The position numbers were made by a program, and so were the translations under genes. Of a stretch of DNA of 51,165 nt, positions 1 through 51,165 are shown in pieces (the stretch's first letter is position 1; each line of letters opens with the position of its first letter). The stretch is from contig CANGUX010000004.1 in the NCBI GenBank assembly GCA_947457385.1, forward strand, positions 1-51,165. Direction: 5' to 3'. Origin of the DNA: Holosporales bacterium. GTDB lineage: Bacteria > Pseudomonadota > Alphaproteobacteria > Holosporales > Holosporaceae. The notes under the pieces are model-generated. The model was not told where the DNA came from. It worked only from the letters and a program-made list of their open reading frames with translations, and did no database searches.

Positions 1-316
1 CCTCACGTGGACCGCGTCCTGAAGGTGGAGGATATGCCTCACGTGGACCCCGTCCTGAAGGTGGAGGATTTGCATCGCGTGGACCCCGTCCTGAAGGTGG
101 AGGATTTGCATCGCGTGGACCCCGTCCTGAAGGTGGAGGATATGCCTCACGTGGACCGCGTCCTGAAGGTGGAGGATATGCATCACGTGGACCGCGTCCT
201 GAGGGAGGAGGATATCCATCGCGTGGCCCCCGTCCTGAAGGGGGAGGATATCCATCACGTGGACCCCGTCCTGAAGGTGGAGGATATGCCTCACGTGGAC
301 CCCGTCCTGAGGGAGG
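1..316. repeat. 36-bp tandem repeat, 8 full units plus a partial, inside a coding tail
   Basis: Units begin at 1, 37, 73, 109, 145, 181, 217, 253 and 289 (last one partial). They are nearly identical in DNA, differing mainly at cct/cat, cgc/ccc and tat/ttt positions. The length is a multiple of three, so copy-number change keeps the reading frame. The repeat probably continues upstream of the window. Confidence 0.92.
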
Positions 317-500
317 TTTTGCTCCGCGACCTGAAGGGGGGGGCGCTCCACGACGTCCTCGTCCAGGGGGAGGAGGCTATCCATCACGTGCACCAAGACC
401 GGGAAGTAGCTTTGCACCACGTGGACCAAAATCTGAAGGGGGGTATCCCCCACGTGAACCGCGTTCTGAAGCAAGATCTTTTCGTCCCAAGAAATTTTAA
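3..500 (+). CDS. 3' end of a Gly/Arg/Pro-rich repeat protein (5' truncated)
   Basis: Reading frame 3 is open from the first bases of the window to the TAA at 498-500. It encodes about eight copies of the 12-residue unit SRGPRPEGGGYA (Y/F and A/P vary), then degenerate units, then a basic end, FRPKKF. There is no start codon in the window, so the gene begins upstream. The composition (alternating Arg, Gly and Pro with a lone Glu and a Tyr/Phe) resembles the disordered, RNA-binding-like C-terminal tails found on bacterial pseudouridine synthases, DEAD-box helicases and other RNA proteins, but no catalytic domain is visible and the product cannot be named. Frame 1 (7-525) is also open, but it gives a highly charged VLKVEDMPHVD repeat. 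I regard that as a shadow of the 36-bp DNA repeat, because frame 3 is the one that keeps a coherent composition into the degenerate region and ends on a normal basic tail. Confidence 0.7.
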   Translation, partial: SRGPRPEGGGYASRGPRPEGGGFASRGPRPEGGGFASRGPRPEGGGYASRGPRPEGGGYASRGPRPEGGGYPSRGPRPEGGGYPSRGPRPEGGGYASRGPRPEGGFAPRPEGGGAPRRPRPGGGGYPSRAPRPGSSFAPRGPKSEGGYPPREPRSEARSFRPKKF

Positions 501-565
501 GTTACAAAAATTTCAGGATTTTTAGAGCATGATTCATTCAACCCTTTTGTTTTCCGAGTAAGAAT

Positions 566-2929
566 ATGACAACACTTGTCATTGTTGAAGCTCCTACAAA
601 GGCTAAAACCATCTCTCAGTATTTGGGAGATGGGTATAAGGTGCTTGCCAGTTATGGGCATGTGCGAGACCTTCCCCGTAAAACAGGCTCTGTACAACCT
701 GATAAAGATTTTGCGTTGAGTTGGGAGGTTGTTAGTAAAGCAACCAAGCATCTCGATGCCATTGCTAGCACTTTAAAGACAGTCGATACATTGGTGCTTG
801 CCACAGATCCAGATCGCGAAGGTGAAGCCATTTCTTGGCACCTTTATGAATACCTCAAAAGCAAAAAATTGCTCAGAGAGGATCTGATAGTACAACGCGT
901 TTCCTTTAATTCCATCACCAAAGAATCCATTCTTGAAGCTTTAAAGCACCCAAGAGAAATCAATCTGCACTTGGTCGAAGCTTATTTAGCACGACTTAGC
1001 TTAGATTATCTGGTGGGGTTTACGCTTTCACCCATATTATGGCGAAAACTGCCTGGAAGTCGTTCAGCAGGACGTGTGCAATCTGTGGCATTGCGCATGG
1101 TGGTAGAGCGAGAACAAGAAATTAAAATCTTTCAAGTGCAAGACTATTGGACGCTTCACGGGATGTTTTCCCAGGGGATTCCATTTGAAAGTGTGCTGAC
1201 TCATTATCAGGGTGCAAAACTAGAAAAATTTTCCATTTCCAGCCAACAACAGGCTGAAGCTTGGAAGCAAGTCTTAGAAAAAGCAACCTATTACGTTGAG
1301 AACGTCCAAACTAAAGGCGTACAGCGTCATCCTGCTGCTCCCTTTATTACATCCAGTCTTCAGCAAGAAGCTTCTAGAAAATTGGGCTATTCTCCCTCAC
1401 GTACCATGCAAATTGCACAAAAACTCTATGAAGGCGTTCATGTGCACGGTGAGACCATGGGACTTATCACCTATATGCGTACGGATAGCCCCGTTATTTT
1501 GCCCGAGGCCATAGAAAAATTACGTATCTATGCCAAAGAAATATGGGGCAATGCCTATCTTTCTGAACATGTGCGTGTGTATAAGCCCAAAGCGCATTCT
1601 CAAGAAGGTCACGAAGCCATTCGCCCCACTGCCATTGCCTTGACACCTCAATCTTTAAAAGAGTCTCTTCCACCAGAACAATGGGCATTGTATAAGTTGA
1701 TTTGGGAGCGCACTTTGGCTTCTCAAATGGCCTCAGCTCAATTTGAACAAACCTCGGTAATCCTTCAATCCCATGAAGGGGGCCATGCGTTTCGCACCAC
1801 TGGGTCTGTGATGATTTTTGATGGGTTTTTAGTCTTGTATGAAGAAGCAAAAGAAGCCGAAGAGGCTGCAGGCAAAGGAATAGACAGCAAAGAAGAACCC
1901 ATGCGCGCTTTGCTTCCCCCCATTAAAGTAGAGGCGCCTGTGGTCATGGAGTCCCTTGTGCCAGAGCCACACGAAACGCAACCTCCACCAAGATTTTCTG
2001 AGGCTTCCCTGATTAAAAAACTTGAGGATCTTGGGATAGGGCGTCCCAGTACCTATGCCCGTATTTTAGAAGTGTTGCAAGAACGTGGTTATGTTGCTTT
2101 AGAAAAAAAACGCATGGCCCCTAAGGAACTTGGCATGATCGTCACGGCTTTTTTGCGTAAATGTTTTGCACAATATGTGGATTATCATTTTACAGCAGAT
2201 CTAGAGTCTCAATTGGATCGCGTTTCCGCAGGAGAAGAAACCTCGAAAGAGCTACTCCATGGATTTTGGCCAGATTTTTTGGCAACGGTCAAAGAATCTG
2301 AATTGCTTAAGATTGCAGATGTCCTCGAGATGATCGAAGGGGATGTGGTGGGGGAAGAAAAACGCGTGTGTTCACGTTGCCATGAAGGATGGGTTTCCTT
2401 ACGCCTTAGTAAAATGGGGCCTTTTATGGCATGCTCACGTTATCCTGAATGCAAATGGAGTTCGGGCCTTTCCCCTAACAGTGAATGGGTTGAACCGCGT
2501 ACTGTGGGGACACATCCGGATACAGGACAAGACATTCTCATCAAACGTGGACCCTATGGTTGGTATGTAGAACATGAAGGGGTGCGCGCTTCGGTTTCGG
2601 TATTCGCGCCAGAAACCCTGACCTTAACCCAAGCTTTATGGTTGTTATCCATGCCTAAAGTCCTAGGAATTGATCCTGAAACAGAACAAGAAATCGTCAT
2701 GGGCATTGGCAAATTTGGTCCTTATGTGCGCTTTAATGGTCGATTTTATTCCATTAAAACAGGAGATCTCGAAGCCTTTTCTTTGGAAGATGCAAGGATA
2801 TTGATCCACAATGCGCCTGAACCAAAAAAAAAGCCGGTATCTAAAGAGGAGAGTCCCAAGGTTAAATTGGTTTCTAAAGCCAAGGCCGGTAAAGGAACTT
2901 CTAAAAAGCGCATCAGCAAGAAAACCTGA
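566..2929 (+). CDS. topA: DNA topoisomerase I
   Basis: Type IA topoisomerase that relaxes negatively supercoiled DNA by transient single-strand cleavage. The 787-residue product opens with the TOPRIM start VIVEAPTKAKTI. The acidic metal motif DPDREGE is at residues 81-87. The active-site tyrosine is Tyr303 in ITYMRTDSP. The RSAGRVQSVALR motif of the cleavage core is also present. After the core there is one four-cysteine zinc finger (CSRC...CSRYPEC, near residue 605), then two short C-terminal repeats of the alphaproteobacterial type (GTHPDTGQDILIKRGPYG and LGIDPETEQEIVMGIGKFGPY), and a Lys/Ser-rich basic tail. It is transcribed toward fabD, 58 bp away. In many alphaproteobacteria topA follows dprA; here a repeat protein precedes it. 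Confidence 0.97.
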   Translation: MTTLVIVEAPTKAKTISQYLGDGYKVLASYGHVRDLPRKTGSVQPDKDFALSWEVVSKATKHLDAIASTLKTVDTLVLATDPDREGEAISWHLYEYLKSKKLLREDLIVQRVSFNSITKESILEALKHPREINLHLVEAYLARLSLDYLVGFTLSPILWRKLPGSRSAGRVQSVALRMVVEREQEIKIFQVQDYWTLHGMFSQGIPFESVLTHYQGAKLEKFSISSQQQAEAWKQVLEKATYYVENVQTKGVQRHPAAPFITSSLQQEASRKLGYSPSRTMQIAQKLYEGVHVHGETMGLITYMRTDSPVILPEAIEKLRIYAKEIWGNAYLSEHVRVYKPKAHSQEGHEAIRPTAIALTPQSLKESLPPEQWALYKLIWERTLASQMASAQFEQTSVILQSHEGGHAFRTTGSVMIFDGFLVLYEEAKEAEEAAGKGIDSKEEPMRALLPPIKVEAPVVMESLVPEPHETQPPPRFSEASLIKKLEDLGIGRPSTYARILEVLQERGYVALEKKRMAPKELGMIVTAFLRKCFAQYVDYHFTADLESQLDRVSAGEETSKELLHGFWPDFLATVKESELLKIADVLEMIEGDVVGEEKRVCSRCHEGWVSLRLSKMGPFMACSRYPECKWSSGLSPNSEWVEPRTVGTHPDTGQDILIKRGPYGWYVEHEGVRASVSVFAPETLTLTQALWLLSMPKVLGIDPETEQEIVMGIGKFGPYVRFNGRFYSIKTGDLEAFSLEDARILIHNAPEPKKKPVSKEESPKVKLVSKAKAGKGTSKKRISKKT

Positions 2930-2987
2930 TTGTATTGGTTGTACTTATGTGCATCAATAGAAGCAGAACAGCATAAAGAGGTTTCTT

Positions 2988-3902
2988 GTGACACTTGCAG
3001 CCATTTTCCCAGGACAGGGATCTCAGTGCCTTGGTATGGGGCACGCTTTATATCAGCAATTTCCTTATATAAAACCATGGTTTCAAGAAGCTGAAGAGGT
3101 GTTTCAGCTCCCTTTGCGCACGTTGATGTTTGAAGGCCCAGAAGACGCTTTAAAACCAACTCACATCGCTCAGCCCGCTTTGTTTGTGCTGAGTATGGCG
3201 TGTATGGAGGTGATGCGACATGAAGGGATAGAGCCAGGTTTTGCCTATGCAGCAGGACATTCCTTGGGGGAGTATTCAGCCTTTTGTGGATTTGGTGTTC
3301 TTTCTTTTTCTCAAACCCTATCCCTTATTCGGCTGCGTTGTGAGAGCATGGCGCGTGCAATGCCAGGAGGGATGCTTGCTATTCTAGGCCTTTCCATGCA
3401 TCAGGTAGAATCTTTTCTGCAAGAGAACTGTGATATCGCCAATGATAACACCCCCCAACAGGTGGTGGTGAGTGGGGATTTAGAAGGATTGCATGCTATG
3501 AAAGAACGGGCAGAAGCACACGGGGCACGTCGGTGTGTAATATTAAATGTCAGCGGTCCTTTTCATAGTCGTCTTATGGCAGACGCCCAGAAAGTGCTGT
3601 CAGATGCTGTGAAGGATCTTTCTTTTCATGAACCCAAAATTCCTATTTTAACCAATGTTTCAGCCCTTCCAAAAACAGATCCTCTTCTTTTAAAGCAAGA
3701 TCTTGTGCAACAGATTACGGGTCGTGTGTTGTGGCGGTCGACGCAACAGACTCTGCAAGCATTGGGTGTGAGCGAGCTGCTTGAAATAGGGTCAGGGCGT
3801 GTCTTGTGTGGGTTGGCCAAACAAACGATTCCCAACGTTTCCTGCACTTCCCTTGCAACCCCCGAGGCGCTATGGGCCTGGCATGAAAGTCATTTAGGTT
3901 AA
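2988..3902 (+). CDS. fabD: malonyl-CoA:ACP transacylase
   Basis: Transfers malonyl groups from CoA to acyl carrier protein, feeding fatty acid elongation. The 304-residue length is normal for FabD. Visible motifs are FPGQGSQ at residues 7-13, the nucleophile elbow GHSLGEY with Ser92, and the catalytic histidine His193 in SGPFHSRLM. The start is GTG at 2988, preceded by AAAGAGG at good spacing; no better ATG exists. The gene stands alone: the usual partners fabG, acpP and fabF do not follow. It converges on ftsI across a 286-bp spacer. Other genes of the same pathway in the window are accD and fabI. Confidence 0.96.
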   Translation: MTLAAIFPGQGSQCLGMGHALYQQFPYIKPWFQEAEEVFQLPLRTLMFEGPEDALKPTHIAQPALFVLSMACMEVMRHEGIEPGFAYAAGHSLGEYSAFCGFGVLSFSQTLSLIRLRCESMARAMPGGMLAILGLSMHQVESFLQENCDIANDNTPQQVVVSGDLEGLHAMKERAEAHGARRCVILNVSGPFHSRLMADAQKVLSDAVKDLSFHEPKIPILTNVSALPKTDPLLLKQDLVQQITGRVLWRSTQQTLQALGVSELLEIGSGRVLCGLAKQTIPNVSCTSLATPEALWAWHESHLG

Positions 3903-4107
3903 AAATAAAAGCAGCTTATGTAAAAGAATGCAAGTTCATATTATAGCAACAGAAAATAATATAACACGCTGGAGATTCTATGCAGGATTGCATTCCTTTC
4001 CAGTGATGCAACGCTAACAAACTGATGCCCATCCTGCTGCTCTCTCATCAAACACGCCTACCCAAGCTTCAAAAACTTAGAGGGTCCATAAATAGCATCA
4101 AGCAAGC

Positions 4108-4136
4108 TTCCTGCTGTTCTAATTTCCCAGCAGGAA
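4108..4136. terminator. hairpin between converging fabD and ftsI
   Basis: A perfect 9-bp inverted repeat, TTCCTGCTG / CAGCAGGAA, with an 11-nt loop lies between two convergent genes. There is no strong T-run, so a bidirectional terminator role is inferred from position and structure only. Confidence 0.4.
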
Positions 4137-4188
4137 ATCTGAAGCATCTGCTTTCTCAGATGGATGCTCTACCTTTTCGATGTTAACA

Positions 4189-5796
4189 TCATGGGATTTG
4201 CATCAAAGAATGGGTATAAGGGTTGGTCATGGTGTTATCCAAGAGGGGGGCGAGTTTTTCAACAATGCGTGAAATAAGAGGGGCAGCAATCCATCCTGCA
4301 GTGGCATACCCATGGGTTTTGGCATTAGGTTTTCCTTTGTCAATAGAGACCAGCAGAATATAACGGGGCTGTTCGATGGGAAAAATACTGACACACGACG
4401 TTAAATTTTCTTTTTGACGGTACCCCCCCCCAGACAAAGAGTTGGCAGTTCCTGTTTTTGCTCCGATCTTGCAATTGGAAGCATTAGCATTTTTAGCTTG
4501 TCCTTCCAGCACTGCTTTTCTTAACAAGAAAATCAAATCACGGCTTGTTTTTTCAGAGATGATGGGTTTGCTTTTTTTAGGAGGTAACGAAGAAGCGCGC
4601 GCAAGCAACGTCAGGGGGATTTTATGCCCTAAAACGAGAATACTTACGCTTTGCACCACATGCAGGGGGGTAATGGCAAATCCATAGCCATAGGAAGCCG
4701 TGATCACTTGCGTGTTGCTCCAAGGAATAGGCATAAGGGGACGTGCCCGTTCAGGCAGTTCTATGCCAATGGGATCTAATAATCCCAATTTTTTGAAAAA
4801 CGCACGTTGACCTTTACTCCCCACCGATAACGCCATCTTTGCATTGGCAATGTTGGAAGAATAGACAAAGGCCTCTTCAACGGTAAGAGGGCGATTTTGC
4901 CCTCGAAAATCCGTAATACGAAATCTCCCGATGCGTAAAGGTACAGATGCATCAAAGACTGTTTTTAACGTGGCTTTTCCATGCTCTAACGTCAGCGCCG
5001 TATTGTGAATTTTCATGATCGATCCAAATTCATAGACGCCGCTGAGATTGCGGTTAAACAGAGCATTTCCAGCTTTTGATTTAAGATTTGGGAGAGCTGT
5101 GGGAGAAAAATCAGGCAAAGAAACCATGGCTAAAATCTCTCCTGTCTGCATATCAGCTAAAAGCGCATTGCCCCCTTCTGCTTGAAAATCATGTATTTGT
5201 TGCGTCAATTCATGATGAATAAGGTGTTGGAACCGTGCATCTAAGCTGGTCTTTAAGGGGGTGCGATCATGAACCAAACGTGGGTTCATGGCATGTTCTA
5301 GACCTGAAATGCCTTTTTGATCTATATCGGTCATGCCCAAGCTGTGGCAAAAAAGCGTATCGTGAGGGTAGATTCTTTTTTGATCCTTCATGATGCCCAA
5401 GCCCTCTATGCCAAGGGCTTGAATGGCGAGACGTTTTTCAGGTGAAATATAGCGCAACAGCCATACAAAGGATTTTTTAGAGTTAAGCAAGTCTAGAAAA
5501 GATCGGGCAGGGATAATGGGAAATAAACGATGCAAGGCTTGGGACACTTCAGGTTTCTTTTGAATTTTCAAAGGATGGGCATACAAAGAAAACAACGTAA
5601 GGTTACTGGCCAGGATAATCCCATGGCGATCTGTAATTTCTGCCCGAAAAGGGAGATAGGTTTCTCGCATTTCAGGAGGAATAGCTTTAAGGCTTACAAA
5701 ACTAAGGCGCACCCCAACGATACAAAATAACCCCACTAAAACCATTCCAACAATCTTCAATCGAGCTTGAGGCAATCCAAAAGCTTCTTCATTCAT
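4189..5796 (-). CDS. ftsI: peptidoglycan transpeptidase FtsI (PBP3)
   Basis: Class B penicillin-binding protein that cross-links septal peptidoglycan. The 535-residue product has an N-terminal membrane anchor near residues 14-35, a PBP dimerisation region, and a transpeptidase domain with all three signature motifs: SxxK at Ser259-Lys262 (GSIMK), SSN at 313-315 (VYSSN) and KTG at 447-449 (GAKTGT). The Pro that usually precedes the active serine (PGS) is Phe here. The start overlaps the end of ftsL by 4 bp (ATGA), suggesting translational coupling. In typical dcw clusters murE and murF follow ftsI; here the cluster stops and fabD faces it on the other strand. Confidence 0.95.
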   Translation of the reverse strand: MNEEAFGLPQARLKIVGMVLVGLFCIVGVRLSFVSLKAIPPEMRETYLPFRAEITDRHGIILASNLTLFSLYAHPLKIQKKPEVSQALHRLFPIIPARSFLDLLNSKKSFVWLLRYISPEKRLAIQALGIEGLGIMKDQKRIYPHDTLFCHSLGMTDIDQKGISGLEHAMNPRLVHDRTPLKTSLDARFQHLIHHELTQQIHDFQAEGGNALLADMQTGEILAMVSLPDFSPTALPNLKSKAGNALFNRNLSGVYEFGSIMKIHNTALTLEHGKATLKTVFDASVPLRIGRFRITDFRGQNRPLTVEEAFVYSSNIANAKMALSVGSKGQRAFFKKLGLLDPIGIELPERARPLMPIPWSNTQVITASYGYGFAITPLHVVQSVSILVLGHKIPLTLLARASSLPPKKSKPIISEKTSRDLIFLLRKAVLEGQAKNANASNCKIGAKTGTANSLSGGGYRQKENLTSCVSIFPIEQPRYILLVSIDKGKPNAKTHGYATAGWIAAPLISRIVEKLAPLLDNTMTNPYTHSLMQIP

Positions 5797-6098
5797 GGCT
5801 TTGGATCTAGAGCAGGTTTAACACCAGAATGGGGGGTGGGCATAGGCAACAATTGATCTTGTCCTAAGATTTTGCTGCCCTCTAAGTATCGTAATGCCAG
5901 TTCATTAATGCGCTTAGGATGGGTTAAATAGGCCCATTCACTTTTAAGCACTTTCATTTGTTCCTCGGTCAATTCAATATTTTGTGTAAGGGTTTTAAGG
6001 GTTTTTTCTAAGGCTAGAACTTCTTGTTTAACATGGAAAAGGAAAGCTCCTGAAAAAAAAGTGATTAACAGCGAGAGCAATAAAAGGATCCTCATCAT
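5793..6098 (-). CDS. ftsL: cell division protein FtsL
   Basis: Small bitopic divisome protein that links FtsQ/FtsB to FtsW/FtsI. The 101-residue product has one N-terminal hydrophobic segment (residues 3-20), a heptad-like coiled coil (residues 25-55), and then LKSEWAYLTHPKRINELA, the family signature in alphaproteobacteria, with a Pro-rich tail. It overlaps rsmH upstream and ftsI downstream by 4 bp each. The identification rests on topology, the short C-terminal motif and the rsmH-ftsL-ftsI order. Confidence 0.88.
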   Translation of the reverse strand: MMRILLLLSLLITFFSGAFLFHVKQEVLALEKTLKTLTQNIELTEEQMKVLKSEWAYLTHPKRINELALRYLEGSKILGQDQLLPMPTPHSGVKPALDPKP

Positions 6099-6967
6099 CG
6101 TTCCTGGGTGCGAAAAGCAAATCTCAACTTGGCCGAGCGAGCTCTTGGGTTATGTGACAGTTCTTCTGGAAGAGGGCGCAGGGGTTTTTTAGGAATGCGT
6201 TCCAAGGTTAGAGAAGAGGTTAGAGAAGATTTTAAAAAATGTTTCACTCTGCGATCTTCCAAAGAGTGAAAGGACAAAATGGCAAGACATCCGCCAGGTG
6301 CCAAAGCGTTTAACGCCAATGGAAGAACGGTTTCCAGTTCTTGGAGTTCCTCATTCACGGCAATACGTAAGGCTTGAAAGGTTAGAGTAGCAGGATGTCG
6401 TTTCCCCCTTCCCGGAAGAGCACGACATACAACCTCTTGCAATTGGGTCGTAGTATAAAGGGGTCGTGCCCGTACAATGGCACGTGCAATACGACGGCTT
6501 TTTGGTTCTTCACCATAGCGAAAAATAAGATTGGCTAGATCCGTTTCAGATACTGTATTAATAAGATCGGCTGCACTTTGGCCCTCTAGGCTCATGCGCA
6601 TATCCAAAGGACCAGGGTGACAAAAAGAAAAACCGCGCGTTGCATCTTCGATTTGAGGCGAAGACATGCCTAAATCCAATAAAATACCGGAATATTTTTT
6701 TTGTTGAAAGTGCTCTGGAAAATGAGAAAATCGCGCCTGAACGCATGTAAACCGAGGCCCATAAGCCCTCATGCTTTCACCCGCAGAGTTCATAGCTTGG
6801 GGATCACGATCCATGGCATCCAGCTGCGCGTGCTGAAAGGCTTCCAGAATAGCTCGGCTGTGGCCCCCTCTGCCAAAGGTGCAATCTAGAAAGTGGACGG
6901 CAGGAGAATCCTGAAAAAGATGAAGAATTTCCTTCACCATGATAGGGTCATGACCCAATGCAGTCAT
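6095..6967 (-). CDS. rsmH: 16S rRNA (cytosine-1402-N4)-methyltransferase
   Basis: SAM-dependent enzyme that methylates N4 of C1402 in 16S rRNA. It carries the RsmH signatures: the SAM-binding stretch FLDCTFGRGGHSRAIL, LLDLGMSSPQIEDATRGFSF, and LSFHSLEDRRVKHF near the C-terminus. The reading frame extends upstream to a TTG at 6997. I chose the ATG at 6967 because AAGAGAAAGTC precedes it and because the product then begins MTALGHDP, just before the conserved H-P motif. It is the first gene of the rsmH-ftsL-ftsI run; mraZ, the usual upstream partner, is not seen in the 350 bp before it. Confidence 0.95.
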   Translation of the reverse strand: MTALGHDPIMVKEILHLFQDSPAVHFLDCTFGRGGHSRAILEAFQHAQLDAMDRDPQAMNSAGESMRAYGPRFTCVQARFSHFPEHFQQKKYSGILLDLGMSSPQIEDATRGFSFCHPGPLDMRMSLEGQSAADLINTVSETDLANLIFRYGEEPKSRRIARAIVRARPLYTTTQLQEVVCRALPGRGKRHPATLTFQALRIAVNEELQELETVLPLALNALAPGGCLAILSFHSLEDRRVKHFLKSSLTSSLTLERIPKKPLRPLPEELSHNPRARSAKLRFAFRTQER

Positions 6968-7319
6968 GACTTTCTCTTGGGAATGAGTGCGCCACAATCA
7001 ACGGGCAACCCATGGATAACCGGGTAAAGGAATAGGAGCCCCAGAGTGCGTTCTGCTTTATCGTTTATCTTGTGGCTCTTGTTGGAAAAAGTATAAGTAA
7101 AAAACATGGACGAAAAGAGCCCAAAATGGGAAGAAAAAAACAGTCATAATTCTTTAAGAAAATAACATGGGAATAGCTGGGCGTCAATGGGATCATATGA
7201 AATAATAGGCATAGTTCTTTTCATAGGAAGAAAAAAACACCTTAACGATTGTTCATTTGCTGGAAATGATGCTAGGTTGAAAATGAAAAAAACACCTGAA
7301 AAAAACAGGACTAGAGCAC
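6968..7319. other. intergenic region between divergent rsmH and mdh
   Basis: About 350 bp separates the divergent genes. It must hold promoters for both directions, but I see no convincing -35/-10 pair, no mraZ and no direct repeats typical of MraZ boxes. Short A-tracts are present near mdh. Confidence 0.5.
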
Positions 7320-8246
7320 ATGAAGAAAAATGCAACTTTAAGGCATGAGGGATTCTCGGTGGGGATTGTGGGGGTAGGCAATATTGGGGGACTCGTGGCC
7401 CACGGCTTGCTGCAACGGGGAGTGTCTCGTGTGATGCTCTATGATATTCAACATGACCGAGCACTGGGCAAAGCAAAAGATTTGAGCCAAGCTGCAGCTC
7501 TTGGAGATTTTCCTGAATATCGCGTACATGCTGTTAGATCGTGCGAGGAACTTACAGCTTGCGATTTGATTGTCATTACAGCAGGAAAACCGCGCTTACC
7601 CGGCATGAATCGCCAAGACCTTCTTCAGTTGAACCAAGAAGTATTGGCTTCGTTTGCACCAGATTTGATGTCTTCTGCTGCCCTATTTCTGATGGTAACC
7701 AATCCCGTTGACGTGTTGTCCCATTGGTGGTTGCAACGTCTTAGCTTACCTCGAAATCGCATTTTTGGCTTATCAGGGGTGTTGGATTCAGGGCGATTTA
7801 AAGCCTTATTAGCAGAGGCATTACATCTTTCCCCGCGTTCCATTCAAGCCTGCGTCATCGGTCATCATACGGATGCCATGATTCCTTTGCGCTCAAGCCT
7901 TCGCGTCCATGGATTTCCTGTTTCTTCTGACATGCTTTCTTTAGAGACCTATCGTTCCATTGTGCATGCCACCAGACATGGTGGGGCTGAATTGGTGAAT
8001 TTACTGGGGACAGGGTCGGCGTGCTATGGTCCTGCTGAGGCTGTATTAACGATGATTGAAGCCGTGGTTAGAGATGAAAAACGCGTGCTGCCTTGTTCTG
8101 TCTATCTAGATGGGGAATATACCGTAAAAGAGGCGTTTTGTGGCGTACCCGTTGTATTGGGGCGTTCTGGGGTAGAGCGCATCGTCTCTTTTCCCATGGA
8201 CGAAGAAGAAGCCTCCCTTTTTTCTCAGGCCGTTTCATCTGCATAA
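7320..8246 (+). CDS. mdh: malate dehydrogenase (LDH-like type)
   Basis: Interconverts malate and oxaloacetate with NAD(H) in the TCA cycle. The Rossmann motif is GVGNIG at residues 18-23. The substrate-specificity loop reads AGKPRLPGMNR; Arg92 sits where lactate dehydrogenases have Gln, which favours malate. Arg98 and Arg159 are the other expected substrate arginines. The catalytic His is His183 in GHHTDAMIPL (family consensus GEHGDSMVP), so the segment is divergent but keeps His and Asp. Length 308 is typical. The ribosome site before the ATG is weak. sucC, the usual neighbour, is absent; the gene ends 8 bp before tRNA-Leu on the other strand. Confidence 0.9.
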   Translation: MKKNATLRHEGFSVGIVGVGNIGGLVAHGLLQRGVSRVMLYDIQHDRALGKAKDLSQAAALGDFPEYRVHAVRSCEELTACDLIVITAGKPRLPGMNRQDLLQLNQEVLASFAPDLMSSAALFLMVTNPVDVLSHWWLQRLSLPRNRIFGLSGVLDSGRFKALLAEALHLSPRSIQACVIGHHTDAMIPLRSSLRVHGFPVSSDMLSLETYRSIVHATRHGGAELVNLLGTGSACYGPAEAVLTMIEAVVRDEKRVLPCSVYLDGEYTVKEAFCGVPVVLGRSGVERIVSFPMDEEEASLFSQAVSSA

Positions 8247-8254
8247 AAAAGGTG

Positions 8255-8338
8255 TACCCAGAAGAAGACTCGAACTTCCACAAAGCTAGGCTTTACTAGA
8301 ACCTGAATCTAGCGCGTCTACCATTCCGCCACCTGGGC
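8255..8338 (-). tRNA. tRNA-Leu (CAG)
   Basis: The minus strand folds as a long-variable-arm tRNA. It starts GCCCAGGTGG, has the D-arm sequence GCGGAATGGTAGACGC, the anticodon stem CTAGA/TCTAG with loop TTCAGGT (anticodon CAG), and the T-arm GGAAG-TTCGAGT-CTTCT. The acceptor ends TCTGGGT-A, so pair 1-72 is G-U. CCA is not encoded. A run of six T follows the 3' end. Confidence 0.93.
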
Positions 8339-8448
8339 ATACCTTACTATATTCAAAACCAGAGAGAATCGCTATAGTCTTGAATGGGTTCTTTTTAAAG
8401 CTTCTCTGCTTTAAGATAAGAAGAAGCGCCTTAGAAAGAGATAAGATC

Positions 8449-11082
8449 ATGGATAAACACTATTCTTTTTTAGACATTGAACCCGAAATGATCAAAAAGT
8501 GGGATAGCATTACAGATTCTCCTCATTCTAATGCCAAGCCTCTCTATACGATTTTGATGCCGCCCCCTAATGTCACAGGGGCATTGCATGTGGGGCATGC
8601 TCTTTCATCTACGTTGCAGGATATTTTGATTCGGTTTCATCGCATGCGTGGGGCTTCGGTGTGTTGGCTTCCTGGAACAGATCATGCGGGTATTTCTACG
8701 CAAATGATGGTAGAACGTGCCTTGGGAAAAGAGGGATTGACACGCCGCGAAATGGGGCGTGAAGCTTTTTTGCGTCGAGTTTGGGATTGGAAAGAACGCA
8801 CAGAGGCATGCATTTTAGATCAAATGAAACGGTTGGGATTTTCTGCCGATTGGTCTCGTTGTGTCTTTACGCTAGATGAAATTCCCAGTGCCCACGTGGT
8901 GGATGCCTTTTTGCATCTCTATGAAAAAGGCTGGATTGTGCGCGCAGAGCGCTTGGTCAATTGGGATCCTTCTTTGCAAACCGTGCTCTCTGATTTAGAA
9001 GTGGTTATGGTAGAAGAAAAGGGCAGTCTCTGGACCGTTGCCTATGACCTTGAGGGAGGAGGCACCATCCACATTGCCACAACACGTCCTGAAACCATTT
9101 TAGGAGATGGAGCCATTGCCGTACATCCAAAAGATGAGCGTTATGCTGCACTTATTGGTCAAAACGTGCGGGTTCCTCTGGTAGATCGTTGGGTGCCCAT
9201 TATTGCAGATGAAGAGGTTGACCCTAACAAAGGAACGGGGGCGCTGAAAGTGACCGCTGCCCATGATTTCCTCGATTTTCAAATGACTCAGCGCTATGCA
9301 AAAGCCAATCCAGAAAAAGAGCCGTTGTTCTCACTTTCTATTTTTGACGCATATGCCTGCCTTAATGAAACGGTGCCTGAAACATTTCGTGGATTAGATC
9401 GCTATGTGGCACGAAAAGCCGTGCTAGAAGCTCTTGGTCCCAGAGTCACCCACACAGAAGCCATTACGCACATGGTTCCGCACAGTGAGCGCTCAGGAGC
9501 AACCCTAGAGCCACGTTTAACCTCGCAATGGTTTATAGACACCACTGTGATGGCAAAAAACGCCCTGGATGCCGTTAAAGAAGGAAAAACTACTTTTGTG
9601 CCCCATGAATGGAACGCCTATTATTTTGGATGGCTAAAAGACCCTCAACCCTGGTGTATTTCTAGGCAATTATGGTGGGGCCATCGCATTCCCGCTTGGT
9701 TTGGTCCAGAAAACAGTTTATTTGTCGCCAGGACAGCCGAAGAGGCCCATCGTCAAGCTAAAGCTCAATTTGGAAAAGAGGTGGAATTGCATCAGGATGA
9801 AGATGTCCTGGATACCTGGTTTTCTTCAGGATTATGGCCCCTTCTAACCTTTAAAGAGGGACGCTATCCTACGAATGTTTTGGTGACAGGCTTTGATATT
9901 ATCTTTTTTTGGGTGGCACGCATGATGATGTTAAGCGTCGAAATGACAGGGGAAGTGCCCTTTCATACGGTCGTCATTCATCCCCTTGTGCGCGATGAAA
10001 AAGGAAAGAAAATGTCAAAAACCAAAGGCAATGTCATCGAACCTATGTCTGTGGCCCAGACCTATGGTGTAGATGCCTTGCGTTTTTCGTTGGCCTTGTC
10101 TGCCCTAGATGCGCAATACACGCGTTTCGGGCTTAAGGATGTAGAGCATGCCAGAAATTTCATGACAAAAGTATGGAATGTGGCTCGATTTTTACAGATG
10201 CACCATGTTCCTTTATCTGATACGCTGCCAAACACCATGGGAGTTATTTCAAGGTGGTTTGTTCATGCATGCCATCAGCAGCAAAGAAAATTGACAGAAC
10301 AGTTAGAGGGATATGCTTTTCATGAAGCTGCTTCTGGGCTGTATCATTTTGTGTGGCATTTGTTTTGCGATTGGTTTGTGGAATTTTCGAAAGATGCTTT
10401 GGCCCATGAAGCACAAAAAGAGGAAGTGCGCGCTGTATTAGGGTGGTCGTTTTCTAGAATTTTGCATTTGCTCCATCCTTTTGTGCCTTTTATTACGGAA
10501 AAATTATGGGAAGAAATGGCGACTCAGGATTCTTCTGCCCTCTGGATTAGCCCTTGGCCTAAGATTTGTGAGACACAAGAGGAACCTTCAATGCAGTGGA
10601 TCATGAACCTGATGGGAGAAGTGCGGAAATTGCGCGCTGGATTTTTATTACAAGCGTCTGTGCCCCTTTCTATCTTTATGTATGAATTATCTCCAGAAGA
10701 AAGGGTTATGCTTACAGAACATCGCACACGTTTAATGCGCATGCTTTCTCTGGAACAGATAGAAGGATCCATGGAAGCTATGCCAATTGGCATGCGTGGG
10801 GCAAAAATTCCTCTTGCATCTTCTCATGGGCGGTCTGCATTGCTGGTCATTCCCATTGCGCACTTGGTAGACCAAAAAGTAGAAAAAATGCGTCTAGATA
10901 AACTTATTCGTGAAACAGAAGAAGAAAAAACAGCCATAGCGCATCGCTTGCAAAACCAAGACTTTTTGGCGAAAGCCCCTAATGAAATCGTGCGCGAGCT
11001 GGAAGAACGCTTTCAAGCCAAAGAACACAGGCTGATGCAACTGCGTCAAGCGCTTTGTGCTTTAGAAGACACCATGTCTTGA
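8449..11082 (+). CDS. valS: valyl-tRNA synthetase
   Basis: Class I synthetase charging tRNA-Val, with an editing domain against Thr. The frame is open from 8380, but the ATG at 8449 (877 residues) has AGAAAGAG upstream and gives a normal N-terminus. HIGH is HVGH at residues 47-50 after MPPPNVTGAL; KMSKS is KMSKT at 521-525. The editing insertion contains TTRPETILGDGAIAVHP and KGTGALKVTAAHD. The anticodon-binding domain and the C-terminal coiled coil (from about residue 805, VEKMRLDKLIRETEEEK) are present, which marks the bacterial type rather than the shorter archaeal-like ValRS of Rickettsia. It is transcribed alone; about 830 bp without a gene follows. Confidence 0.97.
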   Translation: MDKHYSFLDIEPEMIKKWDSITDSPHSNAKPLYTILMPPPNVTGALHVGHALSSTLQDILIRFHRMRGASVCWLPGTDHAGISTQMMVERALGKEGLTRREMGREAFLRRVWDWKERTEACILDQMKRLGFSADWSRCVFTLDEIPSAHVVDAFLHLYEKGWIVRAERLVNWDPSLQTVLSDLEVVMVEEKGSLWTVAYDLEGGGTIHIATTRPETILGDGAIAVHPKDERYAALIGQNVRVPLVDRWVPIIADEEVDPNKGTGALKVTAAHDFLDFQMTQRYAKANPEKEPLFSLSIFDAYACLNETVPETFRGLDRYVARKAVLEALGPRVTHTEAITHMVPHSERSGATLEPRLTSQWFIDTTVMAKNALDAVKEGKTTFVPHEWNAYYFGWLKDPQPWCISRQLWWGHRIPAWFGPENSLFVARTAEEAHRQAKAQFGKEVELHQDEDVLDTWFSSGLWPLLTFKEGRYPTNVLVTGFDIIFFWVARMMMLSVEMTGEVPFHTVVIHPLVRDEKGKKMSKTKGNVIEPMSVAQTYGVDALRFSLALSALDAQYTRFGLKDVEHARNFMTKVWNVARFLQMHHVPLSDTLPNTMGVISRWFVHACHQQQRKLTEQLEGYAFHEAASGLYHFVWHLFCDWFVEFSKDALAHEAQKEEVRAVLGWSFSRILHLLHPFVPFITEKLWEEMATQDSSALWISPWPKICETQEEPSMQWIMNLMGEVRKLRAGFLLQASVPLSIFMYELSPEERVMLTEHRTRLMRMLSLEQIEGSMEAMPIGMRGAKIPLASSHGRSALLVIPIAHLVDQKVEKMRLDKLIRETEEEKTAIAHRLQNQDFLAKAPNEIVRELEERFQAKEHRLMQLRQALCALEDTMS

Positions 11083-11911
11083 AAAAAGGGGGATAGGGTC
11101 CAGAACCAACGTAGATGCCCAAAGGATGCCCCCCCAACATCGTCGCGGATGATCCTTGGGGGACATGCTAAAAAAAAAGCCACGATATAGTTGCAAGGCA
11201 CAATCAGATTAGACTGTGCACAATACAAGAAATCGCTCTAAAAACGCTGTGATAGATGCAAAAAATGCAAAGGGCATGATGTAGATAATCCATAAAAATC
11301 AAACTTCTTAGAAAAGTTCACTTAGACATGGAATGTGACAAAATCTAGTCCTATGTTCTGAAACAGTCCAACACATAATAGGTTTGGCTTGCATTAAATT
11401 GCAGCACGAAAAATGGTTAGGGCATGGATTGGCAGTCGAGATACCAAAGGTGAACAGGGTTTATAAAATACCTTACCAGAAAAATAGGATAGACAGCTGG
11501 GCATCATAGGCAGCGGTTTTTCTGGCAAAACAAGTGAGACATACCTCAAAAAAAATAGAACAACAAGCCGTATCCAGCCTTTCAACAAGACCATAAAACA
11601 GAGAGCTTCACTTAGCACGAAAAACGCTATCGCTCTCAAAGACAATAAAAAACCCTATGGGAAGGGATGTTTTTTCATTATGACCACTTGACACTTAATG
11701 CATTGAAGCAATAGAAAGCGATCCTTTTTAAGACTGCCCGAGATTTCGAAACGAAAAAACAACAAAGCAATGAACAGCGTTGACCCTCACATGATGCTTT
11801 TTAAGCAATCATTATGCCATCTTTACTCAGTGGGGAGTCCATGGATGTGCAGAAAATTGCACGCATTTACATGGCTTAAAAACGAATGATTTTGCAAATT
11901 TGAGGCCCATG
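11083..11911. other. 829 bp without a recognisable gene
   Basis: Only short open frames occur. The best, minus strand 11394-11645, is a hydrophobic 83-residue frame with no recognisable family, poor start context and no continuation; it may be debris of a membrane protein. No RNA gene, long inverted repeat or tandem repeat was seen. I take it to be decayed sequence. Confidence 0.5.
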
Positions 11912-11985
11912 TGGAGCGGGTGATGGGAATCGGACCCACGTAACCAGCTTGGAAGGCTGGGGCTCTACCATTGAGCTACACCCGC
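11912..11985 (-). tRNA. tRNA-Gly (TCC)
   Basis: Complete cloverleaf on the minus strand. The acceptor GCGGGTG pairs with CACCCGC, the D-arm is AGCTCAATGGTAGAGC, the anticodon stem is CCAGC/GCTGG with loop CTTCCAA (anticodon TCC), and the T-loop is TCCGATT. Discriminator T is followed by an encoded CCA, the only one of the four tRNAs here with CCA in the genome. It lies 20 bp downstream of tRNA-Tyr and is probably co-transcribed with it. Confidence 0.95.
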
Positions 11986-12005
11986 AAAGACGCTAAGTCT
12001 CTATG

Positions 12006-12088
12006 TGGAGGGGGCAGGGTTCGAACCTGCGTAGACATTCGTCGGCAGATTTACAGTCTGCTGCCATTAACCACTCGGCCACCCCTCC
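12006..12088 (-). tRNA. tRNA-Tyr (GTA)
   Basis: Minus-strand tRNA with a long variable arm. The acceptor GGAGGGG pairs with CCCCTCC, the D-arm is GGCCGAGTGGTTAATGGC, the anticodon stem is GCAGA/TCTGC with loop CTGTAAA (anticodon GTA), and the T-arm is GCAGG-TTCGAAC-CCTGC. CCA is not encoded. It is transcribed first in a Tyr-Gly tRNA pair. Confidence 0.95.
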
Positions 12089-12907
12089 CTATATAGCTCT
12101 ATTATCGAAGATTGAACCTAAAAAGTCAATGGAATACAACACGCTTTTAGGGGGTTTTTGGGGCACAAAAAAAATGGATAAGAAACAAGGACTGATGCAT
12201 CCAAGAACGGTCAGCAAAAAAATGATCGTCTATTGCTCAAGGGTGTCTTTTAAAATCTTGGGGCGATCCCCTCTATCATAAGGCAAACGGCAATCAAAAG
12301 CTGATGATTCAAAGCCTTTGGTGTCATCTTTTGGCAAAGAATGATTGTTCCAAAATGGAGCTGAAGCATTGGATTTATGGGCATATTGGTTGGTTTGACG
12401 CATAAATGTCCAGATGGCATCCCTATGGGTTGCAAATTTGAAGTTGGGCATGGAAAGAATGCGAAAATAGCCTCATAAAGGTTATCCCATGGATGCATTC
12501 TATTTTGAATCCTCCGAATTCATCGTTTCATAGTGATGAAGAAGTTTTCTATGGAATTTAGGTGTGGTGCATAAAGCGGCAAACATACTATCCTACATTC
12601 TACAAATTCCACGATTTTTGATTTTTCTTAGATTCTGAGAGCTTACAGCACTTATAGGCCAACAGATTAATGAAATGGATGGGGCATTTTCTGCATCTAT
12701 GCCTTTGAACCCAGAAAAAAGCCATTCTTAATCTTTTCTAAGATAGCCGCATGGCTTGTATTTTATGCTGATTCTTATCGATATTGAGCAATGCCTTTTC
12801 TTGCCATTCAAGCCATTTAATGATTCTCCTCATCACTCGAAAGAAGAGACTTTTTCAAAGGATCATGAAAGAATAAAAGGACATTCTTGCAAAAAGAGTC
12901 TAATCCT
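12089..12907. other. gene-free stretch between tRNA-Tyr and alr, containing IS debris
   Basis: About 820 bp. Apart from the transposase fragment at 12520-12627 it contains only short overlapping frames (minus strand 12230-12498) without recognisable motifs. Stop codons in all frames and the transposase fragment suggest a decayed insertion. Confidence 0.5.
12520..12627 (-). pseudogene. IS630-type transposase remnant (C-terminal fragment)
   Basis: On the minus strand, an open fragment from about 12627 to the TGA at 12520 reads EKSKIVEFVE, then CRIVCLPLYAPHLNSIENFF, then ITMKR. It matches the DDE-transposase signature LPPYSPxLNPIExFW of IS630/Tc1-like elements, with decay at several positions (PLY for PPY, NSIE for NPIE). 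It is far too short to be functional, and the upstream part of the gene is broken by stops. No terminal inverted repeats could be identified. Confidence 0.75.
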
Positions 12908-14056
12908 ATGATGGCCCACGCCATTTTATCCACTGAAAACCTAAGGCACAATGTCCAGGTTCTACGGAAAAAAATTGGAAGAGCAAAGCTTATTGCCATG
13001 GTGAAAGCCAATGCCTATGGACATGGACTGCGTTCTGTCGCCTTGAGACTGTCTTCTCTTGTGGACCTTTTTGGGGTAGCGCGACTCCATGAAGCATGGG
13101 ATTTACGTCAGGCCGGCATTCAAACTCCTATTCTTTTGGCTGAAGGATGCATAGGGAAAGAAGAACTAACGTTCGCCATCCAAGAACGCTTTCATGTTGT
13201 GGTGCATTCTTTTTCACAGATACAAGATATAGAAGACACGATGGGCTTATCCGCTTCATCCCCAATGTATCCCCTGCATATTTGGATCAAAATCAATACG
13301 GGCATGAATCGCCTGGGGTTTCGTCCCCATGAACTACCAGAAGCAAGTCGACGCCTGTCCCAATGTAAAGGGATCGCAACGCCTTTGCGCATACTTTCCC
13401 ATTTTGCGTGCGCAGATGATCCTTCTCATCCCCTTAATGCACAGCAAATGCTGGCCTTTCAACACAGCAAGGATCTCTTGTCTCAAGAACTAGAAACCTA
13501 TGAATCTAGTTTTTGCAATTCTGCAGCACTCTTTGCCTTTCCGCAATGGCATGAAACTTATGTCCGTCCCGGATTATCTTTGTATGGTATTTCTCCCTTT
13601 TCAGAACATATTGCAGAAGATTTGGATTTAAAACCCGTGATGACGTTGCGATCTTCTTTGATTGCCATCCAATCCCTCTCATGTGGAGAATCCATTGGGT
13701 ATGGGGCAAGAAGCCGCTGCACAAAAGACATGCGCTTGGGTGTCGTTGCCATTGGATACGGAGATGGCTTTCCTATCAGCGCAAGCGATGGAACCCCTGT
13801 TTTAATACATGGAATACGATGTCCTGTTATAGGACGTATTTCTATGGACATGATGACGGTAGATCTGAGTGCCGTTCCACAAGCAAACATAGGGGATCTG
13901 GTCACACTTTGGGGAGAAGACCCTCTTGGCCATAGACTTCCCGTGGAGCATATTGCAACTTATGCCCATACGATTCCCTATGATCTTATAACCGGGGTAC
14001 TGCATCGTGTTAAATTTTTTTGGACCCCGTATTCTAATACGGATGGTTCTTCTTAA
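12908..14056 (+). CDS. alr: alanine racemase
   Basis: PLP enzyme making D-alanine for peptidoglycan. I chose the ATG at 12908 (382 residues), which has AAAAAGAG upstream; the frame is open further back to a TTG at 12887. The PLP lysine is Lys33 in MVKANAYGHG. The second catalytic base is Tyr265 in GESIGYGARSRC, at the position standard for the family. HIWIKINTGMNRLGF and RPGLSLYG are further signatures. It stands alone between two gene-poor stretches. Together with ftsI, ftsL and rsmH it shows that a peptidoglycan pathway is, or recently was, present. Confidence 0.96.
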   Translation: MMAHAILSTENLRHNVQVLRKKIGRAKLIAMVKANAYGHGLRSVALRLSSLVDLFGVARLHEAWDLRQAGIQTPILLAEGCIGKEELTFAIQERFHVVVHSFSQIQDIEDTMGLSASSPMYPLHIWIKINTGMNRLGFRPHELPEASRRLSQCKGIATPLRILSHFACADDPSHPLNAQQMLAFQHSKDLLSQELETYESSFCNSAALFAFPQWHETYVRPGLSLYGISPFSEHIAEDLDLKPVMTLRSSLIAIQSLSCGESIGYGARSRCTKDMRLGVVAIGYGDGFPISASDGTPVLIHGIRCPVIGRISMDMMTVDLSAVPQANIGDLVTLWGEDPLGHRLPVEHIATYAHTIPYDLITGVLHRVKFFWTPYSNTDGSS

Positions 14057-14768
14057 CAGCAATATGCATTGGAAAAAGTGCTATCAAGACTCTAGAGAAG
14101 CTGTGTAACATTGCGCATGGGTTTAAAGACGATTAAAAGGCCTATAAATGCCATATCTTCACGTATCATTTTCCCACAAAGACGAGAAATGGTGTTGCGG
14201 CAATATTGTTATGATCTAAGAACTTACGTATAAGCTAGCATTAGGAAAAATTAAGATTCTTTGGAAACCCCCCAAATCTTATCTCCATGGGTTACTTGGC
14301 TGCAATGAGGTGCAATGATTGAGAATGACAGTGCATTTTATACCTTGAACATACAATCATGGCACTTCTCATGTGCAAAAAGTATGCACATGATTGCTTT
14401 GTTTGTCTTATCGTCTATGTCTATGTATTAGGTTTTTAACGTATGTCCATCAGGACTGGTCCGTTTTTTCTTCCATAAACAGAGCTTTTGTGACTTTAAA
14501 ATAAGAGTGGCATTCACCCAAGGGGACAAGCGCCATAAAGGTTCGATCTTTCATCCTTAGCGTATGCTTACGATCTGAATTAGAAGATGGGGGGCATTTT
14601 TTTAAAAGTGGCTTTCAAAAGATGGCCTTTAATCCCCGTGAATCAACGCAGTTTTTCCTCATCTAAGCCTTGACTGTTTTCATCATGCATCATAGCTCTT
14701 TTTTAGACCCTTTTAAGAGAACCTTTGTTCCATGTAGATATAGGTGTTTTGAAAGACTACGAAAACCA
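14057..14768. other. 712 bp without a recognisable gene
   Basis: No open frame of more than about 60 codons, no RNA fold and no repeats were recognised between alr and tRNA-Arg. Probably decayed sequence. Confidence 0.5.
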
Positions 14769-14841
14769 TACGCTCGGCGGGACTTGAACCCACGACCCCA
14801 GGATTAGGAATCCTGTGCTCTATCCACTGAGCTACGAGCGC
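14769..14841 (-). tRNA. tRNA-Arg (CCT)
   Basis: Minus-strand cloverleaf. The acceptor GCGCTCG pairs with CGAGCGT (G1-U72 wobble), the D-arm is AGCTCAGTGGATAGAGC, the anticodon stem is CAGGA/TCCTG with loop TTCCTAA (anticodon CCT), and the T-arm is GTGGG-TTCAAGT-CCCGC. CCA is not encoded. It sits just downstream of ctpA on the same strand. Confidence 0.93.
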
Positions 14842-14950
14842 ATGAGAAAAGTATATCAGATCGAAAAAATCATGACGAGCCTAAACAAGGCACTTTAGCG
14901 CGTGCCATGAACACGCACAGCACGCTAGCCCTTGAATATGCTTCAATTCC

Positions 14951-16387
14951 CTATTTCCCCATCCGAAAAAGTAGCTGCTTTGTAGGCAACTCCACGTTCC
15001 CAGGCACAGTGGGTTTGTGTTTAGATTTATAGAAAAACACATAGAGAGCCCGCACTGTATCCAAAGCGCGCTGCAACTGAAAATCAGCTTCTGTATTGTC
15101 CTCTGTCTTTTTGGCCAATTGAGATGGAGTGGCAATTGCTCCCTTTGTGGACTTTGCATCTAATTCAGGGGCTTGCTTTTCTGCCGCCAAAGATCCTGCA
15201 AGATCCTTTTCTCTCAGTTCAAAAATAGGGGCTTGTGCTTCGGCAAGGACACGAGGCTCAATCCATACATCTGGTTTAATGCCATGCCCTTGAATAGGAT
15301 GCCCTAACGGTGTATAAAACCGTGCAATGGTCAGCTTAATGCCCCCATCTTTTCCGTCAGAAAGCGGAATGACTCTTTGGACAGACCCTTTTCCAAAAGT
15401 GGGTTTGCCCAACAAAAGTGCCTTTCCATGATCTTGTAAGGCACCAGCCATAATCTCAGAAGCTGAGGCAGATCCTTCATTGATTAAAAGGACCACAGGC
15501 AATGAGCCAACGATCACCTTTCCTGGGATTGCCATGGAAACAGAATTGCTTTCTGGACGTCTCCCTTTTGTAGAAACAATGATGCCTTCTCCTACAAAAC
15601 AATTGACCACTGAAATGGCTTGATCTAACAATCCTCCTGGATTATTTCTTACATCCACAACCCATCCTTTTTGACGATTCCCCAATGTTTTTTGAATTTC
15701 TTTGATGGCATGGATCAACAATTCTGTGGTTTTTTCATCAAAGGTAGAAATACGCAAATACCCCACATCGCCGTCTATTCTCCATTTAACCGATTTGATG
15801 GAAATAATGGCGCGCCTAACAGTCAAAGAAAAGGGTTTGCTGTTTTCTCTCTTAATAAGAAGAACGACTTTGGTGCCCGGAGCCCCTCGCATTTTTTTTA
15901 CCGATTCAGATAAACTCATGCCTTGAGTTGGGGTTCCATTAATGGCTAAAATAAGATCCCCTGCTTTAATGCCAGATAACGCAGCAGGCGTATCATCAAT
16001 GGGTGCAATAATCAAAGGAATGCCATCTTTATCTTTGGATACTTCCATGCCTAAGCCACCAAATTCTCCTTTCGTATGTTCACATAGATCTCGGTATTCA
16101 TCTGGATCATAAAAATCAGAATGCGCATCGGCCATATTCAGCAAGCCTTTGAGGGCTCCTTTAAAGAGAATTTCCGGCTTTATTTCTTCTGGATGATGTT
16201 CAGAGATTAGCTTCATGGTTTCTATGAAAAGTGCAGATTGCTCTTCACGACTAAATTGATGCAACCGTTTCTCTTGAAGTGCCGGACGCGCAGAAATGCT
16301 TCCAGAGCCATGAACGCCTGATACACCGATGAGCCCCAACAGAAATATTTTCCAGCTTATTTTTTTTCTTAGAAGGCGTTCCATCAT
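14951..16387 (-). CDS. ctpA: C-terminal processing protease (S41 family)
   Basis: Periplasmic serine protease that trims the C-termini of exported proteins. The 478-residue product has a basic N-terminus and signal sequence (about residues 1-27). A PDZ domain spans about residues 108-190 (GGLGMEVSKDKDG ... LILAINGTPTQG). The S41 catalytic core has the nucleophile Ser308 in NEGSASASEIMAG and the general base Lys333 in GKPTFGKGSVQ, 25 residues apart as in E. coli Prc. The C-terminal tail of about 100 residues after the core is Ala/Lys/Glu rich. It lies downstream of dnaE on the same strand with a 120-bp gap. Confidence 0.95.
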   Translation of the reverse strand: MMERLLRKKISWKIFLLGLIGVSGVHGSGSISARPALQEKRLHQFSREEQSALFIETMKLISEHHPEEIKPEILFKGALKGLLNMADAHSDFYDPDEYRDLCEHTKGEFGGLGMEVSKDKDGIPLIIAPIDDTPAALSGIKAGDLILAINGTPTQGMSLSESVKKMRGAPGTKVVLLIKRENSKPFSLTVRRAIISIKSVKWRIDGDVGYLRISTFDEKTTELLIHAIKEIQKTLGNRQKGWVVDVRNNPGGLLDQAISVVNCFVGEGIIVSTKGRRPESNSVSMAIPGKVIVGSLPVVLLINEGSASASEIMAGALQDHGKALLLGKPTFGKGSVQRVIPLSDGKDGGIKLTIARFYTPLGHPIQGHGIKPDVWIEPRVLAEAQAPIFELREKDLAGSLAAEKQAPELDAKSTKGAIATPSQLAKKTEDNTEADFQLQRALDTVRALYVFFYKSKHKPTVPGNVELPTKQLLFRMGK

Positions 16388-16507
16388 CTATTGGTCTAAA
16401 AAATACGATACAAATATACTAACTGATTCCTTAGGCCCCTGCAATGAACTTCTTTCAAAATGCATAGAAAAAAGAAGCCCTTTTTCCCATTATATTCTTA
16501 AAAAACA

Positions 16508-19500
16508 TCAGATAAAACAAGAAAGAGACATGCGAAGAGACATCGTTAAATGGTAACGAGAAGGTAGAACGATTCGAAAGGTGCAAGAGGTTGTCTTTAA
16601 AAAAACAATGCATTGCGTGCGCCCCAGAGAAGCCTCTTTTAGGGTGTGGTGTAAAGCCATAAGATCTGCTTCGCTGGCAAGCTTTAAGATTAAGATATCG
16701 TCTAAAGGATGCTCTTTTAGGGGTAAAATTTCCTGTGCTGTAAGGCGTAAAAGTTCTCCATCAAGGCGTCCTTGTGCGCGTAAAAACAGAGGCGTGCCCA
16801 CGACCAAGAAACCACGAGCACGGGCCAAGAGATCTGAAAAGACCGTCACCTCACACGTGCCTCTGGGATCTGAAAGGTGTACGAATGCATATTTTTTTCC
16901 TGTCTTGCTTATTTTTTCTAATACTTCCATGACCATGCCCATCATGGGAAAAGTTTTTCCAGCCAAGGCCTTGTTGCCTTCCAAAGCGTCCATAGAGATA
17001 AAATCAGGATGCCCCTCATCCTCTAAAGGGTGCGCTGTGAGATAAAATCCTATGGCATTGAACTCATGCTGTAAGGATTCATGCAAAGACCACGGTTCTT
17101 TTTCTTCTAGGACTTCATGCAGCGATGGCATAGCAAACAGGGAATCTTGCCGTGTTGATACAGAAGGCGCGCGAAGCAATCGTTCCACCGAGGCCATTAA
17201 AGAAGAGCGCTTACCTGGATAAAGGGCATCAAATGCGCCTGCGGCAATAAGGCTTTCCAGGTGTTTTTTATTTAAGCCATAAGGGATCATGCGTTGGGTA
17301 AATGCAAAAATATCTGCAAAAGGTCCATTTTCCATGCGTTCTAGAACGACTTTTTCCATCATCGCCACCCCAACCTGTTTTAGAGCAGATAACCCATATC
17401 GAATGCTTGCTTGGCCTGGCACGATACTGAAAAGACAGGCAGAGTGATTGATGTCCGGGGGAAGAATCGCAATGCCCATGCGTTTTGTTTCTTTTATAAA
17501 CACGCGGAGTTTATCGCTGTTATGGGTTTCATGAATCATTAAAGCCGTCATAAATTCTACGGGAGCATGGGCTTTAAGATAGGCACATTGATAGGCCAAC
17601 AAGGCATAAGGCACGGAATGGGCTTTGGGGAAAGCATAGCCTGCAAATTTTGCAATTTGATCAAAAAGGAGAGAAGCCGTTTCTGGGTTTCCTCCTTGCT
17701 TTGTAAGCGTTCCCTTGACAAAGGCTTGGCGCTGAGCATCCATTTCAGCCTTGATTTTTTTCCCCATGGCACGCCGCAACAGATCGGCCCCGCCCAAGCT
17801 ATAGCCTGCTAAAACACGGGCAATTTGAAGAACTTGTTCTTGATACACCATAACTCCATAGGTGGGTTTCAGGATTTCTTCTAGGCAAGGATAGGCATAG
17901 GCAACGATTTCACGTCCATGTCGGCACGCCAAATAACGTGGAATATTTTCCATGGGGCCAGGACGATACAATGAAATGAGTGCAACGATTTCTTCGAAAT
18001 TTTCAGGCTGAAGTTGGCGCAAAACATCGCTCATGCCACTGCTTTCCAGCTGAAAAATCCCTACGGTTTCTACGCGTCTTAAAAGATCAAAAGTCAATGC
18101 ATCGTCTAAAGGAAGGAGATTAAGGTGCAAAGAAACCCCTCTGTGCATCAATAAATCCGTGACACATTTTAAAATAGTCAAGGTTGTAAGCCCTAAAAAG
18201 TCGAATTTTACAAGACCGGCATCCTCAATGTATTTCAAAGAAAATTCAGTGGCGGGAAGCAAAGCCTCTTCCACCTGATACAAAGGCACACAATCTGGTA
18301 AAGCAGTATGACCAATGATAATGCCCGCAGCATGGGTTGAAGCATGACGATACAACCCCTCTAGCTTTGTGCCTAAGGTGATCAAGCGATGGACTTGAGC
18401 ATCTTCTTCGGCAAGGGTTTTTAACTGGGGCTCCAGCTCTAGCGCTTCTTGCAGCGTCACGGGTTGGGCAGGATGATTGGGAATAAGTTTGCAAATTTTA
18501 TCCACTTGGGTATAGGGCATTTGGAGGACACGCCCTACGTCCCGCAAGACTCCTCGAGCTTTTAAGGTTCCAAAGGTAATGATTTGAGCCACCTTATCTG
18601 CCCCATATTTTTCACGCACATACAAAATCACTTCATCGCGGCGTTGTTGACAAAAATCTACGTCAAAGTCAGGCATGCTAACGCGTTCAGGATTTAAAAA
18701 ACGCTCAAAAAAAAGGTTGAATCGGATAGGATCAACGTCGGTAATGGCCAAAGACCATGCCACCAAAGAACTGGCCCCAGAACCGCGCCCTGGCCCCACA
18801 GGAATGCCTTGTGATTTAGCCCATTGAATAAAATCTGAAACGATTAAAAAATACCCTGAAAACCCCATGGTTTGAATCATTTCGCATTCATAGGTCAAGC
18901 GCTCAGTGTACTGAAGGCGCAGTGTTTCATGATCTTTTGACAGGGCCAAGGGAAGTACTTCTTCAACCAATCGCTTTTCCAATCCCTGTTGGGCTTGAGC
19001 ATCCAGCTCTTCTTTTTCAGATCTAGAGGTGGGAAAGGAGGGCAAAACAGGCGCTTTTGCTTTGAGCAGAAAAGAACAGCGTTTCATGATTTGCCAGGTG
19101 TTATCTAACGCCTCTGGAAGATCTTGAAAGAGGGTTTCCATAGAGTGAGGAGAACGAAAAAACGCTCCTGCATCACAACGAGGGCGATCCTCTTCTTGCA
19201 CATAACGCCCCAAAGCAATACAACGCAAGGTGTCTGCGGCTTCATAGTCTTTGGGGGTCAAAAAATAAGAAGGATTGGTGGCCACAACAGGAATCCCCTT
19301 TTCATAGGCCCAATCCAAGAGTTGCTCTTCTATGGCCAAAGTGTTTTGGGTTTCTTTAAAGACCAAAAGGTCTTTCTCTTCTTGTGAAACCGCTTCATTG
19401 CGAGAGATTTCCACATAAAGGCGATTGGGAAACCAAGCGCTAAGGCGCTCTAATGTTTTTTCTGCTCTGGGCGTGTTTCCCAATGCAAGATCGCGATCTA

Positions 19501-19921
19501 AGGGACCTTTGCTTCCTCCTGTCAATAAAAGCAACCCTTGGGCATGCTGATGCAATTGTTCTGGCGTAATGTGTCCCCGTAAAGACTGGAGTTGTCCCAC
19601 CGTAGAAGAGGTGACGAGGTGACAAAGGTTGCGATAGCCCGTTTCATTTTGAGCATAAAGAACGATGGGATTCCCACTTTCAGATTCCTCCTGAAACAAA
19701 GAAAGTTGGCATCCGATGATGGGATGAAGGCCTTTTTTTTGACAGGCCAAAGAGAACTCTAACGCCCCAAAAAGATGCCCAACGTCGGCAATGGCCAGGG
19801 CAGGCATTGCAAACATTTTGGCCTGCGCTAACAGTGTTTCTATAGGGATTGCGCCTTCTAATAACGAATAAGGGGTTGTGCCACGTAAATGAATATACCC
19901 TTGATAAGCGCGTCCAGTCAT
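16508..19921 (-). CDS. dnaE: DNA polymerase III alpha subunit
   Basis: Catalytic subunit of the replicative polymerase, 1137 residues (usual for DnaE1). The N-terminal PHP domain begins YIHLRGTTPYSLLEGA; the metal-binding histidine expected in this loop is replaced (RGTT for RVHS), so PHP exonuclease activity is unlikely. The polymerase core has GPGRGSGASSLVAW and the catalytic carboxylates in PDFDVDFC (Asp418, Asp420, Asp422). The finger motif YRPGPMENIPRYLACRHG is present, and a C-terminal OB fold is recognisable (KTGKKYAFVHLSDPRGTCEV). It starts 34 bp after accD and is probably co-transcribed with it; ctpA follows. Confidence 0.97.
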   Translation of the reverse strand: MTGRAYQGYIHLRGTTPYSLLEGAIPIETLLAQAKMFAMPALAIADVGHLFGALEFSLACQKKGLHPIIGCQLSLFQEESESGNPIVLYAQNETGYRNLCHLVTSSTVGQLQSLRGHITPEQLHQHAQGLLLLTGGSKGPLDRDLALGNTPRAEKTLERLSAWFPNRLYVEISRNEAVSQEEKDLLVFKETQNTLAIEEQLLDWAYEKGIPVVATNPSYFLTPKDYEAADTLRCIALGRYVQEEDRPRCDAGAFFRSPHSMETLFQDLPEALDNTWQIMKRCSFLLKAKAPVLPSFPTSRSEKEELDAQAQQGLEKRLVEEVLPLALSKDHETLRLQYTERLTYECEMIQTMGFSGYFLIVSDFIQWAKSQGIPVGPGRGSGASSLVAWSLAITDVDPIRFNLFFERFLNPERVSMPDFDVDFCQQRRDEVILYVREKYGADKVAQIITFGTLKARGVLRDVGRVLQMPYTQVDKICKLIPNHPAQPVTLQEALELEPQLKTLAEEDAQVHRLITLGTKLEGLYRHASTHAAGIIIGHTALPDCVPLYQVEEALLPATEFSLKYIEDAGLVKFDFLGLTTLTILKCVTDLLMHRGVSLHLNLLPLDDALTFDLLRRVETVGIFQLESSGMSDVLRQLQPENFEEIVALISLYRPGPMENIPRYLACRHGREIVAYAYPCLEEILKPTYGVMVYQEQVLQIARVLAGYSLGGADLLRRAMGKKIKAEMDAQRQAFVKGTLTKQGGNPETASLLFDQIAKFAGYAFPKAHSVPYALLAYQCAYLKAHAPVEFMTALMIHETHNSDKLRVFIKETKRMGIAILPPDINHSACLFSIVPGQASIRYGLSALKQVGVAMMEKVVLERMENGPFADIFAFTQRMIPYGLNKKHLESLIAAGAFDALYPGKRSSLMASVERLLRAPSVSTRQDSLFAMPSLHEVLEEKEPWSLHESLQHEFNAIGFYLTAHPLEDEGHPDFISMDALEGNKALAGKTFPMMGMVMEVLEKISKTGKKYAFVHLSDPRGTCEVTVFSDLLARARGFLVVGTPLFLRAQGRLDGELLRLTAQEILPLKEHPLDDILILKLASEADLMALHHTLKEASLGRTQCIVFLKTTSCTFRIVLPSRYHLTMSLRMSLSCFI

Positions 19922-19955
19922 GGGAAATCATGCCCTAAAAAACGAGATTAGGACT

Positions 19956-20834
19956 CTATAGTATCGATTCTCTCATGGCCTGACGAGGTGGATGCAACAG
20001 GATAGTTAGAATATCTCCCAATACGCTACGCAATTTTTCCCGTGGGACAATATAGTCTACAAAGCCATGTTCGTATTGAAATTCTGCGCTTTGAAAATTG
20101 GTAGGTAATGTTTGACGCAGGGTTTCTTGAATGACACGCTTGCCTGTAAATCCAATAATGGCTTTGGGTTCAGCCAAGATGATGTCTCCTAATGACGCAA
20201 AAGAAGCAATAACGCCCCCGGTTGTGGGATTGCTTAATAAAATAATACGTGGAAGTCTCGCTTCTTGGACCAGATTCATGGCGATGGTGCTGCGTGTCAT
20301 TTGCATTAAGGAAAGCATGCCCTCTTGCATGCGTGCCCCCCCTGAAGCTGGAATCACTAAAAAAGCAGCGTTTTGTGCTATGGCAGCCTGAGCTCCTATC
20401 ACCAGAGCTTCCCCCGCAGCCATGCCCATGGACCCCCCTATAAATTCAAAATGAAAATTGGCGACCACCAAAGGCAATCCCAGCACATGACCGGAAGCTA
20501 CAGTCACCGAATCCTTTAGCCCTGTTTTTTGACGCGCGTCCTTTAAGCGATCCACATAGCGTTTCTGATCGCGAAATCCCAAAGGATCTAGAGGGACAGA
20601 TGGGACCTCATGAAACGTAACATGCCCATCGTCAAAAAGCGTCTGCAAACGATGATTTCCTGAAAAACGCATGGGAAAAGAACAATGACGACAGACGGAA
20701 AGACGCGTTAAAAAGTCCTTATGGAACAGCATTTGTTCGCATTCCGTACATTTAATCCACAATTGATCCGGCGTATCACGTTTTTTTGTTAGAGCATTGA
20801 TCTTTGGACGAATAAATTGTGTTAACCAACTCAT
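19956..20834 (-). CDS. accD: acetyl-CoA carboxylase carboxyltransferase beta subunit
   Basis: Forms the carboxyltransferase with AccA and makes malonyl-CoA for FabD. The frame opens at 20855, but the internal ATG at 20834 gives the family N-terminus MSWLTQFIRPKI. A four-cysteine zinc ribbon follows (Cys29, Cys32, Cys48, Cys51). The crotonase-like core contains FEFIGGSMGMAAGEA, IPASGGARMQEG and SNPTTGGVIASFASLGD, all standard AccD motifs. Length is 292 residues from this start. In many alphaproteobacteria accD pairs with folC and trpA; here the downstream partner is dnaE. Confidence 0.95.
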   Translation of the reverse strand: MSWLTQFIRPKINALTKKRDTPDQLWIKCTECEQMLFHKDFLTRLSVCRHCSFPMRFSGNHRLQTLFDDGHVTFHEVPSVPLDPLGFRDQKRYVDRLKDARQKTGLKDSVTVASGHVLGLPLVVANFHFEFIGGSMGMAAGEALVIGAQAAIAQNAAFLVIPASGGARMQEGMLSLMQMTRSTIAMNLVQEARLPRIILLSNPTTGGVIASFASLGDIILAEPKAIIGFTGKRVIQETLRQTLPTNFQSAEFQYEHGFVDYIVPREKLRSVLGDILTILLHPPRQAMRESIL

Positions 20835-20990
20835 AAAAGCTCTATCATAACGCATCCTAATAAAAGAGTATCGTATCGTAGCCCTTATGGCGAGATCTTA
20901 TTTTCTAATCAATTATTAAATGCCAATATTAATGTATTTTTATTTTTTTATGTTTAATATCCAAATGTAAACCTATCATTGGATAAAAAC

Positions 20991-21302
20991 ATGAACAATA
21001 CAATAAAAATTGCTTTATTAAGCCTATTGATGGTGCCGCACTTCGTTCAGGCAAGCAATGCAGCAGTGAATAAGGTATTAGATAATATGCAGGACCTAAA
21101 AACACAGAGCGAAAGTCTCAAGTCAAAACTGGAAACAAATAAAGCAAAACTTGCAGCGATGGATCCATCTAAATTAGATAAGAAAAAGAGAGCATCATAC
21201 GATGACATAGAAAAAAGTTTTCCAATCATAGAAGGACAAATACAGCAATTAGATGCTGCTTATGCACATTTTGAGCAAGAATTAGCTTCTATTCTAGGAT
21301 AA
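20991..21302 (+). CDS. small secreted coiled-coil protein, copy 1
   Basis: I chose the ATG at 20991, since a TTG 12 bp upstream is less likely. This gives 103 residues with a clear signal peptide, MNNTIKIALLSLLMVPHFVQA, cleaved before SNAAV. The mature part (about 82 residues) is Lys/Glu/Leu rich with heptad-like spacing (LKTQSESLKSKLETNKAKL, then KRASYDDIEKSFPIIEGQI), so an alpha-helical coiled coil is likely. It has no cysteines and no recognised family. It is AT-rich compared with neighbouring genes and is followed at once by a second, broken copy of itself. Possible roles (periplasmic or secreted, host-facing) cannot be told from sequence. Confidence 0.75.
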   Translation: MNNTIKIALLSLLMVPHFVQASNAAVNKVLDNMQDLKTQSESLKSKLETNKAKLAAMDPSKLDKKKRASYDDIEKSFPIIEGQIQQLDAAYAHFEQELASILG

Positions 21303-21330
21303 ATCTTAAAAAACAAACTTGGAGAAAAAC

Positions 21331-21641
21331 ATGAGGCATACAACAAAATTTGCTTTATTAAGCCTATTGATGGTGCCGCATTGTGTCCAAGCAAGTGATG
21401 CAGCCGTGAATAAGATGTTAGACACGATGGAAATATAAAAATGACGAGAGAAGAACTCCAGTCAGATTTGGACACCAGTAAAAGACAATCTGCTGGAATG
21501 GATTCATCTAAATTAGAAAATAAAAAAAGAGCAGAATACGATGAAGTGCAAAAAAACTTTACAGTCATAGAAGGTAAAATAAATCCATTGGATACTGATT
21601 ATGCCAATCTTGTCTCAAGATTGGATTCTGTTTTAAAATAG
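21331..21641 (+). pseudogene. small secreted coiled-coil protein, copy 2 (frameshifted)
   Basis: A tandem duplicate of 20991-21302. The ribosome-site region (TTGGAGAAAAAC against TTGGATAAAAAC) and the signal peptide (FALLSLLMVPHCVQASDAAV) are almost the same as in copy 1. After KMLDTMEI the frame hits TAA at 21436. The homologous sequence continues in another frame from 21432 (NIKMTREELQSDLDTS to the end at 21641, then KLENKKRAEYDEVQKNF). One missing A in the GGAAATATAA run explains the break. It is either a real pseudogene or a sequencing error. The mature part has diverged far more than the signal peptide. Confidence 0.8.
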
Positions 21642-21651
21642 GGCAATTGCC

Positions 21652-22347
21652 TTAGGGCGTGAGTAAACTGTAAGGATGTGTCCCTTGAACCAAATGAACC
21701 AAAGCGTTTGGGGGGCGCAAAGAAAAAATAAGAATGGGTTTTTTGTGCTCTAAGGCCAGGGTTAAGGCTGTAAGATCCATGATGCGCAAGCGTCGATCAA
21801 GGGCATCTTGTAAACTTAGTGTCGGGTAAAAAACAGCTTCTTCATGGAGTTTTGGATCATGAGAATAAACGCCTTGCACAGAGGTGCCTTTTAGAAGCAT
21901 ATGGCATTCCAGTTCGCAAGCGCGTACCACTGCAGCGGTGTCTGTGGTCATGGCGCCATGACCTAAGCCTCCAGCACATAGAACCACCTCACCGTCTTGA
22001 AGGGCACGTAAAGCCTGTCGAGGGTGATAGGCTTCGGCGATACTGGCCATGGGTTGCGCAGAAAACAAGCGATTAGGTACGCCTTCTTTATGAAGGGCTT
22101 CGGAAAAGGCCAAAGCATTGAGGAGCGTGGCAAGCATGCCCATGGTATCGGCTGTGGCCAGAGAGCACAGCGTTTCGCCTTGTGAGGTATAACGCTGAAC
22201 CCCACGAAAAAAATTTCCTCCTCCTAAAACCAAAACAATCTGACGTGGGGCGAGGCCTTTAATTTGTCGACTTAGTAAACCCAATGTATCCCAACATACG
22301 CCACCAGTACCTTCTCCTTGAAGAAATTCTCCCGAAAGTTTGATCAA
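21652..22347 (-). CDS. pyrH: UMP kinase, N-terminus uncertain
   Basis: Phosphorylates UMP to UDP; amino acid kinase fold. KLSGEFLQGEG near the start matches the family's KLSGEAL, and VLVLGGGNFFRGV and TTDTAAVVRACELE with LLKGTSVQGVYSHDPK are further signatures. The usual GGTGNPFFTTDTA motif is GGLGHGAMTTDTA, so the protein is divergent. The frame-based start is a TTG at 22347 that would clip the first strand. Sense codons RL, then NPSG, lie upstream in frame. An ATG (22383) with AGGG before it reads MRNPF but is one base out of frame, which suggests a 1-nt deletion in TTCTTT or an unusual start (an ATT also exists). The usual neighbours tsf and frr are absent. Confidence 0.87.
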   Translation of the reverse strand: MIKLSGEFLQGEGTGGVCWDTLGLLSRQIKGLAPRQIVLVLGGGNFFRGVQRYTSQGETLCSLATADTMGMLATLLNALAFSEALHKEGVPNRLFSAQPMASIAEAYHPRQALRALQDGEVVLCAGGLGHGAMTTDTAAVVRACELECHMLLKGTSVQGVYSHDPKLHEEAVFYPTLSLQDALDRRLRIMDLTALTLALEHKKPILIFSLRPPNALVHLVQGTHPYSLLTP

Positions 22348-22555
22348 TAAACGACCAGATGGATTAGAAAGAATGGATTTCTCATGATTTTTTATTTACC
22401 CTAACGAAAATTGAAGCTTTCGTCGAGAGGTTCCTCTTGCGTGATGGGGAAAGATAGGATAAGGTAAGGTGTCTTTCAAAGGATTTAATCCTTCTTTTTG
22501 ACATCTTGCACTGTACAACGCAAATTGTTTTTTTAACCTCTTTTTCTGTGATTTT

Positions 22556-23839
22556 ATGCACTTACGTGAACTTAAAGCAAAATCTCCTTTAGAGCTTTTG
22601 CATCTGGCCGAATCTTTGGAAGTGGAGCATGCTTCCAGCTTAAAGCGGCATGATTTAACCTTGGCTATTTTAAAGAAAAAATCGGAACAAGAAATTGTTT
22701 TAATGGCGGATGGCGTGCTGGAAATTTTACCAGATGGCTTTGGATTTTTACGATCTTCTGTAGGAAATTATTTGCCTGCTGCCGATGATCTCTATGTTTC
22801 ACCGCAACAGATCCGCAACCATCACCTTAGAACAGGCGATAGCATTGAGGGGATTATTCTTCCGCCCAAAGAAGGGGAACGTTATTTCACGTTGTCTAAG
22901 ATTTTAAACTTAAATTGCAAGCCTTTTTCAAAAACGAATCATCGTCTTCCCTTTGACAATTTAACCCCTATTTTCCCCAACAGAAAACTGGAACTCGAGA
23001 GTTTTATGCTGCCTGATACGGCATCGCGCACAAAAGATATGACTTTGCGCATGGCAGAACTGGTGGCACCTTTGGGATTTGGTCAGCGTGCCTTGATTGT
23101 AGCACCTCCACGTACGGGAAAGACGGTGCTGTTGCAAAGGTTAATCCAAGCCGTCATGCATAATCATCCTGAATGTCATTTGATGATTTTGTTGATTGAT
23201 GAGCGTCCTGAAGAAGTGACAGAAATGAAACGCATCGTAAAACGTGGAGAAGTCATCAGTTCCACTTTTGATGAGCCAGCCAGTCGTCATATTCAAGTGG
23301 CAGAAATGGTCATTGAACGAGCGAAGCGTTTGGTGGAATCAAAACAAGATGTCATCGTATTTCTCGATTCTATTACGCGATTGGCCCGTGCCTATAATAC
23401 GGTAATGCCCTCATCTGGGAAAGTGCTGACAGGTGGCGTAGACTCTGGGGCATTGCAAAGGCCTAAGCGCCTTTTCGGGGCAGCACGTAATATGGAAGAA
23501 GGAGGGTCTCTTACCATTATTGGAACGACCCTGGTGGATACAGGATCGCGCATGGACGAAGTCATTTTTGAAGAGTTCAAGGGAACTGGGAATTCAGAAA
23601 TTATTCTAGATCGTCGGTTGGCAGACAAGCGTACCTTTCCTGCCATTGATGTAACGCGCTCGGGCACACGCAAAGAAGAATTGTTGGTAGAACCTGCTAT
23701 CTTGCAAAAACTTTGGGTGTTGCGTCGTGTCGTCAGTTCCATGGGACCTACTGAGGCTACAGATTTTCTGCTGGATAAACTACGTCAGACCAAGACCAAT
23801 GCAGAATTTTTTGATACCATGAACCGTCCTTTAACCTAG
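22556..23839 (+). CDS. rho: transcription termination factor Rho
   Basis: Hexameric RNA helicase that terminates transcription. The 427-residue product has the N-terminal Rho_N helices (residues 1-42) and the cold-shock-like RNA-binding fold ([16 protein letters not shown]). The ATPase has a Walker A at residues 183-190 (APPRTGKT) and a Walker B in [36 protein letters not shown] and the R-loop are intact. A 200-bp leader precedes it, holding a small palindrome (AAGGATTTAATCCTT) before a T-run near 22480-22498 and a TTGACA hexamer near 22497; any attenuation role is speculative. In many alphaproteobacteria rho is close to oriC, near mnmE-mnmG-parAB-holA. Confidence 0.97.
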
Positions 23840-23850
23840 GGGAAGCGCTT

Positions 23851-24264
23851 GTGAAACTGTTTTTTAAAGTCGATAAACTGGTTCGAGATTGCCCTTTATT
23901 TGCTTGGGGTTCTGTTTCTCATTATCGTTCTATAGATGCACAAGAATATGAAGCTCGCTTAAAGGATAAGGTCTTAGAGGAGGCAAAAGAAGTTATAGAA
24001 TGTACCTCAGCTCAGGAATTAGTGGGGGAATTGGCAGATTTGCTTGAAGTGATGTACGCTTTGGCAGCGTTATATCAGTTAACGCCTGAGGTCATTGAGG
24101 CAGCTAGACAAAAGAGAAGGGAAGCCAGAGGAGGATTTGAAGAACGCAGATATTGCTCTATGGTAGAAGTAGAAGAGGGAAGTGAGGCTTATGAGTACTG
24201 TATTGCACGCCCAGAAAAATATCCCCCTATTATAGATCATCCTAAAGATGAGATTGGATCCTGA
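23851..24264 (+). CDS. MazG-like nucleotide pyrophosphohydrolase
   Basis: A 137-residue all-alpha NTP pyrophosphatase, probably a house-cleaning enzyme for non-canonical nucleotides. It begins KLFFKVDKLVRD, as in the COG4997 group (KLVRDKIP). It carries the MazG metal site: EEAKEVIE, then ELADLLEVMYAL, and the conserved tail RREARGGFEERRY. The start is GTG at 23851, 11 bp after the rho stop, with AGGGGAAGC upstream, so it is probably co-transcribed with rho. Its 3' end overlaps tsaB on the other strand by 28 bp. Substrate is not predictable. Confidence 0.8.
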   Translation: MKLFFKVDKLVRDCPLFAWGSVSHYRSIDAQEYEARLKDKVLEEAKEVIECTSAQELVGELADLLEVMYALAALYQLTPEVIEAARQKRREARGGFEERRYCSMVEVEEGSEAYEYCIARPEKYPPIIDHPKDEIGS

Positions 24265-24734
24265 GCCGTGTATTGCGCTAGGGCTTGAGCCAAGAGCTGG
24301 GTATCTTGCTCTGTACAGTGTTGGGAAGAGATAAGGCCATGATCTTGGGGAGGAGTTTCAACCCTAGAAAAATCTTTTAAAATCCAAGAAAACCCGCCTG
24401 TATGCACGGCAAGTTCCATGCGGTTTAAATGGGAAGCTTCAAAAAAACTTGGCATAAAAATAGGGAGATTGCCCCATCCCACAGCAAGACCTTGAGCAAG
24501 CGCTTGTGCAACGCGCAGCGCTGTAAATGGACCGGGTTCTCTCCAAGTGGCCAAGCATGAGATATGGGGCCATTGATGGGCTTGCAGAAGATCGTTGATT
24601 AAAGTTGGCAATAGCACCTCACAAGAGCGCGTAAAGGTATAAAAATGGGCTCCAGCAAGGACAGGTTTTTCACAGGGATGCCTTTTCCAAAGCCCAACAT
24701 GCACATGAGGAAATCCAAAAAGGGTAAGAATCAT
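24237..24734 (-). CDS. tsaB: tRNA threonylcarbamoyladenosine biosynthesis protein TsaB
   Basis: Non-catalytic partner of TsaD in making t6A37 on ANN-decoding tRNAs. The family hallmark GPGSFTGLRVG appears as EPGPFTALRVAQALAQGLA. The ASKHA-like N-terminus MILTLFGFPHVHVGLW fits the ATG at 24734; the frame is open 20 codons further upstream but those residues (MHNKTRRF...) look non-conserved. The product, 165 residues, is shorter than typical TsaB (about 200-230) and divergent in its C-terminal half, so function is inferred mainly from the one motif. It overlaps the MazG-like gene tail to tail. Confidence 0.72.
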   Translation of the reverse strand: MILTLFGFPHVHVGLWKRHPCEKPVLAGAHFYTFTRSCEVLLPTLINDLLQAHQWPHISCLATWREPGPFTALRVAQALAQGLAVGWGNLPIFMPSFFEASHLNRMELAVHTGGFSWILKDFSRVETPPQDHGLISSQHCTEQDTQLLAQALAQYTAQDPISSLG

Positions 24735-24906
24735 AAGCTTTTTTTGCCTATAGCTAGATTCCTTGACTATAAACCGTCTTGTTTTGTTGTGCAAAAAAGG
24801 TCACACGCCTAGAGCGATGAAAAATCACTAGCATCATCACCAGCACCTTCTGTTTTTAGCGTTCTTAAATTTCCTATTCATGCGCACTTGCCCTTTTTAT
24901 ATGGGA

Positions 24907-26703
24907 TTAACGATCAAAGAAGGTGGCTAGCTTAGACATGCTAAAGATTCGATAGACAGCGCGACCATGATTACATTGTGCCGAGTTTGGCGTCTTTTCG
25001 ATGTCTCTTAATAAAGATTCCATTTCCAGTGATGTCAAAGAACGGCCTAGCTTTACGCTTTGTCGACAAGCCCAATTCCCCAGAATGTGATTGCGCCAAC
25101 GTTGCAATAAAGAAGGGGCATGCCCATCCTCTTCCGCTGCAAGCGATAAAAGATCCTTAAAGAGGCTGATGGGGTCGTGCCCTATAAACAGAGAAGGGCA
25201 GGCAAAAAGCGTGCACATAAAAGCAGATGCTTCAGAATCCATCTGATTAATGACATGAGAAAATCCAAGGTCTTGAATGGCTTGTGTTGTGTGCGATACC
25301 TTTTCTGCTTCGCTGAGGGTTAAGGGAAAAGAGATGGGAATCAGAAAAGGTTGTATGGGCCCCAAGGAGGTTTCCCAGTGTGTTTTTAGGGCTTCATAGA
25401 CAATGCGTTCATGCGCCGCATGGGGATCGACCAAGACCAAGCCTTGCGCATTCTGAGCCAGGATATAGCTGTCGTGGATTTGCCCTAAAGGACGTCCAAG
25501 ATCTAATGGGGGTTCTGGGGTGAGGACAAAGGTTTCATGGGGGATAGACACGGAAGTCTCTTCCAAAGCAAACACAAGAGGCTTAGGCCCATAGGTCACA
25601 GGTTGCATTTGGGATGGAAAAACAGGACGTTTCGATGGAGGCGAAAACGCTATAGGAGCAGAATCAGCTAAAGGGATGGGATCCGATGGGATGGGCGCTT
25701 CAAAGCGTGGATGAGCGATATGCTTCCCATAAAGCATAAGACCCTCTTTTAACGCACGCATCAGAAGAGAGCGGACAAAGCGTGCATCGCGAAAACGCAC
25801 TTCAGTTTTGGCAGGATGCACGTTGACATCCAAATCAGGGGTGGGAATGGTTAAAAAAATAACCGCCAAAGCATGACGATCTCGAGGCATCACATCTGAA
25901 AAAGCGGCTTTAAGACACGCCACCAGCATGCGATCTTTAACCGGACGTGCATTCACAAAGAAAAACTGACGATCAGCCAGCGCTCTGTGATGCGTAGGAA
26001 GACCAATTCTGCCCACGACCTCATAGCCATCACGTCCTCCTTGAATGTCAAAGGAATGCTCTAAAAAATCACGCCCTAAAATTTGGCTCATGCGCTCATT
26101 CAGGCCAAGGGCATAAGTTTTTTGCCGCTTTTCTTGGTGCCAGGTAAAGGCAATCCCGGGGTGCACTAAAGCCATTTTTTCTAAGATATCCCCGATATAA
26201 GAGAGCTCCACCCCCGGGGTTTTCATGAAATTCAAGCGTGCTGGCGTTGCAAAAAAAAGATCTTGCACAATAACGGATGTGCCCTTAAAAAAAGGGACGG
26301 GTGTAACCTGGGTAAGGGTGCCACCTGTTATAGATAATGCCCAGCCGTGTTCTTGGTCGCTACGACAACTTTTTAGGGTAACACGTGAAACCGATGCAAT
26401 AGCAGCAAGGGCTTCGCCTCGAAACCCAAACGTGCGAATATCCCATAAATTTCCTAAAGGTAATTTTGAAGTGCTGTGACGCTCTATGGATAAAAGCAGA
26501 TTTTCTTTGCTCATGCCATGCCCATCATCGTCTACACGAATGAGGCTTTGCCCCCCTTGCCGCACATGTAACGTAAGATGTTGAGCGTTTGCATCCAATG
26601 CATTTTCCAGCAGTTCTTTTGCCACAGAAGCGGGGCGCTCTACGACTTCTCCTGCAGCAATTTGGTTGATTAATTCAGGGGGAAGGTGTCGAATCATAGG
26701 CAT
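24907..26703 (-). CDS. mutL: DNA mismatch repair protein MutL
   Basis: Mismatch-repair ATPase. The GHKL domain has INQIAAGEVVERPASV, ELLENALDANA, VDDDGHGM and RHSTSKL, and DIRTFGFRGEALAAI is intact. The C-terminal domain carries endonuclease-type motifs: DPHAAHERIVYEAL (consensus DQHAxxE), GNWACRQSVKLG and QCNHGRAVY (consensus CPHGRP). It is therefore likely the nicking MutL of bacteria without MutH, although Gln to Pro in the first motif and Pro to Asn/Ala in the last are unusual. I set the start at ATG 26703; another ATG is two codons in. Length is about 599 residues. It is transcribed alone, divergently from kdsB. Confidence 0.95.
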   Translation of the reverse strand: MPMIRHLPPELINQIAAGEVVERPASVAKELLENALDANAQHLTLHVRQGGQSLIRVDDDGHGMSKENLLLSIERHSTSKLPLGNLWDIRTFGFRGEALAAIASVSRVTLKSCRSDQEHGWALSITGGTLTQVTPVPFFKGTSVIVQDLFFATPARLNFMKTPGVELSYIGDILEKMALVHPGIAFTWHQEKRQKTYALGLNERMSQILGRDFLEHSFDIQGGRDGYEVVGRIGLPTHHRALADRQFFFVNARPVKDRMLVACLKAAFSDVMPRDRHALAVIFLTIPTPDLDVNVHPAKTEVRFRDARFVRSLLMRALKEGLMLYGKHIAHPRFEAPIPSDPIPLADSAPIAFSPPSKRPVFPSQMQPVTYGPKPLVFALEETSVSIPHETFVLTPEPPLDLGRPLGQIHDSYILAQNAQGLVLVDPHAAHERIVYEALKTHWETSLGPIQPFLIPISFPLTLSEAEKVSHTTQAIQDLGFSHVINQMDSEASAFMCTLFACPSLFIGHDPISLFKDLLSLAAEEDGHAPSLLQRWRNHILGNWACRQSVKLGRSLTSLEMESLLRDIEKTPNSAQCNHGRAVYRIFSMSKLATFFDR

Positions 26704-26921
26704 AAGCTGCAAGAAAAAAGAATAAAAGCGTTAAACCTTAGCCTACGCTAGAGCCTTTTGCAGAACAATAAAATTGTATCAAACAGTTTAATAAAATGAT
26801 CATAAACAACACATTGTGCATGCTATAGCGTAAAAACAAGCACCATGGAGGTGGAACCTCATGACAAGACTCCCTCATAAAGCTATAATTAAAAGAGTTA
26901 AATAAAGTCTTAAAGACGATC

Positions 26922-27656
26922 ATGCCTACCATGACGCCCCTTATTGTGATTCCTGCACGCATGGGTTCTGTGCGCTTGCCCCATAAGCCCTTGGCTTTGA
27001 TCCAAGGTATTCCCATGATTTTACAGGTTTGGCGTCAAGCCTGTAAGGCACAATTGGGCCCTGTCGTGGTGGCATGTGACCACGAGGACATCGCACACAT
27101 CATCCAAGCTGAGGGCGGGAATGTCGTGCTCACAGAGGGGCAACATCCCACAGGGTCAGATCGTGCTTTTGAAGCAGCCCAACGATGGGATCCTGAAGGT
27201 TATCACGACATTGTCTTTAACCTTCAGGGCGATCTTCCCGTTTTTCCATCACAAGTTCTGGCCAAACTTATACCTCCTTTTGCACGCAAAGAAACAGATC
27301 TAGTGACCTTGATGCAGCCGGCCAAAGGATTTGAGGATTCTGTGGGCAGTGTACAAGTGTTGGTAGATCCTTTCCCTGAATCATACGGCTTTATCTGTCG
27401 TAATTTTACCCGTAAAAAAGAGAATGCGGTGTATCAACATGTGGGCATTTATGCATTCCGTCGTGCTTCTTTGGCTCGATTTGCGGCGTTGCCACAAACA
27501 GAGCATGAACGCGCTGAGTCTTTAGAACAATTGCGCGCTCTGGATCATAACATGTCAGTGGTTTCAGTGCTCTTAGAGGGGGAAGAAACATTTATGAGTG
27601 TCGATACAGCACAAGATTTAGAGGCTGTTTGCCATTATTTTGAACGTTTGTCTTAA
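26922..27656 (+). CDS. kdsB: CMP-KDO synthetase
   Basis: Cytidylyltransferase that activates KDO for addition to lipid A, so it implies LPS. The 244-residue product has the nucleotide-binding start VIPARMGSVRLPHKPL, EGQHPTGSDRAFEAA, NLQGDLPVF with the metal-binding Asp, and QHVGIYAFRR near residue 170. TLMQPAKGFEDSVGSVQVL and the C-terminal SVDTAQDLEAV are also typical. It stands alone between mutL and an outer-membrane gene. Confidence 0.95.
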   Translation: MPTMTPLIVIPARMGSVRLPHKPLALIQGIPMILQVWRQACKAQLGPVVVACDHEDIAHIIQAEGGNVVLTEGQHPTGSDRAFEAAQRWDPEGYHDIVFNLQGDLPVFPSQVLAKLIPPFARKETDLVTLMQPAKGFEDSVGSVQVLVDPFPESYGFICRNFTRKKENAVYQHVGIYAFRRASLARFAALPQTEHERAESLEQLRALDHNMSVVSVLLEGEETFMSVDTAQDLEAVCHYFERLS

Positions 27657-27898
27657 AAAATAGCACTTTTTTTCATTTTAAGTACAAAGATTTTAATCCA
27701 ATAAGCCATCTTTGATGTGGTTTTTTAAATAGAGAACCATCATAGTATTGGCATTGTTTTGTCTTTTTTGCTGATGTTTTTATTGAAAAAAGAATTTCAA
27801 TGAACTCTAAAGTTTTAAAAAACTGTAAAAAGGTGTTGACAACCCAATGAATTCTAGAAGAGGATGAATGAGAAATCAATTTTTTTGGAGATGATTCC

Positions 27899-29449
27899 AT
27901 GGCTTTTACGTCACTTGGATGTTTTTATCTGGCTCTTTCTGTTGGAGCTGGGAGCATGTTTGATTCAGCAACCATAACCAGAGAGTCAAATAAGCTTTCA
28001 TCCCTAGGGGTTACAAATATTTCATTGACAGATGTTTCATTCCAAGAGGTTGCTAATGGTGGAAAGAGGATTTTTATTCCGGGTTTCGTTAATGGCTCCT
28101 TTAACATTCCACACTTGCGCTCAGATGTTTCAGGCAGTGCTTCTGCATTGATGGGGGACATTCGCTTTGGGTATGGTATGTTTACCAGTCCAGAGCTTTA
28201 CCTGGGATGTGAATTACGTGCTATTTTTAATCCGTTGAAAAAAGAACATACCGCTCCCTTTTCTTCTTCCATAGATGGCTTAAATCCTGGAAAATATGAT
28301 GGATCGGTTTACGTCGAGAATACAAAGACCGCAACACCTCTCAAATTAGATATTTCTCACGTTACACAAACAGGTCGCGGAAGCATTCATTTATCCATCA
28401 AGCAAAAATTTTCTTTAGATCTTTTGTTTAGGATTGGAACGCCGCTTTCCCCTTGTTGCACCGTGACTGCGTTAATAGGGCCTTCTTTTAACTGGCTTTC
28501 ATTCACGCGCAAATTCAGTCCCATTCCTTCCTGTGAAAATCAGATGGTTTTAGCAAATCCTTATCCCCTTGAAATTGGGCGTGCTGTTGTCGGTGGATTC
28601 ACGCTTCCCAAATTGCCTAATACAGGGACCATTGGAGGCACGGGTCGTCCATCTACAGCTCTTGTGGCCAATAGATTTTTTGTTGATAGCGCGCTTGCCA
28701 TTACGCAATCTACGGCGGATAAAATTGCTGCTTCTGGGGATGTTTCAGGAACCATCTTGGACGGCAAAGACTCTGTGTCTTTTCCTGTTCCCCCTATTTC
28801 ATCTGCTGTTGCCAGTACGATCGCAAGCAATACTTACTCCAATGTTATTACCGCTGGAGCTAGCGTTTTTCCCATTGATTTTAATACACAAAAAGGCATA
28901 GGAGCGTCTGGAAAGGTCTATTCAAAGGAAAAACCTGAGGTCTATATCAATATTCCATCATTAGGTGGATCCGATACGCAGCAGTCTTATGTTGGTGCAC
29001 CTGGTGGATATCAAACAGATATTCCGGCAAATACGGGAGTCGTCCCTCTCTATCCTCTTGTTGGAGGAGACTCTTTTGTGCTGTTTCCTTCTGCTGCTTC
29101 AGGCATTGGGGCAGCTTCGGGAAAAGAGGGGTATCCTATTTACGTCGATCTGAAAGAGCTTACTAACACTAACTCTTTGGGGAATACTTTTGAATTTAAA
29201 CAAATAGAAAAATACAAAAAAGCAAAGAATGCTGTCGCCTGTGGCTTGGCGTTGGGTGTAGATTTTGATATTGCATTGTCCCCTTGTCTTTCTTTTTCAT
29301 TGAGCGGATTAACACACCTTTATGTGAGCAAAATGTTTAAAGAATCATTCAAAGGACAAGGTTTGCCAAGCAAATATAAAGTAAGCTTGTTTAGTGGTAT
29401 GGCAACAGCTGGATTAAAATATCATTTTGGTCCGTCTGCGCGCAATTAA
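27899..29449 (+). CDS. putative outer-membrane beta-barrel protein
   Basis: A 516-residue protein not assigned to a family. The start ATG 27899 has TTGGAGATG upstream. It opens FYLALSVGAGSMFDSAT, resembling the first strand of an outer-membrane barrel, and closes with alternating aromatic/hydrophobic strands: CLSFSLSGLTHLYV and FSGMATAGLKYHFG. GDIRFGYGMFTSPELYLGCELRAIF and CCTVTALIGPSFNWLSF look like further strands. The middle (about residues 215-435) is a long Ser/Gly/Thr/Pro-rich insert, which would be a large surface loop. There is no positively charged N-region and hence no convincing signal peptide; an in-frame stop lies 33 bp upstream of the ATG. Five residues follow the presumed last strand, instead of a terminal Phe. 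A TTGACA hexamer at about 27837 may be a -35 box. Confidence 0.6.
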   Translation: MAFTSLGCFYLALSVGAGSMFDSATITRESNKLSSLGVTNISLTDVSFQEVANGGKRIFIPGFVNGSFNIPHLRSDVSGSASALMGDIRFGYGMFTSPELYLGCELRAIFNPLKKEHTAPFSSSIDGLNPGKYDGSVYVENTKTATPLKLDISHVTQTGRGSIHLSIKQKFSLDLLFRIGTPLSPCCTVTALIGPSFNWLSFTRKFSPIPSCENQMVLANPYPLEIGRAVVGGFTLPKLPNTGTIGGTGRPSTALVANRFFVDSALAITQSTADKIAASGDVSGTILDGKDSVSFPVPPISSAVASTIASNTYSNVITAGASVFPIDFNTQKGIGASGKVYSKEKPEVYINIPSLGGSDTQQSYVGAPGGYQTDIPANTGVVPLYPLVGGDSFVLFPSAASGIGAASGKEGYPIYVDLKELTNTNSLGNTFEFKQIEKYKKAKNAVACGLALGVDFDIALSPCLSFSLSGLTHLYVSKMFKESFKGQGLPSKYKVSLFSGMATAGLKYHFGPSARN

Positions 29450-29461
29450 AGAGAGGGTTAG

Positions 29462-29483
29462 CAAGAGAGGGGTTCCTCTCTTG
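29462..29483 (+). terminator. hairpin after the barrel gene
   Basis: A 9-bp perfect stem CAAGAGAGG / CCTCTCTTG with a 4-nt loop, 12 bp after the stop codon, followed by TCTCTTATAG. The T-content is modest, but position and stem support a terminator. Confidence 0.6.
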
Positions 29484-31006
29484 TCTCTTATAGAAGTGTT
29501 AAAAAAACAAATATTTTTTCAACACTTCTTCTTTACTTCTCTGTTTAAAGCACGAGGGGTTAGAAAAATCACAAATTTCATAGATGATTGTCATCATAGG
29601 TGCTTTTAGAGATCAATTTTCCTAAAAAAATGCTTAAAGAGTCTCTATCTTTTCCTTCAATTTCTCTAAGGTTTGAAATATTATTTTAGTTGGATCTTTT
29701 TTAATATTCAGGTCACTCAAAAATTGTAAAATTGGAAACATAAAAAAAACGATTCATGCTGCGGATGGAAAGCATTTCTTGTCTATCGTCTTTTTAATAC
29801 TGGTGTTTTTTTATTTACATAAAAAGAAATTCTATTGATTCTAGAAATTGTCATATAAAGATAAAAAAGATGATAGCATGATATAAAAGTGGTGCAGGTG
29901 CTAGAATTTTTGAAAGATGAATAGGGGCAATGCAGACACAAGGAATGGCAATAGAAATTAGTGCCTGAGTGACGGTAGGGTTAAAAATATAGCGATAAAG
30001 CAGCTTATGACATTGCTCTATTTCTCGGTGCGTAAAGCGAAAGCATCAGAAGAAAGCCAGCCAAGCTATAATCAAGCGCAGCTATTTTAGAAACAGATGC
30101 ATCATTCAAAAAAAGTGAAAGATACGCATATCGCTTATTGGCCATGACATAAAAAAGGGGTTACTGGAGTGGCAAATCCATGATATCAATACACAAAACA
30201 AGATAGAATTTGCAACTTTCCAAGGAGTAGCTTGTCATAAAGCTCTGATGCGTCATATCAAAGGGCTAAAAGCTTAGTTTAAGAACTATGCTGGCTAGAC
30301 GCCAACAAGGAGAAACAACGAGGCTGGCTTGAAAAGGGACCTAGGGTTTTCCAGAGGCAAAAAATCCTGTATTCATGATTGTCGTTATGACCTACATACC
30401 AAGGGGTAAACTAAAATCATCTTCATCTGCCTTAGGATGCAGCAATGCGTCTCCCATGAACAAAAAGAATAAACTGCAAGGGGTAAATACTATGGCACAA
30501 AGAAAAAGGAGGCCTGGTATAGGGTAATTGTTGCCAATTGAAAAACATACCCCACGTGTTTTGTGGGCCGTTTTAAGGGGTCTCGGTTCCTAGAATATTG
30601 CCAACATGGGAAAAAGCATTCAACTTGGTGAAAAGTCCACGATGCTATAGAGCTGTATCTTAAAGCGATCTCTCTATGCAAAGCCTAATGCTATCCCTCA
30701 TGCTAAGGCTCGCTGTTGTATGGAGCGATTGAGTGACCTTGCGCAATAACAAAGCCAAAAAGTTAGAGAAAAGCTCAAAATGATACACCAAAAAAGCAGC
30801 AGCATTTCTGGCTGATGTTTACGTGACTTAAGAGATCAGGATGAAAAATTCAGAGCCATTTTTTTTCTCTAAAAGGTTGCTTTTTTATACCCAAAGGTGA
30901 ACAGACTTATAACAATACAAAAACTAAGTTTTTAGAAAAAAAGATACCCCTTCTTTTGCTGAAGATTTCTCTGATCTTCAGCAAATAGAAAAAATAACGC
31001 TGCTTT
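29484..31006. other. 1.5 kb of apparently decayed DNA
   Basis: No frame longer than about 65 codons. The plus strand between roughly 30000 and 30830 has many short fragments that look like broken coding sequence, for example a stretch at about 30650-30750 that can be read as YAKPNAIPHAKARCCMERLS. I cannot assign them to a family. No RNA gene was recognised. It is the longest gene-free stretch of the window. Confidence 0.5.
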
Positions 31007-31396
31007 TTAAACTGCAGGAGATTCCACATGAACAGGAGATTTTCTTTCCCGAATACGTGCTTTCTTCCGGCTAAGCTCGCGAACATAAAAGAGCTTGCTT
31101 CGACGAACACGCCCTCTTCGAATGCACTCGATATGAGAAATCAAAGGACTGTATAAAAGAAAAAGACGTTCAACGCCAAATCCCCCCGTCACACGCCTCA
31201 CACGAAAGGATGAAGCCACCCCTGAATTGCTGCGTGCAATGCAAAGTCCTTCAAAACGCTGAATGCGCTCGCGCTCTCCTTCACGAATTTTTACATGAAC
31301 CACCAACGTATCCCCCGCGCTAAACTCGGGAATTTTGGCTTTCCCATCGCACAGTTGAAGCATTTGTCGATGATTAAAAGCTTCTACACAATTCAT
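31007..31396 (-). CDS. rplS: 50S ribosomal protein L19
   Basis: Large-subunit protein at the interface with the small subunit. The 129-residue product has PEFSAGDTLVVHVKIREGER, RIQRFEGLCIARSNSG, SSFRVRRVTGGFGVERLF and a basic C-terminus RRGRVRRSKLFYVRELSRKK, all diagnostic. AGGATAGAG stands before the ATG. The usual neighbours rpsP, rimM and trmD are not beside it, so the operon has been split. Confidence 0.97.
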   Translation of the reverse strand: MNCVEAFNHRQMLQLCDGKAKIPEFSAGDTLVVHVKIREGERERIQRFEGLCIARSNSGVASSFRVRRVTGGFGVERLFLLYSPLISHIECIRRGRVRRSKLFYVRELSRKKARIRERKSPVHVESPAV

Positions 31397-31623
31397 GAAG
31401 ATCTCTATCCTTCACATGTTCTTCCATTACATTATCACATCCTGCGAGCAAGCTCAAACCTCTTATGCAAAAAAGGCATAACCCTTTCTATCTTGAGGGC
31501 TTCCTTGCAGTTCTATAAAAAATCCTTAAAAATTAGGGAGGGATGGGAATCGAGCTTTCAATCTTGTGTAGTTCCATAAAGAAAGATTGAAAAATTCTCG
31601 ATCATTCTGTTTTTTTACAAAAC

Positions 31624-33804
31624 ATGGATAAGGGTAGAATGGAGTTCATGACTGAAGTTTTCATAACTTGTTTATCCCTATTAAGTGTTATTGTCCTATG
31701 TTTAATCGTCTTATGGTCCATTGTCTTGCCTCCTTCAAGAAATACGCTAATTGCCACCCATCAGGGATGGATTTTATTATATAGAACCGTACATCCCCTT
31801 TTGGCCACACGTTCTTTTCTTCGTGAAGTGCTGCGTAATGCCTATTTAGAACAAAGCATAGAGTTAGACTCCACCCTTTTTTTGATTCGACGCAGAAAAC
31901 TTCCTTTTTATCTTATAAAATGGGAATTGGATGCCTGCTCCGATGCGTTGGCACGGTATGCCCTTAAAAAAATGCTGCAAGATCATCCTTGGCCTTCTTG
32001 TATTGTTTCCCAAGAAGGAACGATTCTTTTCCCAAATCTAGCGTTTTCTAGCATGGTAGGATACAGTGCACATGCTTTAGAGGGACGTGAGTTTTTAGAT
32101 CTCTTTCAAAAACCACCTGCAGATCTCGAAGCGCTGTATCGAAAAATTTATATGTTGAATCATGCACAGGGATATGGCGTGCCGGCGGTGATTTCACACA
32201 TTGTTTCGACCTCTGAGGTGGTGACTTTATTTTTATCCTCAGCTGATTTTGGGGCTGCGTTGGGTAAAATCGGGGATGTTTCTCTGTTGTCCAAGCTTCC
32301 AGTGCCTTCTGCCTTATTGGATGAGCATGGAGGGGTGCAAGTCATGAATGCCTTGATGCGAGAACTTCTCGTGCTAGGGGCCCCTTCTGCGCAACCTCTT
32401 GCTCAGTGGATTGACGAAAAAGATCGACATCCTTTTTCCCATCAGCTGAAGCAATTACGCAAAACACCAGGAAGTTCTTCTTCTCTAAGCCTTCGTATGC
32501 GACAAGGAAAACGTTTCTTAGTCTTTCTTACATATCTTCCAAGTCATGATGGTATTGCACCCGGGCATTTTTTGAGTCTGTTTTCCATGGAAGAATCCTC
32601 CTTGTTACACGTTAAAGAAGCTGAACCACATCGAATGCAGCTTTTAGGGCAATTGGCCGGAGGCATTGTCCATGACTTTAACAATCTTTTGACTGGAATT
32701 TTAGGGTTTTGTGACTTGTTGTTGCAACGTCATTCCCCTCAAGAGGCTTCTTTTAAAGATATTGAACAAATCAAACAGAGCTCTATGCGTGCAGCACGCC
32801 TGATCAAACAGCTTTTAGCCTTTTCAAAATCAACGCCTCTTTCCTATTCTCCTATTTGTCTGAAAAAAAGCCTTCATGATTTATTCCCCTTAATGCGTCG
32901 TATGGTAGGTCCTAAAATTTTGCTCTCTTTACTGGATGATGCATCGCCAACGTCGCCTGCAAATGCGAGATATATCACTTATGGGGACAACAGCCAAATG
33001 GAACAAATCCTTTTAAACTTAGCCATTAATGCACGAGATGCCATGCCAGAAGGAGGGGTCATCACTTTTTATCTTCGTCGTGTTGTATCATCGGAAGCTA
33101 TTTCAGTCATCCAACGCAGATTGCCTCCGGGATCTTATGTTGTTGTGGATATCAAAGATACAGGCTCTGGGATTGAAGCTGAACATCTTGCGCATATTTT
33201 TGATCCTTTTTTTTCCACAAAAGATCCAGGTCAAGGCACAGGATTGGGGCTATCCAACGTGCTATCTATTGTCGAGCAATTTGAAGGTGGCATTAATGTA
33301 GACACCAAATTGGGGCATGGCACAACTTTTTCTTTATATTTTTTGTTGTATCAAGGGCAAGAGAGTGTCTATAAAAAACCCATCATAAAATTAGCTTCTT
33401 CCTCTAGCAAAAGCAAGACGCCCTCTTCCAAAGGCATTCGTATTCTTTTGGTTGAAGATGAAGATCCCATTCGTTTATTTGCAGCGCGTGCGCTTCGAGA
33501 AGATGGCCACGAAGTCATTGAAGCCCGGGATGGAGCCCAAGCGTTACGTTTTTTACAAAGCCATCCTGATATTCAGGTGATTGTCACGGATGTGATGATG
33601 CCGGGAGTAGATGGCCCTTCTTTGGCCATTTCCATTCAAGAACTATACCCTCAAATCAAAATTCTCTTTGTATCAGGCTATCCAAAAGAAGAAGTTATGG
33701 CACAACTGCATCCTAGTATGAAAGAAGTGTATTTCTTGCCTAAACCGTTTGCCTTGGCTGAATTGGTCAGTGAAATTCAGCACATTTTTAAGTCCAGCAG
33801 ATAA
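31624..33804 (+). CDS. cckA: hybrid sensor histidine kinase CckA
   Basis: Top of the CckA-ChpT-CtrA phosphorelay that controls the alphaproteobacterial cell cycle. The 726-residue product has an N-terminal membrane segment (about residues 10-35), a PAS domain (about 118-175, SCIVSQEGTILFPNLAFS), a second PAS-like region (about 215-320), and a HisKA domain with the phosphoacceptor His350 in LAGGIVHDFNNLLTGILGF, typical of CckA. The ATPase domain (NLAINARDAM, DTGSGI, GQGTGLGLSNV) and a receiver domain with Asp656 (VTDVMMPG) and Lys707 follow. Classic CckA has two N-terminal membrane segments; one is clear here. Internal ATGs at 31639 and 31648 are alternative starts. Confidence 0.92.
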   Translation: MDKGRMEFMTEVFITCLSLLSVIVLCLIVLWSIVLPPSRNTLIATHQGWILLYRTVHPLLATRSFLREVLRNAYLEQSIELDSTLFLIRRRKLPFYLIKWELDACSDALARYALKKMLQDHPWPSCIVSQEGTILFPNLAFSSMVGYSAHALEGREFLDLFQKPPADLEALYRKIYMLNHAQGYGVPAVISHIVSTSEVVTLFLSSADFGAALGKIGDVSLLSKLPVPSALLDEHGGVQVMNALMRELLVLGAPSAQPLAQWIDEKDRHPFSHQLKQLRKTPGSSSSLSLRMRQGKRFLVFLTYLPSHDGIAPGHFLSLFSMEESSLLHVKEAEPHRMQLLGQLAGGIVHDFNNLLTGILGFCDLLLQRHSPQEASFKDIEQIKQSSMRAARLIKQLLAFSKSTPLSYSPICLKKSLHDLFPLMRRMVGPKILLSLLDDASPTSPANARYITYGDNSQMEQILLNLAINARDAMPEGGVITFYLRRVVSSEAISVIQRRLPPGSYVVVDIKDTGSGIEAEHLAHIFDPFFSTKDPGQGTGLGLSNVLSIVEQFEGGINVDTKLGHGTTFSLYFLLYQGQESVYKKPIIKLASSSSKSKTPSSKGIRILLVEDEDPIRLFAARALREDGHEVIEARDGAQALRFLQSHPDIQVIVTDVMMPGVDGPSLAISIQELYPQIKILFVSGYPKEEVMAQLHPSMKEVYFLPKPFALAELVSEIQHIFKSSR

Positions 33805-33819
33805 TCAAAACGGGCATAT

Positions 33820-33843
33820 GCCTAAGGTATAGAATCCTTAGGC
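33820..33843. terminator. hairpin between converging cckA and bamD
   Basis: A perfect 8-bp inverted repeat GCCTAAGG / CCTTAGGC around an 8-nt loop lies between two convergent genes, 16 bp after the cckA stop. It lacks a T-run; a bidirectional terminator is likely from placement. Confidence 0.5.
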
Positions 33844-33867
33844 GTACGCATAAAGAATCTTATGGCC

Positions 33868-34665
33868 CTATTTCACAGAAAAGCTGGGATGATTTTTAGA
33901 AACTTGTTTTAAGAGATTACACGCACGCTCTGTCCACGCATCCTTAGGCAGATTATGTTGCAGCATTTTGAGTGTTTTTGTTGCTCCATCCAACAGTCCC
34001 AAAAAAACCTGGCATTCGACAATGCGATATAAGGCTTCGGGAATAAGAATGCTGCGAGGATACATCTGAACCATTTCCGCAAAAACGCGCAAAGAAGCAA
34101 TGACTTGTTTTTTAAAAAGATAGGACTTCGCAATACACATTTTTTGCGACGCAAGGTGCTCTAATAAAAAATCTCGTTTTAACTGAGCATCCAAAGCGTA
34201 GTCGCTGTTAGGAAAGCGACGAATGACCTCTTCAAAGGCCAAAACCCCTAACGTAGCGCTTTCAGGATCTCTTTGTACTGGAAACAAATCGCCATAATAA
34301 GAAAGGGCTCTTAAATAATAGGCGTAATCAATAGAAGGAGAAGCTGGATGCAAAGAAATAAAGACGTCAAGCGTCCCAATGGCACGTAAAAATTTTTGGG
34401 CCTTAAAAGAAGCAAAGGCCGACATTAACTGAGAACGTGCCGCCCATATGGAATAAGGATATTGACGCTCTACTTCATCAAATTCATCTGCTGCTTTTTC
34501 ATAGGCATTTCGATTGAACAACGTCAAAGCAGATCCATATAAATCATTGATGGTCCGCTCTTCATAAATGGGAGGACTGTTGCTGCATCCAGAAAGCAGC
34601 CCTACAAGAGAAAAAATAAGGATTCTAGCAATAAAAACCAAATTTTTCTCCTTCTTCCTTATCAT
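33868..34665 (-). CDS. bamD: outer membrane assembly lipoprotein BamD
   Basis: TPR lipoprotein of the BAM complex that inserts beta-barrel proteins. The 265-residue product has a lipoprotein signal with lipobox LLSGC (Cys27). TPR-like repeats follow: YEKAADEFDEVERQYPYS, FLRAIGTLDVFISLHPAS, YYLRALSYYGDL (family: YYLRALSYYEQI), FEEVIRRFPNSDYALDA. All are conserved BamD features. In many alphaproteobacteria bamD sits next to lpxC, recN and ligA; here ligA is 3.7 kb upstream on the same strand with four genes inserted between. Confidence 0.93.
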   Translation of the reverse strand: MIRKKEKNLVFIARILIFSLVGLLSGCSNSPPIYEERTINDLYGSALTLFNRNAYEKAADEFDEVERQYPYSIWAARSQLMSAFASFKAQKFLRAIGTLDVFISLHPASPSIDYAYYLRALSYYGDLFPVQRDPESATLGVLAFEEVIRRFPNSDYALDAQLKRDFLLEHLASQKMCIAKSYLFKKQVIASLRVFAEMVQMYPRSILIPEALYRIVECQVFLGLLDGATKTLKMLQHNLPKDAWTERACNLLKQVSKNHPSFSVK

Positions 34666-34796
34666 GCATTCATCCTATCTCGTTTTCTCTTGTGTGGCGA
34701 GCCGATTTTTAAAGAACGAAAAAAGAAAATCTAAGCTTCGCACAGACAACCCACAAACCGTCTTCCAACACTTAATCGCGATAAAAAATCAGAAGA

Positions 34797-35360
34797 TTAT
34801 TCAGCTTTAGAAGATTCAGAGGGGGCAACAATGCTGACGATGGCGGCTCCTTTCTGAAGGCGAAGCACTTTGCTCCCTTCTGGTAAGACCAGATCTTCTA
34901 AATGAAGGGTCTTTCCAATATCCATACCCGAAAGATTGACATCAAGGGAATGCATAATATTGCTGGAAAGCATGGAAATATCTAAGGTATGTTGAATGAT
35001 ATTCAATAGCCCCCCTCGTTTAATGCCAGGAGCTTGGTTTTCATGGGTAAAGTGCAACGGAACCGTTACCACAACACGATCTGTAAGGCGTAAAAAGTCA
35101 ATATGCCTGGGTGTATCTTTGGTGGCTGGAAAATCCATAGCCTTGACTAACATATCGCCAAGCCCCTCTAGATGAAAGACGCGTGTATAAATTCCAGGGG
35201 AAGTCAGTTCTTTTAGAAACTGTTTTGCAAATACACTCACGCCCTGTGGTGCTTGATCCCCACCATAGACAACGGCAGGAATCCATCCTTCCTTTCGAAG
35301 CGTTCCCAACTGACCCTTGGTTTGATGAAAAGGGCGCGATTGAATCTGGAGCAGTGTCAT
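34797..35360 (-). CDS. rplY: 50S ribosomal protein L25/Ctc
   Basis: 5S rRNA-binding ribosomal protein of the long (CTC/TL5) type, 187 residues. The N-terminal L25 domain has LGTLRKEGWIPAVVYGG and the RHIDFLRL motif. The C-terminal TL5 domain includes VPLHFTHENQAPGIKRGGLLNIIQH and the usual DVNLSGMDIGKTLHLEDLVLPEGSKVL. GAGG precedes the ATG. The genes pth and ychF, its common partners, are absent. Confidence 0.95.
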   Translation of the reverse strand: MTLLQIQSRPFHQTKGQLGTLRKEGWIPAVVYGGDQAPQGVSVFAKQFLKELTSPGIYTRVFHLEGLGDMLVKAMDFPATKDTPRHIDFLRLTDRVVVTVPLHFTHENQAPGIKRGGLLNIIQHTLDISMLSSNIMHSLDVNLSGMDIGKTLHLEDLVLPEGSKVLRLQKGAAIVSIVAPSESSKAE

Positions 35361-35463
35361 TAGAAAAGCCTCAATGGTTCAAAATATCCTCTTCATCCTA
35401 ACATTGCCATGTTCTCAGAGCAAGAACCTATAGCTATGGGATTTCTTTATGGTGCTGGGGACG

Positions 35464-36259
35464 CTATGAAAAAACAAGAGATTTTCTTTGTTGATGCATC
35501 CATCTTTGCAACTTATGGCTCATCACGCCAGCACATGCTTCAGAGGAATAGGCCCGATCTGTAGCAAGAAAATGCAAGGTTACTAGGATACCGTTGGTGC
35601 TTATGCCAGCCACCACAGCCACTTCTGTGCCTTTGCAAAGAATAAAGACAGGGGATTCTGGATCTGCAGCATGGGAAAGAGGAGGCATGCTTTCTGCTTG
35701 TAAAATACGGTCAATTTGCTCCCATTCCATGGTGTGGGTTGGAATCAAAAACCGATATGAATTAAAGCGTTCTGTTTTTAATACGTTTCGAATAAAAGCA
35801 TCTTTGCCCAAGGTGTAATTAGAAAAAAATTCCCATCTTTTTTAAGAAAGCATTCTTATCTAAAGATAAATTTTTTTTAAGGCTTGCATAAGCAGCAAGA
35901 GACTTTGGGTGATTCCTTAAGTGATTTCTAAAAACAAGATTCAGTTCAATTTCAGGGTGTTGTTCTTCAAAGACATGGAGATAAAACAGAATGGTCTCTT
36001 TCTTTTTAAATCCAAATTGAAAGGGGATATTCCACGATCCTTCATAAGAATATCCGATGCTTTGTAAAGGTTGAATAGCAGCATTTCCATCTTTGACGAC
36101 CCCAAGAATATCAATGATGGGTTTGGCCATCAAACCAGGAACGGAGGTTGAACCAACATGGTGGATTGCAACGCCATGATCCCCAAGAGCATATCCTATG
36201 ATTCCTGCTTCTTTTTCAAAGAGATCTGGCCAACAAGCATCATATGAAACAAGGTGCAT
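35464..36259 (-). pseudogene. GrpB-like nucleotidyltransferase fused to a GNAT domain, split by a frameshift
   Basis: Two adjacent frames join into one known architecture, GrpB plus GNAT acetyltransferase. The first (36259-35819) has the GrpB core: VGSTSVPGLMAKPIIDILGV, HVFEEQHPEIELNLVFRNHL, and breaks at LKKMGIFF-stop. If one base is removed in the AAAAAAGA run at about 35836-35843, reading continues WEFFSNYTLGKDAFIRNVLK, the expected GrpB end, into the second frame (35811-35464). That part looks like a GNAT domain: VFILCKGTEVAVVAG ... LHFLATDRAYSSE. The acetyl-CoA loop RxxGxG is degenerate (SSEACAG), which also points to decay. Function of GrpB proteins is poorly known. A sequencing error remains possible. 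The start lies 13 bp after the upstream MotA/ExbB-like gene. Confidence 0.75.
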
Positions 36260-36272
36260 GCATCAGGACGGG

Positions 36273-37385
36273 TTATTTTGTGGAAGCTGGCGGGGCGTTT
36301 AACGTTTTTCCCAATAGACGGAATTCTTGCCGTAAAACACGAATGATTTCTTCATGAGAATTTGATTTCAAGATTTCTTGTCCAATAATCGTTAACTGAT
36401 TCAAATATAATTTGACGGTTTCATCGCCTCCAAAAGCCATATCTTGAAATTTTTGTCCCATTCGCTCTAGGGTGTTGCGACTTTGGCTTTGTTCTTCTGC
36501 CCATTTATTCAGCACAAAATGCTGCGCTTTCATCATTTCCGCCAAATGTTGCGTCTTTTCACTAAATCCCATGAGGATGGTATGTAGATCTTGTTGTCGA
36601 GATTCCATGCGTTGATTTAATTGCCCTAAGCGATCTACCCCTTCCATCCATTGGGTTAGAGTCACACGCAAGAAGGCCATCTCGTCCCCATCTGCTATCC
36701 CTGAGGCATGAGAGGAAAATTCTCCTTGCGCCCAATCTTCACACTGCTGAAAAAACCATTCCTGAGATCTTTCCATTAAAAGGGTGAAAAACCCCAAAAT
36801 CATAGACCCAGCCACCCCAAAAAGAGAAGAACTAAAGGCAACGCCCATGCCCGCAAGAGGTTTGCGCAGTTGATCTTTAAGAAGCTCAAAAAAAGCTTCT
36901 GTTGCCCCCTCTGTGGGGAGATTCCCCATAGAATCTGCAATCATTACAATGGTTTGTGAGAGCCCCCATAACGTTCCCAATAAGCCCAAAAAAACCAGCA
37001 CACCCGAGAGATAACGTGGCAATGGAACGCTCATCCTGGTTTGTACCCGTTGCAATGCATCGCGTAATATTGCCCCATGTATCCATTGATCTTGGGCACA
37101 CAACTGGATTAAAGGCTGCACATAAGGAAAGTTTTTTTGATGACGCAAAAGGCTGAGCTTAGAATGAGCAAAGAGTTTGCTTTGCATAAAAAGAGTAAAT
37201 TTCTCCCTGAAGACCACCGCCATGCCCATGCCCCATACGCCTATAATCAAGGTATTAAACAAGGGATTGGTTTGAAAAACCCCCATAATAGGCCCAGAAA
37301 AAAAGAAGATTCCTGCTGCCAAGCCCCCTAAAAAAAGGAGAGGAGCCGAAAAAAAGCGTAAAAATGAAGGTCCATCCTGATTCAC
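36273..37385 (-). CDS. MotA/TolQ/ExbB-like proton channel family protein
   Basis: A 370-residue inner membrane protein with hydrophobic segments at about residues 11-31, 41-59, 125-147 and 180-205, followed by a long helical, probably coiled-coil C-terminus (from about 240). The segment YLSGVLVFLGLLGTLWGLSQTI plus LAGMGVAFSSSLFGVAGSMILGF matches the conserved TM pair of the MotA/TolQ/ExbB superfamily, and it resembles the alphaproteobacterial members usually found beside an OmpA/MotB-like gene. No such partner is adjacent here: the downstream gene is the broken GrpB/GNAT. It starts with GTG at 37385 without a clear ribosome site. Role (envelope energisation) is inferred. Confidence 0.75.
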   Translation of the reverse strand: MNQDGPSFLRFFSAPLLFLGGLAAGIFFFSGPIMGVFQTNPLFNTLIIGVWGMGMAVVFREKFTLFMQSKLFAHSKLSLLRHQKNFPYVQPLIQLCAQDQWIHGAILRDALQRVQTRMSVPLPRYLSGVLVFLGLLGTLWGLSQTIVMIADSMGNLPTEGATEAFFELLKDQLRKPLAGMGVAFSSSLFGVAGSMILGFFTLLMERSQEWFFQQCEDWAQGEFSSHASGIADGDEMAFLRVTLTQWMEGVDRLGQLNQRMESRQQDLHTILMGFSEKTQHLAEMMKAQHFVLNKWAEEQSQSRNTLERMGQKFQDMAFGGDETVKLYLNQLTIIGQEILKSNSHEEIIRVLRQEFRLLGKTLNAPPASTK

Positions 37386-37434
37386 AAAAGAAAAAAGGGT
37401 ATCATGAAATAAACTATCTTTACCGTACTGTTTT

Positions 37435-38355
37435 TTGTTTCAAAAAGAAAGGATAACTCCACAAGAATGTGGGATGCGCATAGATCGATGGGTGTGTCAT
37501 CGATGGCCATCCATGTCTTACACGGCTTTACAGCGCGCTTTGAGAAAAGGGTTTATACGCCTAGAGGGACGCCGCATCCAAGCCCAACAACGTCTTACTG
37601 AAGGGCAAGAAGTCGGTCTTTTTCAAACGTGGTTAAGTGCTTTTATGTCCCATCATGGAAGCTCACTTCCTTTATCGCCATCTTGGCGCACCCATCTTGC
37701 CAAATCTGTGCTGTATGAAGATGATCTCCTTTTAGTCTTGAACAAACCCCAAGGGATTGCCGTTCAGGGAGGGTCAAATCAACGCATCAGCCTGGATGTC
37801 ATGGTATCACAATGGCGTTTTCCGGAAACCATTCGTTTGGTGCATCGCCTTGATAAAGGAACAAGTGGCGTTTTCCTCATGGCCAAGACCCTCGCCGTTG
37901 CCCAAGCCCTAAGTCGTTCTTTTTCTGATCATCAGGTCAAAAAAACCTATTGGGCATGGGTGCATGGCATGCCTGCTTCACAAGGACGAATCCAAGAAAA
38001 ACTTTTAAGAATTCCTACAAAAGTCATTACAAGCGATGCCCCAGAAGCGCTAGCCGCTTTAACCCTCTATCGAAGAAAAGCAACAAAATATTGGAAATCT
38101 CTGCCTTTTTCATGGCTTGAACTGTTTCCTCAAAGCGGCAGAACCCATCAGGTACGCGTTCACTTACAGCATTTAGGGCACCCTATCCTTGGGGATGCAC
38201 TGTATGGTGACCCTTTAAAAGAAATGCCTTGTGCCACGGAATACCCTCTGCTTCATTGTCGTGCCATGTCTTTTAGGTTGGGGAATCGGGACTATTCTTT
38301 TGAAGCGCCTCCTTGTTCTGCTTTTCTGGAAATGGCCCATCATTTCACTTCATGA
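37435..38355 (+). CDS. RluA-family 23S rRNA pseudouridine synthase
   Basis: Isomerises uridines in rRNA; likely RluC-type (positions 955/2504/2580) or RluD. It has an N-terminal S4 domain (about residues 13-62, MRIDRWVCHRWPSMSYTAL...) and a catalytic domain starting VLYEDDLLLVLNKPQGIAVQGG. The catalytic Asp lies in VHRLDKGTSGV. The C-terminal motif SGRTHQVRVHLQHLGHPILGDALYG is complete. The only start that keeps the whole S4 domain is TTG at 37435, which lacks a clear ribosome site. Its end overlaps the end of ligA on the other strand by 16 bp. Confidence 0.88.
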   Translation: MFQKERITPQECGMRIDRWVCHRWPSMSYTALQRALRKGFIRLEGRRIQAQQRLTEGQEVGLFQTWLSAFMSHHGSSLPLSPSWRTHLAKSVLYEDDLLLVLNKPQGIAVQGGSNQRISLDVMVSQWRFPETIRLVHRLDKGTSGVFLMAKTLAVAQALSRSFSDHQVKKTYWAWVHGMPASQGRIQEKLLRIPTKVITSDAPEALAALTLYRRKATKYWKSLPFSWLELFPQSGRTHQVRVHLQHLGHPILGDALYGDPLKEMPCATEYPLLHCRAMSFRLGNRDYSFEAPPCSAFLEMAHHFTS

Positions 38356-40454
38356 TCGTCGGCCATCAAGCGGTTCCAATCTGCCTCTGAGAGAATGGGG
38401 ATTCCAAGGTTTTGCGCCTGCTTTAGCTTGATTCCACCCCCTGTTCCAGCAATGACATAGGCTGTTTTAGAGGAAACCGCACTAAGGATTTGGGCTCCTT
38501 TTTGTTCCGCCAAGGTCTTCGCTTCAGCGCGCGTCATGTGGGTTAAGGTTCCTGTAAACACAATGGATTTACCTGAAAGAAAATGGCTTTTAACAGGGAC
38601 ATAAGGCTGAATATCCAAGATTCCCATAAGGTCTTCTAACAGCTTTGCGTGGGTATGCACAAACATCACCAATTCAAAAGCAATGCTTGGCCCAACGCCC
38701 TGTATGGCAAGATGAAGGACATAGTCGCCTCCTTCCACATAAGCCTCTTCCATAGCCTTTTTCCATGCAGAAAACGTATGATAGGTGTTTGCCAGGGTTG
38801 TGGCCATGCTTTGCCCAACTTGGGGAATGCCCAATGCGATGAAAAAACGCTGGAGGGAAATGGTGCGACGCGCGGCTATGGATTGAATGATTTTTTCAGC
38901 AGAACGTTTGCCCCATCCAGGAAGAACCTCTAAATCAGACTGTTGAAGTTTAAAAAAATCCAAGGGACATCTAACCCATCCGTTTTGGTAAAGGTACGCC
39001 ACTTGTTTTTTCCCCAATCCTTCGATATTAAAAGCTTCTCTAGAGACCCAATGCCGCAATCGCCATATGGCTTGGGCAGGACAAAGCATCCCACCCGTAC
39101 AACGACGTGCTGCTTCTCCTGGCATCCGCAAGGCTGGGTGATGACAGACAGGACAATGCTCTGGAAAAACAAAGACCTCACTGTTTAAGGAGCGTTTTTC
39201 CAAAACAACGCGCACAATTTGAGGGATAACGTCCCCGGCTCTCTCTAGGATAACCGTATCCCCTATGCGCAGATCTTTCCGTTGCACTTCATCCTCGTTA
39301 TGAAGACTGGCTCTAGAAACACGAACGCCCGCCAGCAGTATAGGGCCTACATGAGCAACAGGGGTCAGAACCCCTGTCCGTCCAATCTGAATCTCTATGC
39401 GTTCCAGCACAGAATGCGCTTGAATGGGCGGAAATTTATAGGCAAACGCCCATCGGGGCACACGCGATGAATAGCCCAAACGCTCTTGCCAATCTAATCC
39501 GTCGACCTTATAGACAACTCCATCCATTTCAAAGCCTAAGTTATGGCGTTGGGTTTGCATGGTTTCCCAATAAGCTTGTATCTCTGAAACCGTTTCAACG
39601 GCTTGCGCAAAAGGCGAAACGGGAAGGTTCCAAGCCGCTAAATGGGTAAGCATTTCTTGATACGTCCTTCCAAGCGCCACGGAACACCCATGGGCCATAA
39701 ATAAAAGAGAACGCGATTGTGTAATGCTTGCATCCAATTGACGTAAGGATCCTGAACTAGCATTTCTAGGATTCGCAAAAGGTGATTGGCCCTCTTCTCT
39801 TCTGGTTTTATTTAGATCGTGAAAAGCTTTGGTCGTCATAAACACTTCACCTCGCACCTCAAAAACATCTGGCCAATGGTGGCCACAAAGGTCATGGGGA
39901 ATCTCTGCAATGGTTTTGATGTTTTTCGTTACATCCTCTCCTTCTGTCCCATCTCCTCGTGTAGCACCCTGCACAAGATGTCCACCTACATAACGCAAAA
40001 CCACCGTCAAGCCATCGATTTTGGGTTCAGCCACCCAAGTCATGGACTGCTCTTGGGATAAACCAAGAAATTTTCGAACTTTTTGGACGGTACGGTCCAG
40101 CTCTTTGGGGTCAAACACATTCTCAAGGGAAAAAAGAGGGGCAAGATGATGCACTTTTTGAAAGGGTCCCGTAGGGCGATATCCCACGCCAACGGTTTCA
40201 GCTTTTAAAAGCAGTTTGGGATAAGACGCCTCAAGAGCCCTTAAAGCCTGTTTCAGCGCATCATATTCTGAATCATGGAGAATAGGGGCACTTTCTTGAT
40301 AATAGCGTCTGTCATGGTCTTTGATTTCACGCACCAGGGCAGACCAAGCCTCTTGTATGTCATAAGGAATCTCAGGATGTTCCACAATCATGGGGAGCAA
40401 AGCTTTTATAGCGATCATGCCCAAGGGTTCGCTTTGCTGCAATAGCACCCCCAA
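38340..40454 (-). CDS. ligA: NAD-dependent DNA ligase
   Basis: Seals nicks in replication and repair. The product is up to 704 residues. Domain Ia (YYQESAPILHDSEYDAL) precedes the adenylation domain with Lys145 in AEPKIDGL. The OB fold, the zinc finger (CPVCHHP...CTGGMLCPAQ), the HhH region (LEVLPGWGKRSAEKI, IQGVGPSIAFELV) and the C-terminal BRCT domain (SGKSIVFTGTLTHMTRAEA) follow. The first start is TTG; ATGs at 40418 and 40391 are alternatives, and the ATG at 40391 still keeps domain Ia. It is divergent from the next membrane protein gene. Confidence 0.96.
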   Translation of the reverse strand: MGVLLQQSEPLGMIAIKALLPMIVEHPEIPYDIQEAWSALVREIKDHDRRYYQESAPILHDSEYDALKQALRALEASYPKLLLKAETVGVGYRPTGPFQKVHHLAPLFSLENVFDPKELDRTVQKVRKFLGLSQEQSMTWVAEPKIDGLTVVLRYVGGHLVQGATRGDGTEGEDVTKNIKTIAEIPHDLCGHHWPDVFEVRGEVFMTTKAFHDLNKTRREEGQSPFANPRNASSGSLRQLDASITQSRSLLFMAHGCSVALGRTYQEMLTHLAAWNLPVSPFAQAVETVSEIQAYWETMQTQRHNLGFEMDGVVYKVDGLDWQERLGYSSRVPRWAFAYKFPPIQAHSVLERIEIQIGRTGVLTPVAHVGPILLAGVRVSRASLHNEDEVQRKDLRIGDTVILERAGDVIPQIVRVVLEKRSLNSEVFVFPEHCPVCHHPALRMPGEAARRCTGGMLCPAQAIWRLRHWVSREAFNIEGLGKKQVAYLYQNGWVRCPLDFFKLQQSDLEVLPGWGKRSAEKIIQSIAARRTISLQRFFIALGIPQVGQSMATTLANTYHTFSAWKKAMEEAYVEGGDYVLHLAIQGVGPSIAFELVMFVHTHAKLLEDLMGILDIQPYVPVKSHFLSGKSIVFTGTLTHMTRAEAKTLAEQKGAQILSAVSSKTAYVIAGTGGGIKLKQAQNLGIPILSEADWNRLMADDHEVK

Positions 40455-40515
40455 AAAGAGTGTCGAGCATTTCTTTGTTATGACTGCTCTCTATCTTCAG
40501 GCATAGTAAGATGAA

Positions 40516-41631
40516 ATGATCATATGGAGATTTTTCCTGCCTTCTGTTTTTTATTCCTTTGGAATTTTTTTTTACATGGGATGTGTTGGGCTTAGCTTAT
40601 TGCATGCCTTTGCCTCACGCCAAAATCAAAAGCTTACACGCATCTGCTTACTATTGCTTTATGGCACCACGTGTTTTCTTGCTTGGATTTTTTTTAAATA
40701 TCCCCATCTGCAATCTTGGGATTTTGCCTTTTTTTTCTATCTGATCAGTGCGTTAAATGGTTCCTTAATCCTTCAACGAAAAAAATCAGAGGCCATCTCT
40801 TGGGAAAGCAGTTACTTGGCCATAACTTGGCTATTTTTTATGTTTCCCACCATGATAATACTGCAGAATGTCCCTTATTCATGGCTTTCTATGGCAGGAA
40901 TTATGGGCTTGAGTTTCTTGCAAAGCAGCTTTGTATTCCACAAAAAAAAGCTTTTCACTCTATTGTGCATAGGGCTTGCTGGCTTAGGCATGATATACAC
41001 CGATCCTTTTTTTTTCTCTTGTAATGGGATAGAGAGTCTATCCTGCTCTCATTTTTGGATGCATTTAGGAAGCTTGCTTTTTCTTTTGGGCTTTTTTTTA
41101 TATCAAACCCAACTGCCACTCTTTCACATGCGTTTAAAACAAAAAGATTTCACCACGGCCTATCTCCTTTTGTTTCATAACCTTTGGATTTTTTTTCTTC
41201 TTTCCAAACTATTTATACCTTTCAAGGTTGTTTTTCTGGGGATTGGCCTATGCAATGCCATCATAGGAGTGTACCGCAAGGCTAAGGATTCTCAACTCTA
41301 TGCCTGTTTTTTGTGTTTAGCTTTAGCCCTCCCTGCCTGTGCACAAGAAAAAATTTTAACTCTGTTGGGGATAGGAACCTTGTTGTGTTTTAGCATAGGG
41401 CAGCTGGTTTCCCCGCCGTGGAAGCTTTGGATTACCAGTTCTTTGCCAGGAGCGCCCCTGTTTTTTCTTGTTTTATATGCCTTTTCCATTCTAATGCAGG
41501 CGCATCACGTGGCTGGAGGCATCATACTAATAGGCCTGTATTTTGTGCTGTTGGAACGGGCTCTTTCGCGTTATGGCATGTTGGAAAAAAAAAACACAAA
41601 GGGGGTTGATTCCTATAAGAAGATCAGGTAG
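40516..41631 (+). CDS. polytopic membrane protein of unknown function
   Basis: A 371-residue, very hydrophobic protein with roughly ten membrane segments and few charged residues outside short loops (QRKKSEA, HKKKLF, RLKQKDF, YRKAKDS). A Phe/Leu/Ile-rich core and motifs such as WMHLGSLLFLLGFFLYQTQLPLFHMRL are reminiscent of quinone-oxidoreductase antiporter-like subunits (NuoL/M/N, HyfB), but no diagnostic residue pattern is convincing. It ends about 55 bp before the 5S rRNA gene. There is no operon partner. I cannot assign a function. Confidence 0.65.
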   Translation: MIIWRFFLPSVFYSFGIFFYMGCVGLSLLHAFASRQNQKLTRICLLLLYGTTCFLAWIFFKYPHLQSWDFAFFFYLISALNGSLILQRKKSEAISWESSYLAITWLFFMFPTMIILQNVPYSWLSMAGIMGLSFLQSSFVFHKKKLFTLLCIGLAGLGMIYTDPFFFSCNGIESLSCSHFWMHLGSLLFLLGFFLYQTQLPLFHMRLKQKDFTTAYLLLFHNLWIFFLLSKLFIPFKVVFLGIGLCNAIIGVYRKAKDSQLYACFLCLALALPACAQEKILTLLGIGTLLCFSIGQLVSPPWKLWITSSLPGAPLFFLVLYAFSILMQAHHVAGGIILIGLYFVLLERALSRYGMLEKKNTKGVDSYKKIR

Positions 41632-41686
41632 AGTTAATTTTAATAAGGCAAGGAAAAAAATTCAAACTTAAATTTCCCTTTATACA

Positions 41687-41802
41687 GGCTGGTGGTTTTT
41701 GCAAGAGGTGAACACACGATCCCATTCCGAACTCGAACGTGAAAATTCTTAGCGCCAATGGTATTACGTCTTAAGGCGTGAGAGAGTAGGTCATTGCCAG
41801 CC
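41687..41802 (+). rRNA. rrf: 5S rRNA, not linked to 23S
   Basis: The segment GGCTGGTGG ... CCAGCC contains the conserved 5S core: CGATCCCATTCCGAACTCG, GTGAAA, TTAGCGCCAATGGTA, and GTCTTAAGGCGTGAGAGAGTA (written in two pieces because of length). The ends pair GGCTGG/CCAGCC, and the stem extends outward as CCCTTTATA/TTTATAAAGGG (41676 and 41803-41812), as in precursor 5S. Upstream is a protein gene, not 23S rRNA, so this 5S is separate from any 23S-5S operon. Confidence 0.93.
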
Positions 41803-42962
41803 TTTATAAAGGGACATCTTTTATTTTTTTCTACCTTTTAAATATATTTTTGTATTTTCAGAAAGCGATATACTTTAATTTTTGTATCGATCTATTTATG
41901 GTTTTTAAATTTCTTCATTCTATAGATCGCTAAAATCCCATAGGGTGTAGAACTTCTTATAGAGCAATCTTTATCATGTATACAAAACCTCCATCTCACA
42001 GTCCAAAAGCATGGGATAGCTTCGGCGAAAAACCCTATAAAGATGAACAGAAGACCTCTTGCTGCATAAAGCAAGGGATTTTAAGGCTATAAACAAGTTA
42101 GTAGATAAAAAATAGAGCGTTCCAACTCCATAGGACCCAAACGCCACATCCATATGAAAAGATGCTAGCATATATGGATTCTATAGGCTTTTTGTGGCCT
42201 TAGAAAATTTGATTAAGCTTTTCCTATCTGGAAGCAACAGCATTGATATACCCTTTCAAAGCGTGAAGGTAGGGCAAAAAAAGCGAATAAAATGTTGGAA
42301 AAAGAAGAGATAAAGACTATAAAAAGAATCATATTATATGGATACCTGATTCAATATTGCATCCATTTTCAAAAGACGAAAGCATGCATGGCATCGGTTG
42401 TTTAAGAATTGTTTTTTTCCATCCTATGCTACAGATTTGATTCCATCGTTTTTTTTACTTCATGAATGATGTAATCAGAATATTGAGGCTTTGTTAGAAC
42501 TGTATTTGATGAAAGAGCTCCAAACTGGCCAAAAAGTGTATGGATTATTGGGTGGTTCATCGGTGGAAAAGAACACTAGAATAAACAAAATCTGTGCTTT
42601 CAAGATTTTTTTCTTGCCACCTTATGCTCTAGATCTAAATCCTATGAAGTTTGGGTCACTATGAAACAATGGGTTAAGCAACCTATCCAGCATTTTGAAT
42701 GCTGATTTGACGCCATCGTTTTTTTATACGCTATGTCAACTTCATTGACTATAACACCTTAGAGTCTTTATGCAGTTAGGCTTCTTGGTGCCCAATACAC
42801 TATCGCTGTTCATGAGCCTCAAGAGGCCGAATATCTGCTGCTCTTGTGTACTTACCTATCGTGCGAGCTATTTCAACTTCAGCTCAACTCTTTTAAAGTG
42901 AAATATCTTGTATTTTTTTCAGACTTTAGATTATGCACTATACAATAGCAGGGTAGGCACCC
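41803..42962. other. 1.16 kb without an intact gene, containing IS debris
   Basis: Between the 5S gene and the pilus-like operon no intact frame is seen. It contains the transposase remnant at 42491-42750 and an apparent second partial copy of its 3' end near 42430-42470 (FDSIVFFTS against FDAIVFLYAMSTS). Small minus-strand frames at 41892-42171 have no recognisable motif. Confidence 0.5.
42491..42750 (+). pseudogene. IS630-type transposase remnant (C-terminal part, frameshifted)
   Basis: The first frame reads LLELYLMKELQTG... then FKIFFLPPYALDLNPM, the IS630 signature LPPYSPDLNPIE, to a stop at 42664. The neighbouring frame continues VTMKQWVKQPIQHFEC and, after a stop, FDAIVFLYAMSTS. At least one frameshift and one stop make it non-functional. 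The N-terminal DDE residues are missing. Confidence 0.8.
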
Positions 42963-43493
42963 TTATTTTTCTGATTTTTGTTCTAGTGCCCCAGGAACAG
43001 TGAATGCTTCATCTTCCTCTAAAGCTTTAATTTCACTAGGCTCTTTAGGAAGCTTTTTAGGGGGTTGTATGGTAATGGTAGCCTTGTCCTGCTCTAACAC
43101 CGGGGTTGCATCGGGCATAGAATCAGGTATAGGCAAATCTTCAGGAGCAAGGTCTTCATTGGAATGCTCTTCCAAAAACAATTCCAGCTCTTGCCCATGC
43201 ATCGAACGGATCGTGACACTCTCCGCCGTAACACGCAAGATACGCCATCCATCTATGGAACGAGGCCTTTGACTATCAATGCGTTGTTGATTAATCCAAA
43301 CAATCCATTTTTGCAGTTCTGGAAGATAAAAAATCGCATTTAATTTTGGGATTTCAGATTGGTTTTCTTTAGATGTGCGTTGCAAATGTTCTTTTTCCTC
43401 AGGGCTGAAAAAGAGAGTTGCAAAGCCATTAGATGCCCAGAGCAACATTCCTATCCCTAAGAGCCGTTTGATAAGGAACGTACACTGTACCAT
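42963..43493 (-). CDS. PilP/MshK/GspC-like periplasmic pilus-assembly protein
   Basis: A 176-residue product with a signal peptide (MVQCTFLIKRLLGIGMLLWASNGFA, split by me after GM for reading; cleavage near residue 25). The middle has WIVWINQQRIDSQRPRSIDG, then WRILRVTAESVTIRSMHGQE, the small beta domain shared by PilP, MshK, GspB and GspC (an inner-membrane to secretin connector). The C-terminus is acidic and Pro-rich. It starts 37 bp inside the upstream PilO-like gene. It is the last gene of the operon: the secretin that normally follows (pilQ/mshL) is missing and IS debris lies there. Family assignment rests on the motif, size and order. Confidence 0.6.
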   Translation of the reverse strand: MVQCTFLIKRLLGIGMLLWASNGFATLFFSPEEKEHLQRTSKENQSEIPKLNAIFYLPELQKWIVWINQQRIDSQRPRSIDGWRILRVTAESVTIRSMHGQELELFLEEHSNEDLAPEDLPIPDSMPDATPVLEQDKATITIQPPKKLPKEPSEIKALEEDEAFTVPGALEQKSEK

Positions 43494-43993
43494 TCGAAGT
43501 GATAACTCCCTTTTAAGATCGCCCTCGATTCTCCTCTATTTAAGATCTTTTCTAAGCTTAATGATTTAGACGTCATGATGCCTGGAAAAGTTTTATATAG
43601 TTTTTTTAAGAACTCCCAAAAATGATCATCTAATTTTACAGTAAAATACAAATATACGGGGACTTTCATAATCGTAAATTTTTTATCTTGATACAAAATT
43701 TTTTGAGGCAAAAGAGAGCACTCTATATGCTCAACATGAGGTTCTGCAGCTTTCTTAAGAAAAGATTTCATGTTTTTTAAGGAAAGATTAGAAAGGTGAT
43801 GAAAACGTTGAAAAACGCTTTGCAACATCTGAACATGTTCCGTCTGTGCATGGAGAGACTTTTCAATGTGATTAACCTGACACAAAAGCGTTTTATGACT
43901 TTGATGAAGATATCTCGATGTTCCATAGGTTAAAAAAAATGCACCTAAAAAACCAAGTAAAATTAGAATAGGTTTTGTAAAAAATGAAATCAT
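43457..43993 (-). CDS. PilO/MshJ/GspM-like inner membrane protein
   Basis: A 178-residue bitopic protein: membrane segment about residues 8-25, a coiled-coil linker (KTLLCQVNHIEKSLHAQTEH), then a small alpha/beta periplasmic domain (KFTIMKVPVYLYFTVKLDDHFWEFLKKL) as in PilO/GspM ferredoxin-like folds. Sequence is too divergent for certainty; topology, length and the position after the PilM/GspL-like gene support the call. The start overlaps that gene by 4 bp. Confidence 0.6.
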   Translation of the reverse strand: MISFFTKPILILLGFLGAFFLTYGTSRYLHQSHKTLLCQVNHIEKSLHAQTEHVQMLQSVFQRFHHLSNLSLKNMKSFLKKAAEPHVEHIECSLLPQKILYQDKKFTIMKVPVYLYFTVKLDDHFWEFLKKLYKTFPGIMTSKSLSLEKILNRGESRAILKGSYHFEWYSVRSLSNGS

Positions 43994-45390
43994 GGAATCC
44001 CCTGTGAAGCAAATGGCGAAAGACTCTCGATAGCCAGTGAAGAAGATTGAGACGAAGGAGCGCTAGATTGGGTGTTGGGAAAACTTTGCTGACATCGATC
44101 TAAAAATTCTTCAAAGGTGCCATCTTCCGTTAAACTGTCCACTAAAATCCTGGACTGCTTGGTGCCTAAGGAGAGCGAACGCAAAAGGTAACGTTGTCCT
44201 AACACATGAGAAAGCATGTCTAAATACTGCCATAATTTGCTTTGTTGGCTATGTGCTTCATGCAGAAGGGTTTGTAACGTTTGTATTTGTTCAGGGTTAA
44301 GAGGTGGGCATACCATGGTTTTTTGCAGATGCTCTAATTGCAATTTCAACCCTGTCACGCGTTTTTCTAAGGCCCTGTTTTTCCCTAATACCCTAAAGTT
44401 ATCCACGGCTAACAGCAGAATACAGACTAAAATCAAGGCGGTTCCTGCCCTGATCCAAGGCATCATCTGAAATGAAAAATGTGGCCCCATCCATCTCTTT
44501 TCTCCTCGAAGCAACAAAGGATACTTCAGGGATTTTTCTGAAAGTACGATAAAATCAAATAAAGATTCGTGAGACTCGCAAGCAATAGGCGCAAAAAAAT
44601 CAGACAATTCTTGATCACAAAAAAACTGAGCTTTAGGAAATACCTCCCTCAATCCCATGTCAGACAACTCTCCTTCACTCAATACAATAATATTAATTTT
44701 ATCAGGAGAAATGCTTTTCTCTAAATAACGTAACGTTTCAAGTATAGAACTTTTAACATATTGATCCATAGACTGTTGAGAAGAGGGTTGACACGATCGG
44801 ACAAAAGAAAGAACCCCTTGCTCATAGAACCAAAGCGTTATTTCCATAGCTCTGTTGCAGGAAACAATCAAAGGAAATTCTAAATTATTTTGTTTTTCCT
44901 GAAGACGGCGAAATAAGATTTCACCTAAATTTAAAGAGTAATGAAACAAGGCAAATGAAATGCCTTGTTGCTTTAGGCGTTCATTTAAGGTGTTAATAGA
45001 AGAATTTTCTTGCACTCCTGCAATAAGAATGGATTGCGTAGATCTTAAGGATTGGGTAAATCCGAACACATACTGTTGCAAAACCACACGACGTTTTTTC
45101 CAATACCAACGAAAAAAATCCATACGATGCAAAGATCTTGGGCTTTTTTCGATTTTAACAATTTGATTGGGGGTGTGATCCCAAATCCTAATTTCAAGAA
45201 TGCTTTTGGCTACAAGGAATTGTAATACACCTTCTAATCGTGTTTCAGAAGATAGAAACTGAACGCTTTTTCCTTGTACTCTGTAAATAAAATAAAAATG
45301 ATAGGTGCAAATAAGAGCATAATAAGGCTTGCTCATGGTGATTCCAGAGGTCATTTTATCGAGATACATGCTTGCTCCAATTGATATCAT
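43990..45390 (-). CDS. PilM-PilN/GspL-like pilus or secretion platform protein
   Basis: A 466-residue protein with a cytoplasmic N-terminal half (about residues 1-300, probably actin-like as in PilM/GspL: FPLIVSCNRAMEITLWFYEQG, NIIVLSEGELSD), one membrane segment (about 308-330, WIRAGTALILVCILLLAVDNF-like; quoted to its edges only), a heptad-rich linker (ALEKRVTGLKLQLEHLQKT) and a periplasmic PilN-like domain with FEEFLDRCQQSFP. So it looks like a GspL or a fused PilM-PilN. It overlaps the PilC-like gene and the PilO-like gene by 4 bp each, indicating one translationally coupled operon. The C-terminus is Ser-rich. Confidence 0.65.
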   Translation of the reverse strand: MISIGASMYLDKMTSGITMSKPYYALICTYHFYFIYRVQGKSVQFLSSETRLEGVLQFLVAKSILEIRIWDHTPNQIVKIEKSPRSLHRMDFFRWYWKKRRVVLQQYVFGFTQSLRSTQSILIAGVQENSSINTLNERLKQQGISFALFHYSLNLGEILFRRLQEKQNNLEFPLIVSCNRAMEITLWFYEQGVLSFVRSCQPSSQQSMDQYVKSSILETLRYLEKSISPDKINIIVLSEGELSDMGLREVFPKAQFFCDQELSDFFAPIACESHESLFDFIVLSEKSLKYPLLLRGEKRWMGPHFSFQMMPWIRAGTALILVCILLLAVDNFRVLGKNRALEKRVTGLKLQLEHLQKTMVCPPLNPEQIQTLQTLLHEAHSQQSKLWQYLDMLSHVLGQRYLLRSLSLGTKQSRILVDSLTEDGTFEEFLDRCQQSFPNTQSSAPSSQSSSLAIESLSPFASQGIP

Positions 45391-46541
45391 GAGATTCCAT
45401 AGCTTGCAGGGCCCATATGTTCGTAAAGTGGGATGAGAGTTCCTTCAATAAGAATTCCGAAAAAAATGCCCACCATCAGTAAAAGACAGGGGGAAAGCCA
45501 ACGTATGTAAAGCTCTACACGTTGATTCATCTGATGTTTCATCAGTTGTATCGTGGCTTTTAAGGCTTCATTTAAGTGTCCTGTGCCTTCTCCTGCTTGC
45601 AAAAGATCTTTATAGAGCAATGGAAGATGGGGAAATCCTTGTAATACTTGATATATTTTTTTCCCTTCTTGGACTTCTTGGATCAACGCTGAGAGATGAT
45701 TCCGAGCATAAGAAGATTTTACGCTTTCACACGAAAGAGAAAGAGCAACCACTAAAGGAATTTTTTCCTGAAGAAGAATATGCAAAGTCATTAAAAAGGC
45801 ATACGCATGACGTTGCACCCCCATAATGCCCTGGAGAAAAAAAGTCAATTGCCCCCACCAAGGCAATCCAAGCAACCCAAAACCTGTTAACCCAAGGCCA
45901 TAAAGCCCTAATTTCCCCCAAGAAACGGTTTTAATAGAAAGCAGCACACACGTTGCCCAAGGGAATGGAATGTTGCGTTCTGTCAGCAGCGACACGACAT
46001 CGGGCAAAAGAGATGCATTTAAAACCATAAGAGCCACAAAAAAACATAAAAAATTCACCAAGGGCAAGGTTAAGGCTTTTAAAAAACGACTCCTCACCAT
46101 AACCTGTTGGCTAATATGCTCATGGGCTTGCTGACAAATATGAGCTAATTTTCCTGATTGTTCTCCGACTCGAATCAAAGCAATCAAAGGAGCTGAAAAA
46201 ATCATGGGATATTCTTGACAGGCTTCCGAAAAAAATTGCCCCATGCTTAAGCGCTTATGGAGCTCTTTAATAACATCTCGAAAAAAACCATGAAAGGAAT
46301 GCTCAATCATGCGTAACGCTGGCGTTAACGTATGCCCAGCTTGTAGCGCATAGCTTAAGGTCAAAAAAAAATGGGACAACGTTTGAGAAGAGCTTTGTAT
46401 CCACCACCTACGACGAACAGAAAGAAGATCAAGATTTTGCTTGCTTAGGGCAAAAAGCACTTCTTTGGAAGAATGAGCAACCTGATCCCCTTGCAATACT
46501 TGTCCCTGAGCATTCAATGCCCGATAGTGATAAAGAGCCAT
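45387..46541 (-). CDS. type IV pilus / type II secretion inner membrane platform protein PilC/GspF
   Basis: A 384-residue polytopic platform protein. It begins MALYHYRALNAQGQVLQGD, the classic GspF N-terminus. Two T2SSF domains follow, the first around residues 48-170 (FFLTLSYALQAGHTLTPALRM, FSAPLIALIRVGEQSGKLA) and the second around 250-370 (LLQEKIPLVVALSLSCESV, LPLLYKDLLQAGEGTGHLNE), with membrane segments after each. The repeated GE(Q/G)SG/GTG turn is diagnostic. It lies 67 bp after the ATPase gene and overlaps the next gene by 4 bp. It would anchor the PilB-like ATPase. Confidence 0.9.
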   Translation of the reverse strand: MALYHYRALNAQGQVLQGDQVAHSSKEVLFALSKQNLDLLSVRRRWWIQSSSQTLSHFFLTLSYALQAGHTLTPALRMIEHSFHGFFRDVIKELHKRLSMGQFFSEACQEYPMIFSAPLIALIRVGEQSGKLAHICQQAHEHISQQVMVRSRFLKALTLPLVNFLCFFVALMVLNASLLPDVVSLLTERNIPFPWATCVLLSIKTVSWGKLGLYGLGLTGFGLLGLPWWGQLTFFLQGIMGVQRHAYAFLMTLHILLQEKIPLVVALSLSCESVKSSYARNHLSALIQEVQEGKKIYQVLQGFPHLPLLYKDLLQAGEGTGHLNEALKATIQLMKHQMNQRVELYIRWLSPCLLLMVGIFFGILIEGTLIPLYEHMGPASYGIS

Positions 46542-46608
46542 TAGCGAAGCTGTCCAAGCCTTATGAACAAAGACGTCTTAGCTTTACTCTTCTGTATCTT
46601 TCTTAGAT

Positions 46609-48264
46609 TCACGATAGAATGCCCCCCAATGTGCGGTTGACTTCCTCAAGACTCGTTTCCCCCTGCAAGACCGAAGTCATGGCATCTGAGAAAAGACTCT
46701 TAAATTCTTTTTGGATAAGAACGCGTTTTAACTCATGGTAGGGGGCGTGCTCTAAAATCAATCCTTCCAGGTCCGGATCCATCACAATGACCTCTGCAAT
46801 GGCTTTACGCCCTGAATACCCTTGAAATTTACAGCTGGAGCAGCCCCTGGCTTGATACACTTTGCTCTGGGGCGGAATAGAATAAGTTTGCGCTTTTTGA
46901 GATGAGATCTCTGTGGCTATTTTACAATGAGGGCATAATACCCGAATGAGACGTTGCGCCACAATGCCATTGAGAATACCGGCTAAAAGGGAAATGGGTA
47001 CTTTCAATTCAATCAAACGATAAATTGTAGCAAGGGCATGGACAGCATGAAGGGTTGTCAAGACACAATGACCTGTCATGCCCGCTCGGATGGCCATTTC
47101 AGCCGTGCGCTCATCTCGAATTTCTCCGATTAAAATGATGTCTGGATCTTGGCGCAAAATAGAATGCATGCCCGTAAAAAAAGAAAGGGATGAATTTTCT
47201 TTGACCTCGCTCTGACGAAGGCCTGGAATATGGTATTCTACCGGCTCTTCCAAGGTCATAATGTTTACTTGATCGGTATTTAAAAAAGAAAGCATACTAT
47301 AGAGTGAAGTCGTCTTTCCTGAACCTGTTGGCCCCGTCATGACAACCATGCCCTCAGGCTTTTTAAGAATACGATGAATGCACGCCAGATTGTGTGGGTT
47401 ATATCCCAATTTTTCCAAAGGAATCAAAGCATTGACTTGATCCAAAAGACGCAAAACAAAGTTCTCGCCCTCAATGGTAGGGTGACAAGAAGCGCGAAAA
47501 TCTATGGGACGCCCCATGACAGAAATGGTAAATCGACCATCTTGAGGCCTTCGACTCTCTGCAATATCCATACCTGCTAATACCTTTAACTGCACGCACA
47601 AAGCTTGCCAAAAAGAATGATGGAAGCGACGCACCGTCTGAAGAAGGCCATCGCAACGCACGCGAACACGAATGGCTATTTTTTCAGGCTCAAAATGAAT
47701 ATCCGAGGCTTGCATATGCACTGCTTCCATAAAAAGTGTATGCAAAAAGCGATTGATGACCTGATCTTCTATCATGCAATGACTGGAAAATTGGGCTTTA
47801 CGTTTGGGGGCATTTTCTTGCAACGCCACAAGAATATCTGATTTTTTAGCCATCACCGCAATCAATTGATGATCTTCTGGTAAATGACTTTTTATGCTGT
47901 CATAGGCTTGAATATCGCTTACATCGGCCATCGCCACAATAAAGGTGCGCGCTTCTTCGTCATGATCTATCAAAATCGCTAAACACGATTCTGAGACCTC
48001 ATAAGGCAACCACACAGCCAACCGTTGAATCGTGTCCCGATATGCGGGAAGAGAAATCACTTCGGCTTGACGAAATTGCCCTAACAACACAATCAGCTCA
48101 TCTTCTGTAAGAATGTGCAATTCCAAGAGCAAAGCTTTAAGCGACCGTTGAGACACTTGGTGTTCTATCAGTACAATTTCTTGCTCTTCCAAAGAAAGCT
48201 TTCCACAGGCTGTGAGGTGCTCAAGAAGGATTGTATTTTCCCTAGAAATCGCGATAGCGCTCAT
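46609..48264 (-). CDS. pilus/secretion assembly ATPase PilB/GspE
   Basis: Hexameric ATPase that powers pilin polymerisation. The 551-residue product has an MshEN-type N-terminal domain (about residues 10-75 and probably a second to 150). The ATPase core has Walker A GPTGSGKT (311-318), the Asp box, Walker B with Glu381 in IILIGEIRDERTAE, and the His box TTLHA. A zinc site follows from about residue 440 (CPHC ... CSSC), typical of PilB/GspE rather than the retraction ATPase PilT. It is the first gene of the five-gene operon. Confidence 0.93.
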   Translation of the reverse strand: MSAIAISRENTILLEHLTACGKLSLEEQEIVLIEHQVSQRSLKALLLELHILTEDELIVLLGQFRQAEVISLPAYRDTIQRLAVWLPYEVSESCLAILIDHDEEARTFIVAMADVSDIQAYDSIKSHLPEDHQLIAVMAKKSDILVALQENAPKRKAQFSSHCMIEDQVINRFLHTLFMEAVHMQASDIHFEPEKIAIRVRVRCDGLLQTVRRFHHSFWQALCVQLKVLAGMDIAESRRPQDGRFTISVMGRPIDFRASCHPTIEGENFVLRLLDQVNALIPLEKLGYNPHNLACIHRILKKPEGMVVMTGPTGSGKTTSLYSMLSFLNTDQVNIMTLEEPVEYHIPGLRQSEVKENSSLSFFTGMHSILRQDPDIILIGEIRDERTAEMAIRAGMTGHCVLTTLHAVHALATIYRLIELKVPISLLAGILNGIVAQRLIRVLCPHCKIATEISSQKAQTYSIPPQSKVYQARGCSSCKFQGYSGRKAIAEVIVMDPDLEGLILEHAPYHELKRVLIQKEFKSLFSDAMTSVLQGETSLEEVNRTLGGILS

Positions 48265-48614
48265 GCTGGGAGGGCTTCCAAGAACAATTTAAGTGTAGAC
48301 TATTCAGAAATAACTCCCATGTCAACAGTTTAGTTTTTTAAATTATTCTAAAAAACACATAAAAATTAATTTAATTTTTGTTCTATTTGTTGGATAGCTT
48401 AAAGTACTTTTTCTTAATGATGGCCATACTCCTATTGCAGAACCTAACCTATCAAAAGATTTACGTTTAATGTTCTTTTAGGATAAAAATTTAAAAAAAC
48501 CATGAAGTTGTATTTTTAATGCCTATTTTTAGTCATTCTATTAGAAAAGGTCTCCTCGCCATGGGATGCATCCTGGCGCATACTAAGGAAACTATGGGCC
48601 TATAGGAAAGGGAT
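48265..48614. other. AT-rich region between the divergent pilus operon and holA
   Basis: About 350 bp, strongly AT-rich in its first part. It must carry the promoter of the minus-strand assembly operon and that of holA. I see no clear -35/-10 pairs. A short broken frame around 48418-48480 (DGHTPIAEPNLSKDLRLMFF-stop) may be gene debris of unknown type. Confidence 0.45.
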
Positions 48615-49529
48615 ATGAAAGTCTCTCTTGTGCAGTTTTTGCCTTTTATCATGCAAAAAAAATTAAGAGGAGCGGTGCTTTATGGGTACGACGAGGGTCT
48701 GATGCAAGGTCTATTGGGCGAAATGCAAGATGCTCTATCGTGTTCTGTGATGCGCGAAGAAGAGGCGTTAGCCTGTCCTGAAATCATAGGAGCCCCCTCA
48801 CTCTTTGCAGCCCCTTCAGCCGTGACTTTGATTCCAAACGTAACGCGTTCTTCGGCTATCCTAGGGCTTTTGGAGGGGCTTCCTCCTGCACACATCTTAG
48901 TGTGGACCACCTCAGAAAACAGCGCTGCATTAACCCCTTTTTTAAGCTCAGCACACGTGGGTGTTGTGGCATGCTATGAGTGTAGCGCACAAGAATCTTC
49001 TTCTTTATTGCGCAGACATGCTCAAAAAAAAGCTCTGACCTTTCATCCCGAAGCCTTTGCATTATGTGCAGAATGGACCCGTCATGGCACTTGGGAAACG
49101 TGTTGTCAATCGCTTTATTTGTGTCAAGAATCCCCCATATCCTCTGAATGTATCATGGCCTTGTTAGAAGAGCCCCAGCAAGAACTTGTTCTATTGCCTT
49201 TGAAACCCTCTTCAATTTCTATTCCTCCCTTAAGCGCTTCGGAAGGATTAAAGCTTATTCGTGCTTGGCAACGCCTATTTCTTCAATTAGGGCAACTTAT
49301 AGCTTTAAAGAGCGTTTTGACCCATCCAGACACCCTTAAACGCGTTTCTCCTCCTATTTTTTTTAAACATACCCCTTTTTTAATAAAAGCGGTACCCTTT
49401 TGGCCAATCCATCGTCTCGCCAAATCCTTTCAAAATCTAGCAATCTGTGAAATTGAACTCAAAAAGAATCCCAATCATAGCCAAGGATTACTTGCTTGCC
49501 TTTTAAAAACACTCTTGTCTGATGATTAG
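48615..49529 (+). CDS. holA: DNA polymerase III delta subunit
   Basis: Clamp-loader subunit that opens the beta clamp. The 304-residue length is normal. The N-terminus (LRGAVLYGYDEGLMQGLL) matches the delta pattern of ssDNA/ATPase-like domain I. The C-terminal domain has SPPIFFKHTPFLIKAVPFW (family RPPVFFKRK...) and LAICEIELKKNPNHSQGLLA, typical of alphaproteobacterial HolA. GGAAAGGGAT stands before the ATG. In many alphaproteobacteria holA is the gene next to parB, close to oriC; here parAB are not in the window but a dense DnaA-box cluster lies 1.4 kb downstream. Confidence 0.85.
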   Translation: MKVSLVQFLPFIMQKKLRGAVLYGYDEGLMQGLLGEMQDALSCSVMREEEALACPEIIGAPSLFAAPSAVTLIPNVTRSSAILGLLEGLPPAHILVWTTSENSAALTPFLSSAHVGVVACYECSAQESSSLLRRHAQKKALTFHPEAFALCAEWTRHGTWETCCQSLYLCQESPISSECIMALLEEPQQELVLLPLKPSSISIPPLSASEGLKLIRAWQRLFLQLGQLIALKSVLTHPDTLKRVSPPIFFKHTPFLIKAVPFWPIHRLAKSFQNLAICEIELKKNPNHSQGLLACLLKTLLSDD

Positions 49530-49646
49530 AAAAAAATCTACGCATTTATTTGTTAATTAGTAATTTTTAAATATTAATTGTTTATTTTTCATTGTATTAT
49601 TTTTTAATATTTCTTGATTAATGAAACTTTTTGAATTAAAATTAAT

Positions 49647-49672
49647 CAAACAAACAAACAAATAAATAAATA
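49647..49672 (+). repeat. tetranucleotide repeat directly upstream of a start codon
   Basis: The 26 bp before ATG 49673 consist of CAAA x3 followed by TAAA-type x3 units (CAAACAAACAAA, then TAAATAAATAA). The tract occupies the place of the ribosome-binding site, and no purine-rich site is visible there. Confidence 0.85.
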
Positions 49673-49960
49673 ATGAAAAAAGCTTACTTAATGTCACTAT
49701 TTTTTTTAGCATCAACCGCTTACGCAAGCGAAAATAATATGCCACCAATCGATAACTTAGAAAATCTTTTAAAAACGCCCATGGATAACAAATTTCTTGA
49801 TTTGTTGGAGCAAAGCAAAGTCGCTGACACTCAGGAAAAAAAAGACCGTGTTGCAGCAGAAATGGAAAATTTTCTCAATAAAAGTAAAGAATTTTTTTTC
49901 AAGAAATACATGGAATTAAATCATTACAATCCTGATGTAGATGGAAAAGAAAATTATTAA
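49673..49960 (+). CDS. small secreted protein of unknown function
   Basis: A 95-residue product with a signal peptide MKKAYLMSLFFLASTAYA cleaved before SENN. The mature part of 77 residues is mostly helical and charged (NKFLDLLEQSKVADTQEKK, RVAAEMENFLNKSKEFFFKK) and has no Cys. It resembles the duplicated small secreted protein at 20991 in size, signal and composition, but I see no clear alignment between them. It has an AT-rich 5' region and a tetranucleotide repeat in place of a ribosome site. It is isolated between holA and fabI. Function unknown. Confidence 0.65.
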   Translation: MKKAYLMSLFFLASTAYASENNMPPIDNLENLLKTPMDNKFLDLLEQSKVADTQEKKDRVAAEMENFLNKSKEFFFKKYMELNHYNPDVDGKENY

Positions 49961-49968
49961 TGAAATGA

Positions 49969-49999
49969 AAAGGGGGATGCCGATAAGGAATCCTCCTTT
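49969..49999. terminator. bidirectional terminator between the small secreted protein and fabI
   Basis: A stem AAAGGGGGAT / ATCCTCCTTT (one mismatch) is followed by CAAATGTCTTTTCTGTTTTT on the plus strand, a U-rich tail, between two convergent genes. Confidence 0.7.
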
Positions 50000-50018
50000 C
50001 AAATGTCTTTTCTGTTTT

Positions 50019-50834
50019 TCATTGATTTGTTTTTTCCAATACAATATCTGGTGCATCTTTTGCTTTCATGCCTACGATATTATAGCCTGCATCCACGTGA
50101 TGGGTTTCACCTGTAACCCCACTAGACAAATCACTTAATAAATAAAGCGCTGATTTTCCTACATCTTCAAGGGTAATATTACGTCTAAGGGGGGCATTGT
50201 TTTGGCTCCATTGCAGAATATATCGAAAATCACCAATCCCTGATGCAGCCAATGTTTTGATGGAACCACACGATAGGGTATTGACCCTGATGCCCTTTTT
50301 CCCGAGATCTTCTGCAGCATAGCGCACGGACGTTTCAAGAGCTGCCTTAGCAACGCCCATGACATTGTAATGAGGCACCACTTTTTCAGATCCAAAATAA
50401 CTAAGGGTTAAAAAACTTCCCCCTGGGTTCATAAAGGCAGATCCATGTTTTAACGTTTCAATAAAGGAATAGCATGAAATAAGCATGGTGTTTAAGAAAT
50501 TTTCACGCGATGTTTGAATGAAATCGCCTCGCAATTCTTCTTTATTAGAGAATGCGACTGCATGCACCACAAAATCCAACGTTTCCCATGAATGGCTCAA
50601 ATCTTGGAATACGCGTTCTATAGCACCTTCCTCGGTCACATCACAGGGAAACACAAGAGAAGACCCCAAAGATTCAGATAAGGGTATCACGCGCTTTTTA
50701 AAAGGCTCACTAGCATAGGTAAATGCCAGCTCAGCGCCATGAGAAGCCAATTCTTTGGCAATCCCCCAAGCTAAGGAATGGTCATTGGCTACGCCGCAAA
50801 TGAGCCCTTTTTTCCCCTGCATTAAAGGTTTCAT
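50019..50834 (-). CDS. fabI: enoyl-[acyl-carrier-protein] reductase (NADH)
   Basis: Last reductive step of fatty acid elongation; target of triclosan-type inhibitors. The 271-residue SDR product has the N-terminal GLICGVANDHSLAWGIAKEL, LDFVVHAVAF, and the catalytic residues Tyr146, Tyr156 and Lys163 in LSYFGSEKVVPHYNVMGVAK, numbered as in E. coli FabI. GIRVNTLSCGSIKTLAASGI and LLSDLSSGVTGETHHVDAGYN complete it. AGAGAG precedes the ATG. It is transcribed away from the DnaA-box cluster, which begins about 100 bp upstream of its start, so DnaA could influence its promoter. Confidence 0.97.
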   Translation of the reverse strand: MKPLMQGKKGLICGVANDHSLAWGIAKELASHGAELAFTYASEPFKKRVIPLSESLGSSLVFPCDVTEEGAIERVFQDLSHSWETLDFVVHAVAFSNKEELRGDFIQTSRENFLNTMLISCYSFIETLKHGSAFMNPGGSFLTLSYFGSEKVVPHYNVMGVAKAALETSVRYAAEDLGKKGIRVNTLSCGSIKTLAASGIGDFRYILQWSQNNAPLRRNITLEDVGKSALYLLSDLSSGVTGETHHVDAGYNIVGMKAKDAPDIVLEKTNQ

Positions 50835-50933
50835 TATGCTCTCTTTCTTTTTTCTTAAGGGTATCGAATTTTTTTCCCCCTAACAACCCAATCTATATAA
50901 AAGAGAGGTAGTAGTTGTAGGGCCTGTGCAAAC

Positions 50934-51028
50934 TGTGCATAACTTTTGAAAAACGCAAAAAAACCCGAGAAAAATCTAGTTTTTTTTGAAAAAGTTATGC
51001 ACAGGGTTATGCACAGGCCTGTGCATAA
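50934..51028. promoter_or_regulatory. four DnaA boxes as direct and inverted copies around an AT-rich spacer
   Basis: Perfect TTATGCACA sites lie at 50995-51003 and 51007-51015 (plus) and at 50934-50942 and 51020-51028 (minus). They match the DnaA consensus TTATNCACA. The first pair forms a 15-bp perfect inverted repeat, CTGTGCATAACTTTT (50933-50947) and its complement (50990-51004), around a 42-bp spacer that is about 71% AT and contains A and T runs. The second pair forms a perfect 24-bp palindrome (51006-51029, half site GTTATGCACAGG). A degenerate inverted copy, TGTGCAAA, stands just to the left (about 50925-50932). The layout is that of a DnaA-regulated element, probably part of an origin. 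Confidence 0.75.
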
Positions 51029-51045
51029 CTCTAAAATTTGGAAAA

Positions 51046-51165
51046 GTTATGCACAGGTTATGCACAGGTTATGCACAGGTTATGCACAGGTTATGCACAG
51101 GTTATGCACAGGTTATGCACAGGTTATGCACAGGTTATGCACAGGTTATGCACAGGTTATGCACA
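51046..51165 (+). repeat. 11-bp tandem array of DnaA boxes (GTTATGCACAG)x11, runs off the window
   Basis: The unit GTTATGCACAG repeats without a mismatch from 51046 to the window end, the last copy being cut after TTATGCACA. Each unit contains one perfect DnaA box; the boxes start at 51047 and every 11 bp to 51157, eleven in all, in the same orientation. An 11-bp period is about one helical turn, so all boxes face nearly the same side of the DNA. The array continues beyond the window, so its true length is unknown. Likely roles are replication origin or DnaA titration. Confidence 0.85.

Follow-up and report, generated by a model that had tools for sequence, protein, structure and literature searches.

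Layout of the locus

The window is the whole 51,165 bp stretch analysed and makes up the entire contig C4 of an assembly of 778 kb in 37 contigs. Towards its right-hand end lies fabI, which encodes an enoyl-ACP reductase (50019-50834, minus strand). It is followed by a holA-like gene with a weak match to the DNA polymerase III delta subunit (48615-49529, plus strand). Upstream of fabI there are four perfect DnaA boxes at irregular spacing (50934 -, 50995 +, 51007 +, 51020 -) and a perfect head-to-tail 11-bp repeat of TTATGCACA DnaA boxes (51046-51165, plus strand). Tandem Repeats Finder gave this array a period of 11, 10.9 copies, 100% matches and the unit GTTATGCACAG. This and the count of exact sites confirmed the eleven identical perfect boxes at an exact 11-bp period described in an earlier note. 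Exact TTATNCACA sites numbered 17 in the window compared to 1.9 ± 1.4 in shuffled sequences, none of which reached 17. Eleven of the 17 are inside the array and the four irregular boxes are just to its left. The other end of the window (1-500) starts in a 36-bp repeat of 8.6 copies, which encodes a protein's SRGPRPEGGGYA-type repeat tail, the protein being truncated where the contig ends.

The outermost of the four boxes (50934-50942, minus strand) is a strong box pointing away from the array, towards a set of DnaA-trios. Next to it is a 13-bp spacer (50921-50933, minus strand) with a GC-rich GGCC and, at 50925-50933, a weak DnaA box (TGTGCAAAC). The DnaA-trios follow at 50909-50920 (minus strand; TAGTAGTTGTAG on the plus strand) and read 3'-GAT GTT GAT GAT-5' from the box, so that three of the four triplets are 3'-GAT. 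No other site in the 51 kb has CTA in the first triplet and in at least two of the next three, and this one lies 13 bp from a DnaA box. Basal unwinding systems consist of a DnaA box, a spacer whose length peaks at 10-13 bp and trios of consensus 3'-GAT-5' (PMC8287927). The box and the 13-bp spacer match such a system. The second trio (GTT) has no middle A as is usual, and the strict published run of three successive NAN trios is incomplete here. A candidate unwinding region adjoins the trios (50856-50908). It is not strongly AT-rich, at about 0.6-0.7 per 25 bp, and is at most a moderately AT-rich flank. Between the module and the array lie a plus-strand box (50995-51003), 12 bp ahead of the next box, and a perfect 22-bp palindrome, TTATGCACAGGCCTGTGCATAA (51007-51028), formed by two opposed DnaA boxes.

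Contig C4 terminates inside the array. In the 778-kb assembly the repeat occurs at just two sites. One is the end of C4, and the other is the start of C28 (L020), where bases 1-124 carry 11 boxes of identical strand and orientation. The simplest reading is that these would be a single array split by the assembler, a join which we infer from the sequences and which is not itself assembled. C28 starts with CAG and 11 full units before unique sequence, while the first unit on C4 is preceded by AAA. The joined array would therefore have at least 12 units. This copy number depends on the join and is a lower bound, to which the four irregular boxes to the left are additional. At least 16 boxes would thus be present at a single locus. 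A repeat dispersed over the genome, which the earlier note had named as a refuting observation, was rejected as only this locus was found, and the interpretation of the array as an origin was unaffected.

On the C28 side the array is flanked by a HAD-family phosphatase, an asparagine-synthase-like protein (asnB) and a gene which we take to be plsX from reading its protein. Core chromosomal genes flank the array on both sides: fabI, holA and ligA on C4, and asnB and plsX on C28. The array is not beside dnaA and dnaN. The dnaA gene is on contig C21, which has no exact box, and an origin beside dnaA was rejected. A parS site near the array was also rejected, with the best parS-like site located on contig C16 and not linkable to the array.

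Homologous box clusters and GC skew

The fabI gene is present in all nine other genomes of the order. In each of the three genomes of the sister genus g4 (G007, G008 and G009) 9-11 TTATCCACA boxes are found upstream of fabI, and holA follows fabI as in the window. The layout is also alike, with TAGTTGTAG trios, an opposed box and then forward boxes, and a box is found at a position similar to that of 50995-51003. When oriented alike the box order is -,+,+,(+),-,+n in G007 and G008, while the inner opposed (reverse) box is missing in G009. The motif TAGTTGTAG is invariant in the three sister genomes and the window genome (4/4). From its sequence, the 50909-50942 module is like a basal unwinding system, with a DnaA box, a spacer of 11-13 bp and DnaA-trios common to the four genomes.

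The clusters differ in other respects. The sister boxes are TTATCCACA compared to TTATGCACA in the window, the fifth base of the box being C in the sister genus and G in the window. The trios lie 11 bp from the opposed box compared to 13 bp in the window. In the sister genus the final forward run comprises 4-6 boxes at steps of 11-19 bp, whereas the window run would have at least 12, each exactly 11 bp from the next. A search of related genomes for the same array, as suggested in the earlier note, gave a homologous cluster in three genomes, where the long uniform array itself was absent. In the flanking sequence glmU takes the place of the HAD phosphatase. A plsX homologue is about 25 kb away in G008 on the side equivalent to C28, with gene order otherwise shuffled.

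Cumulative GC skew was examined in a 220-kb contig of G008. It falls up to 184-195 kb and rises thereafter. The changepoint is broad, with the best two-mean changepoint at 184 kb and 192 and 195 kb nearly as good, and none of 1,000 shuffles of the 1-kb bins was as strong. The G008 box cluster is at 191.7-191.9 kb, within this switch. A second small group of three TTATCCACA boxes was seen in the same genome at 99168-99264 of contig C1, about 92 kb from the origin cluster. The window genome is fragmented and only local skew was compared, which went from -0.08 in the 3 kb left of the region to +0.07 in the initial 3 kb of C28.

Judged on sequence, the array locus is very probably the chromosomal origin (oriC) of this small-genome bacterium. 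The origin reading of the earlier note is supported by the skew switch in G008, the box, spacer and trio module and the conserved fabI-holA neighbours. An origin at fabI kept across the whole family was rejected, as fabI has no box cluster beside it in the family's genera g2 and g3. In G003, from one of these two genera, the sampled skew minimum is at about 785-800 kb, far from fabI at 75 kb. That region of contig C1 (L199, L200) is without a strict DnaA-box cluster, and the origin of G003 must use other or diverged sites.

Long DnaA-box arrays in other genomes

When 84,980 species genomes were scanned for runs of four or more exact boxes in 11-bp steps, 49 stretches matched, and 17 of these have dnaA, dnaN or gyrB within 2 kb. 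All run counts require exact boxes and assembled repeats and are lower bounds. In several phyla, 4-5 boxes in 11-bp steps are found beside dnaA or dnaN. The longest run, and the lone comparable case among about 85,000 genomes, is in the Candidatus Binatia MAG JAJDZM (L068/L070). This has eleven perfect uninterrupted boxes at exactly 11 bp (TTATCCACAGG) located at an origin, as is probable for the window array. In L070 the boxes adjoin the 3' end of dnaA and are flanked on each side by unique sequence, and contig L068, which overlaps L070, continues into dnaN. The Binatia array lies between dnaA and dnaN, whereas the window array lies elsewhere, and by its record title the MAG is of an unrelated lineage. 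Three other Binatia records have 4, 4 and 5 boxes at the same site.

The next longest runs are 7 + 7 on a plasmid of Pantoea edessiphila and 6 in a Halanaerobiales MAG. The former is the Candidatus Pantoea edessiphila plasmid pSOE2 (L052, a 3.8-kb record), with two arrays of seven TTATCCACAGG-type units at 3417-3618. The longest run on viral contigs was 6 among 58 matches, and a phage origin of the array was rejected on this basis. Among 385 genomes of the window's class no comparable array was found besides the window's own, and one other genome has a single run of three. No description of a long homogeneous DnaA-box array was found in the open-access literature. The statement in the earlier note that no origin with this layout is known was too strong given the runs of 4-5 boxes near dnaA and dnaN and the 11 boxes in the Binatia MAG. 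Few other sequenced bacteria were found to have the layout, which provides a natural test of the number of boxes an origin can carry. A separate arrangement, inverted pairs of runs with 3-5 boxes each at 11 bp and about 15-150 bp apart, was seen in L048, L053, L056, L063, L074, L082, L092 and L093. These are mostly Dependentiae/TM6 records, together with Dichelobacter, and possibly reflect a shared origin plan.

Proposed role of the array and alternative explanations

The spacing of the boxes is known biology. The two-bp gap between them is a published DnaA preference (PMC11317965, PMC8235120), and E. coli DnaA prefers gaps of 2-3 bp (PMC11317965). The length and uniformity of the array are the rare part. 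The earlier note had also suggested a continuous DnaA filament on one face of the helix, at one box per turn. This is approximate only. A step of 11 bp against 10.5 bp per turn drifts by about 17 degrees with each copy, adding up to about 190 degrees for 12 copies, so the sites leave one face and form a slow spiral.

The boxes of E. coli oriC form two oppositely oriented groups: unwinding is promoted by the left one, and the right one strengthens the unwound state as well as aiding DnaB loading (PMC10316083). The window likewise has two opposed groups of boxes, with gaps in the range E. coli prefers (PMC10316083, PMC11317965). Each E. coli group comprises about five boxes, most of them weak and ATP-specific, whereas in the window one group is long and all its boxes are strong. 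Because the array is opposed to the box of the unwinding module, its best counterpart in E. coli oriC is the right half, in enlarged form. The basal unwinding system of B. subtilis shares with the window its DnaA boxes, short spacer and 3'-GAT-5' trios (PMC8287927) but is without a long array. In the window the array is on the far side of the module and points away from it.

An oriC with an expanded right-hand, DnaA-oligomerising half is the reading we favour and consider highly likely. The fabI side would provide the unwinding module, made up of the strong box, weak box, GC-rich spacer and DnaA-trios. The run in the opposite orientation, of 4-6 copies in the sister genus, would have expanded to 12 or more identical copies, each separated from the next by exactly 2 bp. 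As happens on the right-hand boxes of E. coli oriC, DnaA probably forms a head-to-tail oligomer on the array. This would concentrate DnaA beside the unwinding module and could aid helicase loading. The array probably also reduces free DnaA straight after initiation, because its boxes are strong and are duplicated first in each round.

In the standard model initiation timing relies on an ordered mix of strong and weak DnaA boxes. The origin described here would consist mainly of identical strong boxes at the spacing preferred by DnaA, with a short version in sister species and the same layout in the unrelated Binatia. These form a natural series for testing whether box number alone sets the initiation threshold and whether such arrays promote or restrain initiation. 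A bolder proposal, to which we give little weight, is that initiation control has been rebuilt on a long homogeneous array of strong sites, in which copy number would set the threshold and reset, possibly together with a changed DnaA helix.

The alternative that survives best accepts the locus as oriC but takes the extra copies as a minisatellite expanded by neutral slippage, with its length having little effect on initiation. The visible copies are all identical, pointing to a recent expansion or homogenisation. Sister species get by with 4-6 irregularly stepped boxes, and the Binatia relatives vary between 4, 4, 5 and 11 boxes at one site. On the other side, long perfect runs of strong boxes are very rare, reaching a maximum of 6 in the 58 viral matches and of 7 in about 85,000 genomes when Binatia is excluded. 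Changing weak oriC boxes to strong ones leads to over-replication in E. coli (PMC12342881), and the length of the array is therefore unlikely to be neutral. This alternative is a serious possibility, though the less probable side of the question.

It is less likely still that the array is mainly a DnaA sink beside oriC, limiting initiation in the manner of datA or of titrating plasmid iterons. The genome has roughly 38 perfect boxes, and the array together with the four adjoining boxes accounts for at least 16 of them. In E. coli, datA is a cluster of boxes near oriC which represses untimely initiation (PMC5742627). As a class, datA is a cluster separate from oriC which lowers ATP-DnaA with IHF, whereas the cluster described here is within the origin region. 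The array is contiguous with the unwinding module and is an expanded form of the box run at the sister-genus origin. This makes it part of the origin rather than a separate locus.

A further alternative concerns the initiator itself. The DnaA of the window organism (C21:2236-3651, minus strand; L103) has FGGRNHTTV in the recognition helix, while eight aligned relatives of the same order have FGGRDHTTV and the ninth (G001) has FGGRDHATV. Asparagine thus occupies the position of E. coli D433, which is aspartate in the aligned relatives. D433 is highly conserved and touches base 7 of the box (PMC8235120). Asparagine may weaken each contact, and more boxes would restore occupancy, so that the array would offset the changed initiator. 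We regard this as doubtful. The Asp motif was found in 283 of the 385 class genomes, and three (the window genome, G185 and G312) had a genuine DnaA with the Asn motif. Neither G185 nor G312 has a run of three or more boxes, and co-evolution of the Asn variant with the array was unsupported. The box also differs from that of the sister genus at base 5, not base 7, and base 5 is dispensable for E. coli DnaA (PMC5043019).

Iteron plasmid origins are similar to the window in having phased direct repeats bound by an initiator (PMC5043065), as DnaA would bind here. Iterons bind plasmid Rep proteins, with a rep gene nearby, whereas the window repeat is a DnaA box in a chromosome-like setting, its named neighbours being chromosomal housekeeping genes. 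Both contig ends fall within simple repeat, but a plasmid-type iteron locus, telomere-like repeat or assembly artefact in place of an origin is very improbable given the fabI, holA and ligA (C4) and asnB and plsX (C28) flanks, the single locus, the skew switch in the sister genome and the conserved trios.
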